A stretch of 64,000 bases of DNA from Rhodopseudomonas julia (lineage in GTDB: Bacteria; Pseudomonadota; Alphaproteobacteria; Rhizobiales; Afifellaceae), in NCBI RefSeq assembly GCF_030813515.1, contig NZ_JAUSUK010000001.1:1302001-1366000 (forward strand), read 5' to 3'. This document shows, one piece after another, positions 1-64,000 of this stretch (position 1 is the first letter of the stretch; every line of letters starts with the position of its first letter). The translations under genes and the position numbers were made by a program. Below the pieces are notes generated by a model. It had not been told where the DNA came from, made no database searches, and saw only the letters and a program-made list of their open reading frames with translations.

Positions 1-1822
1 GGAAGTCGCCTGGCGTGGTGCCGCCGCGCTCCCGCTTCTCTCACTCCTGAAACATCCGCTCGCACGTTCCGGCTGGCCGGCAGGGCGGGTGCGCCACGGA
101 GCCCGCGTTCTGGAACGGGCCGTGCTGCGCGGCCCCGTCCTTGCCGAAGGTCTGGAGGCGCTTCAGCGCGCCTTCTACAAACGCCGTGCCGAATGGCACG
201 ACAAAAAGGTGCGAAGCGCGGCCCTCAACGGGCTCGAGGAGCGCGATTGGGACGAAGCGGAGGCGCTTTTAATCGAGCTTATGGCTGCGCTTCAGCCCAT
301 GCTGGAGGTGTCGCGAGAGGCTCCGCTCTCTACACTCCTTGCGGCGCATATGGCGGCGCTCTCAGCCATCGGACGCGACGAGGAGAGCGGCCCTGGCGAG
401 CTCTGGCAGGAAGAGGCGGGCGAGGCCATGGCCGCGCGCCTCGATGCGCTGACAGAGGCCGCGGCCGAGGGTCCGGAGCTTTTCTGCGGCGATTATCCCG
501 CCCTGTTCGAGGCGCTCATTGCCGATGTCCGGGTGCGCCGGCGCGGCGGCAACGATCCGCGCGTGCACATCTGGGGTGCGCTCGAAGCGCGTCTGCAGAA
601 AGTCGACGTCGCCATCCTCGGTGGTCTCAACGAGGGTGTCTGGCCGCGCCCCTCGCAGAGCGATCCATTCCTTTCGCGGCTGATGGCGGCCTCGATCGGT
701 CTCGATCCGCCGGAGCGCCGGCTCGGCCTTTCTGCCCACGATTTCTATCAGGCGCTCGGGCACCCGCAGCTCTATCTCAGCCGCGCATTGCGGCAGGGGG
801 CGGAACCGATGGTACCGTCGCGCTGGCTGCAACGGCTGACCGCCCGCGCCGGCGAGAACGCAACACAAGCATTGCGGGCACGCGGCGACGAGATTTTAGG
901 CATGACCCGTCTTCTCGATCGACCGGAGACGTATATTTCCCTTGCCGCGCCGGAGCCGCGACCGCCGCTCAACGCCCGTCCGAAACGGCTTTCCGTCACG
1001 CGTATCGAAACGCTCATTCGCGATCCTTATGCGATCTACGCACAATACGTGCTGGGCCTCGACGCCTTCGAGGAGATCGCCTCACCCGCCGGTGCGGCCG
1101 AGCGCGGCATGCTGGTCCACGACATTCTTGAGCGCTTCATCAAAGAGCGCCCCGCCGGCCCCTATGACGAGGCGGCAAAGACACGCCTTGTCGCGGTGGG
1201 CCGCGAGGCTTTCGCGGCCTACGAAGATTGGCCGGAAGTGGCAGCGCTGTGGTGGCCGCGTTTTCAACGCATCGCCGACTGGTTCCTCGCGCAAGAACGC
1301 GGCCGCACGGAGGTCCGCGAGCGGCATGTGGAAGCGACGGGGGACTGGGCCCTCAGTCCAGAATTCCGCCTAACGGGCCGGGCCGACCGCATCGACCTTC
1401 TGAATGACGGACGGCTTGCCATCATCGATTACAAGACCGGCACGCCGCCTAGTCCCAAGGCGGTCTTGTCGATCAGCCCGCAATTGCTGCTCGAGGCGCT
1501 GATGGCGCGGCGCGGCGCCTTCAAAGACACGCCGTCCGGCGAAACCGCGGAACTCCTCTATTACCATCTCTCCGGCCGCGGCGAAGGCGGGCAGGTCCAC
1601 GCACGCGGCTTCCGTAAGGCGACGAAAAGCGAACCGGGCGTCAGCCTGGAAGAATGCCTGCGCGCGACGGAAGAGAAGCTTTTGGCGCTGATTGCCCATT
1701 TCGCACAGGCCGACACGCCTTATCTTTCGAACCGCGTGCCACGCTCGGAGCGGGAGTTCGGCAGCGATTACGATCATCTCGCACGTATCGGCGAATGGTC
1801 GCTCGGCGAGGGCGAGGAATGA
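1..1822 (+). CDS. addB: AddB, helicase-nuclease subunit of the AddAB double-strand break repair complex (5' partial)
   Basis: AddB pairs with AddA to unwind and resect double-strand DNA ends so that RecA can load; it is the alphaproteobacterial counterpart of RecBCD. The reading frame is open from base 2, so the start codon lies upstream of the window and only the C-terminal ~606 residues are present. The C-terminus shows the PD-(D/E)XK nuclease signature: a GRADRID segment followed by IIDYKTG around positions 1375-1440. The stop overlaps the addA start in an ATGA arrangement, so the two subunits are translationally coupled. The GTG at position 89 is internal and not the true start. Confidence 0.93.
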   Translation, partial: EVAWRGAAALPLLSLLKHPLARSGWPAGRVRHGARVLERAVLRGPVLAEGLEALQRAFYKRRAEWHDKKVRSAALNGLEERDWDEAEALLIELMAALQPMLEVSREAPLSTLLAAHMAALSAIGRDEESGPGELWQEEAGEAMAARLDALTEAAAEGPELFCGDYPALFEALIADVRVRRRGGNDPRVHIWGALEARLQKVDVAILGGLNEGVWPRPSQSDPFLSRLMAASIGLDPPERRLGLSAHDFYQALGHPQLYLSRALRQGAEPMVPSRWLQRLTARAGENATQALRARGDEILGMTRLLDRPETYISLAAPEPRPPLNARPKRLSVTRIETLIRDPYAIYAQYVLGLDAFEEIASPAGAAERGMLVHDILERFIKERPAGPYDEAAKTRLVAVGREAFAAYEDWPEVAALWWPRFQRIADWFLAQERGRTEVRERHVEATGDWALSPEFRLTGRADRIDLLNDGRLAIIDYKTGTPPSPKAVLSISPQLLLEALMARRGAFKDTPSGETAELLYYHLSGRGEGGQVHARGFRKATKSEPGVSLEECLRATEEKLLALIAHFAQADTPYLSNRVPRSEREFGSDYDHLARIGEWSLGEGEE

Positions 1823-4800
1823 AGCGCGCGGCGAGCCCGACCGAACGCCAGCAATGGCAGGCCTCCGATCCCACGTCCTCGGCCTGGGTGGCGGCCAATG
1901 CCGGTTCCGGCAAGACGCATGTCTTGACCCAGCGCGTCGTACGGCTGCTGCTCGCCGGAGCGGATCCGGCCGCCATCGTCTGCCTCACCTATACCAAGGC
2001 CGCGGCGGCAGAGATGTCGGGCCGCGTCTTCAAGCTGCTCGGCGAATGGGCGACGCTCCCGGACGCCGAGCTGATGGAGGCGATTGCCCGAAGCCAGGGC
2101 GAGACGCCGCGGCCGGAGACGCTGATGCGTGCGCGCCGGCTCTTTGCGCAAGCATTGGAGACGCCGGGTGGCCTCAACATCCAGACGATCCACGCCTTTT
2201 GCGAGCGGATCCTGCACCAATTTCCGTTCGAAGCGAATGTGCCGGGGCATTTCGAGGTGCTCGACGAGACGGCCGCCGAGGGGCTGCTCCTCGAAGCGCG
2301 CCAGGCGGTGCTGCGCGCAGCCCAAGCGGATGGTTCACGCCTCGGCGCGGCGTTCACGCGGCTTGCAACACTGAGATCCGATCAGGACATCGAGGCGGCT
2401 CTTGCGGCGCTCGTGGCCGAGCGCGATCGGCTGGAACGATGGATCGCGCATACGGCAACAAAGACCCCTTCCGACGATATCGACGATGCGATCGCCGATC
2501 TCCGGCACCGGCTGGGGCTCAACGGGGATGAGAGCGAGGAGGCGCTGTGCGCGGAGATCTGTCGCGCCTCAGGCTGGGGAGCGAAAGATTGCCGAAGTCT
2601 CTGCGATGCGCTTTCCACCGAGGCGGCGAACAGCACCGACGAGGGGGCACGGACCGCTCTTGAGGCGATCCTCGCCCATGAGGGCGGTCCGCTTGAGACC
2701 GATTTCCGCGCCGCCTTCTTTATGACGGCAAAGCCGGAGGGCTGGTCCCCCCGCAGCGAGAGCCGGCGGTTTTCCGCCGCCTTCCGCCGCAACCGGGACG
2801 GCCTCGACGACCTCTTTTCGGCTGAAGCCGCCCGCCTTCAGCCCTTGCGCGAACGTCTGTCGCTGGCGCGCACGGCGGAAGCCACGGAAGCGCTTCTCCT
2901 CATCGGCGGCGCCATCCTGCAGCGCTACCGCATCCTCAAGCAGCGCCGTGGCTTCCTCGATTTCTCCGACCTCATCCTGCGCACCCGCAATCTCCTGCAG
3001 CGGCCGGAGGTGGCGGCCTGGGTGCAATACAAGCTCGATGCCGGCATCGGCCATCTTCTCGTCGACGAGGCGCAGGACACATCTCCAGACGCCTGGGCGA
3101 TCGTCGAGAGGCTGGCGGAAGAATTCTTCGCCGGCGAGAGCGCCGACCGCCGGCCGCGAACCGTTTTTGCCGTCGGCGACGACAAGCAGTCGATCTACGG
3201 TTTCCAGGGCGCCGAGCCACGGCTTCTCGCCGAGCTCGGCCGCAACTTCAAAGCCCGCGCCGAGGCCGCGGAACAGGAGTTTCGCGCCGTCTCGCTCGGC
3301 GTCTCCTTCCGCTCAACGCAGGCGGTGCTCGACGCGGTCGACACCGTCTTCGACGGGCCGCTTTCGGAGCGGGTGACGCGTCTCGGATATCAGCAGCACC
3401 AGGCCTATCGGCAGAATGTTCCCGGACGTGTCGAGATCTGGCCGCGGATCGTGCGACCGAAAGGCGAGATGCCGGAGGATTGGTGGCAACCCTTCGACGC
3501 GCCGGCGGAATCTGAACGAAAACTCGCAGAAGACATCGCCGACGAGGTCGCGACCTTGCTTCACCCTGAGGCACGGCTTCCCTCCGGCAAGGTGATCTCC
3601 GCCGGCGAGATCATGATCCTGACGCGCAAGCGCGGCAGCTTCGCCCGCGCCATGGTCAGGGCGCTCAAGGCCCGCAACCTGCCGACGGCCGGCGCCGACC
3701 GGATCGCGCTTGCCGACCACATCATCGTGCAGGACCTTCTGGCGCTCGCCGATGTCGTTCTCCTGCCGGAAGACGATCTGCAGCTTGCGGCCCTTCTGAA
3801 ATCGCCGCTCTTCGGTTTCGACGACGAGGATCTGATGGCGCTTGCGATCGGGCGCGGCAGAGAGAGCCTGTTCTCGCGGCTTCGTGCAAGCGAGGACCCC
3901 CGTCACAGCCAGGCGGCGGAACGCTTGCGGCATTTGATGGCGATGGCCGACCAGATGCCCCCCTTCGCCTTTTATACGCGCCTCGTCGAGGCCGAGGGCG
4001 CACGGAAAGCCTTCCGGGCGCGGATGGGCAGCGAGGCCGACGATGTGCTCGACCTGTTCCTCTCAGCCACGCTGAGCCTGGAGCGCATCTCCCCACCGAG
4101 CCTGCAGGCCCTGGCGGCCGCGCTTCGTGAAGGCGGTGGCGACATCAAGCGCGAGCTTTCGGAGACCACCGACGCGGTGCGCGTGATGACGGTGCATGGG
4201 GCGAAGGGGCTCGAGGCCGACATCGTCTTTCTTGCCGATACCGGCGGCCTGATTGCGGCAACGCAGCACCGCGACGCGCTCGCTTTCATCGGCGGCGAGG
4301 ACGATCCCGCCTTCATCTGGCGCCAGAGCAGGGAAGACGCGACGCCCCAGCAGCGCGAGGTCGAGGCAAAGGAGGCGGAGGCCGCACGCGACGAATATTT
4401 CCGGCTCCTCTATGTGGCGATGACGCGCGCCCGTGACGTCCTCTACGTCACCGGCATCCGCGGCCCACACACGCCCAAGGATGGCTGGTACGCGACGGTG
4501 CGAGGAGCGCTGGCACCGCAAAAGGATGAAGAGGCCGAGGAAGGTTCAGACGAGGAGCTTGCCGAGCGCCTGCGCTTCTTCGGACTTGAACCGGGAGGCG
4601 GTCCGCCGCCACCGCCCGAAGAGAGAGTGGAGACACCGTCGGTTGCTGCGCCCTCCCTGCCGGAATGGGCGGCACGGCCGGCGACCCCTGCTCCACGCCC
4701 GCCGCAGCCGCTCCGTCCTTCCAGCGCGCTCGCCGAAGAGGATCCGCCCGACAGCGCGCCGGCACCCGTTATTGCCGGACGCAACGAGGCGATGCGCGCC

Positions 4801-5352
4801 GCAGCCGGCCGCGGGCGGGCGATCCACCGGCTTTTGCAATTCATGCCCGACTGGGCTGCCGAGGAAAGGCAGCAGCGCGGCGAGCGGCTTCTCGCACGTG
4901 ACTGGCCGGAGGCCGTGCCCGCAGATGTCGCAGCAGCGCTTTCGGAGGCTTCAGGCGTCCTCGCGCATCCCGACCTTGCCGGGTTCTTCGCGCCGGGAAG
5001 CCGCGGGGAGGTGTCGCTCGTCGGCGAGATCGCGACCTCACACGGGACGTTCGCCGTCGGCGGGCGCGTCGACCGCCTGGCGGTGACGGAGAGCGCCGTC
5101 CTTCTCGCCGATTACAAGACGAGCCTGTCGCCTCCCGCCTCGCTTGCCGCGGTCGATGAAGGAATGATCCGCCAGCTCGCTCTTTACGCGCATCTCCTCG
5201 GCCCCCTCTATCCGGGGCGGAGGGTCCAAGCGGCCCTCGTTTTCACCGTCGGGCCGCGCATTTTTCCGGTGTCTGCCGAGCGTCTCGAAGAAGCGCTCAG
5301 CCCTCTCAACATCGTGCATGGCAGTCCATCGTCGGGCGCGCCGCTCGCTTGA
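1819..5352 (+). CDS. addA: AddA, UvrD/Rep-type helicase-nuclease subunit of AddAB
   Basis: The 1177-residue SF1 helicase with a C-terminal nuclease is the motor partner of AddB in double-strand break resection. Walker A (GSGKT) is at residues 29-33. The helicase motifs DEAQDT, GDDKQSIYGF and YVAMTRARD follow in order. A proline-rich linker near 4600-4740 separates the helicase from a C-terminal nuclease domain with GRVDRL and ADYKTS, which carry the metal ligands. The ATG at 1819 overlaps the addB stop by four bases and is preferred over upstream in-frame codons that would run deep into addB. Downstream trxA follows on the same strand. Confidence 0.95.
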   Translation: MKRAASPTERQQWQASDPTSSAWVAANAGSGKTHVLTQRVVRLLLAGADPAAIVCLTYTKAAAAEMSGRVFKLLGEWATLPDAELMEAIARSQGETPRPETLMRARRLFAQALETPGGLNIQTIHAFCERILHQFPFEANVPGHFEVLDETAAEGLLLEARQAVLRAAQADGSRLGAAFTRLATLRSDQDIEAALAALVAERDRLERWIAHTATKTPSDDIDDAIADLRHRLGLNGDESEEALCAEICRASGWGAKDCRSLCDALSTEAANSTDEGARTALEAILAHEGGPLETDFRAAFFMTAKPEGWSPRSESRRFSAAFRRNRDGLDDLFSAEAARLQPLRERLSLARTAEATEALLLIGGAILQRYRILKQRRGFLDFSDLILRTRNLLQRPEVAAWVQYKLDAGIGHLLVDEAQDTSPDAWAIVERLAEEFFAGESADRRPRTVFAVGDDKQSIYGFQGAEPRLLAELGRNFKARAEAAEQEFRAVSLGVSFRSTQAVLDAVDTVFDGPLSERVTRLGYQQHQAYRQNVPGRVEIWPRIVRPKGEMPEDWWQPFDAPAESERKLAEDIADEVATLLHPEARLPSGKVISAGEIMILTRKRGSFARAMVRALKARNLPTAGADRIALADHIIVQDLLALADVVLLPEDDLQLAALLKSPLFGFDDEDLMALAIGRGRESLFSRLRASEDPRHSQAAERLRHLMAMADQMPPFAFYTRLVEAEGARKAFRARMGSEADDVLDLFLSATLSLERISPPSLQALAAALREGGGDIKRELSETTDAVRVMTVHGAKGLEADIVFLADTGGLIAATQHRDALAFIGGEDDPAFIWRQSREDATPQQREVEAKEAEAARDEYFRLLYVAMTRARDVLYVTGIRGPHTPKDGWYATVRGALAPQKDEEAEEGSDEELAERLRFFGLEPGGGPPPPPEERVETPSVAAPSLPEWAARPATPAPRPPQPLRPSSALAEEDPPDSAPAPVIAGRNEAMRAAAGRGRAIHRLLQFMPDWAAEERQQRGERLLARDWPEAVPADVAAALSEASGVLAHPDLAGFFAPGSRGEVSLVGEIATSHGTFAVGGRVDRLAVTESAVLLADYKTSLSPPASLAAVDEGMIRQLALYAHLLGPLYPGRRVQAALVFTVGPRIFPVSAERLEEALSPLNIVHGSPSSGAPLA

Positions 5353-5403
5353 CCGACCCCAAGCCCCTCCCTACTTTCCTCGTGAAATCTCAGGAGAATC
5401 TCT

Positions 5404-5724
5404 ATGACCACCGAAACCGTGAGCGACGGCACATTCGAGGCCGACGTGCTCAAGTCCGAGACACCCGTCGTCGTCGATTTCTGGGCGGAATGGTGTGGTC
5501 CCTGCAAAATGATCGCCCCGCATCTGGAAGAGATCGCGGGCGAAATGCAGGGCAAGGTGAAGATCGCCAAGCTCAATGTCGACGACAATCAGCAGACCGC
5601 GATCAAGTACGGCGTGCGCTCCATTCCGACGCTGATCATGTTCAAGGGCGGCGAGCCCGTCGACATGAAGGTCGGCGCGAGCGCCAAGAGCGATCTGCAG
5701 AAGTGGATTGCCGGCGCCGCGTGA
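5404..5724 (+). CDS. trxA: Thioredoxin 1
   Basis: The 106-residue protein is a cytosolic thioredoxin that reduces protein disulfides and is recycled by NADPH-dependent thioredoxin reductase. The active site is WCGPC with redox cysteines 31 and 34, and the conserved cis-proline segment (SIPTL) is present. The length matches classic TrxA. A Shine-Dalgarno AGGAGA lies about seven bases before the ATG. It is the last gene of the rightward addB-addA-trxA group and is followed by a strong intrinsic terminator. Confidence 0.97.
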
Positions 5725-5776
5725 GCCGCCGCTTTGTCTGCTGCGCCTCCGAGCGATCGGCGGCGCGAATTTTTCA

Positions 5777-5810
5777 CGGCCCTTTGCCTAAACCGGCAAG
5801 GGGCCGTTTT
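5777..5810 (+). terminator. Intrinsic terminator of trxA, overlapping the 3' end of folC
   Basis: Arms 5777-5788 and 5795-5806 form a 12-bp stem with one G.U pair and a six-base loop, followed by TTTT. The T-run is on the + side only. The convergent folC stop codon (5788-5790) lies inside the hairpin, so the element doubles as coding sequence for the last FolC residues. Confidence 0.85.
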
Positions 5811-7098
5811 CTTTGAGCACCTGACCAGCGAGATAGAGCGAGCCGCAGATGAGAATGCGGGGCGGCTCCGTCGCCATGTCGCCGATCGCCTGCAAGGCGG
5901 TTCGCACATCAGGGGCAGAGCGCGCCGGCAACCCGACCTCGTTGGCACGTACGGCAAGCTCGCGCGGATCGAAGCCCGCATGTCCTTCGACGGGGACGGT
6001 AAAGACATATTGGGTGAGACTGTCGAAGGCGGAGAAGAAGCCGTGCGGATCCTTCGTCGTCAGCATGCCGGTGATGAGGAAGAGCGGCTTCGGTGCGCGG
6101 TCGAAGAGTGAGGCCATTTCCGCCGAAATAACCGCGCCGGCGGACGGATTGTGCCCGCCGTCGAGCCAGACCTCGCTCCCGGGAGGAGAGGAAGCGACCA
6201 GCGGGCCTTCGGAAAGGCGCTGAAGCCGCGCCGGCCATTGCGCCTCGCGCAGGCCCTGGCCGATTGCCTCGGCACTGATGTCGACGCCGATGGCGCGGAG
6301 CACTGCGACCGCCGTCCCGGCATTGTCGATCTGATGCTGACCGAGAAGCCGCGGCAAAGGCAGATCGAGCAATCCATCTTCGTCCTGGTAGACGAGACGG
6401 GCGTTTTCGCCATGGGCGGCCCATTCCTGATTGTGCCGAAATGGAACGGCATGCGCCGCTTCCGCTTCAAGGCCCAGAAGCGCCATCACATGCTCGTCCT
6501 GGCGGCCGATCACGGCGGGCGCACCAGCCTTCAGGATGCCCGCCTTCTCCATGGCGATCTCGGCGATCTCTGTGCCGAGGAACTCGGCATGGTCGAGGCT
6601 GATCGAGGTGACGACGGAGGCGAGCGGCTTGGCGATCACATTGGTCGCGTCAAAGCGGCCGCCGAGCCCGACCTCGATCAACGCGAAATCGGCAGGCCGC
6701 TCGGCAAAAAGCTTGAAGGCGATGGCCGTGGTGACCTCGAAGAAGGTGATCGGCTCGTCCGCATTCGCCTCGCGCACGGCCTCGATCGCAGCCATGAGCG
6801 TTGCGTCATCGACCAGCTGACCGCCGCCTGCCGCGCCCAGTCTGATGCGCTCGTTGAAGCGCACGAGATGCGGCGAGGTGTAGACATGCGCCGTCTTGCC
6901 GGACGCCTCCAACATGGCGCGCAGAAACGCGACCACGGAGCCTTTACCGTTGGTGCCGGCGACATGGATGACCGGGGGCAGATGCTCCTGTGGATTCCCG
7001 AGGCGCTCAAGCAGCCGGGCGATGCGCTCAAGCGAGAGATCGATACGCTTCGGATGCAGCGCCAGAAGCGCTTCAAGTCTCTCTTCGAGTGAGGCCAT
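5788..7098 (-). CDS. folC: Bifunctional folylpolyglutamate synthase / dihydrofolate synthase
   Basis: FolC joins glutamate to dihydropteroate and then extends the polyglutamate tail of folates, using ATP. The 436-residue protein has the Mur-ligase-type P-loop GTNGKGS at residues 48-54, followed by the SPHLVRFNERI segment typical of FolC. It starts three bases after the accD stop, so it is translationally coupled to accD in the leftward trpF-trpB-trpA-accD-folC operon. Its last codons are shared with the trxA terminator hairpin. Confidence 0.95.
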   Translation of the reverse strand: MASLEERLEALLALHPKRIDLSLERIARLLERLGNPQEHLPPVIHVAGTNGKGSVVAFLRAMLEASGKTAHVYTSPHLVRFNERIRLGAAGGGQLVDDATLMAAIEAVREANADEPITFFEVTTAIAFKLFAERPADFALIEVGLGGRFDATNVIAKPLASVVTSISLDHAEFLGTEIAEIAMEKAGILKAGAPAVIGRQDEHVMALLGLEAEAAHAVPFRHNQEWAAHGENARLVYQDEDGLLDLPLPRLLGQHQIDNAGTAVAVLRAIGVDISAEAIGQGLREAQWPARLQRLSEGPLVASSPPGSEVWLDGGHNPSAGAVISAEMASLFDRAPKPLFLITGMLTTKDPHGFFSAFDSLTQYVFTVPVEGHAGFDPRELAVRANEVGLPARSAPDVRTALQAIGDMATEPPRILICGSLYLAGQVLKENGPLPV

Positions 7099-7101
7099 CT
7101 A

Positions 7102-8070
7102 TCAGGCCGGCTGCGGCCCGGACGCGGCAGCCTGCTCTTCCGCCGGCTTCTCTGCCGCCGGTGCCATCTGAGCCTCGTCCGCAAGCGTGTCTTCGTCGAG
7201 CGTGGGCTCGGGCGGAGGTTCGGGCAGCTTCATCAAAAGGCGGCAAAGACGCGCCACCGTCGGGCGCAGATCCTGACGGGGCACGACCATGTCGATCATG
7301 CCATGCTCCAGAAGATAATCGGAGCGCTGGAAACCGTCGGGAAGCTTTTCGCGGATGGTCTGTTCGATGACGCGCGGGCCGGCAAAACCGATGAGGGCAC
7401 CAGGCTCGGCGATATGGATGTCGCCCAGCATGCCATAGGAGGCGGTCACACCGCCCGTCGTCGGATTGGTGAGAATGACGATATAGGGCAGTCCCGCTTC
7501 CTTCAGCCGATCGACGGCGACCGTCGTACGCGGCAGTTGCATGAGCGAGAGGATGCCTTCCTGCATGCGCGCACCACCGGATGCGGTGACGAGCACGAAG
7601 GGCACGCCGCGTTCAAACGCCGCCTCGGCGCCGGCAATCAAAGCCTCCGCCGCGGCCATGCCGAGCGAGCCGCCCATGAATTCGAAGTCCTGCACGGCGA
7701 CGATGAGGGAGACGCCCTCCACCTTGCCTTCGGCAACCAGGATCGCATCCTTGAGGCCGGTCTTCGCCTTCGCGGCTTTGAGACGGTCAGAATAACGCCG
7801 TTCGTCGCGGAAACGCAGGGGATCCGTCACCGGCTCGGGGAACTCGATTTCCTGCCATTGCGCAAAATCGAGAAACAGGCGCAGCCTGGTGCGCGCATCG
7901 ATGCGCTGATGATAGCCGGAGCCGGGAAAGACGAACTGGTTCGCCTCCAGGTCCTTGTAGAAGACCATGGTGCCAGTCTCCGGGCATTTGACCCAGAGGT
8001 TGTCGGGCACTTCGCGCTTGGTCCAAAGACCGCGGATCTTCGGGCGGACGACGTTGGAAATCCAGTTCAA
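7102..8070 (-). CDS. accD: Acetyl-CoA carboxylase carboxyltransferase subunit beta
   Basis: AccD forms the carboxyltransferase of acetyl-CoA carboxylase with AccA and makes malonyl-CoA for fatty-acid synthesis. The 322-residue protein begins at a TTG codon preceded by GGAG about seven bases upstream. E. coli AccD has a four-cysteine zinc ribbon near its N-terminus; here only the first cysteine (about residue 29, KCPETG) remains and the other three positions are non-cysteine. The glycine-rich crotonase-like core and a Pro/Glu-rich tail follow. It lies between trpA and folC, as is usual in Hyphomicrobiales. Confidence 0.94.
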
Positions 8071-8079
8071 CGGTGTCTC

Positions 8080-8937
8080 CTATTCGGCGGCCATCTGGCG
8101 TGCGAAACGCACGCCTTCGGCCAGCTCCTGCACCAGCGCCTCGACGGCGGCAACCGTGCCGTCGGTCGCGTGGCCTTTTTCATCCAGGCTTCCGGCGACC
8201 GCCTGCACAATCGCGGAGCCGACAACGACCCCATCGGCGGTGCGGCCGATGGCGGCTGCCTGTTCGCGCGTCCTGACGCCGAAACCAACGGCGACCGGCA
8301 GATCGGTATGCGCCTTGATCCGCTCCACCGCGGCCGCCACTTCGCTCGTCTTGGGGGCGGAAGAACCGGTGATGCCGTTGATCGAGACGTAATAGACGAA
8401 GCCGGAGGTGTTTTGCAAAACCACCGGCAGGCGCCTGTCATCGGTCGTGGGTGTGGCAAGCCGGATGAAATTGAGCCCGCCCTTCAGCGCCGGGATGCAC
8501 AATTCGTCGTCCTCTTCCGGCGGAAGATCGACGACGATGAGCCCGTCGACGCCCGCAGCGCAGGCATCGGCGACGAATTTCTCCGGCCCGTATTGGTAGA
8601 TCGGGTTGAAATACCCCATCAGCACGATCGGCGTATCGGCATCGGTTTCGCGGAAACCGCGCACAAGGGCGAGCGTCTTCTTCAGGGTCTGCCCGGCGTT
8701 GAGCGCGCGAAGACCAGCCGCCTGGATCGCGGGGCCATCGGCCATCGGATCGGAAAAAGGCATGCCGAGTTCGATTATGTCGGCACCGGCCTTGGGCAGT
8801 GCGCCCAAAATGCGTGCGCTCGTTTCAAGATCGGGATCACCCGCGGTCACGAAGGTGACGAGGGCCGGCCGCAATTCCTGAGCGACGGTCGCAAAGCGGC
8901 GCGCGATCCGGCCGCCGGAAGACATCTCAGCTGACAT
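8080..8937 (-). CDS. trpA: Tryptophan synthase alpha chain
   Basis: TrpA cleaves indole-3-glycerol phosphate and channels indole to TrpB. The 285-residue TIM barrel carries the [15 protein letters not shown] segment with the catalytic glutamate and aspartate, and the phosphate-binding GFGVR loop. The first ATG (8935-8937) overlaps the stop of the small upstream gene. A second in-frame ATG at 8923-8925 is also possible, and neither has a strong Shine-Dalgarno. accD follows nine bases later. Confidence 0.95.
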
Positions 8938-9172
8938 GCTCTCTCACTTCGATGGTCACGGCGAAAGCGAAGAAGCCGTTGCGCTCGATATGCTCGCGCG
9001 CGACTTCCGCATCGAAGGCGATGCGCGGGTTTTCGTCGTCGGGAATGTTGCGGAGAAAGACGAGATTTTCGCTGTTGCGAATGCCTTCGGCCTCCTCGCG
9101 ATGGTCACCGGCACGGACGGCAACATAATGATCGCGGTTTTGCAGCGAACGGTAGATCTCAAAATAGGTCAT
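8927..9172 (-). CDS. Small conserved-looking hypothetical protein embedded between trpB and trpA
   Basis: The 81-residue acidic soluble protein begins MTYFEIYRS and has no signal peptide, membrane segment or motif I recognise. The start at 9172 is favoured over a longer frame because a G-rich ribosome site (AAGGGGGG) precedes it and it lies only ten bases after the trpB stop. Its stop overlaps the trpA start by about ten bases. This tight coupling on both sides supports a real gene co-translated with the tryptophan synthase subunits. No function is assigned. Confidence 0.75.
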
Positions 9173-9182
9173 CGTCCCCCCT

Positions 9183-10430
9183 TTAGATCTCCATATCGAG
9201 ATGCTCGGCCACAGCGAAGATGTCCTTGTCGCCGCGCCCACTCATATTCATGACGATGATCTGGTCACGGTCCATCTGCGGCGCAAGCTTCAGCACATGG
9301 GCCAAGGCATGGGCCGGTTCGAGCGCGGGGATGATGCCTTCAAGGCGTGTGCAAAGCTGGAAGGCGTCGAGCGCCTCGCGGTCGGTCGCCGAGACATAGG
9401 TGACGCGCCCCGTCTCCTTGAGCCAGGCGTGCTCCGGTCCGATGCCCGGATAATCGAGGCCGGCAGAGATCGAGTGGCCTTCGAGGATCTGGCCGTCCTC
9501 ATTCTGCAGAAGATAGGTGCGATTGCCGTGCAGGACGCCGGGCCAGCCGCCGTTAAGAGACGCGGCATGACCGTTCTCTACATCGAGCCCGTGGCCGCCG
9601 GCTTCGACGCCGTAGATCTGCACCGCCGGATCGTCGAGGAAAGGATGGAAGAGCCCGATCGCGTTCGAGCCGCCGCCGAGACAGGCGACGAGCGCATCGG
9701 GAAGCCGACCTTCCATCTCCTGAAGCTGGTCCTTCGCCTCGTTGCCGATCACCGCCTGAAAGTCCCGCACGAGTTCGGGATAGGGATGCGGGCCCGCGGC
9801 CGTGCCGATGATGTAATAGGTATCCTCGACATTGGTGACCCAATCGCGGAGCGCCTCGTTCATGGCATCCTTCAAGGTGCCGGCACCGGCGGTGACCGGT
9901 TTCACCTCGGCGCCGAGAAGGCGCATGCGGAAGACGTTCGGCTTCTGCCGCTCCGTATCGGTCTTGCCCATATAGATCGTGCAGGGAAGCCCGAAGCGCG
10001 CCGCCACCGTTGCCGAGGCCACGCCATGCTGGCCGGCACCGGTTTCGGCGATAATGCGCGTCTTGCCCATACGGCGGGCAAGCAGGATCTGGCCGAGGCA
10101 ATTGTTGATCTTGTGCGAGCCCGTATGGTTGAGCTCCTCGCGCTTGAAATAGACTTTGGCACCGCGGCCGGCGCCAGCCTCCTCGCGCAGATATTCGGTC
10201 AGCCGCTCGGCATAATAGAGCGGGCTCGGCCGGCCGGAATAATGCTTGGCGAGATGAGCAAGCTCGGCATTGAATTCCGGATCGGCCTTGGCGCTCTCAT
10301 AGGCCTCTTGCAGCTCAAGGATATTCGGCATCAAGGTCTCGGCGACGAAGCGGCCGCCGAAAATGCCGAAATGACCGCGCTCGTCCGGGCCGGTGCGGTA
10401 GGAATTGGGCTTCATTGCTGGCTCAGCCAT
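9183..10430 (-). CDS. trpB: Tryptophan synthase beta chain
   Basis: TrpB condenses indole with serine, using pyridoxal phosphate, to make tryptophan. The 415-residue protein has the PLP lysine in [10 protein letters not shown] (Lys107) and the phosphate-binding loop GGGSNA. The full TrpB fold length is present. It sits between trpF (30 bp upstream) and the small unknown gene that precedes trpA. Confidence 0.97.
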
Positions 10431-10460
10431 CAGGACAATACCTTCACAGTCAAACGTTGC

Positions 10461-11168
10461 TCAGGCCGCAGCGACCGGGGCGGCATTCGCCGCAGGCCTT
10501 GCGTCTTCCGCGACTTTGCAGCGTGCATCATGGGCGCGCACGGCCGCGACGAAACGAGCGATTTCGGCCGGATCCTTCTCACCCGGCGCCCGCTCGACAC
10601 CGGAGGACACATCGACGGCCGGCGCCTTTGTCGCCGCCAAAGCGGCGCCAATGTTGTCGCCATTGAGGCCGCCCGACAAAAACCAGGGCATACCGGGCTC
10701 AAAGCCTTCCAGGAGACGCCAGTCGAAAGACGCGCCGTTACCGCCTGGCCTCGTCGCACCTTTGGGCGGGCGGGCATCGAGAAGCAGACGCTCGACATGG
10801 CCGGCGTAAAGGGACACCTTGTCGAGATCCGCACGCTCGCCGATACCGAGCGCCTTTGCCGTGCGCAGGCCAAAGCGTGAGCGGACTTCCGCAGCGCGCT
10901 CCGGCGTTTCCGAACCATGCAGCTGCATGAGGTCGGGCCTGAGCCCCTGCGCGATCTCCTCGATGAGATCGTCTTGGGCATCAACGGTCAGCGCGACAAT
11001 GCCCACTCGACCGCGTGCGGGTGCCGCGAGCTCCGTCGCACGCGCAACCGACAGCGAGCGCGGGCTCTTCGCAAAGAAGACGAAGCCGATCCAATCGGCG
11101 CCGGCAGCGAGCGCCGCGTCGATGTCTTCAGGCTTCGTCAAACCACAGATTTTGACCTCTGTCTCCAT
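10461..11168 (-). CDS. trpF: Phosphoribosylanthranilate isomerase
   Basis: TrpF isomerises phosphoribosylanthranilate to CdRP in tryptophan synthesis. The 235-residue TIM barrel begins METEVKICGLT, with the general-base cysteine at residue 8, and later has LLLDARPPKG with the general-acid aspartate. The ATG at 11168 is chosen over two upstream in-frame starts because GGAAGG precedes it at good spacing and it gives the usual family length. The C-terminal ~25 residues are Ala-rich and probably disordered. It leads the trpF-trpB-trpA-accD-folC series. Confidence 0.94.
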   Translation of the reverse strand: METEVKICGLTKPEDIDAALAAGADWIGFVFFAKSPRSLSVARATELAAPARGRVGIVALTVDAQDDLIEEIAQGLRPDLMQLHGSETPERAAEVRSRFGLRTAKALGIGERADLDKVSLYAGHVERLLLDARPPKGATRPGGNGASFDWRLLEGFEPGMPWFLSGGLNGDNIGAALAATKAPAVDVSSGVERAPGEKDPAEIARFVAAVRAHDARCKVAEDARPAANAAPVAAA

Positions 11169-11227
11169 CGCCTTCCAGTCGCACGAATCCTTGGTCTTGT
11201 CCAACATCGGCAGGGGTTTGAGGCCCC

Positions 11228-12043
11228 TCATAAGCCTCTGCCGGGAACCGCTTCGGCAGCCATCGTCTCCACCGCGGCAACGAGCCGCGCGAGATCTTGC
11301 GGCCGCGACAGACGGTGGTCGCCATCACGCACCAGCGTCAGGATCGCATCGTCATAGCAGAGCCGGTCGAGAAGCGCCTCGGCGTGGCGCCAGGGGACAT
11401 CGGTATCGCGCATGCCCTGCAGGATATGCACCGGGCACCCGATCTCGATCGGATCATCGCCGAAAAGATGCTTTTCGCCGTCCTCGATCAGCTCTCGCGT
11501 CAGGATATAGGGTTCTGCGGCATAATCGGAAGGCTGTTCGATGAAGCCTTTCTCCGCCATTTGCCCCCATTCCGCCTCGCCGAAATGATCGCTCATCAAC
11601 GTCTTGGTCATATCCATGGCGGGCGCGATCAGGACCATGCCCTGAAGACGGTCCGTTTCGCCGCGTTCTGCCAGAGCCTTCGCCAGAAGAAGGGCAATCC
11701 AGCCACCCATGGAGGAGCCGACGACGATCTGCGGCCCTTCGGTGAAGGCCTCGAAGACCGCAAGCGCCTCTTCCAGCCAGCGTGAAATGGTGCCGTCGCG
11801 GAAGACGCCTTCCGACTGGCCGTGGCCGGAATAATCAAAGCGGGTGGCGGCGCGGCCGCTCTGCGCCGCCCAGGCATCGAGCGCCTCGGCCTTGGAGCCG
11901 CGCATGTCCGACTTGAAACCGCCGAGCCAAAAAACACCAGGCGAGACGACACCAGGACTGCGGCCATTGCGCCTCAAAACGGCGATGCGGCGCTTTTCTT
12001 TGCCCTCTCCAACGGCGAGGCTTTGCAACTCCGTCTCCGTCAT
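11228..12043 (-). CDS. Alpha/beta hydrolase fold protein
   Basis: The 271-residue soluble hydrolase has a nucleophile elbow GSSMGG, an acid residue in GMRDTDVP and a histidine in DGDHRLS, so the Ser-Asp-His triad is complete. The sequence style resembles ABHD10-like small esterases or thioesterases, but the substrate cannot be read from the sequence. The ATG at 12043 has GAGGAG about eleven bases upstream and is preferred to a longer frame. It ends 60 bp before trpF on the same strand and is divergent from the glycosyltransferase. Confidence 0.88.
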   Translation of the reverse strand: MTETELQSLAVGEGKEKRRIAVLRRNGRSPGVVSPGVFWLGGFKSDMRGSKAEALDAWAAQSGRAATRFDYSGHGQSEGVFRDGTISRWLEEALAVFEAFTEGPQIVVGSSMGGWIALLLAKALAERGETDRLQGMVLIAPAMDMTKTLMSDHFGEAEWGQMAEKGFIEQPSDYAAEPYILTRELIEDGEKHLFGDDPIEIGCPVHILQGMRDTDVPWRHAEALLDRLCYDDAILTLVRDGDHRLSRPQDLARLVAAVETMAAEAVPGRGL

Positions 12044-12138
12044 TCTAAGTCTCGCTCCTCGCAGCTCGGCTGTGGACACGGCGCAGGAGGTGCGCCGAGC
12101 CCGTGCCGGCGTCAACCCGTCCACAGCCTCTTTCGTTC

Positions 12139-13302
12139 ATGCCAAAGACCATCCTGCAGGTAATCCCCCAGCTCGAAACCGGTGGCGCGGAGCGCACCGC
12201 CGTCGACATGGCCGCGGCCGTCGTCGAGACGGGTGGGCGGGCCCTCGTCGCCAGCGAAGGCGGACGCATGGAAGAAGAGTTGCAGGCCAAGGGCGGCGAA
12301 GTGGTGCGCCTGCCGGTCGCCTCGAAGAACCCTTTCGTCATGGCCGCCAATGCCCGCCGGCTCGCCGCTCTGATCCGCCAGGAGAAGGTCGACCTCGTCC
12401 ACGCCCGCAGCCGCGCCCCCGCCTGGTCGGCGCTTCTCGCCTGCCGCCTGACCGGCGTGCCCTTCATCACCACCTATCACGGCATCTACAATCAGAACGG
12501 CGCCGTCAAAGGCCTCTACAATTCCGTGATGGCCCGCGGGACGGAGGTCATCGCCAATTCCGATTTCACCGCTCGCATCATCATGCAGCGCCACGGCACG
12601 CCGCGGGAGCGCATTCGCACGATTTACAGAGGCACCGATCTCGCCCGCTTCGACCCGGCGGCCGTGCCGGGGGCACGCATCGAGGCGCTGCGCCAGGCCT
12701 GGGATCTGCCCGCGGACCGGCCCGTCATCCTCAATGTCGCACGCATCACCCAATGGAAGGGGCAGCCTACCCTGATCGAGGCGGCGGCGCGGCTTGCCGA
12801 CAACAAGGATTTTCTGCTCGTTCTCGCGGGTGACGCGCAAGGCAGGGAAGCCTATCTCGCCGGGCTGCGCCGACAGGTTTCGGAGGCGGGGCTCAGCGGG
12901 CGCGTGCGCATTCCTGGCCATTGCGACGACGTGCCGGCAGCGCTTGCGCTCGCCTCGGTCGCGGTCGTCGCCTCCGTCGAGGCGGAAGCCTTCGGGCGCT
13001 TTGCGGTGGAGGCGCAGGCCATGGGCGTCCCCGCCATCGTCACCGATCTCGGTCCTTCGCGGGAGACGGTGCTCGCCCCGCCAGAGGCCGAAGAGGCGGA
13101 GAGAACCGGCTGGCGTGTGCCGGCGGGCGATGCTGCAGCACTTGCCGCCGCCCTTGACCATGCCCTTTCGCTTACCCATCTGGAGATCGACGATCTGGCA
13201 CGACGCGCCAGAGCCCACGCGTCGCGTTTTTCCCTCGATGCGATGACCCGGGAGACGCTGGCGCTTTACGAAGAAGTTCTGTCGAGAGGCGCAAAAACCT
13301 AA
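12139..13302 (+). CDS. Family 4 (GT-B) glycosyltransferase
   Basis: The ~387-residue enzyme probably transfers a sugar to a cell-surface glycan or lipid acceptor. It has the N-terminal GT4 segment (QLETGGAERT) and the C-terminal Rossmann domain with an EAFGRFAVEAQAMG stretch that supplies the E-x7-E nucleotide-sugar motif. The ATG at 12139 matches usual family starts but lacks a clear Shine-Dalgarno. A GTG at 12103 has AGGAGG twelve bases upstream and would add 12 residues. It is transcribed divergently from the hydrolase and precedes infC. Confidence 0.88.
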   Translation: MPKTILQVIPQLETGGAERTAVDMAAAVVETGGRALVASEGGRMEEELQAKGGEVVRLPVASKNPFVMAANARRLAALIRQEKVDLVHARSRAPAWSALLACRLTGVPFITTYHGIYNQNGAVKGLYNSVMARGTEVIANSDFTARIIMQRHGTPRERIRTIYRGTDLARFDPAAVPGARIEALRQAWDLPADRPVILNVARITQWKGQPTLIEAAARLADNKDFLLVLAGDAQGREAYLAGLRRQVSEAGLSGRVRIPGHCDDVPAALALASVAVVASVEAEAFGRFAVEAQAMGVPAIVTDLGPSRETVLAPPEAEEAERTGWRVPAGDAAALAAALDHALSLTHLEIDDLARRARAHASRFSLDAMTRETLALYEEVLSRGAKT

Positions 13303-13460
13303 GACAGACCCCGGCGGGTGGGCCTGCGACCTTGTTTCGATGAGGTTTTTCTCGGCCCTGCGTTCCGATTTACGTCTCGAAATGCTATTGTACCCGCCCA
13401 GCGTGGCCTACGAGCCCGCTCCAAGCCTGCAAGACAGCAATTATATAAGGAGAGCTGACC

Positions 13461-14216
13461 ATTCGCAGACCCCATCGTGCGCCACCTCCGGTGAAGGAGG
13501 GGCCCCGCGTCAACGACGAGATCCGGCTTCCCGAGATCCAGTTGATCGATCATGAAGGCACTAATCACGGCGTCATTTCCACGGACGAGGCCAAGGCCAT
13601 CGCCGCGGAAGCGGGGCTTGATCTCGTCGAGATCTCGCCCAATCAGCGACCGCCCGTCTGCAAGATTCTGGACTACGGCAAGTTCAAATACATCTCGCAG
13701 AAGAAAGCCTCTGAGGCGCGCAAGAAGCAGAAGACCGTCGACGTCAAAGAAGTGAAGATGCGGCCGAACATCGACACGCACGATTACGAAGTGAAAATGC
13801 GCAATGCGCGTCGCTTCGTCGAGGACGGCGACAAGGTCAAGGTGACGATGCGCTTCCGTGGGCGCGAAATGGCGCATCAGGAACTCGGGCTGCAAGTCCT
13901 CAATCAGGTTCGTGACGAGCTGGAAGACCTTTCCAGGGTGGAACATGCCCCCAAGATGGAAGGCCGCCAGATGATCATGATCCTTGGTCCTGATCCGCGG
14001 AAGGTCGCAGCTCTGCAGAAGGCGCAAAAGGAAGCCGAGAAGGCTCGCAAGCGCGAGGAACGCCTCGCCGCGCAGCGAGACGGCAATGCATCGGACGAGG
14101 CCGAAGAGCCTGAGATGGAGGCCGAAGATCCCGAGCTCGACGCCGACGAGGCGAACGAGACGGAGTCGGAGGACGATACCGATCGGCAGACGGCTCAGGC
14201 GGCAGCCGAGGCATAA
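13461..14216 (+). CDS. infC: Translation initiation factor IF-3, with AUU start codon and acidic C-terminal tail
   Basis: IF-3 binds the 30S subunit and enforces correct start-codon and initiator-tRNA selection. The frame is placed at an ATT codon (13461-13463) behind AAGGAGAG. It then reads [21 protein letters not shown], the conserved start of alphaproteobacterial IF-3; the first GTG at 13491 would delete part of this. ATT starts in infC are known to allow autoregulation, because IF-3 discriminates against them. The two IF-3 domains end near residue 178. A Lys/Arg/Glu helix (about 181-207) and a strongly acidic tail (208-251) follow, making it far longer than the usual ~180 residues. Confidence 0.94.
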
Positions 14217-14396
14217 CCGAAGGCTCAATCCGCCGCGTCGCAAGGCGGTCTCGCCTGCGGTCGGCGTTGGTGCGACTCTCTCGACCGAGAGCCGGAGTTC
14301 TGCCGGCTTTCGGCATGTGGCAGGCCAGATCTCCGCATCATCGGCCTGCGATGGCCGAAGGTATGGTGGAGCGGCATTGATCCTCTCGTGAAAAAC

Positions 14397-14425
14397 GGCA
14401 GGGGCGGCGCCCTTGCCTTTGATTT
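14397..14425 (+). terminator. Probable intrinsic terminator after infC
   Basis: Arms 14397-14405 and 14409-14417 form a nine-bp GC-rich stem with one wobble pair and a three-base loop, followed by TTTGATTT. It lies 180 bp after the infC stop and overlaps the -35 element of the candidate rpmI promoter. Confidence 0.6.
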
Positions 14426-14441
14426 GGTGCTTATCTATAAG
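14413..14441 (+). promoter_or_regulatory. Candidate sigma-70 promoter for rpmI-rplT
   Basis: TTGCCT (14413-14418) and TATAAG (14436-14441) are separated by 17 bases, close to the housekeeping consensus. The predicted transcript would have a leader of about 130 nt before rpmI. This is inference from sequence only. Confidence 0.55.
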
Positions 14442-14451
14442 CGCGCCTGCC

Positions 14452-14502
14452 GGATCGCCCGGCTATCTGCCTTCGGGCGGATTGGGCATGCCGTGGCGAT
14501 CC
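14452..14502 (+). promoter_or_regulatory. Structured leader of rpmI-rplT with two competing helices
   Basis: GGATCGCC (14452-14459) is perfectly complementary to GGCGATCC (14495-14502). The overlapping CGCCCG (14456-14461) is complementary to CGGGCG (14474-14479). The two pairings are mutually exclusive. L20 is known to repress its own operon through mRNA leader structures in other bacteria, so this is a candidate autoregulatory leader. The remaining part of the 14217-14579 interval holds nothing else I recognise. Confidence 0.45.
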
Positions 14503-14579
14503 AGAAAGCTCGTACATGAGCCGATCAGGGATGGGCTCCGCATCCGGCGGGGCCTCTTCCTTATGGAAAGGAGAGCAAA

Positions 14580-14780
14580 ATGCCCAAAATGAAAACGAAA
14601 GCGGGCGCCAAAAAGCGCTTCAAATTTACCGCCTCCGGCAAGATCAAAGTGGCCGCGGCCGGCAAGCGCCACGGCATGATCAAGCGCACGACGAAATTCA
14701 TCCGCAGCGCGCGCGGCACGATGGTGCTCAGCGACCAGGATGCGAAGATCGTCAAAAAATACATGCCCTACCAGCGTTAA
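14580..14780 (+). CDS. rpmI: Large ribosomal subunit protein bL35
   Basis: The 66-residue, lysine/arginine-rich protein begins [15 protein letters not shown] and contains the KRHGM segment typical of L35. A Shine-Dalgarno AAAGGAGAG precedes the ATG. It is followed after 12 bp by rplT, the invariant rpmI-rplT pair. Confidence 0.98.
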
Positions 14781-14792
14781 GGAGAGCGGATC

Positions 14793-15194
14793 ATGGCACG
14801 TGTGAAACGCGGCGTGACGGCTCACGCCAGGCACAAAAAGGTCATCAAGCAGGCGAAGGGCTATTATGGCCGCCGCAAATCGACCTTCCGCGCCGCCAAG
14901 CAGGCGGTGGAAAAGGCGAACCAGTACGCCTATCGCGATCGGCGCGCGAAGAAGCGCAATTTCCGCGCTCTTTGGATCCAGCGCATCAATGCCGCTGCGC
15001 GCCTCAACGGCCTCACCTATGGTCGCCTGATCGACGGGCTCGGCAAAGCCGGCATCGAGGTCGACCGTAAAGTCCTGTCCGATATCGCCATCCATGAGCC
15101 GGAGGCGTTCACGGCGCTCGCCAACAAGGCGAAGGATGCGCTCGCGTATCTCAAGGACCATACGCCGAACGAGTTCGAGGCCGCCGTCCGCTGA
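14793..15194 (+). CDS. rplT: Large ribosomal subunit protein bL20
   Basis: The 133-residue L20 binds 23S rRNA early in 50S assembly and is the known autorepressor of rpmI-rplT in several bacteria. It begins MARVKRGV and has the long basic N-terminal helix ([16 protein letters not shown]). AAGGAG precedes the ATG. A strong terminator follows the stop. Confidence 0.98.
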
Positions 15195-15218
15195 CGCCGG
15201 TTGCAGCATTCGATATTC

Positions 15219-15245
15219 AAGGGCGGCCGCGGGCCGCCCTTTTTC
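15219..15245 (+). terminator. Intrinsic terminator of rpmI-rplT
   Basis: GGGCGGCC (15221-15228) pairs perfectly with GGCCGCCC (15232-15239) around a GCG loop, extended by A-T pairs, and is followed by a run of five T. It separates the ribosomal genes from pheS. Confidence 0.9.
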
Positions 15246-15335
15246 GTTGCGGCGATTTTCGAACGACACACGCTTGCGTCAGAAGAGCGAGAGGTCTTTT
15301 CTCCGGCGCGCGATGACGCTAGAGCGGTTCCCACC

Positions 15336-16418
15336 ATGACCGAAGACAATGATCTCCTCGCGCTGGAGCGCGATATCCTTGAGCGCATCGATAACGCAGA
15401 GAACGAGGCGGCGCTGGAAGACGCGCGCATCGCCTCGCTCGGCAAGAAAGGTGTCGTCTCGGAACGCCTCAAAGGGCTCGGCAAGATGACGCCGGAGGAG
15501 CGCCAGGTCGCCGGCCCGGCCCTCAACGGCCTCAAGGCGCGCATCACCGAAAAGATCGAGGCGCGGCGCAGCGTTCTCAAAGAGAAGGTGCTGACAGAGC
15601 GGCTGAAGAGCGAGACGATCGACGTCACGCTGCCGGCACGACCGGAACAGCGCGGCACCATTCACCCGACCACGCAGGTCTGGCAGGAGGTGATCGCCAT
15701 CTTCGCCGATATGGGCTTTTCGGTCGCCGAGGGGCCGCATATCGAAAGCGACTGGTACAATTTCGGCGCGCTCAACATTCCCCCGGAGCATCCCGCCCGG
15801 CAGGAGATGGACACCTTCTATCTGAAGCCGAAGGAAGACGGATCGCGCATGGTTCTGCGCACGCACACCTCGCCCGTGCAGATCCGCACGATGGAAAACG
15901 AGACGCCGCCGATCCGCATAATTGCGCCGGGGCGCACTTTTCGCTCCGATTCCGATCGCACGCACACGCCGATGTTCCACCAGATCGAGGGCCTCGTCAT
16001 CGACGAGACGACCCATATGGGTCACCTCAAGGGCACGCTGGAGGCCTTTTGCAAGGCGTTCTTCGAGGTGGAGGAGCTGAAGATGCGCTTCCGCCCGTCG
16101 CACTTTCCGTTCACCGAGCCCTCCATGGAGGTCGATATCGGCTGCCATTGGGAAGGCGGGGAGCTGAAAATCGGGGAGGGCGACGATTGGCTGGAGATTC
16201 TGGGTTCCGGCATGGTCCACCCGAACGTCATCCGTGCCGGCGGTCTCGATCCGGAAAAATATCAGGGCTTCGCCTTTGGCGTGGGGCTCGACCGGCTCGC
16301 CATGCTGAAATACGGCATTCCGGATCTGCGCGCCTTCTTCGAGGCGGATCTGCGCTGGCTCCGGCATTATGGCTTTGCCGCGCTCGACATGCCGAGCGTT
16401 GCCGAAGGCTTGAGTTGA
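15336..16418 (+). CDS. pheS: Phenylalanyl-tRNA synthetase alpha subunit
   Basis: PheS is the catalytic class II subunit that, with PheT, charges tRNA-Phe. The 360-residue protein has the N-terminal coiled coil and the class II core with FHQIEGLV and the C-terminal [13 protein letters not shown] motif 3. The ATG at 15336 gives the family length; a longer in-frame extension would reach into the rplT terminator. The stop overlaps the start of a tiny lipoprotein gene by one base. Unusually, pheT is separated from pheS by about 1.9 kb. Confidence 0.96.
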
Positions 16419-16585
16419 TGCGCCAGGGAGTGCGGCTCCTTCCCCTCGTGTTTTTGATCCTCGGGCTTGCCGGCTGCCAGAACGCGCCGGCTCCCGCCCC
16501 GGCGTCCGACGACGCCGTCACGGTGGGCAACTGGACCGTGCGCACCGGTGCGGCGGTTCGCGTCGACGCCGTCTATTCGAAGTGA
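16418..16585 (+). CDS. Small lipoprotein (55 residues)
   Basis: The ATG at 16418 overlaps the pheS stop (TGATG). The peptide has a basic N-terminus, a hydrophobic stretch (LLPLVFLILGL) and a lipobox LAGC with the lipidated cysteine at residue 20. A short Pro/Ala-rich linker and about 30 residues follow. It is thus predicted to be a lipid-anchored envelope peptide. The clear signal and the translational coupling to pheS support it as real. I do not recognise the family and assign no function. Confidence 0.7.
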   Translation: MRQGVRLLPLVFLILGLAGCQNAPAPAPASDDAVTVGNWTVRTGAAVRVDAVYSK

Positions 16586-16691
16586 TCTAAGGCGACTCTC
16601 CCTCTGGTCGCGACGTAAGCTTCGCGCAACCTCTTGATGTGCAACTTCCCCGTGCGGGCCGCTATCGGCGGAGAGCGATGGGGATGACATT

Positions 16692-18026
16692 ATGGAAACT
16701 GAATCCGCGCTGCGGGAGCGACTGTCCTTTCTCAACATTGGACAAGAGGAGCGCGATCAGCTGCACGCCATGTGGCCGCTGATCGAGCCAGCACTGCCCG
16801 GGATCATCCATCGCTTCTACGACCATGTCGGCAAGGTCCCGCATCTCAAGGCGATGATGGGCAACAAGCAGGATCGGCTCGTAGGTCTCCAGGCCGGCCA
16901 TTGGGGGCATCTATTTTCCGGCGCCTTCGACGATGCCTATTTCGCCTCCATCCGCCGCATCGGCCTCATCCATCATAAGATCGGCCTGGAGCCGCGCTGG
17001 TACATCGGCGGCTATGCCTTCGTCCTCAACGAGCTCGTCCGCCACATCACGTCGCTGGGCCGGGTCGGTCGCCGCACCCGCAACCACTGGCTGACCGCGA
17101 TGAACAAGGCGGTGATGCTCGACATGGACATCGCCATCTCCGTCTATGAAGAGGTCCTCGTCGAAGAGCGCCAGCGCCGCGGGGCAACGCTTGCGGAAGC
17201 GATTTCGGCCTTCTCGGTCGCGGTGGAGGAAAGTCTCTCCGTGTCTCGCCAGGCCAATCTCGACCTGTCGACGAGTGCGGAGACCCTCGACGGCACAACC
17301 GGTTCGGCGAGCGCGCTTGCCACACAGGTGGTGGCCGCGGCGGAACAAACAGCCTCGAACATGCAGGCCGGCGCGGCTGCGGCCGAACAGCTCGCCGCGT
17401 CTGTCCGCGAAATCGCCGAACACGCCGGACGCTCGGCGAAAATCGTTTCGAGCGCCGTTGTCGGCACCAAGACGACGAGACAATCGGTCTCCGGGCTCGC
17501 CGGACATGCGCGCCAGATCGGTGCCGTCGTCGATCTCATCAACCAGATCGCGTCGCAAACCAATCTCCTGGCGCTGAACGCCACGATCGAGGCGGCACGC
17601 GCCGGCGAGGCCGGCAAAGGCTTTGCCGTCGTCGCCCAGGAAGTGAAAGCGCTCGCCGGCCAGACCGCGAGAGCGACGACAGAAATCGTCGGGCTCGTCA
17701 CCGCCATCCAGGCCGCGACGCAGGAGACGGAGGATTCCATCGGTGACATCAGCCGCATCATCGAGGAAGTGAGCGAGACCGCGACGGCGATCTCGGCCGC
17801 CGTCGAAGAGCAGAACGCGGCCACCGCCGATATCGCCAGCAACGTCAATCAGACCGCGGACAATGCGCGCTCGGTGGTGGAGAGTATGGAGATCCTCAAT
17901 TCCTCCACGAGCAACGCCGCCAATGTCGCCCATAAGGTCAAGATGGCGAAAGACACGCTCGACCGGGAGCTTGGCCGGCTGCAGGGAGACATCTCGAAGT
18001 TTTTGGAGACGGCGCAGGCAGCCTGA
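16692..18026 (+). CDS. Globin-coupled methyl-accepting chemotaxis protein (HemAT-like aerotaxis transducer)
   Basis: This 444-residue soluble transducer joins an N-terminal globin-sensor domain to a C-terminal MCP signalling domain. The globin segment shows [15 protein letters not shown], where the first histidine (about residue 94) fits the proximal heme ligand. The MCP hairpin tip reads [21 protein letters not shown], with the following EVKALA helix. There is no membrane segment or HAMP domain, so it should sense a gas such as oxygen in the cytoplasm and signal through CheW/CheA, as Bacillus HemAT does. No che gene is nearby. It sits between pheS and pheT. Confidence 0.93.
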
Positions 18027-18360
18027 GCCTCGCGTCAGCGCCGGGGGCGAGAGTTTGATCGCGCCTCTCCAAGGCTACCGGTCCCGCGTTGGCGCCGCGC
18101 CTGAAACTTGACCAAATGCGCCCGACAGAGCGGGTGCCGGCTGCACGAAAAGTGAAAACTCGGCACCGCCATCGTGCCATGCGGACTTTTATGACGGCGC
18201 AAAGATCTCCCCCGGGACGGGCTGGGGGTTCGCCAGCACCGGCTTACCGCCATTTCCGCCACGGATCTTCCTCGCGGTCGCGACACCTCGCCTGCCCGCC
18301 CACCTTGCTTGGTGAGGCGTAGGCGTCTAGGGATCGGCAACGATCGCGACGAAGACAAAA
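18027..18360 (+). other. 334-bp intergenic region before pheT
   Basis: I see no open reading frame with coding character, tRNA or strong terminator here. It must contain the pheT promoter, but I could not pick a convincing -35/-10 pair. The pheT ATG has only a weak purine-rich site before it. Confidence 0.4.
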
Positions 18361-20766
18361 ATGAAATTCACTCTCTCCTGGCTCAAATCCTTCCTCGACA
18401 CCGACGCCTCGGCAGAGGAAATCGCCGACAAGCTCACCATGATCGGGCTCGAGCTCGAAAGCCTCACCAACCCGGCCGATGCGCTGAAGCCCTTTGTCAT
18501 CGCGAAGGTGCTCGAAGCCAAGCAGCATCCAAACGCCGACAGGCTGCGCGTCTGTCAGGTCGATCCGGGCACAGGCGAGGCCATTCAGGTCGTCTGCGGC
18601 GCACCCAATGCCCGAACCGGAATGATCGGCGTTTTCGCGCCCGTCGGCTCTTACGTTCCAGGCACCGGCATCGAGCTCAAGGCCGGCAATCTCCGCGGCC
18701 AGGCCTCGAACGGCATGCTGGTGTCGGAACGCGAATTGATGCTCTCCGACGATCACGAAGGCATCATCGATCTTCCCGATGACGCACCGGTCGGCACGCC
18801 TTATGCGGCCTGGGCGGGGCTGGACGATCCCGTCATCGATATCGGCGTGACCCCAAACCGCCCCGATGCTCTCGGCGTCTACGGCATCGCCCGCGACCTC
18901 GCCGCCGCCGGAATGGGCACGTTGAAGCCGCTCGACACGGCACCGGTCGAGGGCGCGTTTGAAAGCCCGATCGGCGTCGAGCTGCGCTTTGCCGACGAGG
19001 ATACGAGCCCCTGCCCGCATTTCGTCGGCCGTTATATCCGCGGCGTCAAGAACGGCCCCTCGCCGGCCTGGATGCAGAAGCGGCTACGGGCGATCGGGCT
19101 TCGGCCGATTTCTGCCCTTGTCGACGTCACCAATTACATGACCATCGCCTATGGCCGCCCGCTGCACGTCTTCGATGCCGCGAAAGTCAAAGGCACGATC
19201 CATGCGCGCCTGGCAAAGCCCGGCGAAACCATCGAGGCACTCGACGGGCGCACCTATACGCTCGACGAGACGATGACGGTGATTGCCGACGATGCCGGGC
19301 CGGAAGGACTTGCCGGCGTCATGGGCGGCGAGGTGTCGGGCGTCAGCGAGACGACGACGGAGGTGTTTCTGGAATCGGCCTATTTCGACCCCATCCGTAC
19401 CGCCTCCACCGGCCGCAAGCTCAATCTTCTTTCCGATGCGCGCTATCGCTTCGAGCGCGGCATCGACCCGGCCTTCACCGAGCCGGGCGCGGAGATCGCC
19501 ACCCGCCTCATCCTCGACATGTGCGGGGGCGAAGCCTCCGAGATCGTGATAGCCGGGGAAGCCCCGCTCAGAAACGCCAATGCGCGCCTGCGCATGGACC
19601 GCGTAAAGACGCTGGGGGGCGTAGAGATTGCTCCACGAGCACAAGTCGACATTCTAGAAAGTCTCGGCTTCGCCGTTGCCGGCACCGATGAGGAGATCGT
19701 CGCGGCGATCCCCTCCTGGCGTCCGGACGTGAATGGCGAGGCAGATCTCGTGGAAGAGATCGTGCGTATCCATGGGCTCGAGAAGATCGCGCATGTCATG
19801 CTGCCGCGCACGGACGCGGTCACGAAGCCGAAGCTTTCCGTGCAGCAGCGGCGCCGGTTTCGAGCCGCCCGCGGTCTTGCTTCGCGCGGCTTCAACGAGG
19901 CCGTCACCTGGTCGTTCCTGCCGTCAGATCAGGCGCGTCTCTTCGGCGGAGGCGAAGACCGTCTCGCACTCGACAACCCGATCTCCACGGAACTCTCCGA
20001 TATGCGGCCCTCGCTGCTTGCGGGACTGATCGCGGCCGCCTCCAAGAACGCCGACCGGGGAACGGAAACGCAGGCGCTTTGCGAGGTCGGACAGGTCTAT
20101 CCGGGCGACCGCCCGGAGGATGAACGCCTCCACGCCTCGGGCATCCGCCTGGGCGCGACGGGACCGCGCAGCGCGCTTCAGGCGCCGCGCGGCGTCGACC
20201 TTTTCGACGCCAAAGCCGACGTGCTCGCGGTTCTGGAACTTCTCGGCGCACCTGTCGACAAGGTTCAGGTGCAGGCCGAAGGGCCCGACTGGTATCATCC
20301 GGGGCGTGTCGGCACGGTCACTCTCGGTCCGAAGAACAAACTCGCCACATTCGGCGAACTTCATCCCCACATCCTGGAAGCCTTCGATGTGTCGGGACCG
20401 CTCGTCGGCTTCGAGATCGACATCGACGCCATTCCGGTGCCGAAATCGCAGCGTGCCGCACGCACGGCGTTGAAGATTTCGGGTTACCAGACGGTTCGAC
20501 GGGACTTCGCCTTCGTGATCGAAGACAGTGTTCCGGCGGAAAAGCTGGTGCGTGCGGCGAAGGGTGCGGAAAAAAGCCTGATTACTCAGGTCAACGTCTT
20601 CGACGTCTTCAAGGGCGCGGCGATCGGTGAAGGCTATAAATCCCTTGCCATCGAAGTGACGCTCACGCCTGATGACCGGACACTGACAGAAGCGGAGATC
20701 GAGGCAGTTTCCAGCCGCGTCGTTCGAGCCGTTGAGAAGGCAACCGGCGGGCAGTTGCGGCGTTGA
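18361..20766 (+). CDS. pheT: Phenylalanyl-tRNA synthetase beta subunit
   Basis: PheT completes the alpha2-beta2 PheRS and provides tRNA anticodon recognition and editing of mis-charged tyrosine. The 801-residue protein has the N-terminal tRNA-binding domain (residues ~40-150), the B3/B4 editing domain, the B5 domain, the catalytic-like core and the C-terminal FDX-ACB domain, where the conserved RRDF segment is visible. The length is normal. It is followed by an inverted repeat and a terminator. Confidence 0.97.
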   Translation: MKFTLSWLKSFLDTDASAEEIADKLTMIGLELESLTNPADALKPFVIAKVLEAKQHPNADRLRVCQVDPGTGEAIQVVCGAPNARTGMIGVFAPVGSYVPGTGIELKAGNLRGQASNGMLVSERELMLSDDHEGIIDLPDDAPVGTPYAAWAGLDDPVIDIGVTPNRPDALGVYGIARDLAAAGMGTLKPLDTAPVEGAFESPIGVELRFADEDTSPCPHFVGRYIRGVKNGPSPAWMQKRLRAIGLRPISALVDVTNYMTIAYGRPLHVFDAAKVKGTIHARLAKPGETIEALDGRTYTLDETMTVIADDAGPEGLAGVMGGEVSGVSETTTEVFLESAYFDPIRTASTGRKLNLLSDARYRFERGIDPAFTEPGAEIATRLILDMCGGEASEIVIAGEAPLRNANARLRMDRVKTLGGVEIAPRAQVDILESLGFAVAGTDEEIVAAIPSWRPDVNGEADLVEEIVRIHGLEKIAHVMLPRTDAVTKPKLSVQQRRRFRAARGLASRGFNEAVTWSFLPSDQARLFGGGEDRLALDNPISTELSDMRPSLLAGLIAAASKNADRGTETQALCEVGQVYPGDRPEDERLHASGIRLGATGPRSALQAPRGVDLFDAKADVLAVLELLGAPVDKVQVQAEGPDWYHPGRVGTVTLGPKNKLATFGELHPHILEAFDVSGPLVGFEIDIDAIPVPKSQRAARTALKISGYQTVRRDFAFVIEDSVPAEKLVRAAKGAEKSLITQVNVFDVFKGAAIGEGYKSLAIEVTLTPDDRTLTEAEIEAVSSRVVRAVEKATGGQLRR

Positions 20767-20780
20767 CACCTGAAGAGACC

Positions 20781-20808
20781 TTCCACAGCTTGTGGTAAAG
20801 CTGTGGAA
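20781..20808. repeat. Perfect 11-bp inverted repeat after pheT
   Basis: Arms 20781-20791 and 20798-20808 are perfectly complementary around a six-base loop. No T-run follows, so it is not a standard intrinsic terminator. It could be a protein-binding palindrome or an RNA-stabilising stem at the pheT mRNA end. Confidence 0.6.
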
Positions 20809-20829
20809 ATCTCATGATTTTAGATGAAG

Positions 20830-20865
20830 AACGTCCAGCGTCCCAAGATGTTGGCGGGCGTTTTT
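20830..20865 (+). terminator. Probable intrinsic terminator of pheT
   Basis: AACGTCC (20830-20836) pairs with GGGCGTT (20856-20862), with one wobble. An inner CCAA/TTGG helix and a run of T at 20861-20865 complete it. Confidence 0.65.
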
Positions 20866-20916
20866 GCTTTGTTCTTCCCGGACGGAAGCCTTCAGATCAA
20901 AGCAGGAACATCGTCC

Positions 20917-21471
20917 TCAGACGATCTCGTCCATCACCTCGTCTGAGAGGTTCTCCGGGACAATCGTGACCGGGATAGGGAATGCGGCGCCGCCTTTTTG
21001 CGCGATCGAGGAGACGAGCGGGCCCGGACCTTCCGAGCCACCAGAGGCGGCGAGGACGAGAATGGCGATGTCCTCGTCTTCTTCGATGAGCTTGCGGATC
21101 TCATCGGCGCGCTTGCCTTCACGGATGACGAGCTCGGGCTCGATCCTCGACACGTCGGCCATGCGCGAGGCGAAGCGGCCCAGAATGTTCTCCGCCTCCT
21201 CCATCGCTTCGGCGCGCATCACTTCCTCGACCCCCAGCCAATGCTGGAAATCGCCCGGTTCGATGACAAAAAGCATGGTGACGGCACCGTTGGTGCGCTC
21301 CGCACGCTTGGCGGCATAGCGCATCGCGCGCACGCATTCCGGCGTGTCGTCGATCACCACCAGGAATTTCCGCTTATGGCCCTCGGCCCGGGCGCGTCTC
21401 GGCCGCATCATACGCCCATGCTGCCATTCGCGGGAGCTGTCAGCAAGACTGCCGTCGCCATCATGCGGCAT
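20917..21471 (-). CDS. Universal stress protein (UspA family)
   Basis: The protein has a single Usp domain beginning at [15 protein letters not shown] and ending with [11 protein letters not shown], with the SGGSEGPGP loop in place of a typical nucleotide-binding loop. Usp proteins accumulate under stress; the exact role here is unknown. The ATG at 21471 has GGGAGG but only two bases of spacing and overlaps the trpS stop. A start at 21411 (MMRPRR) would match the usual N-terminus better. It is co-directional with trpS, murJ, glnD and mutS. Confidence 0.87.
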
Positions 21472-22522
21472 GTCCTCCCGTCGCGTGCGGCCGCAAAAGG
21501 CCGACCACGTCCTTCACCTCATCCATGATCGGATCGGCAATTTCGCGTGCCCGGTCCGCGCCGCGGGCGAGAAGCGCGTCGATCTCTGCCGGGTCGGCAA
21601 GGAGGCGTCGCATCTCGTCGGCGATCGGGGCGAGACGCGCGACGGCGAGATCGGCAAGCGCCGGCTTGAAAGCGGCAAAGCCCTGACCGCCATATTCAGC
21701 GAGCACGGCTTCCTTGCTCGTGCCGGCGAGCGCGGCATAGATGCCAACGAGGTTTTCTGCGCCGGCACGATCCTTGAGGCCCTCCAACTCCGAGGGCAGC
21801 GGCTCCGGATCGGTACGCGCCTTGCGCACCTTTTGCGCGATCGCATCGGCGTCGTCGGTCATGTTGATGCGTGAATAATCGGAAGGGTCCGATTTCGACA
21901 TCTTCTTGGTGCCGTCGCGCAGGCTCATGACGCGCGTCGCCGGCCCGGTGATGAAAGGTTCAGGCAGCGGGAAGAACTCCTCCGCAAAACCGTTCGCGGC
22001 GATCGATTCGGCGAAGTCGTTGTTGAACTTCTGCGCGATGTTGCGGGCGAGTTCCAGATGCTGCTTCTGGTCCTCGCCGACCGGCACATGCGTTGCCCGG
22101 TAGACGAGAATGTCGGCGGCCATCAGGTTGGGATAGACGAAGAGGCCCGTAGAGACGTTCTCGCGGTCCTTGCCCGCCTTCTCCTTGAACTGCGTCATCC
22201 GGTTGAGCCAGCCCATGCGGGCGACGCAGTTGAACACCCAGGCGAGCTCGGCATGTGCCGCCACAGCCGATTGATTGAAGATGATGGAGCGCTCAGGGTC
22301 GACGCCGCCGGCGATATAGGCGGCGGTCAATTCGCGGATATTGGAGCGCAGCTCCTTCGGATCCTGCCACAGGGTGATGGCGTGGAGATCGACGACGCAA
22401 TAGATGCAATCATGCGTCTCCTGCATCTTCACCCAGTTCACCATGGCCCCGAGATAATTGCCGAGATGCAGCGAATGCGTCGGTTGCATGCCGGAAAAGA
22501 CACGGTGTGGATGGCTTGTCAT
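21461..22522 (-). CDS. trpS: Tryptophanyl-tRNA synthetase
   Basis: The 353-residue class I synthetase charges tRNA-Trp. It has the HIGH-like motif THSLHLGNY near residue 15 and KMSKS in [10 protein letters not shown]. The length is normal. It lies between murJ and the stress protein, whose start overlaps its 3' end. Confidence 0.97.
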
Positions 22523-22597
22523 AGGGAATGTCCGAAGGAAACGGTGGGAATTTGGGATGCCGTTATCGCCGCTGCATCACCGCCACGCAAGGCCGCT

Positions 22598-24160
22598 TCA
22601 CGCAGCCCTGCGCCGCATGAGACCGGCGAGCGCACGCAGGTCCGCAGCACCGATCAGATGCGCCACGGCAAAGTAAATGGCGGCCGCAACGCCGCACAAA
22701 CCAAGCAGCAGACCAAAGCGCACGAGGAAGGGTTCGCCCGGCGCCATCAGGGGCGCCAGCCAGAAAGCGCCGGCGTAGAGCACACCGCCCAGAACGGCCG
22801 ATGCTGCGACAATGCGCGGCGTCCGGCGCAGAACGACGCTGTCGACCGCCCAATGGCCGCGGCGGCGCAACGTCAGCAGGAGCAGCGTGATGTTGGTCCA
22901 GCCAGCAACCGCCTCGGCGGTCGCGATTCCCGCCTCGGCAAAAATCGGAAAGAGCGTCAGAGCGAGCGCCACGTTGATCGCCACCGCAATCGCCGAAAAC
23001 ATCATCGGCGTCTTGGTGTCCTCACGGGCGAAATAGCCGGGCGTGAACACCTTGACGAGGACGAAGGCTGGCAGGCCGAAACCGAAGACGCGTAGGGCCG
23101 CGGCCGTCGCCTCTCGCGTTTCCACCGAAAAGGCACCGCGTTCGAAAAGCACACTCACCAGCGTCTCAGGAATGGAAATCAGTGCCGCCGCCGCCGGCAG
23201 CGTCAGGAAGAATGCGAATTCGAGCGCTCGGTTCTGCACATGCGTCGCCTCCCGAAAATGCTCCGCCTTCAAGGTGCGCGACAGTTCCGGCAGAAGCACG
23301 ACACCGATTGCGATCCCCACCACACCCAACGGCAACTGATAGAGCCTGTCGGCATATTGCAGGATGGAGATGGCGCCGGCCTTCGTCGAGGCGATGATCT
23401 GGCCGATGAAGAGATTGATCTGGGTGATCCCGCCGGCGGCGGCCGCGGGTGCCGCAAGCCAGAGAAGCCGCTTTACGCTGGGTGTCAGCTTGGGCCGCTT
23501 CAGACGCATATGGAAACCGATGCGGCGCGCCGCCCAAGCGACCATGACGAGCTGCAGAACACCCGCCACCAGCACCGACCAGGAGAGGATGCGGCCCACC
23601 TGGGGTCCGCTCATGTCCTGAAAGAACGTAACGGCGAGCGCCGCGATGGTGGTGAGGTTGAGAAGGACGGGGGCGAGCGCGGGAATGAAAAAAGTGCGGT
23701 GGGCGTTCAAGACGCCCGTCACCATCGCCGTCAGTGACATCAAGACGAGATAAGGAAACATCACCCTGAAAAGCTCGATCGTCAGGGTGAACTTTGCGGG
23801 ATCCTCGCGAAAGCCCGGCGCCAGAATGGTGACGATGAGCGGCGTCGCCACCATCACGATAGCGGTGAGCGCGAGAAGCACGAACATCAGCGCCGCCAGC
23901 ACGTCCTCGGCGAAAAGCCTGGCTCGATCCTCGCCGTCGCCTTCGAGCGTGCGCGAATAAAGCGGCACAAAGGCCGCATTGAAGGCGCCTTCTGCAAAGA
24001 GCCTGCGAAACAGGTTCGGAAATCGGAAGGCGGCGTAGAAGGCATCCGCCACCGGCCCGGCGCCAAGCGCGGCGGCGATCAACATTTCGCGGACGAAACC
24101 GAGAACCCGGCTGGCGAGCGTTGCGCCGCCGACGGAGACGAATTTTTTGACGAGACTCAC
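22598..24160 (-). CDS. murJ: Lipid II flippase MurJ
   Basis: MurJ (MviN) flips the peptidoglycan precursor lipid II across the inner membrane. The 520-residue protein is almost wholly hydrophobic, with about 14 membrane segments. It begins with the conserved GGATLASRVLGFVREMLIAAALG and DAFYAAFRFPNLFRRLFAEGAF stretches, which contain the essential arginines. The gene lies 60 bp after glnD and before trpS on the same strand. Confidence 0.96.
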   Translation of the reverse strand: MSLVKKFVSVGGATLASRVLGFVREMLIAAALGAGPVADAFYAAFRFPNLFRRLFAEGAFNAAFVPLYSRTLEGDGEDRARLFAEDVLAALMFVLLALTAIVMVATPLIVTILAPGFREDPAKFTLTIELFRVMFPYLVLMSLTAMVTGVLNAHRTFFIPALAPVLLNLTTIAALAVTFFQDMSGPQVGRILSWSVLVAGVLQLVMVAWAARRIGFHMRLKRPKLTPSVKRLLWLAAPAAAAGGITQINLFIGQIIASTKAGAISILQYADRLYQLPLGVVGIAIGVVLLPELSRTLKAEHFREATHVQNRALEFAFFLTLPAAAALISIPETLVSVLFERGAFSVETREATAAALRVFGFGLPAFVLVKVFTPGYFAREDTKTPMMFSAIAVAINVALALTLFPIFAEAGIATAEAVAGWTNITLLLLTLRRRGHWAVDSVVLRRTPRIVAASAVLGGVLYAGAFWLAPLMAPGEPFLVRFGLLLGLCGVAAAIYFAVAHLIGAADLRALAGLMRRRAA

Positions 24161-24220
24161 GGGCAGCGGCTCATTGTGGAGAAAAGCGCGTGGGGAAGAA
24201 AAGAGGCAAAGAGGCCGCCC

Positions 24221-27040
24221 TCAAGAGGCGGCCAATGCAGCCGCTTCCGCGGCAGCGCCTTCGATGATGGCGACCAGTTCGCGGCGGATGCGCTTCTGGC
24301 GCGCCTGCGCCGTGATCTTCTGGCCGAGAAGGTCCGTCACATAGAACGTATCGACCGCGCGTTCGCCGAAGGTGGCAATGTGGGCGGAGGCGATGTCGAG
24401 ACTGAGATCGGCGATCACTCTCGTCAGATCATAGAGAAGCCCGATGCGGTCGAGACAGGCGATCTCGATCACCGTGAAGCGGTCGGACAGAGAATTGTCG
24501 ATTTTGACGTCCGGCTCGATGGTGAAGGCATCCTGCTTGGCGGGCCCTTCACGCCGCTTGGCGAGCATGTCGGGCAGATGCACATGGCCGGCCAGCGCTT
24601 GTTCGATCAATGCTGCGACCCGCTCGGCGCGGCGTCGTTCGTCCGCCTCCGCCTCGAAAGCGCGGGAGACGACGATCGTATCGAGCGCGCGCCCGTCGGT
24701 GGTCGTGAAAATTTGCGCGTCGACGATGTTCGCACCCGTCGCCGAGCAGGCGCCGGCCATCAAAGCGAGAAGCCGCGGATGATCGGGCGTCAGAATGGAA
24801 ATCTCGGTGACGGCCTCGAAATCGCGCACCGTCACCTCATGGGCGAAGGGCCGGTCGCCACCACCCGTGCGACGGATGAACTCCGCGTGCCGGACCTGAT
24901 CTTCAAGCGCGGTGCGCAGCCAATAGGCCGGATAATGCAGTTCGAGCAGACGTTCGCGCTCTTCCTGCGGCCAATCGGAAAGATTGGCGGAGAGCTCGGC
25001 GCGGGCGCGGGCGATGCGCTCGTTGCGGGCAATCTTGGAATGGCCGCCGGTCAGGATCAGCTCTGTCTCGTTGTACAGCGTGCGCAGGAGCTGGCCCTTC
25101 CAGCCGTTCCAGACACCCGGCCCGACGGCACGGATATCGCAGACGGTGACGATCAGAAGCAGCTTCAGGCGTTCCGTCGTCTGCACCACCTTGGCGAAGT
25201 CCATGATGGTGCGCCGATCGGCAAGGTCGCGAGACTGCGCCGTCATCGACATCGTGAGATGCTGTTCCACGAGCCAGGCGACGGTTTCCGTCTGCTGCGC
25301 ACTCAGACCAAGCCGAGGGCCGACCTTTCGGGCAATGCGGGCGCCGGCGATAGAATGATCCTCAACCCGGCCCTTGGCGATGTCGTGCAGAAGTAGCGCC
25401 ACGTAAAGCACCGTCTTGTCGGGCATCTCCGACATGAAATCGGTGCACAACGGCAGGTCTTCGCTGAGGCGTCCGCTTTCCAACGCAGCCAGCGTTCCGA
25501 TCGTACGGATCAGATGCTCGTCCACCGTGAAGTGGTGATACATGTTGAACTGCATCATCGCGACGATGCGCCCAAACTCCGGCAGGAACTTCCCGAGCAC
25601 TCCGGTTTCGTTCATCTGCCGCAGAACCACCTCGGTATTCTCTCCCGAACAAAGGATCGAGAGGAACAGCCGGTTCGCCTCCGGGTCTTTCTGCAGGTCC
25701 GGCCCGATCAGGCGCAGCGATTTCGTGATGAGGCGCACCGTATCGGGATGGAAGGCATGGCTGCCTTCCGCGGCATAATGAAAGACGCGGATGAGATTGA
25801 CCGGATCGCGGGTAAAGACGCCCTCGTCGCGCTCGCGCAGCCGGTTGTTCTCGACATAGAAGTCGCCGAGAAAAGCGGCCTCCTGCCGGCGCACCTTGAA
25901 CGTCCGCAGGAGACGGTTGAGACGCGCTTCCTTCTTCTGCTGGCGCTCTTCAAGCGCCGCACAGACGATGCGCGTCAGATCGCCCACATCCTTCGCCACG
26001 AGAAAATAATGCTTCATGAAGCGCTCGACGGCTTTGAGCCCGGGATGCCGGGTGTAGCCGAGCCTACGGGCGAGCTCCGGTTGGAGATCGAAAGAAAGGC
26101 GTTCTTCCGCCCGGCCGGTGATGAAATGCAGATGACAGCGCACCGCCCAGAGGAAGTCGTCGCATTTTCGGAAGAGACGGTTTTCGGCGCGGCTCAAGAG
26201 CCCCGCCTCGACCAGCGCCTCGCCGCCGGCATGGGTCTGGTAGACGTATTTGCCGATCCAATAGAGCGTCTGCAGATCGCGCTGGCCGCCCTTGCCCTCC
26301 TTGACATGCGGCTCCACCAGATAGCGTGACGTGCCGATGCGCGAATGCCTGGAATCGCGTTCTGCGAGCTTGGAGGCGATGAATTCCGGTGCCGTGCCCG
26401 CAACCACCTCCTTGTTGAAGCGCTCCTGCAGATCCTTGAAGAGACTGTCCTCGCCGCAGAGGAAGCGCGCCTCCAGAAGCGCCGTGCGCACGGTCATGTC
26501 CTGCTTGGCCATGCGGATCGATTCCGTCACCGTGCGGGTTCCGTGGCCCACTTTGAGGCCGAGATCCCACAGCATGTAGAGAACGAATTCCGTCACGCTC
26601 TCCGACCAGGCCGTAGATTTGTAGGGAAACAGAAAAAGCAGATCGATGTCGGAGCCCGGCGCAAGCGTGCCACGGCCGTACCCCCCGACGGCGGCAACCG
26701 TCAGCCTCTCGGCGGAGGAAGGATTGCTCGCCGGATAGACCAGGCCACCGAAATCGACCAGAGCCACGATCATGGCATCGAAGAAGGTCGAAAGCCTCTG
26801 CGCGGCCCGGACCCCCTTGCCGTCGGACTCCAGGTCCTCGCGCACCTTGGCACGCGCCTCGCCGAGGACGGCTTTGAGCCCAGCAAGAAGCTGCGCTCGC
26901 GCCTCAGACCTCGCCGGATCGCCTTCGGAAAGAGGCGCACGAAACACCTCTGCCAATCGCTCGGGATCGATCGGCAAATCCGCGTAGCGGGAAAAGTCGA
27001 GATCTATTGCAGAACGGAGTTCGGTTTCAGTGACGCTCAT
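24221..27040 (-). CDS. glnD: Bifunctional uridylyltransferase / uridylyl-removing enzyme GlnD
   Basis: GlnD senses glutamine and adds or removes UMP on PII proteins, thereby setting nitrogen control. In this 939-residue protein the nucleotidyltransferase motif [19 protein letters not shown] lies at residues 119-137. An HD hydrolase domain ([15 protein letters not shown]) lies in the middle and two ACT domains form the C-terminus. All expected domains are intact. The start overlaps the mutS stop by four bases, so the two are coupled. Confidence 0.97.
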
Positions 27041-29790
27041 GTCTTTGCCGATCGACGCAGGCGTTTCAGTTCAAACAATTGGTCGAGAGCCTGCCTTGGG
27101 CTGAGCTCGTCCGGGTCGAGCCCGTCAATATAAGCCAACAGCTTCGTCGTTTCTTCATCGATCTCGACACGCGCCGGCCTTGCGGCGAAGAGCGGCAGAT
27201 CGTTCAACAGCTCCGCCGGACTGGACTTGCGGTCGGCCGCCTCCAAACGGTCGAGGATGATGCGAGCGCGGGCGATAACAGGCGACGGCAGGCCGGCGAG
27301 TTTTGCGACCTGGATGCCGTAGGAGCGGTCGGCAGCGCCGGACACGACCTCGTGCAGGAAAACCACATCGCCCTTCCATTCCTTGACCCGCATCGTGGCG
27401 TTGTCGAGGCGGGGAAGCTTGCCGGAGAGCGCGGTGAGCTCATGGTAATGGGTGGCAAAGAGTGTGCGGCAGCGGTTCTGCTCATGCAGATGTTCAACCG
27501 CCGCCCAGGCGATGGAAAGTCCGTCGAACGTCGCCGTGCCGCGGCCGATCTCGTCGAGAATGACGAGGGCTCCGGGCCCCGCCTGATTGAGGATCGCGGC
27601 CGTCTCGATCATCTCCACCATGAAGGTGGAGCGGCCGCGGGCGAGATCGTCGGCAGCCCCCACGCGGGAAAAGAGCCCATCGACGACGCCGATATGCGCG
27701 GCCTTTGCCGGAACATAGGCGCCGGTCTGGGCGAGGATCGCAATGAGGGCGTTCTGGCGCAGAAACGTCGACTTGCCGGCCATATTCGGACCGGTGACGA
27801 GCCAGATGCGACCCGTCTCGTCGTCGGCGTTGCCCAGGTGGCAGGAATTGCCGACGAAGCTGTCGCCCGAGCGGCGCAGCGCCTGTTCCACCACGGGATG
27901 ACGCCCCTCCTCCACGACAAAGGCACGGCTTGCGTCGATTTGAGGGCGAACGCAGTTTTCTGCCGCTGCGAATTCGGCAAAGCCCGCGGCGACATCGAGG
28001 GCGGCCAACGCTTCGGCCGTCTGGCGGATATCGCCGGCGAGCTTCCCGGCCGATCGTGCGAGATCGGCGAAAATCTGCAGCTCAATCGCCAGCGCCCGAT
28101 CGGCGGCGGAGGCGATCTCACGCTCCAACTCTCCGAGCCGCGGCGTCGTGAAGCGCATCGCATTGGCGAGTGTCTGGCGGTGGATGAAGCCGGATTCCGC
28201 CTTCTGCAAGGGTGCGGCCTGGGCGGCACTCGCCTCGACGAAATAGCCGAGCACGTTGTTGTGGCGGATCTTGAGCCCGCGAACGCCTGTCGCGTCGCTG
28301 TATTCCTTCTGCAGGGAGGCGATGATGCGACGGCTTTCGTCGCGGAGAAGCCGGAGCTCGTCCAGGTCGGAAGAGAAACCTGCCCGCACGAAGCCGCCGT
28401 CCCGTTTGAGGAGCGGCAGCTCCTCGGCAAGTGCTGAGTCGACCGACTGACTGAACGCGCGGGGCGCGCGGGAGAGGACGTTGGTGATTTCCTTAAGCTC
28501 TGATTCTGCGGATAAATCGAGCTCAGACAAGAGTTCCGACAAAGACAGAGCGACCCGCAGACCGGAGGAAAGCGCGGAGAGATCGCGGGGTCCACCGCGG
28601 TCCAAGGTCAAGCGCGTGAGGGCGCGCAGAATATCAGGTACCTCACTGAGAACGCGCCGCATTCTGGTTCTGAGCGCGTCTTCCTCGAGAAGCGTCGCGA
28701 CGCTGTCGAGGCGAAGATTGACCGCGGCCGGATCGGTCAACGGGCTTGCCAGTCGCTGGGCGAGAAGACGCGAGCCCGCGGGTGTCACCGTGCGGTCGAT
28801 CGCCTCGATCAACGAGCCCTTCTTCTCGCCGTGCAGGGTCCGGAAGAGTTCCAGATTGGCACGTGTTGCGGCGTCGATGCGCATCGCCGCGCCGTCATGC
28901 TCGCGGCGCAAGGGGGCGATCGGCGGCCGCGCCGAGATCTGGGTCTTTTCAACATAGGCGAGGATGGCCGCGGCCGCGGCCGTCTCGGCGCGCGAGAAAT
29001 CGCCGAGGCCGTCGAGCGAGGCGACGCCAAAATAGGTCGTGATGCGTGCGCTCGCCGTCCCCAGTTCGAAAAACGAGGCCGGCAGAGGCGACAAAGTCGC
29101 CCCAACGACACCGACGGCCGATGCCAGCGCCTGGTCGCTCGCCAGCCTGTCGACGACGAGCACCTCACTCGGCTCGAGCCGGGCAAGACAGCGCTCCAGC
29201 CCACCCGCCGGCACGGTCGTCACGCAGAACTCACCGGTCGAAATGTCGATCCAGGCGAGCGCATGGGCCGGGACCTCGCCGTCGGAGGCCGGGATCCGGC
29301 TGACGGCCGCCAGAAAGTTGTTGCGCCTCGCGTCGAGCAACGTCTCTTCGGTGAGCGTGCCGGGCGTAACGAGGCGCGTCACCTCGCGCCGGACCACGGA
29401 TTTCGATCCGCGGCGTCGGGCCTCCGCCGGATCTTCCGTCTGCTCGCAGACGGCAACCCTGAACCCCGAAGAGATCAGCTTCTGCAGGTAATCGTCGGCC
29501 GCATGCACGGGCACGCCGGCCATCGGGATATCTTCGCCGAGATGCTTGCCGCGTTTCGTCAGCGCAATGCCGAGGCAGCGCGACGCCTTCTCCGCATCAT
29601 CGAAAAAGAGCTCGTAGAAATCGCCCATGCGATAGAACAGGAGGCAATCCGGATTGGCCGCCTTGATCTCGATATATTGCTCCATCATCGGCGTCAGCTT
29701 GGGAGCAGCCGCCTCCTTGAGAGCAGGCTCGGCAGGACGGGGCACCGGGGACGACGCCGGAGCGGTTTTTGTAGCGGAAGCGGTCGGCAT
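27037..29790 (-). CDS. mutS: DNA mismatch repair protein MutS
   Basis: MutS recognises mismatches and recruits MutL. The 917-residue protein has the N-terminal mismatch-binding domain, beginning at [32 protein letters not shown] (split motif, with the mismatch-contacting Phe and Glu region). The ABC-type ATPase has GPNMAGKST near residue 665 and the DEIGRGT Walker B. The N-terminal ~30 residues before this are Pro/Ala-rich. It heads the leftward mutS-glnD-murJ-trpS-usp series and is divergent from sppA. Confidence 0.97.
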
Positions 29791-29960
29791 GCGCGAAGCT
29801 TAACGACAGCGTCGCGCCGATGCCACATCGACCGGGCGGAAGGCCCCAAGTTTCCGAAGCTGCGACGCTTGCAGATTGACGAATATGTAGCGGGCAGAAA
29901 TGCATGCGAGCGCTTGCGGCTGTGTCTGGCTGCTGCTACCTCGCCCGGAAGGAGTACCGG

Positions 29961-30923
29961 ATGGACACTGAGGATCTTATCGAGCGCCGCCGTTTGCGGC
30001 GCCGCGCCAGTTTCTGGCGGGTCGTCGCCTTCGTCGTGGCGATCGTCGCCGTGGCCTTTTTCGTGCAGCAATCCGGTGTCGTCGGCGGGTCCAACGACCA
30101 GATTGCACGCATCTCGGTGGAGGGCTTCATCCCGACCCGTCCCGACGCGGTGGACCTCCTCAAGCAGGCGGCCGACACGGACAGCGTGAAGGCCATTATC
30201 CTGCGCATCGATTCACCCGGCGGCGCGGCATCCGGAGGCGAGGCACTCTATAAGGCCGTGCGCGAGGCGGCTCAGAAGAAGCCGGTGGTCGCAACGATCG
30301 AGGGTCTCGGGGCCTCTGCCGCCTATATGACGGCAATCGGCGCCGATCATATTCTGGCGCGCGAGACGGCCCTGACCGGCTCGATCGGGGTGATCCTGCA
30401 GTTCGCGACGGTTGAAAATCTTCTCGACAAGCTCGGCGTCAATTACGTCGAGGTGAAGAGCAGCCCACTGAAAGGCGAGCCAACGCCGTTCGAGGCGCCG
30501 AGCCCGGAAGCGCTTGCCATGGTGCAGTCGGTCATCGACAGCTCTTATGATTGGTTCGTCGGTCTCGTGGCAGAGCGCCGCAACCTTCAGCCCGATGCGG
30601 CGCGCCGCCTCTCCGACGGAAGCATCTTCACCGGGCGCCAGGCCGTCGAAAACGGCCTGATCGATGCCGTCGGGGGCGAAGACGAAGCCAAAGCGTGGCT
30701 TTCGGCAGAGCGCAACGTCTCTGCCGACCTGCCACTCAATGACTGGGAAAAGGACGAGGGGACGTTCTCCGGTCTCACCTCCGCCGGCGCGGCGGCGGTT
30801 GTGAAGGCGCTGGGTCTGGAAGACCAGTTTCAGGCGCTTTTGGGTACTCTGCCGCAGCGGCTCGCTGTTGACGGGCTCGTATCCGTTTGGCAGGGTAATT
30901 CTTCAATAAGATCAGGTCGCTAG
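29961..30923 (+). CDS. sppA: Signal peptide peptidase SppA (short type)
   Basis: SppA degrades cleaved signal peptides in the inner membrane. The 320-residue protein has one N-terminal membrane anchor (about residues 19-37) and a protease domain. The catalytic serine is in GLGASAAY (Ser119) and the lysine in SSPLKGE (Lys171), the same 52-residue spacing as in the Bacillus enzyme. The ATG at 29961 is preceded by AAGGAG, which rules out the longer in-frame start at 29904. ihfB follows after 10 bp. Confidence 0.94.
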
Positions 30924-30933
30924 GGGGACGGCG

Positions 30934-31221
30934 ATGATCAAGTCAGAACTCGTACAGAAGCTCGCGGACAAAAATCCGCATCTCTATCAACGGGATGTGG
31001 AAGCGATCGTGAACGCTATTCTGGAAGAAATCGTCGGGGCGCTGTGCCGCGGCGATCGTGTCGAACTCAGGGGATTCGGCGCTTTTTCTGTGAAGAACCG
31101 GCCTGCCCGCACCGGCCGCAACCCCCGAACCGGGGAAGCCGTTTCCGTCTCAGAGAAATACGTGCCATTCTTCAAGACCGGCAAGGAAATGCGGCTCAGG
31201 CTCAACGGCGGAGACGAATAA
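30934..31221 (+). CDS. ihfB: Integration host factor subunit beta
   Basis: The 95-residue DNA-bending protein pairs with IHF-alpha. It has the HU/IHF signature with the minor-groove arm RNPRTGE and begins [11 protein letters not shown]. It is encoded between sppA and the lapA-like gene, with short gaps, in one operon. Confidence 0.96.
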
Positions 31222-31225
31222 GGCG

Positions 31226-31576
31226 ATGCAACAGCTCGCTTGGCTCATCAAGTGGATCATCCTGCTTCCGATCCTGGTGGTGATCGCGCTTCTCGCCGTC
31301 GCCAACGATCAGACGGTGGCACTCAGGCTCAACCCGTTCGATGCCGACGACCCCGTTCTCAGGGTCGAGCTGGCACTGTATCAGGTGGCGTTCGCCGCCT
31401 TTGCCATCGGTGCCATCTGCGGCGGCATCGTCATGTGGAACGGACAGCGCAAATATCGCCGGCAGGCCCGCGAAAAGCGGCACGAGGCGGCAACGCTTCA
31501 GGCTCGCGCCGACAAGGCGGAACGGCAGGCACGTGAAAATGCCGGCCTTCTTGCGGGGCCGGCGCCGCGCGCCTGA
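31226..31576 (+). CDS. LapA-domain (DUF1049) inner-membrane protein
   Basis: The 116-residue protein has two membrane segments (about residues 8-26 and 50-70) and a basic, coiled-coil-prone cytoplasmic tail. This is the arrangement of the LapA/DUF1049 family, linked in E. coli to lipopolysaccharide assembly. It starts four bases after the ihfB stop. Placement directly after ihfB is usual in Hyphomicrobiales. Confidence 0.88.
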   Translation: MQQLAWLIKWIILLPILVVIALLAVANDQTVALRLNPFDADDPVLRVELALYQVAFAAFAIGAICGGIVMWNGQRKYRRQAREKRHEAATLQARADKAERQARENAGLLAGPAPRA

Positions 31577-31590
31577 CAGCGGATCTTTCG

Positions 31591-32550
31591 ATGCGCGTCA
31601 TTCCCGCAGCCGATATCGCGGATGTTCTGACCTTCCCCGAGCTTATCGAAACGCTGAGAGGCGCCTTTCGACAAGGGGTCGTGACACCGGTCCGCCATCA
31701 TCATTCGATCCATTTTCCCGATCAGGCGGAAGCGACGCTGCTTCTGATGCCGTCGTGGAACGATTTCGATCAGCAGGGCCATTCCGAGCGCGGCTATGTC
31801 GGGGTCAAGATCGTGACGGTCTTTCCCGACAATGCAAGCCGCGGCAAGGCGGCCGTTGCCGGCGTCTACCTCCTCTTTTCCGGCAAGAGCGGTGAGCCGC
31901 TCGCCGTCATCGACGGGTCCGCGCTGACGGTGTGGCGTACGGCGGCGGCCTCAGCACTCGCCGCCTCCTATCTTGCCCGCCCAGACGCGAAGCGCCTTCT
32001 TATGGTGGGCGCCGGTGCGCTTGCCCCCTATCTCATCGAAGCGCATGCGGCCGTGCGCCCGATTGAAGAAGTGCTCATCTGGAACAGACGCCCTGAAAAG
32101 GCGGAACGGCTTGCGGAAAGACTGCGCCCGCGACGCTACCGTCCGCATTTCACCGAAGATCTGGAAGGCGCCGTGCGCGGCGCCGACATCGTCTCCTGCG
32201 CGACCTTGTCGAACCATCCGATCGTCAAGGGCGAATGGCTCAAGCCCGGCGCCCATCTCGACCTCGTCGGCGGTTTCCGCCCGGAGATGCGCGAAACCGA
32301 CGACGACGCCATCCGCCGTGCCCGCGTCTTCGTCGACACGCGCGAGGGGGCGATGAAGGAAGCGGGCGACATCGCGCAGCCGCTTGAAAGCGGCGTCTTA
32401 ACGGCAGACGATATCACCGCGGACCTCTTCGAGCTCACTCGCGGCGAGAAGGCCGGCCGCCGCTTCTACGACCAGATCACGCTGTTCAAATCGGTCGGGA
32501 CGGCACTCGAAGATCTGGCCGCTGCGATCCTGGTGTTTTCGCGCGCCTGA
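31591..32550 (+). CDS. Ornithine cyclodeaminase / mu-crystallin family NAD(P)-binding protein
   Basis: The 319-residue protein has the family core VGVKIVTVFPDN, SGEPLAVIDGSALTVWRTAAASALAA, and a Rossmann loop VGAGALAPYLIEA. Family members are ornithine cyclodeaminases, ketimine reductases or alanine dehydrogenases, and the sequence alone does not decide among them. It lies 14 bp after the lapA-like gene, so it is probably co-transcribed with sppA-ihfB. Confidence 0.87.
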   Translation: MRVIPAADIADVLTFPELIETLRGAFRQGVVTPVRHHHSIHFPDQAEATLLLMPSWNDFDQQGHSERGYVGVKIVTVFPDNASRGKAAVAGVYLLFSGKSGEPLAVIDGSALTVWRTAAASALAASYLARPDAKRLLMVGAGALAPYLIEAHAAVRPIEEVLIWNRRPEKAERLAERLRPRRYRPHFTEDLEGAVRGADIVSCATLSNHPIVKGEWLKPGAHLDLVGGFRPEMRETDDDAIRRARVFVDTREGAMKEAGDIAQPLESGVLTADDITADLFELTRGEKAGRRFYDQITLFKSVGTALEDLAAAILVFSRA

Positions 32551-32582
32551 CCCCGCGTCTCGGCGAAGTCTTCTCGGGGCGC

Positions 32583-32611
32583 TTGAAACGTCGGCGGTAA
32601 AATCGTATATC
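32583..32611 (+). promoter_or_regulatory. Candidate sigma-70 promoter of the rimP-nusA-infB operon
   Basis: TTGAAA (32583-32588) and TATATC (32606-32611) are spaced by exactly 17 bases. Transcription would start near 32618, giving a leader of about 113 nt before rimP. The terminator hairpin at 32639-32669 would lie inside that leader. Confidence 0.65.
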
Positions 32612-32638
32612 GGCGGCAACAATTCTCGAATACCGTCG

Positions 32639-32669
32639 AGAGTGGGTCCTCCGGGTCCCGCTCTTTTTT
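32639..32669 (+). terminator. Intrinsic terminator between the promoter and rimP (possible attenuator)
   Basis: AGAGTGGG (32639-32646) pairs with CCCGCTCT (32657-32664), with one wobble, and six T follow (32664-32669). It may simply end transcripts from the upstream operon. Its position downstream of the candidate rimP promoter would also make it an attenuator that releases a ~50-nt RNA. Confidence 0.75.
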
Positions 32670-32730
32670 ATTGCCGCCACTTGGCTCAAGCCGTTGCTGC
32701 AAGGCGGGTTTCCGCATCTTCGGGAGGAAG

Positions 32731-33285
32731 ATGACCGACTCAGACATGCACACTCCGTCGAGCGAGCGATTGATCCGCGAGACCGGGTTGGAAGCTCGCA
32801 TCGCACATATCGCCGAGCCCGTCGTCGCGGGCCTCGGCTACGAACTCGTGCGCGTCAAAGTGTTGGGCCAGAATGGCATGACCGTGCAGATCATGGCCGA
32901 GCGCCCGGATGGGACGATGGGCGTCGACGATTGCGAAGCCATCAGCCGCGACCTGTCGCCGGCTCTCGATGTCGACGATCCGGTCGGGCGGCCTTACCAT
33001 CTGGAAGTGTCCTCTCCTGGCATCGACCGCCCGTTGACGCGGGTGAAGGATTTCGAATTGTGGGCCGGCCACGAAGCGAAAATTGAAATGGCGGCCTTGC
33101 AGAACGGCCGCAAGCGCTTCCGCGGCATCTTGCTCGGTGTACGCGACGGCACCACGGGCATTCGGGTGACCAGCGAAGGCGGCAACGAGGATGTGTGGCT
33201 GCCGCTTGGCGAGGTCGCCGATGCCAAACTCATTTTGACCGACGAGCTGATCGCGGCGACGCAGGCGGACCGCCAGAGCGACTGA
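32731..33285 (+). CDS. rimP: Ribosome maturation factor RimP
   Basis: RimP assists 30S maturation. The 184-residue protein has the two-domain RimP pattern with [17 protein letters not shown] and the conserved [14 protein letters not shown] segment. The ATG at 32731 has GGGAGG about four bases upstream; a second ATG at 32746 is possible. It opens the rimP-nusA operon. Confidence 0.95.
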
Positions 33286-33381
33286 ACAACGAGCGAGGGA
33301 TCAGGGATTTCGGTCCCGATCGCTTGAGGCCCGCAAGGGCAGGGATAACAGGCCCGGTGGGCCGGGAAACGGAGCTGTCCA

Positions 33382-34992
33382 ATGGCAGTGAGTGCAAACA
33401 GGCTCGAACTTCTGCAGATCGCCGACGCGGTCGCACGGGAGAAGAGCATCGACCGGCAGATCGTCATCTCCGCAATGGAGGACGCGATCCAGAAGGCGGC
33501 CAAATCGCGCTATGGCGCGGAAACCGATGTGCGCGCCGAGATCGATCCCAAGACCGGCGACATCCGACTGCAGCGTCTCCTGGAAGTGGTCGAGACGCCT
33601 GAGGATTTCGCCACCCAGATTGCGCTTGAAGATGCGCGCGGTCGCAACCCCGCCGCGCAGGTCGGCGACTTCATCTCCGAACCTCTGCCGCCTCTCGATT
33701 ATGGCCGCGTCGCCGCGCAATCGGCCAAGCAGGTCATCATGCAGAAGGTGCGCGACGCGGAGCGCGACCGGCAGTTCGAAGATTACAAGGACCGCATCGG
33801 CGAAATCGTCAACGGCACGGTCAAGCGCGTCGAATACGGCAATGTCGTCGTCGATCTCGGGCGCGGTGAGGCGATCATCCGCCGCGACGAACTCATCCCG
33901 CGCGAGACGTTTCGTTATGGCGACCGCGTGCGCGCCTATGTCTACGATGTGAGGCGCGAACAGCGCGGCCCGCAGATCTTCCTGTCGCGCACGCATCCGC
34001 AGTTCATGGCCAAGCTCTTCACCATGGAAGTGCCGGAAATCTACGACGGCATCATCGAGATCCGCTCGGTGGCCCGTGATCCGGGCTCGCGGGCAAAGAT
34101 CGCCGTCATCTCCAACGATTCATCCATCGATCCGGTCGGCGCCTGCGTCGGCATGCGCGGTTCGCGCGTGCAGGCCGTGGTCGGCGAATTGCAGGGCGAG
34201 CGCATCGACATCATTCCCTGGTCGCCCGACGCCGCGACGTTCATCGTCAATGCCTTGCAGCCGGCGGAAGTCTCCAAGGTAGTTCTCGACGAAGATGCGG
34301 AACGCATCGAGGTCGTGGTGCCGGAAGACCAGCTGTCGCTCGCCATCGGCCGCCGCGGCCAGAATGTGCGGCTCGCCTCGCAGCTCACCGGATGGGATAT
34401 CGATATCCTGACGGAAGACGAGGAATCCGAGCGCCGTCAGAAGGAATTCCAGGAGCGTACCGAGCTCTTTCAGAATGCGCTCGACGTCGATGAGATGGTG
34501 GCGCAGCTCCTCGCCTCGGAAGGCTTTGCGGACGTGGAAGAGATCGCCTTCGTGGAAATCGACGAACTCGCCACCATCGAAGGGTTCGACGAGGACACTG
34601 CGGAAGAATTGCAGATGCGCGCCCGCGAGTACCTGGAGGCTCTGGAAGGCGAACAGGACGAAGAGCGCAAGAAGCTCGGCGTCGCCGACGAGCTCAAGGA
34701 AATCACCGGCGTGACGACGGCCATGCTCGTCGCGTTCGGCAAAAACGACGTGAAGAGCGTGGAAGATCTCGCCTATTGCGCCGTCGACGATCTCGTCGGC
34801 TGGACCGAGCGCAAGGACGGCGAGACGAAGCGCTTTGCGGGCATCCTGGACGACTTCTCTCTGTCGCGCGAAGAGGCGGAAGAAATGGTCATGGGCGCCA
34901 GGCTTCATGCCGGCATCATCACCGAAGCCGATCTCGCTCAGCCTGAAGAGGAGAGCGACGAGGCCGAGGAGGAGGAGACGGCATCAGCGTGA
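33382..34992 (+). CDS. nusA: Transcription termination/antitermination factor NusA
   Basis: NusA binds RNA polymerase and modulates pausing, termination and antitermination. The 536-residue protein has the N-terminal polymerase-binding domain, an S1 domain (about residues 135-200), two KH domains ([10 protein letters not shown] and [12 protein letters not shown]), and two C-terminal helix-hairpin-helix repeats. It ends in an acidic tail. Its stop overlaps the GTG start of the next gene. Confidence 0.97.
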
Positions 34993-35681
34993 TCGAGGCG
35001 GCTCCAGCTCTTGCAGAAAAGCACTCCGGCCCCAAAATAGGGAGGAGACGAATGTGTGCAGTCTCCCGGCAGGTGCTGCCGGAGGACAGGCTGATACGCT
35101 TCGTCACATCTCCCGAGGGCGACGTCGTCGCCGACCTCAAAGCACGCCTCCCCGGGCGCGGCATGTGGCTCGAAGGGCGGCGACCCGTCATCGAAGAAGC
35201 CCGCCGCAAATGCGTCTTCGACCGTGCTTTGAAGACCAAGGTAAAGGTCGCCGAGGATCTCGGCGATCAGGTCGCCTCGCTGCTGAAGAGCCAGCTTCTT
35301 GGCCGTCTCGGACTTGCAGCAAGAGCGCGGCAAGTGGTGTGCGGCTTCGCCAAGGTCGAAGCGGCCCTGCGTTCCGGAGAGGCGATCTGCCTCGTGCATG
35401 CCGTCGAGGCGGCGGCTGACGGGCGCAACAAGCTGGCGGGCGCGGCGCGACAAGGTCTGGCCTCAACCGGCAAAGACGAGCCCCTTTTCGTCGCCCATTT
35501 GACGACCGCCGAATTGGGTTTGGCATTGGGGCGGCCACATGTGATACATGCTGCCGTGCTGGATGGCGCGGCGGGACGAAGTTTTCATGACGCGGCGCTG
35601 CGCAATCTCCGCTTCGACAACGAGATCTGTCAGCAGCCGTCAGAGCGCGAACACGATATTGACGTCGCCGACCGGCGATGA
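34989..35681 (+). CDS. YlxR-L7Ae fusion RNA-binding protein
   Basis: The 230-residue protein joins an N-terminal YlxR/DUF448 domain (CAVSRQVLPEDRLIRF, then LPGRGMWLE) to a C-terminal L7Ae-like domain beginning near residue 95. In Firmicutes these are two separate genes, ylxR and ylxQ, at this same place between nusA and infB; in alphaproteobacteria they are commonly fused. It starts with GTG overlapping the nusA stop (GTGA). An RNA- or nucleoid-binding role is likely but not specific. Confidence 0.9.
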   Translation: MIEAAPALAEKHSGPKIGRRRMCAVSRQVLPEDRLIRFVTSPEGDVVADLKARLPGRGMWLEGRRPVIEEARRKCVFDRALKTKVKVAEDLGDQVASLLKSQLLGRLGLAARARQVVCGFAKVEAALRSGEAICLVHAVEAAADGRNKLAGAARQGLASTGKDEPLFVAHLTTAELGLALGRPHVIHAAVLDGAAGRSFHDAALRNLRFDNEICQQPSEREHDIDVADRR

Positions 35682-35693
35682 ATGGGAATAGGC

Positions 35694-38324
35694 ATGAGCG
35701 AGACGACAAGCAAAGGCGACAAAACGCTTCGCGTAGGAGGCCGTAAAACGCTGTCCTTGAGGCGTGACACAGATACGGTGCGCCAAAGCTTCTCCGGCGG
35801 ACGATCGAAAGCAGTCGTGGTGGAGAAGAAGCGTCGCCGCCACGGGGGTGGCGATCGTCCCGATGCGCCCGAAACGCCGATCCAAACCACCACGCGCCCG
35901 ACCCAGGCCGCCAAGGCTCCGCCGCCACCGCCCACGCCGCCGGTGCGCGAACAGCAGCAGCGCGGCCGCACGGGCCTCGTGTTGAAATCCCTGACCGAGG
36001 ACGAGCGTGACGCCCGCGCCCAGGCGCTGGCCGATGCCCGCGTCCGCGAAGCGGAAGAGCGCCGCCAGGCCGAGATCGAAGCCGCGCGCCGGGCCGAGGA
36101 AGAAAAGCGCCTCGCTCAGGAGCGCGAAGAAGCCGCGCGCCGCCAGGCCGAAGAGGACAAGCGCCGCGCCGCGGAGACGGAAGCGCGCAGCCGCAGCGAA
36201 GACGCCGCAGGCAAGCGCGAGCCGACCCCGGGCGCCGGAGAACAGGCCGCAGCGCCGGCTGCCGCGAGCTCGGCACCGGTCGCAACGGCCAAGGCCGCAA
36301 AAGCGGCACCAGCCGCCGCCGGCGGAGCCGCGGGCAGTGCCGACGAGGCGCCCAAGGAAATCCGCGCCGTGCAGAGGCCGAAGCGTCCGGAAGTCGCAAA
36401 GCCGGCCAAAAAGACGGCAGGTGGTGGCGATCGCCGCCGTGGCCGCCTCACCGTGACGAATGCGCTCGAGGACGGCGACCGCGAACGTTCGCTCGCTTCG
36501 ATCCGCCGCAAGCGGGAGAAGGAGAAGCGTCAGCAATCGGGCTTCTCACCCTCCAACGAGAAGATCATGCGCGACGTGGTCATCCCGGAGGCGATTTCCG
36601 TGCAGGATCTCGCCAACCGCATGGCGGAACGCGCCGTCGACGTGATCCGGCTTCTGATGAAGTCCGGGACGATGGTGAAGATCACCGACATTCTCGATGC
36701 CGACACCGCGCAGATCGTGGCTGAAGAAATGGGGCACAATGTGCGCCGTGTCGCCGCCTCAGACGTTGAGGAAGGTCTGTTCGACGAGCCGGATGCGCCG
36801 GAGGACAGGCTGCCAAGGCCGCCGGTCGTCACCATTATGGGCCATGTCGACCACGGCAAGACCTCGCTTCTCGACGCGATCCGCGAGACCAAGGTCGTCG
36901 CCGGCGAGGCGGGTGGCATCACCCAGCATATCGGCGCCTACCAGGTGGAGAAGAACGGTCAGAAGATCACCTTCATCGATACGCCGGGCCACGCGGCCTT
37001 TACCGCGATGCGGGCCCGCGGCGCCCAGGCGACGGATATCGTGGTTCTTGTCGTGGCGGCCGACGACGGCGTGATGCCGCAGACGGTCGAAGCCATCAAT
37101 CACGCGCGCGCCGCCGGCGTGCCGATGATCGTGGCGATCAACAAGATCGATAAGCCCGATTCCGATCCGATGCGGGTGAAGACCGACCTTCTGCAGCATT
37201 CGGTGGTCACGGAATCGATGTCCGGCGACACGCTCGAAGTCGAGGTGTCAGCCACGAAGCGGATCAATCTCGACGGGCTTCTGGAAGCCATCCTGCTGCA
37301 ATCGGAGCTTCTCGACCTGAAGGCCAATCCGAACCGCAGCGCGGAGGGCATCGTCGTCGAGGCGCAGCTCGATCGTGGCCGCGGCCCGGTGGCAACCGTG
37401 CTCGTACAGCGTGGCACGCTGCATTCGGGTGATATCATTGTGGCCGGTTCTGAATGGGGACGTGTGCGCGCGCTCATCGACGACACCGGGGCCCAGGTGA
37501 AAGAAGCCGGGCCGTCTCGGGCCGTCGAGGTGCTCGGTTTCCAGGGAACGCCTGAGGCCGGCGACCGTGTCGCCGTCGTCGAGAGCGAAGGCCGTGCCCG
37601 GGAGATTTCCGAATATCGTCAGCGCGTGCGCCGCGAAAAGGCGGTGGCTCGTCAGACGGGTCAGCGCGGGTCGCTCGAGCAGATGATGAACCAGCTGCAG
37701 GTGGAAGGTACCAAGACCTTCCCGCTGGTGATCAAGGGCGATGTGCAGGGCTCGGTCGAAGCGATTATCGGAGCTCTCGACAAGATCTCCACGGACGAAG
37801 TCGCAGCAGACATCGTGCATTCGGGCGTCGGTGGCATCACCGAATCCGACATCACGCTTGCCGCGGCCTCCAATGCGGCGGTCCTCGGCTTCAACGTGCG
37901 CGCCAACAAGCAGGCCCGCGAAGCGGCGGCCCGCGATGGCGTGGAGATCCGCTACTACAACATCATCTACGACCTCACTGATGACGTGAAAGCGGCGATG
38001 TCGGGCATGCTTTCACCCGAGCGTCGCGAAACCTTCATCGGCAATGCCGAGATCCTGGAGGTGTTCAACATCACCAAGGTCGGCAAGGTCGCCGGTTGCC
38101 GTGTCACCGAAGGCAAGGTGGAGCGTGGGGCCGGTGTGCGCCTCATCCGCGACAACGTGGTGGTGCACGAAGGCCGGCTTTCGACGCTCAAGCGCTTCAA
38201 GGACGAGGTCCGCGAGGTGCCGGGCGGCCAGGAGTGCGGCATGGCCTTCGAGAAGTACGAGGATATGCGCGTCGGCGACATCATCGAGTGCTACCGCGTG
38301 GAAGAAGTGGCGCGGACGCTTTAG
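35694..38324 (+). CDS. infB: Translation initiation factor IF-2
   Basis: IF-2 is the GTPase that brings initiator tRNA to the ribosome. The ~876-residue protein has a long Ala/Arg/Glu-rich, low-complexity N-terminal region (about residues 80-270). The conserved IF-2N segment and the G domain, with [19 protein letters not shown] and NKID, follow. The ATG at 35694 ([12 protein letters not shown]) matches usual alphaproteobacterial starts and has GGGAATAGG upstream; an ATG at 35682 is also in frame. rbfA and truB follow. Confidence 0.96.
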
Positions 38325-38477
38325 GCGTCAGCACTTCGCCAGGGTTTCCAGAAATTCGCCTCCGGCATCGCCGGGGGCGATATTGCGCACGGAGCCAGGC
38401 AGGGTCCAATCCTTGAGCCAGGGATGCGCGTCCCTGCCTCCGCCGATCTACCCATCAATGCCATTGCCTTGAACACC

Positions 38478-38897
38478 ATGTCCCGTTTTGAAAGTTCTCA
38501 GTCTGCAGGCCCGTCGCAGCGTCAGCTGCGGGTGGGCGAGCTTGTCCGGCACGCGCTTGCGGAAGTTCTGCAGCGCGGCGAAAGCAACGATCCAGCGCTC
38601 GAGGGCGTGATCGTCAGCATTTCCGAGGTGCGCATGTCAGCGGATCTCAAGCATGCGACCGCTCTCGTTCATCCCCTCGGCATCGAGGATGGCGACGGCG
38701 TCGTGGCGGCGCTCAACCGCAGTGCACGCTTTCTGCGCGGGCGGATCACGCCGGCGCTTCGTCAGATGCGCTCCATGCCGGACCTCAAATTCCGTCTCGA
38801 CACGCGCTTTGAGGACGATGCCCGCATCGACGAATTGCTGCGCTCGCCGGACGTACAAAAAGATCTCCATGACGACGATGAAGAGGAAGGCCGCTAG
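38478..38897 (+). CDS. rbfA: Ribosome-binding factor A
   Basis: RbfA is a KH-fold factor that helps late 16S processing. The 139-residue protein starts near SQRQLRVGELVRHALAEVL and has the LRGRITPALRQMRSMPDLKFRLD stretch (the last two motifs are family hallmarks). The ATG at 38478 gives the normal length. truB begins two bases after its stop. Confidence 0.95.
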   Translation: MSRFESSQSAGPSQRQLRVGELVRHALAEVLQRGESNDPALEGVIVSISEVRMSADLKHATALVHPLGIEDGDGVVAALNRSARFLRGRITPALRQMRSMPDLKFRLDTRFEDDARIDELLRSPDVQKDLHDDDEEEGR

Positions 38898-38899
38898 AC

Positions 38900-39802
38900 A
38901 TGTCCCGTCGGCGCAACAAAGGCCGCGACGTTGACGGCTGGCTCGTCCTCGACAAACCCGTCGGCATGACCTCGACGGAAGCCGTCGCCAAAGTGAAACG
39001 CGCTTTCGATGCGAAAAAGGCCGGCCATGCGGGAACCCTCGATCCCCTCGCCTCCGGCTGTCTGCCCATCGCTCTCGGCGAGGCGACGAAAACCGTCGCT
39101 TTCGTCATGGATGGGCGCAAGGTTTACGAATTCACCGTGCGCTGGGGCGAGAAGACGGAAACCGACGATCGCGAGGGCCCGGTCGTCGAGCGCTCGGACG
39201 TGCGACCCAGCGAAGACGACATCCGCGCCCTCATTCCCGATTTCACTGGCACGCTGTCGCAGGTGCCGCCGCGCTATTCGGCCGTCAAGATCGCCGGCGA
39301 GCGAGCCTACGACCTTGCCCGCGACGGCGAGACGGTCGAGCTCGAGCCGCGCGAGATCGTCGTGCACCGTCTCGATCTCGTCGAATGCCCCGATGCCGAT
39401 CATGCGATCTTCCATGCCGAATGCGGCAAGGGCACCTATGTGCGGGCCTTGGCACGCGACATGGCCGAAGAGCTTGGCACCGTTGCGCATGTCTCTGCCC
39501 TTCGCCGGCTTGTCGTCGGACCTTTCGGTGAAGACGACATGGTGCCCTATTCGGAGCTTGAGGCGAATGCCGAGACGCCGGGTGCCTTGTTGCGCCCGGT
39601 CGAGGCTGGGCTCACCGACCTTCCCTCGATCCGAATCGACAATCACGCCGCGATGCGGCTCAGAAATGGTCAGGCCGCTTTCCTGCGCGGCGCCGATGCC
39701 CCGATCGGTGGCAGTGCCTATACGGTCTCGGAAGGCCGCCTCGTCGCGCTCGTCGATATCGCCGGCGGCGAAATGAATCCGCGCCGGGTGTTCAAGCTCT
39801 AG
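38900..39802 (+). CDS. truB: tRNA pseudouridine(55) synthase TruB
   Basis: TruB makes pseudouridine 55 in the T loop of tRNAs. The 300-residue protein has the catalytic aspartate in GHAGTLDPLASG (Asp48) and the RNA-binding segments typical of TruB. It is the last intact gene before the unusual insert that separates it from rpsO. A weak stem-loop at 39804-39824 follows the stop. Confidence 0.96.
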   Translation: MSRRRNKGRDVDGWLVLDKPVGMTSTEAVAKVKRAFDAKKAGHAGTLDPLASGCLPIALGEATKTVAFVMDGRKVYEFTVRWGEKTETDDREGPVVERSDVRPSEDDIRALIPDFTGTLSQVPPRYSAVKIAGERAYDLARDGETVELEPREIVVHRLDLVECPDADHAIFHAECGKGTYVRALARDMAEELGTVAHVSALRRLVVGPFGEDDMVPYSELEANAETPGALLRPVEAGLTDLPSIRIDNHAAMRLRNGQAAFLRGADAPIGGSAYTVSEGRLVALVDIAGGEMNPRRVFKL

Positions 39803-40351
39803 GAGCCAGCTGAATAGGCTGGTTATTCGTCCGGTGGTCACTGGCTCGTCGGTGATCTCCATCGTTGTCGACCTGAGCGCATAGCCGGAGCCGAAAACGG
39901 TCTCAAGTGCTGATGGATCGAGCATTCTGCCGCTCGCGGGATTGGAAGGGTCGGAAAAGGTTGCCAGTTGCGGATAGTTCTTGCGGCCAAGGGTAACGGT
40001 CCCCTTGTAGGTCTGAACAAGCCCGAGCCGTTCGCCACCCTCGCTATCTGCTGGCAACTCGTCGGCGACGGCCCGCTGGAGACGCCATTTCATCTCCTCG
40101 TCGACAAGCACCAGAAGCAATCTGCCCTGGCCGAGGTCGACAATGGCAGCTTCACCGGTGAGCTTGGACCCCTCCATCGTCGCGGCAAGCCAAACCCGCC
40201 CATACCAGCTTTCGACCTTACTTGCGGTCGAACCGCCGACCGGGCCAGACGGAGTGTCCACGATCAATGTCAGCTTCTGGTGCCAGCTATAATAATCACG
40301 ACATCCAGCAAGCGCCAACATGATGCCAAGGATGAGAATCGCTCGCTTCGT
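39803..40351 (-). pseudogene. Broken lipoprotein gene (start codon altered, 3' end lost at truB)
   Basis: The frame on the minus strand reads KRAILILGIMLALAGCRDYYSWHQKLT and onward, an ordinary lipoprotein signal with lipobox LAGC. The position where a start codon is expected is ACG (40349-40351); the only ATG (40321) leaves a signal of just five residues. At the other end, recognisable protein continues to ITDEPVTTGRI, and the frame then runs on antisense through all of truB, so the native C-terminus is missing. The body resembles an uncharacterised lipoprotein type I recall from Hyphomicrobiales. I read it as a decaying, truncated gene. Confidence 0.6.
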
Positions 40352-40433
40352 AGGCCTGTACTACGTGTCATCTCTGATCGGCGTGGCGCTAATCAGAGTG
40401 TGCCGCGCGGAGCAACATCAGCGTGTCCAGCAC

Positions 40434-40937
40434 TCAACGTAGATGTTCATCAGGATCCGCGTCTACCGGGTTTCCGTCGGCATCCACTCTGTATCTATTG
40501 ATGAGGTTGACCAACGTGACGGCGCAATAGGTGGGCGAGTCGTAAATCGCTTGGTGAATGTTCGTTTCTCGTTGCTGCAGAAAGGACCTCGGCAGTTGTC
40601 GATAGCGGCGCTCTTTCTTCCACTTCTCGTTTATGGAAAAGAGCGCATAGACAAATTGATAAAGGGCGCTGCCGAAGCCCGCGTAATCGACTAGGTCTTT
40701 TCGCGACGTTGAAAGTGATGCTCGTATCATCTCGGCGGCTTTGCGTTCGCGACCCGACAAATCTGCATAGTCCGGCCAGATAAGGGACGGGTTGTAATCA
40801 CCACCGGCCCGTTCAACGGCAATCGCAAACGGCATAAGCCAATACATGCCGTCCGCGGGGCCAGTGAGTTCTCGCTGACTGCGAAGCGTCGATAGACCAT
40901 TCAGATAGCTGGCTCGCAGCTCGGCCTCATCAATCAT
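40434..40937 (-). CDS. Hypothetical protein in the truB-rpsO insert
   Basis: The ~167-residue soluble, charged protein begins MIDEAELRASYL and has aromatic-rich helical segments, but no signal, membrane span or motif I recognise. The start at 40937 has GGAG nine bases upstream. An ATG at 40952 and a GTG at 40973 are alternatives. Its codons look less GC-rich than those of truB or pnp, suggesting acquisition. It lies 80-110 bp upstream of the broken lipoprotein gene, on the same strand. Confidence 0.6.
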   Translation of the reverse strand: MIDEAELRASYLNGLSTLRSQRELTGPADGMYWLMPFAIAVERAGGDYNPSLIWPDYADLSGRERKAAEMIRASLSTSRKDLVDYAGFGSALYQFVYALFSINEKWKKERRYRQLPRSFLQQRETNIHQAIYDSPTYCAVTLVNLINRYRVDADGNPVDADPDEHLR

Positions 40938-40973
40938 GCCAGCTTTCTCCATTTTCCAGTGGAGAGACTGCAC

Positions 40974-41724
40974 AATGTTTCTGCAGTTCCCTCATGTCGG
41001 AATCTGACTCCCAACTGTCCGACCTGCACACAGCGCTCATTGCGAAATGCCCCCATTTTCGATGCGCCTCCAAACTGAACCACAGGGGACGTTAAGAAAT
41101 TTGCGCCGTTAGGCTAAGTGGCCGTGAGATGTGCGCATGAGGCTGTGGGATGTCGCCGATCAAAAGCAGTGCAGTCGAGATCGAAGCCTCTATGTCCTTT
41201 AGCGTGATGGCCGGCAGCGACTGCTATTGGCGACCCATGGATCTGATCTCTACGACCGACATTGGGGCGCGTTGCAGTCGAAGTGCGGCAGCCACCCGAA
41301 TGGCGGCTCACCCTGCTCCGCCACCCAGAAGCCGCCTGTCAGGAATCCACCCCTGAGCTGCCCTAAGCGTAAGGTACCAAGCGTTAGCTAGGTCGTGAAC
41401 TCACAAACGAGGCGGCAATGGTATGAGCGGATTGGCTCCGATACGAGGCGCGAAGGCGCAGGAACTGCGCGCATTTTCAAGCCCTTCGCAACGACGTAGC
41501 CGGGCGACGTAGCCGGGCAAGGCCGCCATATGCTTTGCACGGCGAAGTGGCTGCGGGACCGCTTCGCGCATAGCTTTGCCATTTCAGCCGCCATTTTCGT
41601 CCCGCTTATGCGTTCACGACCGAGGAAAGTGGCAAGGCAATTCTCCCCGCAGCCGCCTCGGCACTTTAAAAAAGCCGCATTGTTCCGTATATGGCGGCCA
41701 ACGGTTCCGCCCGCCTTGCGTGGA
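40974..41724 (+). other. Gene-free remainder of the truB-rpsO insert
   Basis: About 750 bp carries only short, unconvincing frames on both strands. I saw no transposase, tRNA or clear terminal inverted repeat. A 13-bp tandem duplication (41492-41517) is the only repeat noticed. The rpsO promoter should lie in the last ~150 bp, but no strong pair was found. Confidence 0.5.
41492..41517 (+). repeat. 13-bp tandem duplication
   Basis: CGACGTAGCCGGG occurs at 41492-41504 and again immediately at 41505-41517. It is probably a slippage product in non-coding DNA. Confidence 0.8.
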
Positions 41725-41793
41725 ATGCCATAACGGCAGGAGAGCGGCTTTCCGTATTGCGGCCTTGGCTGGACGACATCCCGGCCATGGCAT
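41725..41793 (+). promoter_or_regulatory. Candidate S15 autoregulatory leader of rpsO
   Basis: ATGCCAT (41725-41731) pairs perfectly with ATGGCAT (41787-41793). Inside it, GGCTGG (41767-41772) pairs with CCGGCC (41781-41786), leaving one U.G pair beside G-C pairs, the type of motif S15 contacts in 16S rRNA. The structure ends 21 bases before the rpsO ATG. S15 leaders are known in alphaproteobacteria; whether this one matches that class was not tested. Confidence 0.5.
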
Positions 41794-41814
41794 CACCCAA
41801 CGAAAGGAACGACG

Positions 41815-42084
41815 ATGTCGATCACACCCGATCGCAAGCAAGAACTCATCAACGAATACGCCACGAAGTCGGGCGATACCGGCTCCCCGGAAGTCCAGGT
41901 CGCGATCCTCTCCGAGCGTATCGCCAACCTGACGGAGCATTTCAAATCGCACGCCAAGGACAACCATTCCCGGCGTGGACTTTTGAAGCTCGTCTCGCAG
42001 AGGCGCCGGCTTCTTGATTACCTGAAGCGCAAAGACGCGGAGCGTTACCAGACGCTCATTTCCCGTCTCGGGCTGCGCCGCTAG
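41815..42084 (+). CDS. rpsO: Small ribosomal subunit protein uS15
   Basis: The 89-residue S15 binds the 16S central domain early in 30S assembly. It has [15 protein letters not shown] and the [10 protein letters not shown] / [10 protein letters not shown] segments of the family. GAAAGGA precedes the ATG. It pairs with pnp in the usual rpsO-pnp order, with a terminator between. Confidence 0.98.
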
Positions 42085-42095
42085 GCGCCTAATAC

Positions 42096-42129
42096 GGGCA
42101 GCGGACGGCAAAGGCCGCCGCTGCCCTTT
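42096..42129 (+). terminator. Terminator hairpin after rpsO
   Basis: GGGCAGCGG-A-CGGC (42096-42109) pairs with GCCGCCGCTGCCC (42114-42126) with one bulged A, followed by TTT. The short T-run suggests partial read-through into pnp, as in E. coli. Confidence 0.7.
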
Positions 42130-42254
42130 GATGTTCAAGGCTGGAACGGCCATGGCAGGATCGCCGGATGGTCTCGCTGCCGGGACCGGAGCGAAGACCT
42201 TCCCGCCATCTTGCGCATGGTCCTTCTCGCCTCCATACGAAAGGCAGAACAATC

Positions 42255-44375
42255 ATGTTCGATCACCAGACAGTTGAAATCGAATGGGCCGGGCGTCCGC
42301 TCCGGCTCGAGACGGGCAAGGTCGCCCGTCAGGCGGACGGCGCCGTCGTCGCCACTTACGGCGAGACCACCGTCCTCGCCACCGTCGTCTCCGAAAAGGA
42401 ACCGAAGCCCGGCTTCGACTTCTTCCCGCTGACGGTCAACTACCAGGAAAAGTACTACGCGGCAGGCCGGATTCCGGGCGGCTTCTTCAAGCGTGAGGGA
42501 CGTCCGACCGAGAAGGAGACGCTGACCTCGCGCCTCATCGACCGGCCGATCCGTCCGCTTTTCGCACCGGGCTACAAGAACGACACCCAGGTCATCGCGA
42601 CCGTCCTGTCGCACGATCTTGAAAACGATCCCGATATCGTCGCCATGGTGGCGGCTTCCGCAGCCCTCACCCTTTCGGGCGTTCCCTTCATGGGCCCGAT
42701 CGGCGGTGCGCGCGTGGGCTACATCAACGGCAGCTACGTTCTCAACCCGACCGTGGACGAGGTGAAGGAATCGCGCCTCGATCTCGTCGTCGCCGGCACG
42801 GGCGATGCCGTGCTGATGGTCGAATCTGAGGCCGATGAGCTTCCAGAAGACGCCATGCTCGGTGCCGTGATGTTCGGTCATAAGGGCTTCCAGCCCGTCA
42901 TCGACGCGATCATCAAGCTTGCCGAGCGCTCCGCCAAGGCGCCGCGCGCCCATGACGTCGCGGACCGAAGCGCGCTTCTTGCGCAGGTCCGGGACATCGT
43001 CACGGAAGACCTGAAGGCAGCATATCTCATCGCCGACAAGGCCGAGCGCAAGGGGGCCGTCGATGCCGCCAAGGCGAAGGCCGTCGAGGCGCTGACCGAC
43101 GAGACCAATCCCGAAGCTCCGACGAAACAGGTCGTCGGCGACATCTTCAAGAAGCTCGAGAGCGAGATCGTCCGCGGCCGCATTCTCGACGACGGTGCAC
43201 GCATCGACGGACGCGACCTAAAGACGGTCCGCCCGATCGTGGCCGAAGTCGGCATTCTTCCGCGTACGCATGGCTCGGCCCTGTTCACCCGCGGCGAGAC
43301 GCAGGCCCTCGTGGTCGCCACGCTCGGCACCGGCGAAGACGAGCAGATGATCGACAGCCTGGAAGGCACCTACAAGGAAGCCTTCATGCTGCATTACAAT
43401 TTCCCGCCCTTCTCGGTCGGTGAGACGGGCCGCATCGGCTCGCCGGGCCGTCGCGAGATCGGTCACGGCAAGCTCGCCTGGCGCGCCATCCATCCGATGC
43501 TGCCGCCGGCGCACGAATTCCCGTACACGTTCCGCGTGGTCTCCGAGATCACGGAATCAAACGGCTCGTCGTCGATGGCAACCGTCTGCGGCACTTCGCT
43601 CGCTCTGATGGACGCCGGTGTGCCCCTGAAGAACCCGGTCGCGGGCATCGCCATGGGCCTCATCAAGGAAGACGAGAAGTTCGCTGTCCTCACCGATATC
43701 CTCGGTGACGAGGATCATCTCGGCGACATGGACTTCAAGGTCGCCGGCACGATCAACGGCGTCACGTCCCTGCAAATGGACATCAAGATCCAGGGCATCA
43801 CCGAAGAGATCATGCAGGTTGCGCTCGACCAGGCAAAAGACGGCCGCATGCACATCCTCGGCGAGATGTCGAAGGCGTTGACGCAGGCCCGTCCGGAACT
43901 CGGCGAATATGCGCCCCGCATCGAGACCCTGAAGATCCCGGTCGACAAGATCCGCGAAGTCATCGGTTCCGGCGGCAAGGTGATCCGCGAGATCGTCGAG
44001 AAGACCGGTGCCAAGGTCGATATCTCCGACGATGGAACTGTCAAGGTCGCTTCGCCGAACGGCGAATCGATCCGCGCGGCCATCAAGTGGATCCGCTCCA
44101 TCACGGACGACCCGGAAGTGGGTGCGATCTATCGTGGCACCGTGGTGAAGACCGTCGATTTCGGCGCCTTCGTCAACTTCTTCGGCTCCAAGGACGGGCT
44201 GGTGCATATTTCCCAGCTCAACAACGGCCGCCCCGCCAAGGTGACCGACGTCGTCAAGGAAGGCGATGAGGTCTATGTGAAGCTCATGGGCTTCGACGAG
44301 CGCGGCAAGGTGCGTCTGTCCATGAAGGTCGTGGACCAGGAGACCGGCGAGCCGATCGAGCCGGAAGCCGCCTGA
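42255..44375 (+). CDS. pnp: Polyribonucleotide nucleotidyltransferase (PNPase)
   Basis: PNPase degrades RNA 3' to 5' by phosphorolysis. The 706-residue protein has two RNase PH domains, with the active second core at [15 protein letters not shown], then a KH domain ([12 protein letters not shown]) and an S1 domain ([20 protein letters not shown]) at the C-terminus. The ATG at 42255 ([11 protein letters not shown]) is the family start. A terminator follows. Confidence 0.97.
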
Positions 44376-44398
44376 TCGGTCTGGCAGAGAAAAACAGG

Positions 44399-44424
44399 AA
44401 AGGGCGCCCGCGAGGCGCCCTTTT
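44399..44424 (+). terminator. Bidirectional intrinsic terminator between pnp and the GGDEF-EAL gene
   Basis: AAAGGGCGCC (44399-44408) pairs perfectly with GGCGCCCTTT (44414-44423) around a five-base loop, followed by TTTTCTTTTC. A-rich sequence on the left would serve the convergent gene on the minus strand. Confidence 0.9.
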
Positions 44425-44489
44425 CTTTTCGGCCTCACCACGCCTTCCGGCGGACGAGCCTCCAGCGCACTCAGAAAGCCCGAGATCGT

Positions 44490-46517
44490 TCAGCCGTTGG
44501 CGACGAGCCGGATGTTGCGCCCGCCGCCGCGTGTGGGGCCGGGCCCGGGAGTGGCCGCCCCGCCCACAACGCCATCCGCAGCGGTGTCCGCAGTCGTGTC
44601 CATACCTCCGCGGCCGCGCGCGGCCGTCGCGAGCGCCTCTTGCCCGATTACCTCTTCGACGGTGACGGGCGCGCCAAAGAAATAGCCCTGGGCGAGGTTG
44701 CAACCGCTCTCGCGCAGGAGATCACGATGCGCCTCGTTCTCAACCCCCTCTCCCACGACCGCCATACCGAGCGATTGGCCGAGGCGGCATACGGCGGACA
44801 CGACTGCGCGTGCCTTTTGCGGATCGGAGATACGCGACAGGAACGTACGATCGAGCTTGATCTTGTCGAAGGGATAGCGAGAGAGAAGGCCAAGACTCGA
44901 GGTTCCGACGCCGAAATTGTCGAGGACGAGGGAGACCCCGGCTTCGCGCAGCCTTTCAAGCCGCGAAAAGGCCGCCTCTTCTCCGCGTCCGAGAATGCTT
45001 TCGTTGACCTCGATTTCGATCCGGTTGGGCGCGATATCTGAGTTCGCCAAGGCTTCGGCAATGTAGGTTTCCGTGCCATCGCGCTGCAGCTGCGCGGCCG
45101 AGAGATTGACCGCGACGCGCACACCGGGGGGCAAGGCACGACAATCGCGGGCGACCTGGCGGATCACCCATTCGCCCATCGGGATGATCAGGCCCGTCTC
45201 CTCGGCAACCGACAGGAACATCGATGTCGGGACGAGATTCTCATTGGTGAGCTTCCAGCGCAGAAGCGCCTCGTAGCAGACGACCTCGCCGCTCTTCAGA
45301 TCATATTGCGGCTGATAGAGGAGGGTGAAGAGGTCGTTCTGGATGGCGTAGCGCAAGCCGTCTTCCAGGGTTTCGCGCGAGCGCTGGTCCTCTGCCATCT
45401 TCGGGTCGAAGAAACGCCAGGTCTGCCTGCCTCCCGCCTTGGCCCGGTAGAGAGCGAAATCGGCGTTTCGGATCAGCGTCTTGGCGGTATCGCCATTGTC
45501 CGGCCCGACGGTGATGCCGATCGAGCAGCCGATGGTGATTTCGTGGCCTTCGATGCGAAACGGCTGTTCGATCAACCGGATCATGCGATCGGCGAGCGCC
45601 GGCAGAGCGTGATTGTCGGGGACGACAGGGACGATGACGGCAAATTCATCGCCGGACAGCCGACAAAGCAGATCTTCGTCCCGCAGCGAGTTCTTCAAAC
45701 GCTCCGCCGTCGCGCGCAAGAGATTGTCGCCGACCGGATGACCGAGCGTATCGTTGATGCTCTTGAAGCCGTCCAGGTCGAGGATCAGAAGGCCGATCTT
45801 GTGGCTCTTTTCGGAAGCCTTGGCGAGCATCTCCCCCAGGCTCTGTTCGAATTTCTTCCGATTGCCGAGCCCGGTCAGCTCATCGTGCATGGCGAGGTAG
45901 ACGAGATCCTGTTTCTCGCGCTGCATTTGCTGCGTGCGGTAGGTGTAGCCCGCCATGAAGGAGAAGAACGTCACAACGGCGATGCCGGTCAGATAGACGA
46001 GCTGGCGGTTGAACGTCGTCAGGAGCTGGGACGCCTCAAATGTCTGGTCGAAGCGGACGGCGACCTGGCGCCCCTCGGGAGTGACCGGAAAAACGACCCA
46101 GGTCGCAAAATAGGGCGAAAGAAACAGGGATTCGTCGACAGCGTGAACCGAACGCTGCGGGTTCCCTGGGTGGCTCCCCGCCGTCTCCAGGATCGGCCGA
46201 AGCTCTTTTTCGGAGCGGCCTTCGTCGCCGACCACTGTCACGATGCCCGCCTGCGGATCACCGACGGCCAGTGTATCGATCGCAAAGGAGCGCAAAAGCG
46301 GTGCGTTGAGCGCTTCGGAGCGCCCGTCGAGGAGACCGTCCAGGCCGCTTCGGCCGTGGCGCGCACTCTCATACCAGGCCGTGGCGACAAGTGCCGCCTC
46401 GTTCTTCAGAACGGAACGGATCTGGTAGTGGCCGACAAGGAACATGCCGACGACGACGCTGACGGCAATGAGGACCGCAAGAAGCGGAGAGACTAGCCTC
46501 TTGCCGATCAGACGCAT
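44490..46517 (-). CDS. Membrane-bound GGDEF-EAL protein (cyclic-di-GMP metabolism)
   Basis: Two membrane segments (about residues 10-30 and 175-195) flank a periplasmic sensor region. A GGDEF domain and an EAL domain follow. The diguanylate cyclase signature is SGDEF, with an RxxD inhibitory site (RDED) before it. The EAL domain keeps EALLRW, NLSAAQL, the KLDRTF lysine, EGVE and AQGYFFG, but the usual DDFG reads DNFG. The last ~40 residues are Gly/Pro/Thr-rich. The ATG at 46517 has GGGGA upstream; one at 46550 adds 11 residues. It should synthesise and/or degrade cyclic-di-GMP. Confidence 0.9.
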   Translation of the reverse strand: MRLIGKRLVSPLLAVLIAVSVVVGMFLVGHYQIRSVLKNEAALVATAWYESARHGRSGLDGLLDGRSEALNAPLLRSFAIDTLAVGDPQAGIVTVVGDEGRSEKELRPILETAGSHPGNPQRSVHAVDESLFLSPYFATWVVFPVTPEGRQVAVRFDQTFEASQLLTTFNRQLVYLTGIAVVTFFSFMAGYTYRTQQMQREKQDLVYLAMHDELTGLGNRKKFEQSLGEMLAKASEKSHKIGLLILDLDGFKSINDTLGHPVGDNLLRATAERLKNSLRDEDLLCRLSGDEFAVIVPVVPDNHALPALADRMIRLIEQPFRIEGHEITIGCSIGITVGPDNGDTAKTLIRNADFALYRAKAGGRQTWRFFDPKMAEDQRSRETLEDGLRYAIQNDLFTLLYQPQYDLKSGEVVCYEALLRWKLTNENLVPTSMFLSVAEETGLIIPMGEWVIRQVARDCRALPPGVRVAVNLSAAQLQRDGTETYIAEALANSDIAPNRIEIEVNESILGRGEEAAFSRLERLREAGVSLVLDNFGVGTSSLGLLSRYPFDKIKLDRTFLSRISDPQKARAVVSAVCRLGQSLGMAVVGEGVENEAHRDLLRESGCNLAQGYFFGAPVTVEEVIGQEALATAARGRGGMDTTADTAADGVVGGAATPGPGPTRGGGRNIRLVANG

Positions 46518-46678
46518 GCTCAATCCCCGTCGCTGCGATGGCTGCGCCATCCGATCGTCGGGAAGCTAGGTCACTGCGCTTAGAGAAGCGTAAATGGAGG
46601 ACGAGACACGTTGTGGGAAACGGGGATAGAGGCGCGGCGAAATGGCAAACCGGCTAAATCTCTCGTGCGAAAAGCAGC

Positions 46679-47518
46679 CTATTCCGAGGCCGCTTCCTCA
46701 TCGATGATATCTTCTTCCCGCTTCAACATCTCCAGACGGGGCATGGAAACGGTGCTGTAGCCGGAATCGACAAAATGGATCTCGCCCGTGACCGCTGCCG
46801 AAAGATCGCTCAACAGATAAAGCGCGGCACCGCCCACGTCGGAGATCGTCACGGCTCGACGCAGCGGCGAATTGGCCCGCTGATAGTTGAACATGAGCCG
46901 CGCATCGGAGACGCCCGAGCCGGCGAGCGTGCGCACCGGGCCTGCCGAAATCGCATTCACGCGAATGCCATCCGTGCCAAAATCGCTCGCAAGATAGCGC
47001 ACCGAGGCCTCGAGCCCCGCCTTGGCGACGCCCATGACATTGTAATTCGGCATGACCCGGGTGGAGCCCGCATAGGTCAGGGTGAGCGCCGAGGCGCCCG
47101 GCGACATCAGCGGCGCAGCCCGGCGCATAATATCGGTGAAGGAGAAACACGAGATCACCATCGTGCGCACGAAATTGTCGCGCGAGGTATCCACGAAACG
47201 GCCCTTGAGCTCGGCGCGGTTGGAAAACGCGATGGCGTGGACGAGGAAGTCGAGCCGTCCCCAATCATCTGCGATCTTCGAGAACACGCCGTCCATGGAG
47301 GCGTCGTCCTCGACGTCGCAAGGATAGACGCGGGTCGAGCCAACGCTCTCGGCCAGCGGTTTCACACGGCGGCCGAACTGTTCGCCCTGATAGGTGAAAG
47401 CGAGCTCCCCGCCATGTTCGGCAACCGCCTTGGCGATGCCCCAGGCGATCGAATGATCATTGGCGACACCCATGACGAGGCCGCGCTTGCCTTCCATCAG
47501 GCCTTTTATGTGAGACAT
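46679..47518 (-). CDS. fabI: Enoyl-[acyl-carrier-protein] reductase, FabI type
   Basis: FabI reduces enoyl-ACP with NADH in the last step of each fatty-acid elongation cycle. The 279-residue short-chain dehydrogenase has the FabI-type cofactor segment GVANDHSIAWGIAK and the catalytic Tyr159-x6-Lys166 in NYNVMGVAKAG. The ATG overlaps the fabB stop (ATGA). It is the last gene of fabA-fabB-fabI. Confidence 0.95.
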   Translation of the reverse strand: MSHIKGLMEGKRGLVMGVANDHSIAWGIAKAVAEHGGELAFTYQGEQFGRRVKPLAESVGSTRVYPCDVEDDASMDGVFSKIADDWGRLDFLVHAIAFSNRAELKGRFVDTSRDNFVRTMVISCFSFTDIMRRAAPLMSPGASALTLTYAGSTRVMPNYNVMGVAKAGLEASVRYLASDFGTDGIRVNAISAGPVRTLAGSGVSDARLMFNYQRANSPLRRAVTISDVGGAALYLLSDLSAAVTGEIHFVDSGYSTVSMPRLEMLKREEDIIDEEAASE

Positions 47519-48747
47519 CAGGAACCGAGCCGTTGAAACACCAAAGTGGCATTGGTGCCGCCAAAGCCGAAGGAATTCGACAAGGCTGTGTTGATCTCCA
47601 CGCCGTCGCGCCGTTCGCGCAGAATCGGCATGTCGGCGAAGGCGGGATCCATCTCCTCGATATGAGCACTCTCGCAGATGAAACCGTTTTGCATCATGAG
47701 AAGCGTGTAGATCGCTTCCTGCACCCCCGTGGCGCCTTGCGAATGGCCGGTCAGTGACTTTGTCGCCGCGATCGGCGGACATGCGTCGCCTGAGCCGAAC
47801 ACCTCGCGGATCGCCTCGATCTCCTTGAGGTCGCCGACCGGCGTCGAGGTGGCGTGCGGGTTGATGTAGTCGATCTTCTCGCCGACGTTCTGAAGGGCCA
47901 TACGCATGCAGCGGATCGCCCCCTCGCCACTCGGCGCGACCATATCGACACCATCGGAGGTGGCGCCGTAGCCGACAATCTCCGCATAGATCCTGGCGCC
48001 TCGCGCCTTGGCGTGCTCAAGCTCCTCGAGCACGAGAACGCCCGCACCGGCGCTGATGACGAAACCGTCGCGGTTCTTGTCGTAAGCACGCGAGGCAATG
48101 GCCGGACGGTCGTTGTACTTCGTGGAAAGCGCGCCCATGCCGTCAAAGAGCACCGACAAAGTCCAGTCGAGCTCCTCGCAGCCGCCGGCGAACATCACGT
48201 CCTGCTTGCCGTATTGAATCTGCTCGCAGGCATTGCCGATGCAATGGTTGGACGTCGCGCAGGCCGAGGAGATCGAATAATTGATGCCCTTGATCTTGAA
48301 CCAGGTCGCAAGCGTTGCGGACGCCGTCGACGACATGGCCTTCGGTACGGCGAAGGGGCCGACCTTTCGCGAGGAACCTGCCTCGCGGGTCTTGTCCGCT
48401 GCCTCGATGATGGCGCGGGTCGACGGCCCGCCGGAGCCCATGATAATCCCGGTCCGCTCGTGGGAGATGTCGCCCTTTTCGAGCCCCGAATCCTCAATCG
48501 CCTGTTCCATGGCGACGTGATTCCAGGCCGTGCCGCCGCCGTGAAAACGCATGGCGCGCCGGTCGACGACCGCGCTGGCATCGAGCGTCGGCGCGCCGTG
48601 CACCTGACTGCGCAGGCCATGCTCGGCATAAGACGGCGCGAACACGATACCCGAGCGCGCTTCCCGCAGGCTGGTCAAAACCTCCTGCGTATTGTTGCCG
48701 ATCGAGGATACGATCCCCATACCGGTGACGACGACCCGCCGCATCAC
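47518..48747 (-). CDS. fabB: Beta-ketoacyl-ACP synthase I
   Basis: FabB condenses malonyl-ACP with acyl-ACP and is needed for unsaturated fatty-acid synthesis together with FabA. The 409-residue enzyme has the catalytic Cys163 in [10 protein letters not shown] and the two histidines in [11 protein letters not shown] and TGHSQGATG. It lies between fabA and fabI. Two tandem ATGs (48747, 48744) are possible starts. Confidence 0.95.
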
Positions 48748-48780
48748 CTTCTCCCTTTGATAGTCTGGTCCCGACGCGCC

Positions 48781-49308
48781 TTACGCAGTGGCGACAGCCT
48801 GATTCGCTGTGAACAGCCCGACCTTCAGATCTTTTGCGCGGTAGATGACTTCTCCGTCGGCCTTCAGCCAGCCATCGGCGATGCCGAGCGTGAGTTTGGA
48901 GCGCAGGATGCGCTTCAGCTCTATTCCGTACTCCAGTCGTTTGACGGTCGGAAGAACCATACCGGAGAATTTCACTTCGCCGACTGAAAGCGCGCGCCCT
49001 TTGCCCGGGGCGCCGAGCCAGCCGAGGAAAAAGCCGAGAAGCTGCCAAAGGGCATCGAGACCCAGGCAGCCCGGCATCACCGGATCGCCATGGAAATGGC
49101 AGGGAAAGAACCAGAGGTCGGGACGTACCTCCATCTCGGCACGGATCCGCCCCTTGCCGTATTCGCCACCTTCGTCAGCAATCTCCGAAATACGGTCGAA
49201 CATCAGCATCGGAGGCAGCGGCAATTGAGCGTTGCCCTCCCCGAAAAGCTCTCCCCGCCCGCAAGCAAGGAGGTCCTCATACTCGAAATGGCTGCGCCGC
49301 TCATTCAT
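48781..49308 (-). CDS. fabA: 3-hydroxydecanoyl-ACP dehydratase/isomerase
   Basis: FabA dehydrates 3-hydroxydecanoyl-ACP and isomerises the product, which is the branch point to unsaturated fatty acids. The 175-residue protein has [16 protein letters not shown] with the catalytic His71 and Asp85. The ATG at 49308 gives the usual length; the longer frame to 49371 is less likely. It is divergent from irr, an arrangement common in Hyphomicrobiales. Confidence 0.95.
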
Positions 49309-49425
49309 TGCATTGGTCTTTCTGTGAGGCGGGTCATTTGGGTTCCTTAACGACAACCCGCTACCTAACATACCGCGCCGCGTAGCGAAACCGAGCCACG
49401 CGGCAACAGCGACACAGCGTCAGAG

Positions 49426-49455
49426 TTGTCAGAACGATACAAATTCGCATATAGG
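49426..49455 (+). promoter_or_regulatory. Candidate promoter of irr
   Basis: TTGTCA (49426-49431) and TATAGG (49450-49455) are 18 bases apart, placing the start about 45 bases before the irr ATG. I did not find a clear iron-control palindrome in the fabA-irr gap. Confidence 0.5.
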
Positions 49456-49504
49456 GCTAAAGGCAGCGTTCCATAAACTCTTCGACTGCCGAGAGCGAGC
49501 TGAC

Positions 49505-49933
49505 ATGACGGCTATACACAACCACAATTCGCCTGAGCAGCTGACCCGTTGGCTGCGCCGTGCCGGTCTGCGGCCGACGAGACAGCGAGTGGCCCTGGCT
49601 GGTTTGCTGTTCAAGAAGGGCGATCGGCATATTTCTGCGGAGCTTCTGCACGAGGAAGCGCAATCTATGCGCGTGCCGGTTTCGCTTGCGACGATCTACA
49701 ACACCCTGCATCAGTTCACGGAAGCCGGGCTGCTGCGAGAAGTCGCAGTCGATGGGGCGCGGACCTATTTCGACACCAATGTGTCCGACCATCACCATTT
49801 CTTCGTGGAAGGTGAAAACTCGCTCATGGACATCGAAGGGCCGGTCAGCCTGACGCAGGTTCCCGAGCCCCCGGAGGGCATGGAAATCACCGCCGTCGAG
49901 GTCGTGGTGCGGGTGCGCCGGACAGATGCCTGA
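49505..49933 (+). CDS. irr: Iron response regulator Irr (Fur family)
   Basis: Irr represses or activates iron and heme genes in Hyphomicrobiales and is controlled by heme status. The 142-residue protein has the Fur-type winged helix (LRPTRQRVALAGLLF and PVSLATIYNTLHQF) and the HHH heme-binding motif at residues 96-98. No N-terminal Cys-Pro heme regulatory motif is present, which fits most family members outside Bradyrhizobium. It is encoded divergently from fabA-fabB-fabI. Confidence 0.93.
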   Translation: MTAIHNHNSPEQLTRWLRRAGLRPTRQRVALAGLLFKKGDRHISAELLHEEAQSMRVPVSLATIYNTLHQFTEAGLLREVAVDGARTYFDTNVSDHHHFFVEGENSLMDIEGPVSLTQVPEPPEGMEITAVEVVVRVRRTDA

Positions 49934-50102
49934 GACGAAAGCCGGACAGGACTTCCTCAGTTTTTGCGGCCGAAGATAGCTTTTGGCCGAACAGGGCTGC
50001 AGCCACTCGCCCTATCGTGCGTTTCCCAGACAATTGCTGCAGCGACGGGCCGCTGGGTCCGGCGCTGAAAAAGCGATCGGTCGTCAGATGGGAGGAGCTT
50101 CG

Positions 50103-51218
50103 ATGGCCAATGTCAGGCTGAGCGGGGTCGATAAGGCCTTTGGCAAGGTCAAGGTGCTCGAGGGCATCAATCTCGACATCAAGGATGGCGAATTCGTCGT
50201 CTTCGTCGGTCCATCCGGTTGCGGCAAATCAACGCTTTTGCGTGTGATCGCCGGGCTGGAAGACATCACGCGCGGCACGCTTGAGATCGGCGGCGAAACC
50301 GTCAACGACCGCACTCCGAAGGAGCGCGGCATCGCCATGGTCTTCCAATCCTACGCGCTCTATCCGCATATGAGCGTTTACGACAACATGGCCTTCGGGC
50401 TGCGCCTCGACAAAGGTTCGGGCCGCGACGCGGTGGACAAGCGGGTGCGCGAAGCGGCGCGCATTCTCCAAATCGAGCCCTATCTCGACCGGTTGCCGAA
50501 AGAGCTATCCGGCGGCCAGCGCCAGCGCGTGGCGATCGGACGCGCGATTACCCGTGACCCGGCGGTCTTCCTCTTCGACGAGCCCTTGTCGAACCTCGAC
50601 GCGGCCCTGCGCGTGCAGACGCGCATCGAGATCGCCCGGTTGCACGAGAAGATGCCCGACACGACGATGATCTATGTCACCCACGACCAGGTGGAGGCGA
50701 TGACGCTCGCCGACCGCATCGTCGTCTTGAACAAGGGCCGGGTGGAGCAGGTCGGCACGCCGCTCGAGCTCTACCATCGGCCGGACAATCTGTTCGTGGC
50801 GCAGTTCATCGGTTCGCCCGCGATGAACATTCTGCCTGCCACCTTCAACACCTCGCAAAACGCGCTTCGTGTCGTCCCCGAAGGCGGCAATGGTCTCACT
50901 TTGTCGCTTCCCGAAGGCATCGCCGTCTCACAAGGCCCTGGCCATCTCGGTGTCCGCCCAGAAAGCCTCCGGCTGGTTGGCGCCGGCGAAGAGGCTCTGA
51001 TCGAGGGCGAGGTGACGCTTGTCGAGCTTCTGGGCGAGGTCACGCTCGTCTACGTCGATATCGGCCGCCAAGACGATCCGGTGGTGGCAAAGCTTGCCGG
51101 GGAAGCCGCGATCGAGCGCGGAGAAAACGTACGCCTCGCCGCCGACGCCGAGGATCTGCAGCTTTTCGACAAGAGCGGCCGGGCGCTTCGCCGAGATCCG
51201 CTGCAGAAAGCTGCCTGA
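50103..51218 (+). CDS. Orphan MalK/UgpC-type ABC transporter ATP-binding protein
   Basis: The 371-residue ATPase has Walker A GPSGCGKS (residues 36-43), the ABC signature LSGGQRQRVAIGRA, Walker B LFDEPLSNLD, and a C-terminal OB/TOBE regulatory region. This matches subunits that energise carbohydrate or glycerol-3-phosphate importers. No permease or binding protein is nearby, so it may serve several remote systems, as such orphan ATPases can. The ATG at 50103 is preceded by GGGAGGAG. Confidence 0.88.
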   Translation: MANVRLSGVDKAFGKVKVLEGINLDIKDGEFVVFVGPSGCGKSTLLRVIAGLEDITRGTLEIGGETVNDRTPKERGIAMVFQSYALYPHMSVYDNMAFGLRLDKGSGRDAVDKRVREAARILQIEPYLDRLPKELSGGQRQRVAIGRAITRDPAVFLFDEPLSNLDAALRVQTRIEIARLHEKMPDTTMIYVTHDQVEAMTLADRIVVLNKGRVEQVGTPLELYHRPDNLFVAQFIGSPAMNILPATFNTSQNALRVVPEGGNGLTLSLPEGIAVSQGPGHLGVRPESLRLVGAGEEALIEGEVTLVELLGEVTLVYVDIGRQDDPVVAKLAGEAAIERGENVRLAADAEDLQLFDKSGRALRRDPLQKAA

Positions 51219-51398
51219 CCGACCGTTTGCGCCCGCCGTGGCGAGGAAAGACGTGGCGTGGCGCGGAAAGATGCCGTTCAGGCAAGGACGGGGCGAGAGA
51301 TAGCCAAGACCTGCAAGACAAGGCGGGAGGATGCTCGCAAGCCCACCGAGCAAGCCCCCCGGGCGGAGCCTCCGCCGACCTGTCCGCGGGCGCCGCGA

Positions 51399-52931
51399 TC
51401 ATGCGGCCGCGGCCAGCAAAGACGCGCTCTGACGATAGCTTAACGCCTCCGCCACGTGGATGCGGCGCACCTTTTCCTCCTGATCGAGGTCGGCGAGCGT
51501 GCGCGCAACCTTGAGAACACGGTGATAGCCGCGCGCCGACAAGCCCATCGCCTCTGCGGCATCGCGGATGAGGCGAGCACCGGCCTCGTCCGGAGCTGCG
51601 ACGTCTTCCACGACGCGACTGCCGGCCCGCGCGTTGATGCGCAGGCCCGGGAGGCCGCGGGAGATGTAGCGCTCAGCCTGCATTGCACGCGCCGCTGCCA
51701 CACGTTCGCGCACGGCCGCGCTCGGCTCCGCCTCGGCCGGCCCGATCAAATCGATGGCGGAGAGTGCCGGCACCTCGATGCGAAGATCGATGCGGTCGAT
51801 CAAAGGCCCTGATAGTCGCGCCTGATAGTCGGCAGCACAGCGGGCGCCGCGGCGACAGGTATGGCCGGGCTCGCCCGCCATGCCGCAGCGGCATGGATTC
51901 ATCGCCGCGATCAACTGAAACTCCGCCGGATAGGTGACACGGTGATTGGCCCGCGCAATGACGGCTTCTCCGGTCTCCAGCGGCTGGCGCAGCGAATCGA
52001 GCACGGCCGGCGTGAACTCCGGCAATTCATCGAGGAAGAGCACGCCGTGATGGGCAAGGGAGACCTCACCCGGACGCGCATTGATGCCGCCGCCGACCAT
52101 CGCCGCCATGGAGGCCGAATGATGCGGCGCCCGATAAGGTCGCTGGCTCGACAGCCGCCCGCCGGCGAGCGTGCCGGCAATTGAGGAGATCATCGACACG
52201 TCGAGGAGTTCGCGCGGGGCAAGCGGCGGCAGGACCGACGGTAGCCGGCTTGCCAGCATCGATTTGCCCGCGCCCGGCGGGCCGATCATCAGCATGTTGT
52301 GGCCGCCGGCCGCGGCAATCTCCAACGCCCGTTTGGCGCTCTCCTGGCCGCGGATCTCCGAGAGGTCGGGCAGCACCTCGCTCGCCGCGCGAAGCGCGGG
52401 CTTGGGCTGTGACAGGACCTGACTGCCGGCGATGTGGTTGGCGAGCGCGATCAGGCTCTTCGGCGCCAGAATAGCGAGTTCTTCACCCGCCCAGGCAGCC
52501 TCCCCGCCGCAAGCGGCGGGACAAATGAGCCCCTTCTTCAGCGCATTGGCACTAATCGCCGCCGGCAGCACCCCCGCCACCGCTTCGATGCGCCCGTCGA
52601 GGCCGAGCTCCCCGAGCACCACATGATCACCGACTGCGTCGGCCGGAATGGCGCCCATCGCCGCCATCAGCGCAAGCGCGATCGGCAGATCGTAATGGCT
52701 GCCTTCTTTGGGAAGGTCTGCCGGGGCGAGATTGACGGTGATGCGCTTGGCTGGAAGCGCAAGACCCGAAGCATGAATCGCCGCCTGCACGCGTTCGCGG
52801 CTTTCCGCCACCGCCTTGTCGGGCAGACCGACAATGTTGAAGAGCGTGCGCCCCGGCGCGATCAGCACCTGGACATCGACCGGGATCGCTTCGACCCCAC
52901 GGAACGCCACTGTCGTAACGCGAGAAACCAT
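51399..52931 (-). CDS. comM: YifB/ComM family Mg-chelatase-like AAA+ ATPase
   Basis: The ~510-residue protein has an N-terminal Lon-protease-like fold (GLPDKAVAESRERV), a central AAA+ ATPase with GPPGAGKSM near residue 217 and a C-terminal Mg-chelatase-like region with a cysteine cluster (NPCRCG ... CRRGARC). ComM is a branch-migration helicase that aids natural transformation in Vibrio and Acinetobacter; here competence genes are not visible. The ATG at 52931 with a G-rich site is preferred over GTG at 52940. Confidence 0.92.
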   Translation of the reverse strand: MVSRVTTVAFRGVEAIPVDVQVLIAPGRTLFNIVGLPDKAVAESRERVQAAIHASGLALPAKRITVNLAPADLPKEGSHYDLPIALALMAAMGAIPADAVGDHVVLGELGLDGRIEAVAGVLPAAISANALKKGLICPAACGGEAAWAGEELAILAPKSLIALANHIAGSQVLSQPKPALRAASEVLPDLSEIRGQESAKRALEIAAAGGHNMLMIGPPGAGKSMLASRLPSVLPPLAPRELLDVSMISSIAGTLAGGRLSSQRPYRAPHHSASMAAMVGGGINARPGEVSLAHHGVLFLDELPEFTPAVLDSLRQPLETGEAVIARANHRVTYPAEFQLIAAMNPCRCGMAGEPGHTCRRGARCAADYQARLSGPLIDRIDLRIEVPALSAIDLIGPAEAEPSAAVRERVAAARAMQAERYISRGLPGLRINARAGSRVVEDVAAPDEAGARLIRDAAEAMGLSARGYHRVLKVARTLADLDQEEKVRRIHVAEALSYRQSASLLAAAA

Positions 52932-53265
52932 CGCCCACACCCCCGTTCTGATTGCAGGATGACTCAGCTTTCACACAATGACAAGAACGAAAACGGAACG
53001 CGATCCGAGGGGCGCACCTGTTGCGCAAGGGGAACATTCCGAAACGCATCGGTCACATTTTTGCGCCCTCGCCGTTCCGGTCCTTGCAAGTGCGGTTTGT
53101 GAGGACTTTATGAAGGATACATAACACTCGCGGCGGATCGACGCTGCGGGTGCGAACAGGCGGCCGGGGCACATGGTCTGCGATTCGATTGAAAAAAGGC
53201 GCGCTTCCGCGCGCCTTAGGGCTTTTTTTGCGCCGGTTTGGGCATTTATCGCCGGACCGGAGACA
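52932..53265. other. 334-bp region between comM and the YrbL-like gene, with possible promoter
   Basis: It must contain the leftward comM promoter. On the + strand TTGCAA (53084-53089) and TTTATG (53107-53112), 17 bases apart, could drive a transcript ending at the hairpin 53196-53229, that is a ~110-nt RNA, or could serve the YrbL-like gene. Both readings are inference. No reading frame in it looks coding. Confidence 0.4.
53196..53229. terminator. Strong hairpin with U-runs on both sides, upstream of the YrbL-like gene
   Basis: AAGGCGCGC (53196... arm) pairs perfectly with GCGCGCCTT (53209-53217) around TTCC. On the minus strand the stem is followed at once by T6, a canonical intrinsic terminator that would shield comM from leftward read-through. 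On the + strand T7 follows after five bases (53223-53229). Confidence 0.8.
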
Positions 53266-53961
53266 ATGCATGCGAGAGCGGACCGGCGTTCGGTGGCAGC
53301 TGCCGTCGATCTGAGCCGGGCGATCCCGTTTGCGCGCGGAGGACGACGGCTATGCTTTGTCGATCCCGCCCGCAAAGACCGCGGCATCAAGGTACGGCGA
53401 CCGGATTACACGCTCGCCGACCAGCGCCGGGCGAAATCCGCATGGAAGCGTCTGCGTCCGCTCGTGCGCTTCGATGACAACCGCCAGGACGAGCACATCC
53501 TGCGTCGCCTCGGCCAAAGGCGCGGCGAGGTCGCCTTTGCGCATGTGGCGCGGCAGTTCGGATTCGTGTCGACGAGTTTGGGGCTCGGGCTCTCGGTGGA
53601 GCTCATTCGCGACGGCGACGGCGAGATCTCACGCACGCTCGAAAGCTATCTGACGATCCACGGCTATTCGCCGGAATGTCAGGCGGCCGTCGAGGTGTTT
53701 TGCGAGCATCTCGCCACCTATCGCGTCCCGACACGAAAAATCATGCTGTGCAATGTTCTCGTCCAGGAAGACGTCGACGGCCAAATCCGCCGCCTCGTCC
53801 TCATCGACGATTTCGGCACGACCAATTATTGCCCGTTCTTCCTGCGCACCGACACCTCGCAACAGCGCAAGGTGTTGCGCAAGGTCGACGATTTCGTCGC
53901 CCGCATCCACGGCTTCGTCGCCGGCGAGGTGACGCCGTCGGCCGTCTCGCTTCTCGACTAA
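53266..53961 (+). CDS. YrbL-family (PhoP network, protein-kinase-like) protein
   Basis: The 231-residue soluble protein shows GGRRLCFVDPARKDRGIKV near its start, then a helical domain and KIMLCNVL with VLIDDFG. This is the pattern of the YrbL family, which resembles small kinases related to lipopolysaccharide core kinases. The exact substrate is unknown. The ATG at 53266 has GGAG upstream. The longer frame from 53173 would place the terminator hairpin inside the gene and is rejected. It is convergent with gshB. Confidence 0.75.
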   Translation: MHARADRRSVAAAVDLSRAIPFARGGRRLCFVDPARKDRGIKVRRPDYTLADQRRAKSAWKRLRPLVRFDDNRQDEHILRRLGQRRGEVAFAHVARQFGFVSTSLGLGLSVELIRDGDGEISRTLESYLTIHGYSPECQAAVEVFCEHLATYRVPTRKIMLCNVLVQEDVDGQIRRLVLIDDFGTTNYCPFFLRTDTSQQRKVLRKVDDFVARIHGFVAGEVTPSAVSLLD

Positions 53962-53972
53962 GCCGGCCTTGA

Positions 53973-53993
53973 GGGCGGGGTTCTGCCCCGCCC
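53973..53993. terminator. GC-rich hairpin between convergent YrbL-like gene and gshB
   Basis: GGGCGGGG (53973-53980) pairs perfectly with CCCCGCCC (53986-53993). No T-run follows on either strand, so termination may be weak or Rho-assisted. Confidence 0.5.
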
Positions 53994-53994
53994 G

Positions 53995-54942
53995 TCAGCC
54001 CTTGCAGCGCTGTTCGATTGCGTCCCACACCATCGCGGCCGCGTCGATATCCGAAAAACGCTGGAGCTCGCGGATGCCGGTCGGCGAGGTGACGTTGATC
54101 TCCGTCATCACGTCGCCGATCACGTCGATGCCGACGAGGATGAAACCGCGCGCCTTGAGTTCCGGGCCGATGCGGGCGCAGATCTCGCGGTCGCGATCGG
54201 TAAGCTCGGCGGCAACGGCTTTGCCGCCGACATGCATGTTGGAGCGCGCATCGCCCACGGCCGGGATCCGGTTGATCGCACCGGCGGGCTCGCCATCAAC
54301 GATGATGATGCGTTTGTCGCCCTTGCGGATCTCCGGCAGATAGCGCTGCACGACGAAGGGTTCGCGGAAGGTCGTCTCGAAGAGCTCGATCAACGAGGAC
54401 AGGTTTTCGTCCCCCTCGCTGATGCGGAAGACAGCCGCTCCGCCATTGCCGTAGAGCGGCTTCAGGATGATGTCGCGGTGTTCTTCACGGAAGGCGCGGA
54501 TCGCCGCAATGTCGCGCGAAATCAGCGTCTCCGGCATGAGATCAGAGAATTCGGTGACGAAGAGTTTTTCCGGCGCGTTGCGCACATGGGCGGGATCGTT
54601 GACGACGAGGGTCTTCGGATGAACCCGCTCCAAAAGATGTGTCGCCGAGATATAGGCCATGTCGAAGGGCGGGTCCTGGCGCATCAGGACGACGTCGAAA
54701 TCTTCAAGTCCGAGCTGCTGTTCCGCCTCGTCCAGCTCATAGTGCCGCCCGACCTCGTCGGCGACGCTGACCGCCCGCATGCGGGCAAAGACGCGGCCGG
54801 CTTCCATCGAGAGATGCCGCGGCTCGTAATAGAAGAGGCTGTGGCCGCGCTTTTGCGCCTCCAGCATCAGCGCGAAGGTCGTATCGCCGCGAATGTCGAT
54901 CTGCGCGATCGGATCCATCTGCACTGCGACTGAAAGGGCCAT
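53995..54942 (-). CDS. gshB: Glutathione synthetase
   Basis: GshB adds glycine to gamma-glutamylcysteine. The 315-residue ATP-grasp enzyme has [12 protein letters not shown], the [12 protein letters not shown] glycine-rich loop and the C-terminal [20 protein letters not shown] metal-binding segment (split by one residue set). The ATG at 54942 has GGAGAG upstream, so the longer frame is not used. It belongs to the rsmI-yraN-gshB run. Confidence 0.96.
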
Positions 54943-54986
54943 TGGTCTCTCCGTTCTTCTGGCTTCTGCGTTAGCCGCGCTTCGTT

Positions 54987-55042
54987 CCGGATGCAATCGA
55001 GTGGCCGGATGCAATCAAGTGGGCCGGGTGCAATCAATTGGG
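54987..55042 (-). repeat. Three tandem 18-19 bp repeats between yraN and gshB
   Basis: Units at 54987-55004, 55005-55023 and 55024-55042 share CCGG(A/G)TGCAATC followed by (A/G)A(G/T)TGG. They differ at only a few bases. The third overlaps the last codons and stop of yraN. The units fill most of the gap upstream of gshB. Confidence 0.85.
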
Positions 55043-55399
55043 AGGGCGAAAGGCGTCCGCAAGATGCCGGGGCAAACGGAAGGGCGAGACGAGGACGAGA
55101 TCGAAGCGCTGCGTGAATTGCATGGCGGCCGGATGCCGGGAGATCCAAACGCTGGCCGCGGCGCCGATGCGCCTTTCGCTGCGCGGGGTGAGCGCCCAGT
55201 CTGCGGCCTCTCTCTCACCGCGAAGCTTCACTTCGACGAAAGCGATGGTGCGGCCGCGACGAACAATGAGGTCGATTTCGCCGAGCGATGTGCGGTAGCG
55301 GCGCGCGAGGATCCGGTACCCTTTCATCATCAAGAAGAGCGCCGCCGCCATTTCGGCCATGTGGCCCTGTCGGTAGGCGCGGCGCCGCTTCTCGCTCAT
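55034..55399 (-). CDS. YraN family (UPF0102) nuclease-like protein
   Basis: The 121-residue protein has the restriction-endonuclease-like core GYRILARRYR, GEIDLI and IAFVEVK, the UPF0102 pattern. A DNA-processing role is presumed but not proven for the family. The start at 55399 is conserved in position (MSEKRRRAYRQG). It lies between rsmI and gshB, as usual in Hyphomicrobiales. Confidence 0.9.
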   Translation of the reverse strand: MSEKRRRAYRQGHMAEMAAALFLMMKGYRILARRYRTSLGEIDLIVRRGRTIAFVEVKLRGEREAADWALTPRSERRIGAAASVWISRHPAAMQFTQRFDLVLVSPFRLPRHLADAFRPPN

Positions 55400-55415
55400 T
55401 GGAGGCCCCGCTCTC

Positions 55416-56309
55416 TCACTCCTTGCCGAGCGAAAGCGCGCGCTGATAAAGCACGCGGCGCGGCAGGCCCGTTTCCTCGGCAACCTCGCGGGCGGCATCC
55501 TTGACCCCCATCGTGCCGAGACGTTCGGCGAGCATGCGGTCAAGATCTGCTTCATCGAAGCCTGCGCCCGCCTCCTTTGGCGCGGGGGGGCCGACGATCA
55601 CGACGATCTCGCCTTTGTCCTGCCCGCCGGCCGCGTCGGCAAGATCGGCGAGCGAGCCGCGCAGGAAAGTCTCGTGCAGCTTTGTCATCTCCCGACACAG
55701 GCAGACCGGCCGGTCTCCGAGAATCTCTGCCGCGTCGCGGGCGAAAGCTTGAAGCCGATGCGGCGCTTCTAGGAGGACGAGGGCGAAGGGGAGGTCAACG
55801 AACCCCTGAAGCGTATCGCGGCGGGCTTTCTCCTTCGCCGGCAGGAAGCCGAGAAAGAGCGTCGCCTCGGCGGAAATACCGGCGACGCTCAAGGCTGCGG
55901 TCAGGCTCGAGGCTCCCGGAATGGGATGGACGGCGATACCTTCTCCAGCCGCACGCGAGACGAGCCGCGTTCCGGGATCGGAGACGACCGGCGTGCCGGC
56001 ATCTGTGACGAGGGCAACGGCCTCGCCCTCCGCCATCAGTTTGACGAGGCGCTCGTCGACATCGGGATGGGAGTGCTCGTGATAGGCGGTGAGGCGGGTG
56101 GTGATGCCATAGCGCGAGAGGAGTTTGCGGGTCACCCGCGTATCTTCAGCCGCAATCACATCGGCCGCGGCCAGAACCTCCAGCGCCCGGATGGTAATGT
56201 CGCCGAGATGGCCGATCGGCGTTGCCGTGACATAGAGGCCCGGCTCAAGATGCGGCGCCGTCATTTCGTGGCCCCGCATGACGAAAATTCTATCTCTGTC
56301 TCCGGCCAT
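55416..56309 (-). CDS. rsmI: 16S rRNA 2'-O-methyltransferase RsmI
   Basis: RsmI methylates the ribose of C1402 in 16S rRNA, using S-adenosylmethionine. The ~297-residue protein has LYVTATPIGHLGDITIRALE, AAEDTRVTRKLL and the GTPVVSDPG loop. The start at 56309 (MAGDRD) fits the usual N-terminal extension; ATGs at 56339 and 56279 are alternatives. It is divergent from the LpoA-like lipoprotein gene. Confidence 0.95.
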   Translation of the reverse strand: MAGDRDRIFVMRGHEMTAPHLEPGLYVTATPIGHLGDITIRALEVLAAADVIAAEDTRVTRKLLSRYGITTRLTAYHEHSHPDVDERLVKLMAEGEAVALVTDAGTPVVSDPGTRLVSRAAGEGIAVHPIPGASSLTAALSVAGISAEATLFLGFLPAKEKARRDTLQGFVDLPFALVLLEAPHRLQAFARDAAEILGDRPVCLCREMTKLHETFLRGSLADLADAAGGQDKGEIVVIVGPPAPKEAGAGFDEADLDRMLAERLGTMGVKDAAREVAEETGLPRRVLYQRALSLGKE

Positions 56310-56408
56310 TCTCTGCGGCTGCCCTTGAGACGGCGCCACGCGCCGCTTATGACGAATGCCTAGGATCCAAAAGGGGCCCTGGCAACCATTCCGGGCGGGA
56401 GAGACGAC

Positions 56409-57602
56409 GTGTTCAGGCGGAATTTTTCAATGCCGAGTGGCCTCTTCGGCTGGGTCTCAGCAACTCTCCTTTTCCTGTTTCTGGCGGGATGCACCTCGAT
56501 GTCGGGGAACGGCGGCGGTAATCTGCCGGTCAATCAGGGGCCGGCCGCTCCGACCGGCGAGGTCATCGGCAGCGGGACCACGCGGGTCGCCATGCTTTTA
56601 CCGCTGACGGCGACAGGCAATGCCGGCAATGCCGCGCGGGCCTTCCGCAATTCCGCCGAGATGGCGATGAGCGATTTCCCCAATGTGCCGATCTCGCTCA
56701 TCGTCTATGACACCGGCGGCACACCCGCCGGTGCGCAGGCCGCCGCCGAAAAGGCTGTCGCCGAGGGAACCAAGATCGTTCTCGGACCGCTCTTTGCCTC
56801 CTCGGTGAGCGCCGCTGCACCCGTGGCGCGCCGCGCCAACGCGCCGATGGTGGCCTTCTCCTCCGACGCCGCCGTCGCCGGGCCCGGGGTCTATCTCCTG
56901 AGCTTCCTGCCGGGCTCCGATGCCGAACGCATCGTCTCCTATGCGGCGAGCGAAGGGCGGGAATCCTTTGCCGCGCTCCTGCCCAACAACGCCTATGGCA
57001 CCGTCGCCGACGCGGCCTTCCGCCAGGCGGTCGCCAATGCGGGCGGACGCGTCGTGGCGATCGAGCATTACGACCTCAACGACACCGACATCCGGGCAAA
57101 AACGGCCGATATCGCTGCCATTTCCTCACGCATCGACGCGCTTTTCATTCCAGACGCCGGCCAGGCCCCAGCCCTCATTTCGCAGGCGCTCGGCTCCGCC
57201 GGCAGCAATATCAAGCTTCTGGGCAGCGGACAGTGGAACGACCCGGCCGTCCTCAACAACGGTGCGCTCGCCGGCGGCTGGTTCCCGGCGCCGACGCGGC
57301 GCACCTTCGACGGATTTGCCGCGCGCTACCGGGCCGCCTATGGCTCCGAGCCGCCACGCAATGCAACGCTCGCCTACGACGCCACGGTGCTGGCGGCCGG
57401 GCTGGTGCGGCAGAATCCGGATGATGCGTTCTCCGCGAGCCTTCTCACCAACGCCAACGGTTTCAACGGCGTGGACGGCGTCTTCCGCCTGAAATCGGAC
57501 GGCACCAATCAGCGCCAGCTGGCCGTCTACGAAGTCACCGGCTCAGGCGCCCGTCTGATCGACGAAGCCCCACGCAGCTTCTCCGGCGGCAGCGGCTTTT
57601 AA
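56409..57602 (+). CDS. LpoA-like lipoprotein (penicillin-binding protein activator, periplasmic-binding fold)
   Basis: The 397-residue protein begins at GTG, has a signal peptide and a lipobox LAGC with the lipidated Cys at residue 28. The body resembles the branched-chain amino-acid binding fold (VAMLLPLTATGNAGNAARAF, then GPLFASSVSAAAPVA). In alphaproteobacteria such proteins next to rsmI are annotated as penicillin-binding protein activators, by analogy with LpoA. Direct evidence for the activator role is lacking here. Confidence 0.85.
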   Translation: MFRRNFSMPSGLFGWVSATLLFLFLAGCTSMSGNGGGNLPVNQGPAAPTGEVIGSGTTRVAMLLPLTATGNAGNAARAFRNSAEMAMSDFPNVPISLIVYDTGGTPAGAQAAAEKAVAEGTKIVLGPLFASSVSAAAPVARRANAPMVAFSSDAAVAGPGVYLLSFLPGSDAERIVSYAASEGRESFAALLPNNAYGTVADAAFRQAVANAGGRVVAIEHYDLNDTDIRAKTADIAAISSRIDALFIPDAGQAPALISQALGSAGSNIKLLGSGQWNDPAVLNNGALAGGWFPAPTRRTFDGFAARYRAAYGSEPPRNATLAYDATVLAAGLVRQNPDDAFSASLLTNANGFNGVDGVFRLKSDGTNQRQLAVYEVTGSGARLIDEAPRSFSGGSGF

Positions 57603-57622
57603 GGTCGAGTGCCGGCGCCCCA

Positions 57623-57652
57623 TTCACTGCAATTTTAACTGTCTTTTAGAAT
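57623..57652 (+). promoter_or_regulatory. Candidate promoter of the acyltransferase gene
   Basis: TTCACT (57623-57628) and TAGAAT (57647-57652) are 18 bases apart. The region is AT-rich compared with its surroundings. Confidence 0.4.
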
Positions 57653-57719
57653 TTGTCGCGACGTCGTGGCGCAAGCTTCCCATATTACGTGGGGTCTACC
57701 CCAATGGAAGGATCGCGCC

Positions 57720-58790
57720 ATGGATGCGGCCGGCACGGCGACCAGCCCACGAACAACGCGTGTCGCATGGGTCGACGTCGCCAAGGGGTTTTGCATCATC
57801 ATGGTGGTGATGATGCATTCCACTTTGGGGGTGGAGAAGGCGGTCGGCGCCAACGGCTGGATGAATTACGTCGTCGAATTCGCCCGCCCGTTCCGGATGC
57901 CCGACTTCTTCATGATTGCGGGACTTTTTCTGTCGGCTCGCATCACCGCGCCCTTGCGCCTCTATGTCGACCGCAAGATCCTGCATTTCGCCTACTTTTA
58001 CGCACTCTGGCTCACCATCCAGTTCGTTCTGAAGGCGCCCGAATTCGCCTCAGACTATGGCTGGGGCGGTGCCTTGCTGTTCTACCTGAAGAGCTTCGTG
58101 GAGCCCTTCGGCACGCTCTGGTTCGTCTATCATCTGGCGATCTTTTTCGCCGTGACGCGCCTCGTCCATGGCCGCGTGCCGGCCTGGCTCGTCTGGCTCG
58201 TGGCGGCCGGGCTCGAGATTGCGCATATCGACACCGGCTCGATGCTGATCGACGAATTCGCGTCCCGCTTCGTCTATTTCTACACGGGCTTCATCCTGGC
58301 CGATGCGATCTTCCGTTTCGCGGACCGCACCGACCGGCATCTTCTTTTTGGCGTCGGCTATCTGGCGGCCTGGGGTGCCCTCAACGCGGCCTGTGTCTTC
58401 GGCGGTATCTCGAAACTCCCCTTCGTTTCGCTCGGCCTCGGTTTTGCGGGAGCGGTTGCGGTGTGCACCTTCTCGGTCTTGCTGGCGAAGACGCTCGTCT
58501 CGCGTCCGCTCACCTATCTCGGCGCCAATTCGATCGTCGTCTATCTCGCGTTCTTCCTGCCGATGGTGGTGGCCCGCACCATCCTTTTGAAGCTCGGTGT
58601 CATCACCGATATCGGCACGATCTCACTTCTCGTCACCGCGGCAGGCGTCATCGGCCCGGTCATTCTCTATGAGTTCACCCGCCGCACCGGCTGGGGCACC
58701 TTCCTCTTCGTGCGGCCCGCCTGGGCCCGGATCGACCAGCCCTGGCGCCGCAAGCCCGGGCAGAAGGCGGCGATTGCTCCGGCGGAGTAA
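57720..58790 (+). CDS. Integral membrane acyltransferase (acyltransferase_3 family)
   Basis: The ~356-residue protein has about ten membrane segments and begins with WVDVAKGFCIIMVVMMHS, the family start with the catalytic histidine. A second histidine follows in FFMIAGLFLS / LWFVYHLAIFF. Such enzymes O-acylate cell-surface glycans or peptidoglycan. The ATG at 57720 has AAGGA upstream. The gene stands alone between the LpoA-like gene and polA. Confidence 0.9.
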   Translation: MDAAGTATSPRTTRVAWVDVAKGFCIIMVVMMHSTLGVEKAVGANGWMNYVVEFARPFRMPDFFMIAGLFLSARITAPLRLYVDRKILHFAYFYALWLTIQFVLKAPEFASDYGWGGALLFYLKSFVEPFGTLWFVYHLAIFFAVTRLVHGRVPAWLVWLVAAGLEIAHIDTGSMLIDEFASRFVYFYTGFILADAIFRFADRTDRHLLFGVGYLAAWGALNAACVFGGISKLPFVSLGLGFAGAVAVCTFSVLLAKTLVSRPLTYLGANSIVVYLAFFLPMVVARTILLKLGVITDIGTISLLVTAAGVIGPVILYEFTRRTGWGTFLFVRPAWARIDQPWRRKPGQKAAIAPAE

Positions 58791-58871
58791 ATCTCCTCTT
58801 CGCAGGGGATGCGGCGTAGGCCGGATCGGTTCTGCTTGAAATCGGAGGCGCGGCAGTCAAATCTCCGCGCC

Positions 58872-61800
58872 ATGAGCTCCTCCGAAAAATCCGCCCAAGG
58901 CGCCGGTATGACATCCGGCGATCATCTCGTCCTCGTCGACGGCTCCGCCTTCATCTTCCGCGCCTTCCATGCCCTGCCGCCGTTGACGCGTAAATCCGAC
59001 GGCCTGCCCGTCGGCGCCGTCTCCGGCTTCTGCAACATGATCTGGAAGCTTCTGCAGGATGGGCCGACGCCGGAAAAGGGCGACGAGCCCACGCATTTCG
59101 CCGTCATCTTCGATTATTCGGCGAAGACGTTCCGCAACGAGATCTATCCCGAATACAAGGCGCATCGGCCCGAACCGCCGGAGGATCTCGTTCCGCAGTT
59201 CAGCCTGATCCGGGACGCCACGCGCGCCTTCAATCTCGCCTGCATCGAACAGCAGGGATGGGAGGCGGACGACCTCATTGCCAGCTATGCGAAGCTCGCC
59301 TGTGAGGCCGGGGCACGCACGACCATCATCTCCTCCGACAAGGATCTGATGCAGCTGATCGGGCCCTCCGTCATCATGTTCGACACGATGCGCGACCAGC
59401 TCATCGATGCCGAATTCGTCATGCAGAAATTCGGTGTCTTCCCCGACAAGATGATCGATCTGCAGGCGCTGACCGGCGATCCGACCGACAATGTGCCGGG
59501 GGTGCCGGGCATCGGGCCGAAGACCGCCGCGCAGCTTCTGCACGATTACGGGGATCTCGAAACGCTTCTCTCCCGCGCCTCGGAGATCAAGCAGAACAGG
59601 CGCCGCGAGAACCTGATCGAGTTCGCGGATCAGGCGCGCATCTCCAAAAAGCTCGTCGAACTTTCGACCAGCGTGCCGCTTGAGGTGCCGCTTGGCGATC
59701 TTGCCGTGGAGAGCCTCGATGCGGCGAAGGCGATCGGCTTCTGCAAGGCGATGGAGTTCAACACGCTGACCCGCCGCATCGCCGAAAAGATGGAGGCCGA
59801 TGCGGCAGCGATCTCAGCGCCCACGCTCGAGATCGCGGGCTGGGGTGCAGGCCCCGCCGCCCACGGCCCGGACCTTGCCGAGACGAAAGGGGACGGGTCG
59901 GGCGATGTCGTGGCGGCTGTCGACGGCGCCTTAGCCGCCGAGCGCGGCTTCCTGGCGACCCCGGCCGATCTTGCGCGCCAGCGCGCCGAGACGGCGGCTG
60001 AGCCCAAGATCGATCCGAGCTCTTACGAATGCGTGCGCGACGTCGAGACGCTGCAGGCCTGGATTGAGCGCGCCTACGCGGCGGGCCGTCTCGCCTTCGA
60101 TACGGAGACGACGAGCCTCAATCCCTTGCAGGCGACGCTATGCGGCGTCTCGCTTGCCGTCGCGCCGGGCGAGGCGTGTTACGTGCCACTCGGCCATCGC
60201 CGCCCGGAGGCCGCCCCCCATTCCGATCTTTTCGGCAATGGCCCGGAGACGGGAAAAGCCGGCGAAACCGCAGAGCGCGACGGTGCGGACTCTCTATCGT
60301 CGTCCGATTCTGGCGATAGTGACTATACGCAGATCGGGGAAGCCAAGGCGCTCGAACTCCTGAAGCCGCTCCTGGAAGATCCCACGATCCTCAAGATCGG
60401 CCAGAACCTCAAATACGACTGGCTGCTTTTGAAAGCGCGCGGCGTCGAGATCGCAGGTTACGACGACACGATGTTGATTTCCTATGCGCTCGATGCCGGC
60501 TTCGGCCAGCAGCACGGCATGGACATTCTGTCGGAGCGCCATCTCGGCCATAAGCCGATCGCCTATAAGGACGTCTGCGGCACGGGCCGCGACAAGGTCA
60601 CCTTCGACTTCGCACCGATCGACCGCGCCACCTCTTATGCCGCCGAGGACGCCGACGTCACGCTGCGCCTGTGGCTCGTCTTGAAGCCGCGTCTTGTCGC
60701 CGAGGGGCTCACCAATGTCTACGAGCGGCTGGAGCGGCCGCTTCTTCCGGTGCTCGCCCGGATGGAAGAGCGGGGCATCAAGGTCGACCGCGACATCCTC
60801 TCGCGCCTTTCCGGACGCTTTGCCCAGAAAGCGGCAGGGCTCGAAGCGGAGATCGTCGAGATGGCGGGCGAGAGCTTCAACATCGGCTCGCCAAAACAGC
60901 TCGGGGAAATTCTCTTCGGTAAGCTCGGCCTGCCCGGCGGGCGCAAGACCAAGGGCGGGCAATGGTCGACGGACGTCAAGGTGCTGGAAGATCTGGCGGC
61001 CGAGGGCCATCCCCTGCCGATGAAGATCGTCGCCTGGCGCCAGCTCACCAAGCTCAAGGGCACCTATACCGACGCCATCCCCTCCTATCTCGATACGCGC
61101 GGGCGGGTGCACACCTCCTATTCGCTCGCCTCCACAACGACGGGACGGCTCTCATCGTCGGAGCCGAACCTGCAGAACATTCCCGTGCGCACCGAGGAGG
61201 GGCGCGAAATCCGCACCGCCTTCGTGGCCGAAGAGGGCACGAAACTGGTCTCGGCCGATTATTCGCAGATCGAACTCCGGATTCTCGCCCATATCGCGGA
61301 AATTCCAGCGCTTCGCCGCGCCTTCGAGGACGGTCTCGACATCCACGCGATGACGGCCTCAGAGATGTTTTCAACGCCGATCGAAGGCATGGACCCGATG
61401 ATCCGACGCCGCGCCAAGGCGATCAACTTCGGTATCATTTACGGCATTTCGGCCTTTGGGCTCGCCGCCCAGCTCGGAATCGGCCGCGAGGAGGCGGGCG
61501 ACTACATCAAGACCTATTTCAAGCGCTTCCCGGGCATCCGCGATTATATGGAGGAGACGAAGGAGAAGGCGCGCGACAAGGGCTATGTGGAGACGCTCTT
61601 CGGGCGCCGGGCGCATTTCCCGAACATCAAGCACTCCAACCATTCGATCAGGTCAGGCGCGGAACGCGCGGCGATCAACGCGCCGATCCAGGGATCTGCG
61701 GCCGATATCATCCGCCGCGCCATGATCCGTATGGAAGCCGCGCTCGCCGAGACGAAGCTCTCCGCCCGCATGCTCCTGCAGGTGCATGACGAACTGATTT

Positions 61801-61943
61801 TCGAAGTGCCGGAGGACGAGGTCGAGACGAGCCTGCCGGTCATCCGCGAAGTGATGGAAAAGTCGGCAGAGCCGGCCGTTGCGCTCCGGGTGCCGCTGCA
61901 GGTCGATGCGCGGGCTGCGGACAATTGGGAAGCGGCGCATTAG
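58872..61943 (+). CDS. polA: DNA polymerase I
   Basis: PolA fills gaps and removes primers in replication and repair. The ~1023-residue protein has all three parts: an N-terminal 5'-3' exonuclease (about residues 16-300, EADDLIASYA and SSDKDLMQLI), a 3'-5' exonuclease with the DTET motif (FDTETTSL) and the polymerase core (ADYSQIELRI, KAINFGIIYG and QVHDEL). An Asp/Ser-rich insertion (positions ~60215-60330) interrupts the exonuclease domain, as often seen in alphaproteobacteria. The ATG at 58872 is preferred to a longer frame. Confidence 0.97.
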   Translation: MSSSEKSAQGAGMTSGDHLVLVDGSAFIFRAFHALPPLTRKSDGLPVGAVSGFCNMIWKLLQDGPTPEKGDEPTHFAVIFDYSAKTFRNEIYPEYKAHRPEPPEDLVPQFSLIRDATRAFNLACIEQQGWEADDLIASYAKLACEAGARTTIISSDKDLMQLIGPSVIMFDTMRDQLIDAEFVMQKFGVFPDKMIDLQALTGDPTDNVPGVPGIGPKTAAQLLHDYGDLETLLSRASEIKQNRRRENLIEFADQARISKKLVELSTSVPLEVPLGDLAVESLDAAKAIGFCKAMEFNTLTRRIAEKMEADAAAISAPTLEIAGWGAGPAAHGPDLAETKGDGSGDVVAAVDGALAAERGFLATPADLARQRAETAAEPKIDPSSYECVRDVETLQAWIERAYAAGRLAFDTETTSLNPLQATLCGVSLAVAPGEACYVPLGHRRPEAAPHSDLFGNGPETGKAGETAERDGADSLSSSDSGDSDYTQIGEAKALELLKPLLEDPTILKIGQNLKYDWLLLKARGVEIAGYDDTMLISYALDAGFGQQHGMDILSERHLGHKPIAYKDVCGTGRDKVTFDFAPIDRATSYAAEDADVTLRLWLVLKPRLVAEGLTNVYERLERPLLPVLARMEERGIKVDRDILSRLSGRFAQKAAGLEAEIVEMAGESFNIGSPKQLGEILFGKLGLPGGRKTKGGQWSTDVKVLEDLAAEGHPLPMKIVAWRQLTKLKGTYTDAIPSYLDTRGRVHTSYSLASTTTGRLSSSEPNLQNIPVRTEEGREIRTAFVAEEGTKLVSADYSQIELRILAHIAEIPALRRAFEDGLDIHAMTASEMFSTPIEGMDPMIRRRAKAINFGIIYGISAFGLAAQLGIGREEAGDYIKTYFKRFPGIRDYMEETKEKARDKGYVETLFGRRAHFPNIKHSNHSIRSGAERAAINAPIQGSAADIIRRAMIRMEAALAETKLSARMLLQVHDELIFEVPEDEVETSLPVIREVMEKSAEPAVALRVPLQVDARAADNWEAAH

Positions 61944-61981
61944 GCAGCCGCCGTATGGTGTCCCGTTAGGCGAACAAGCGC

Positions 61982-62016
61982 GCGCCCGGCCTCTCCTCGT
62001 CGGAGAGACCGGGCGC
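61982..62016. other. Strong stem-loop between convergent polA and the small hypothetical gene
   Basis: GCGCCCGG-C-CTCTCC (61982-61996) pairs with GGAGAG-A-CCGGGCGC (62002-62016) with one C/A mismatch and a five-base loop. No T-run follows. It may stabilise or end the polA transcript. Confidence 0.65.
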
Positions 62017-62069
62017 GGTGCAAACCTGCGGCCGGCATGCGTCGACCGCAATCGACAACGAAGCTTCAG

Positions 62070-62390
62070 TTACGCGGCGGTGCCGTCGGCACCGTTCGCG
62101 GGACCGGCGGGAGCCAGATCCAGGACAGCGCCCGAAGCCTTCGGCTCGATCGGCTGCAGCTGCTTGCGTTCCTCGTCGGTCCACGCGGCGATATGGATCA
62201 CAGCCGCCGGCTCACCAGGCTGGTTCGGATCGTTCACCGGTTCCAGGACGAGAAGGCCCGTGTTGTCGACGTAAAACGTGTGGTCGCCGAAGTTCTGCTT
62301 CAGCGGCTCCATAGCCGGGTTGTCTTCCGGAATGGGTTCGGCACCCACGGTCTCACGGACCGCGGCAATCTGGTTGTCGCTGAGTTTCAA
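62070..62390 (-). CDS. Small conserved hypothetical protein
   Basis: The ~106-residue acidic protein would start at TTG (62390), reading KLSDNQIAAVRETVG, behind a GGGG site. It contains GDHTFYVDNTGLLVLEPV and an Ala/Gly/Pro-rich tail. There is no signal or membrane segment. An in-frame ATG far upstream (62507) gives an Arg-rich, implausible extension. No function is recognised. It is convergent with polA. Confidence 0.65.
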   Translation of the reverse strand: MKLSDNQIAAVRETVGAEPIPEDNPAMEPLKQNFGDHTFYVDNTGLLVLEPVNDPNQPGEPAAVIHIAAWTDEERKQLQPIEPKASGAVLDLAPAGPANGADGTAA

Positions 62391-62651
62391 GCGTAGCCCC
62401 CATAGTACGGGGTTCGGACCCGACGCCACCGAACGTCTGCGGGTCCATCTATTGGGCGAAAGGGCGGCGCCATTCCTCGCAGGTAGGCGTCCCGCTTTGC
62501 TCCGCAAGGGGCGGAAGCCGGGCCTGCCGCGTTTTTATGCAGCTATCTGGTGTATTTTTGCAGTTTGACGTTGTTCCAGACGCTTCACATTGTGGGGAAC
62601 AGCGAAGGAAGGCTCGGGTTTTCCAGATGAGCCAATTCCGGGGAGAGAGAG

Positions 62652-63293
62652 ATGCCCGCATCGAAATCGGCGCGAATCAGGGCGCTCCTTGAGCGCCACG
62701 GCACCACCTATTGCGACGAGCTCGGCATTCCGATCGCCAAGAACACGCCCTCTCCCCTGTTTCGCTGGCTGACGGCCTCGATCCTGTTTTCGGCTCGCAT
62801 CAGCGCCGACAATGCCTTTCGCGCGGCAAAGGCTTTGACGGAGGCGGGCTATACGACGCCCGACAAGATGGCCGCAGCGAGCTGGCAGGATCGCGTCGAC
62901 GTTCTCACCTCGCATGGCTACGCCCGTTATGATGAAAGCACGTCGCGGATGCTCGGCGAGACGTCGGAATTGCTTTTGGAGAAGTATCGCGGCGACCTCC
63001 GGAAACTGCGCGAGGCGGCCGACGAGGAACCGGCCCAGGAACGCAAGCTCCTGAAGGAGTTCAAGGGTCTTGGCGATGTCGGCGTCGACATCTTCTTCCG
63101 CGAGGTGCAGCCGGCCTGGGACGAGCTTTTCCCCTTCGCCGACAAGAAGGCGCTTGCCGCAGCCAAAAAGCTCGGGCTCGGCGGGGATGCCGAGGAGCTC
63201 GCAAAACAGGTGTCGCTCAAGGATTTTCCACGCCTCGTCGCAGCTCTGGTGCGCGCCGATCTTGCCCGCGACCTCGGCAACATCGCCGGCTGA
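62652..63293 (+). CDS. HhH-GPD-like (endonuclease III-related) protein
   Basis: The 213-residue protein has the helical fold features of the HhH-GPD superfamily, including SILFSARISADNAFRAAKAL, then LKEFKGLGDVGVDIFFREV as the helix-hairpin-helix. The lysine that bifunctional endonuclease III enzymes carry just after the hairpin glycine is not present, and no four-cysteine iron-sulphur cluster is seen. It may be a monofunctional glycosylase or a non-enzymatic relative. GGGAGAGAG precedes the ATG. Confidence 0.72.
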   Translation: MPASKSARIRALLERHGTTYCDELGIPIAKNTPSPLFRWLTASILFSARISADNAFRAAKALTEAGYTTPDKMAAASWQDRVDVLTSHGYARYDESTSRMLGETSELLLEKYRGDLRKLREAADEEPAQERKLLKEFKGLGDVGVDIFFREVQPAWDELFPFADKKALAAAKKLGLGGDAEELAKQVSLKDFPRLVAALVRADLARDLGNIAG

Positions 63294-63304
63294 TATTCAC
63301 GTAT

Positions 63305-63997
63305 TCACGCGGGCGCGAGAATACCACCGGGGGCACGTTCGCTCTTTTGGATGCGCTTGTGCACATGCACCATGAAGGCGGTGGCGAAAAGCGGCGCCAA
63401 GAGATTGACGAGGGGCACGGCGGTAAAGCCCGCGATCACGAGGCCGGCCAGGAAGATGCGGCCCGAATGGCGCAAACGCAGGACCTTGGCGGTACGCCGA
63501 TCGTGGAAGCGCCGCGCCGCAAGGTCGAAATATTCCCGGCCGAGAAGATAGCCGTTGGCGACGAAGAAGACGACGACGCCGAAGCCGACAAAGAGCACGA
63601 GAGGCAAGGCGACGAGATTGACGCCGACGACCACGAGCGTGAACTTCAACGTGGTGAGAATGCCCTCCATCAAGGGAAGCGCCCTGCCCGCCGGCTCGCT
63701 CGGATAATGGTTCGTCTCCACCACCTCGGCGATCTCGTCGAGAAAGATGCCGGCAAAAAGCGAGGTCGCAGGCGCCACCAGGAAGGCGAGACCGACGATG
63801 AGGCCAATGCCTGAGACGATCGTCAGACCGGTTTCGAGCCAGGGATAGGGCAGTGCCAGAAAATGCACGATGAGCCCTTCGAGCACGAGCCACAAGACCA
63901 GCAAGAGCCCGAGCGTCAGGCCGACCGACTTCCACAACACGTTGCGGAACGGCGGCGAGAGGATTTCTTCGAGGGATCGTTGGGCATCGTCGAGCAT
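63305..63997 (-). CDS. EI24/CysZ-like inner-membrane protein
   Basis: The 230-residue protein has about five hydrophobic segments and begins with a short amphipathic part (LEEILSPPFRNVLWKS), matching the EI24/CysZ family whose E. coli member aids sulfate uptake. The ATG at 63997 is plausible, but the frame remains open to the window edge, so a longer N-terminus cannot be excluded. It ends 11 bp from the convergent HhH-GPD gene. Confidence 0.82.
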   Translation of the reverse strand: MLDDAQRSLEEILSPPFRNVLWKSVGLTLGLLLVLWLVLEGLIVHFLALPYPWLETGLTIVSGIGLIVGLAFLVAPATSLFAGIFLDEIAEVVETNHYPSEPAGRALPLMEGILTTLKFTLVVVGVNLVALPLVLFVGFGVVVFFVANGYLLGREYFDLAARRFHDRRTAKVLRLRHSGRIFLAGLVIAGFTAVPLVNLLAPLFATAFMVHVHKRIQKSERAPGGILAPA

Positions 63998-64000
63998 GGC

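Follow-up and report, generated by a model that had tools for sequence, protein, structure and literature searches.

Why does one Afifella genome carry about 2 kb of additional DNA between truB and rpsO, and from where did this DNA come? The original prediction, made from the sequence of the window alone (i.e. the whole stretch of 64,000 nucleotides analysed here), regarded the spacer as the remnant of a horizontally acquired segment now decaying, with a damaged lipoprotein frame, a gene of 167 residues and some 750 bp free of genes. Here we compare the spacer and its flanking genes with those of related genomes, in order to answer both questions. The features under discussion are collected in Table 1.

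Table 1. Features of the truB-rpsO region in window coordinates
Feature	Position	Strand	Remarks
truB	38900..39802	+	5' flank; last codons fall in the exchanged tract
Exchanged tract, maximum extent	39773..41855		5' crossover 39773-39781, 3' crossover 41813-41855; from informative sites
Insert proper	39803..41660		between truB stop and rpsO promoter; defined against the short spacers of G001, G002 and G003; GC 57.3%
Lipoprotein pseudogene	39803..40357	-	lacks a usable start codon and the last ~32 residues; adjoins truB stop
Intact 167-codon gene	40437..40937	-	ATG at 40937, stop codon 40434-40436; inside a 179-codon frame
Interspersed-repeat fragment	41252..41353		sharp right end at CAGGAATCCACCC; found at 3 places in G054, at one in G014 and on two plasmids
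MITE-like element	41391..41621		length 231 bp, against 276 bp in G004; terminal inverted repeats GGTCGTGAAC...
Candidate rpsO promoter	41665..41693	+	TTTAAA-17 nt-TATATG; conserved in G003 and G004 (alignment, by eye)
rpsO	41815..42084	+	3' flank; first codons may fall in the exchanged tract

Results

Size, composition and distribution of the spacer

In the window genome, an Afifella of 3.79 Mb, the gap between truB and rpsO measures 2015 bp from one protein-match end to the other and holds a tract of foreign type, so the 2 kb of unlike DNA noticed originally is indeed there. The spacer was examined in all 10 other genomes of the family, the genus being represented by five genomes with that of the window. 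The supposition that the two genes usually lie close agrees with nine of the ten, whose gaps range from 36 to 237 bp: 167 bp in both G001 and G002, 200 bp in G003, and 36-237 bp in six members of other genera. The only other long spacer, of 2061 bp, belongs to Afifella sp. IM 167 (G004). The closest relatives of the window are G001 and G002, with flanking DNA 92-96% identical, and both are without the segment.

A DNA search of the 11 family genomes returned full-length matches to the segment only in the window genome and in IM 167, while G003 matched only by the repeat element, which lies at another place there, and by the rpsO leader. Among 61 genomes searched, with at most five candidates scored for each, any match at all was found in eight, the window genome included; the six besides this genome and IM 167 match only over short pieces, which come from the repeats, from the rpsO leader or from a stretch of 25 bases.

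As had been suspected, the segment is poorer in GC, with 57.3% in the insert proper versus 63.7% for the whole window. Of 1243 overlapping sections of the same length, 11 do not exceed this value, and those within half a percentage point of the insert all overlap this segment; single 500-base bins equally GC-poor occur elsewhere (0.56 at 20501-21000). An intact segment in most relatives, or a composition like that of the chromosome, had been named as what would contradict a horizontal origin; neither the relatives nor the composition contradict it.

The exchanged tract and its ends

The long spacers of the window and IM 167 are 98.5% identical. Over the 2044 bases from 39772 to 41815 they differ by 30 substitutions, of which the first lies right at the edge, and by two indels, one of 45 bp and one of 1 bp. 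In overlapping 500-base sections the identity inside the tract never falls below 97.2% (mean 98.5%), whereas outside it, in the 35,709 positions aligned from 20.0 to 62.0 kb, the 624 overlapping sections of this size have a mean of 78.5% (sd 5.5) and a maximum of 92.4%. The genes around the spacer tell of another relationship. The window is 91.9-92.0% identical to G001 and G002 in truB, 93.3-93.7% in infB and 93.7-94.0% in pnp, versus 79.1%, 85.8% and 87.2% to IM 167, and by this comparison of identities the flanking genes group the window with G001 and G002 and not with IM 167. The spacer thus differs in its relationship from the genes on both sides, which is the pattern of an allele replacement or a horizontal regulatory transfer.

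The informative sites show where the sequence type changes. From 39403 to 39772 in truB, 68 sites of the window agree with G001 and G002 and not with IM 167, and 9 sites show the reverse. Within this part, the stretch 39685-39760 is mixed, with five sites of each type, so the left end of the exchange may be patchy, or else these sites are homoplasious; directly after it stand four sites of the G001/G002 type at 39762-39772, the last being 39772 itself. From 39781 on, all five informative sites at the end of truB are of the IM 167 type. At the other side, the last site of the IM 167 type before rpsO is 41813, and the rest of rpsO from 41856 onward has 28 sites of the G001/G002 type and four of the IM 167 type. 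Towards its 3' end the tract itself includes two sites of the G001/G002 type (41765 and 41801), which we interpret as polymorphism in the donor or as patchiness of the end.

The switches at 39772/39781 and 41813/41856 delimit a tract of ~2.03-2.08 kb, which ends in the conserved coding ends of both neighbours. Breakpoints that lie in this way within homologous flanking sequence, with the left edge somewhat mixed, are the signature of homologous replacement and not that of an inserting element. The segment was originally drawn too short, since the foreign tract (39773/39781 to 41813/41855) also includes the promoter and leader of rpsO.

The lipoprotein pseudogene

The only usual in-frame start of the lipoprotein frame is the ATG at 40321, six codons before the lipobox Cys and with an in-frame TAG a short way upstream; as this sole ATG falls inside the signal peptide, it was fair to describe the frame as having no usable start. 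Its C-terminus is missing as well, as had been said: nine homologues from the 18 non-Afifella loci were aligned, and all nine run 31-37 residues beyond the end of the frame at the truB stop. The lipobox model LPAM_1 stays below the Pfam cut-off for this frame (14.9 versus 20 bits). Homologues are present in 34 of 397 genomes of the order, the window genome and IM 167 included, and relatives with 28-36% identity are found on 10 plasmid records. Read by eye, the frame in IM 167 ends at the same point and the same in-frame stop precedes its signal peptide, which makes it probable that the damage is older than the exchange. The two copies differ at 6 of 555 bases, and four of the six changed codons are non-synonymous. 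PADLOC gave no defence-system match for either the lipoprotein or the 179-codon frame that contains the other gene.

An open frame of 475 codons (38894-40321, minus strand) runs from the broken lipoprotein gene antisense through truB, and its counterpart in IM 167 is open over 520 codons; it is likely a chance frame of GC-rich DNA.

The 167-codon gene

The second gene was originally described as an unknown one of 167 residues. It is present at full length, and searches of Pfam, PHROGs, NCBIfam and PADLOC with the 179-codon frame returned no family. The methionine at residue 13 of this frame fits the start of the related protein in genome G233, so that the gene probably has 167 codons, and it is complete. 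Among 397 genomes of the order it occurs in three, namely the window genome, IM 167 (97% identical) and G233 (34% over 150 residues); of 385 genomes of the class, two have a match, the window genome and a weak one in G438 (34% over residues 11-104), IM 167 evidently lying outside that draw. The G233 locus (L066:1129-1959, reverse complement) holds the only clear relative of the protein outside Afifella, and adjoins a frame that reads in translation like an acyl-CoA synthetase. A match in a metagenome-assembled genome (L063, 45% over 44 residues) was dropped, being a much longer and otherwise unlike frame around the stretch DADGNPVD, and a single-sequence structure model of the 179-codon frame was unusable (mean pLDDT 40.7).

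Between the window and IM 167, the 179-codon frame differs at 8 of 537 bases and the noncoding part at 6 of 757. Five of the eight changed codons are non-synonymous (four of seven within the 167 codons). Taking both frames together, the codon changes since the copies parted appear to be free of constraint, in line with passenger DNA, the numbers being small.

Repeats in the gene-free stretch

The claim of about 750 bp without genes holds insofar as the longest frames wholly inside are of 68 codons, but the stretch is not without content, for it contains a MITE-like element and a fragment of a second repeat. The terminal inverted repeats of the former are 34 nt long and 76% complementary. It belongs to a family of ~264 bp with ends GGTCATGRAC... 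(a copy is, e.g., L016:1504-1764), for which 297 genomes of the order were searched with two candidates scored in each; at least 29 of them have it, counting the window genome and IM 167. Apart from the Afifella pair, 15 copies measure 261-281 bp; seven of these have CTA before and TAG after their ends, and a single genome (G135) has 65 matches to the ends. The family resembles MITEs in its terminal inverted repeats at defined ends, its constant length and its many dispersed copies. A search by end pattern in 10 genomes found no parent transposase sharing these ends; in the 10 genomes, neighbouring inward-facing ends, as read from the listing, are 50-379 bp apart, with no pair at 0.8-3 kb. We know of no name for this family.

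The second repeat is 71-78% alike in G054, in G014 and in plasmids of Novosphingobium and Aminobacter, where it coincides with no annotated feature. With these two repeats, much of the gene-free stretch is repeat debris; the part at 40974-41251 lies outside both.

Origin of the segment

The segment is present in the window, is nearly identical to that of IM 167, is lacking in the sister species and is bounded by switches of sequence type. Very probably a near relative of Afifella sp. IM 167 within the genus was the source of ~2.05 kb of DNA that recently replaced the truB-rpsO spacer. The incoming DNA would have recombined through the conserved ends of truB and rpsO, presumably by RecA-type homologous recombination, and the non-homologous insert would have ridden along as cargo between these flanks; the same exchange would have supplied rpsO with a new promoter and leader.

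Horizontal acquisition, as originally proposed, is hence strongly supported by absence from the sister species, near-identity to a distant congener and breakpoints in the flanking gene ends. The view of a remnant now decaying fares less well. The lipoprotein gene is broken, but the break is common to the IM 167 copy and the 167-codon gene is not truncated; the one clear loss that the window copy alone has suffered is the 45-bp deletion inside the MITE-like element. What had been taken for a worn-down island appears as a recent exchange within the genus and not as what is left of an old prophage or island. The search for phage or island relatives that had been suggested found no match for the 179-codon protein in phage records, plasmid records or viral contigs; in PHROGs this frame had no match and the lipoprotein reached no more than E 0.23, and the two genes scanned include no integrase, transposase or phage gene.

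Other explanations deserve to be weighed against such an exchange. A mobile element might have inserted independently at one site in both species, which would account for the shared position, the lower GC and the presence of the MITE-like element. This is very unlikely, for the near-identity runs past the insert into codons of truB and through the promoter and leader of rpsO, all of which an inserting element would leave unreplaced; in addition, searches with the two genes hit no family of transposases or integrases, and the inverted repeats that were found lie within the segment or miss the breakpoints. Vertical descent of an old segment from the ancestor of the genus, with selection preserving it in two species and loss in the rest, might be argued from the one intact gene, yet it is hardly credible in view of 98.5% identity inside the tract versus ~78% around it, and of codon changes that look unconstrained in both frames. 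Finally, only two of the 11 family genomes carry the segment, as might result from a chimeric assembly or contamination; the probability of this is practically negligible, since the contigs concerned are 1.97 Mb (window) and 0.43 Mb (IM 167) long with flanks of their own type on both sides, and since the copies are separated by 30 scattered differences and the 45-bp indel.

Direction of the transfer

Identity alone is symmetric, so that the window lineage might equally be thought of as the donor and IM 167 as the recipient, and three of the five sites of the IM 167 type at the end of truB disagree with G003, which fits such a direction; the two that agree are 39781 and 39784. The third congener is useful here, being closer to IM 167 than to the window in truB (83.2 versus 78.2%), pnp (89.3 versus 86.6%) and infB (87.9 versus 84.0%). 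The rpsO leader of the window equals that of IM 167 in 153 of 156 aligned bases, that of G003 in 122 of 156 and that of G001 in 101 of 137, and the bases immediately before the rpsO start are common to the window, G003 and IM 167. A leader nearer to the G003 type than to that of G001 and G002 speaks against the window as donor, and so does the MITE-like element, of which the shortened copy, outside the size range of the 15 other copies, is the one in the window. Taken together, the two observations point to the IM 167 side as the donor and the window lineage as the recipient, a direction that we consider probable, and make the reverse unlikely. It is also possible that a third, unsampled donor fed both lineages.

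Discussion

With the truB stop on one side of the insert and the candidate promoter of rpsO on the other, neither neighbour is interrupted. Judged from the alignment, rpsO now has a leader and a candidate promoter of the IM 167 type; a consensus promoter scan did not list this candidate. For RNA families, the sole match was far below the gathering score and behind rpsO, outside the spacer. The exchange might have been kept for the new promoter and leader or for the orphan 167-codon gene, with the truB-rpsO spacer serving as a site of exchange in Afifella. We hold this to be rather doubtful; were it true, Afifella species would swap the control of a ribosomal protein gene through this spacer.

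The locus gives a nearly base-resolved case of how recombination in conserved flanks can carry non-homologous cargo, together with a ribosomal protein gene's promoter, across an interspecies divergence of ~20%, and it illustrates that a low-GC spacer need not mean an old decaying island. It is an ordinary but clear instance of the exchange of a gene spacer, notable for that divergence and for its closely placed breakpoints. Among the titles listed in searches of the accessible literature, most subscription papers lying outside it, none concerns the truB-rpsO spacer or the MITE-like repeat.

The exchange belongs to a known kind, namely intergenic exchange or island replacement by homologous recombination. 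Horizontal regulatory transfer, as described in PMC9944727, which refers to Oren et al. 2014, means that an intergenic region is exchanged without the genes on either side of it. The present case is alike in that the intergenic region and the downstream promoter were replaced while both flanking genes are of their own type; it differs from that description in that the species are only ~78% identical in the region and that 1.86 kb of cargo with genes was moved, instead of regulatory DNA alone. The replacement of flexible islands by homologous recombination, as described in PMC4033161, similarly exchanges non-homologous cargo between lineages, whereas the segment here is much smaller, has no recognised surface-structure genes and replaced a short spacer rather than another cassette.
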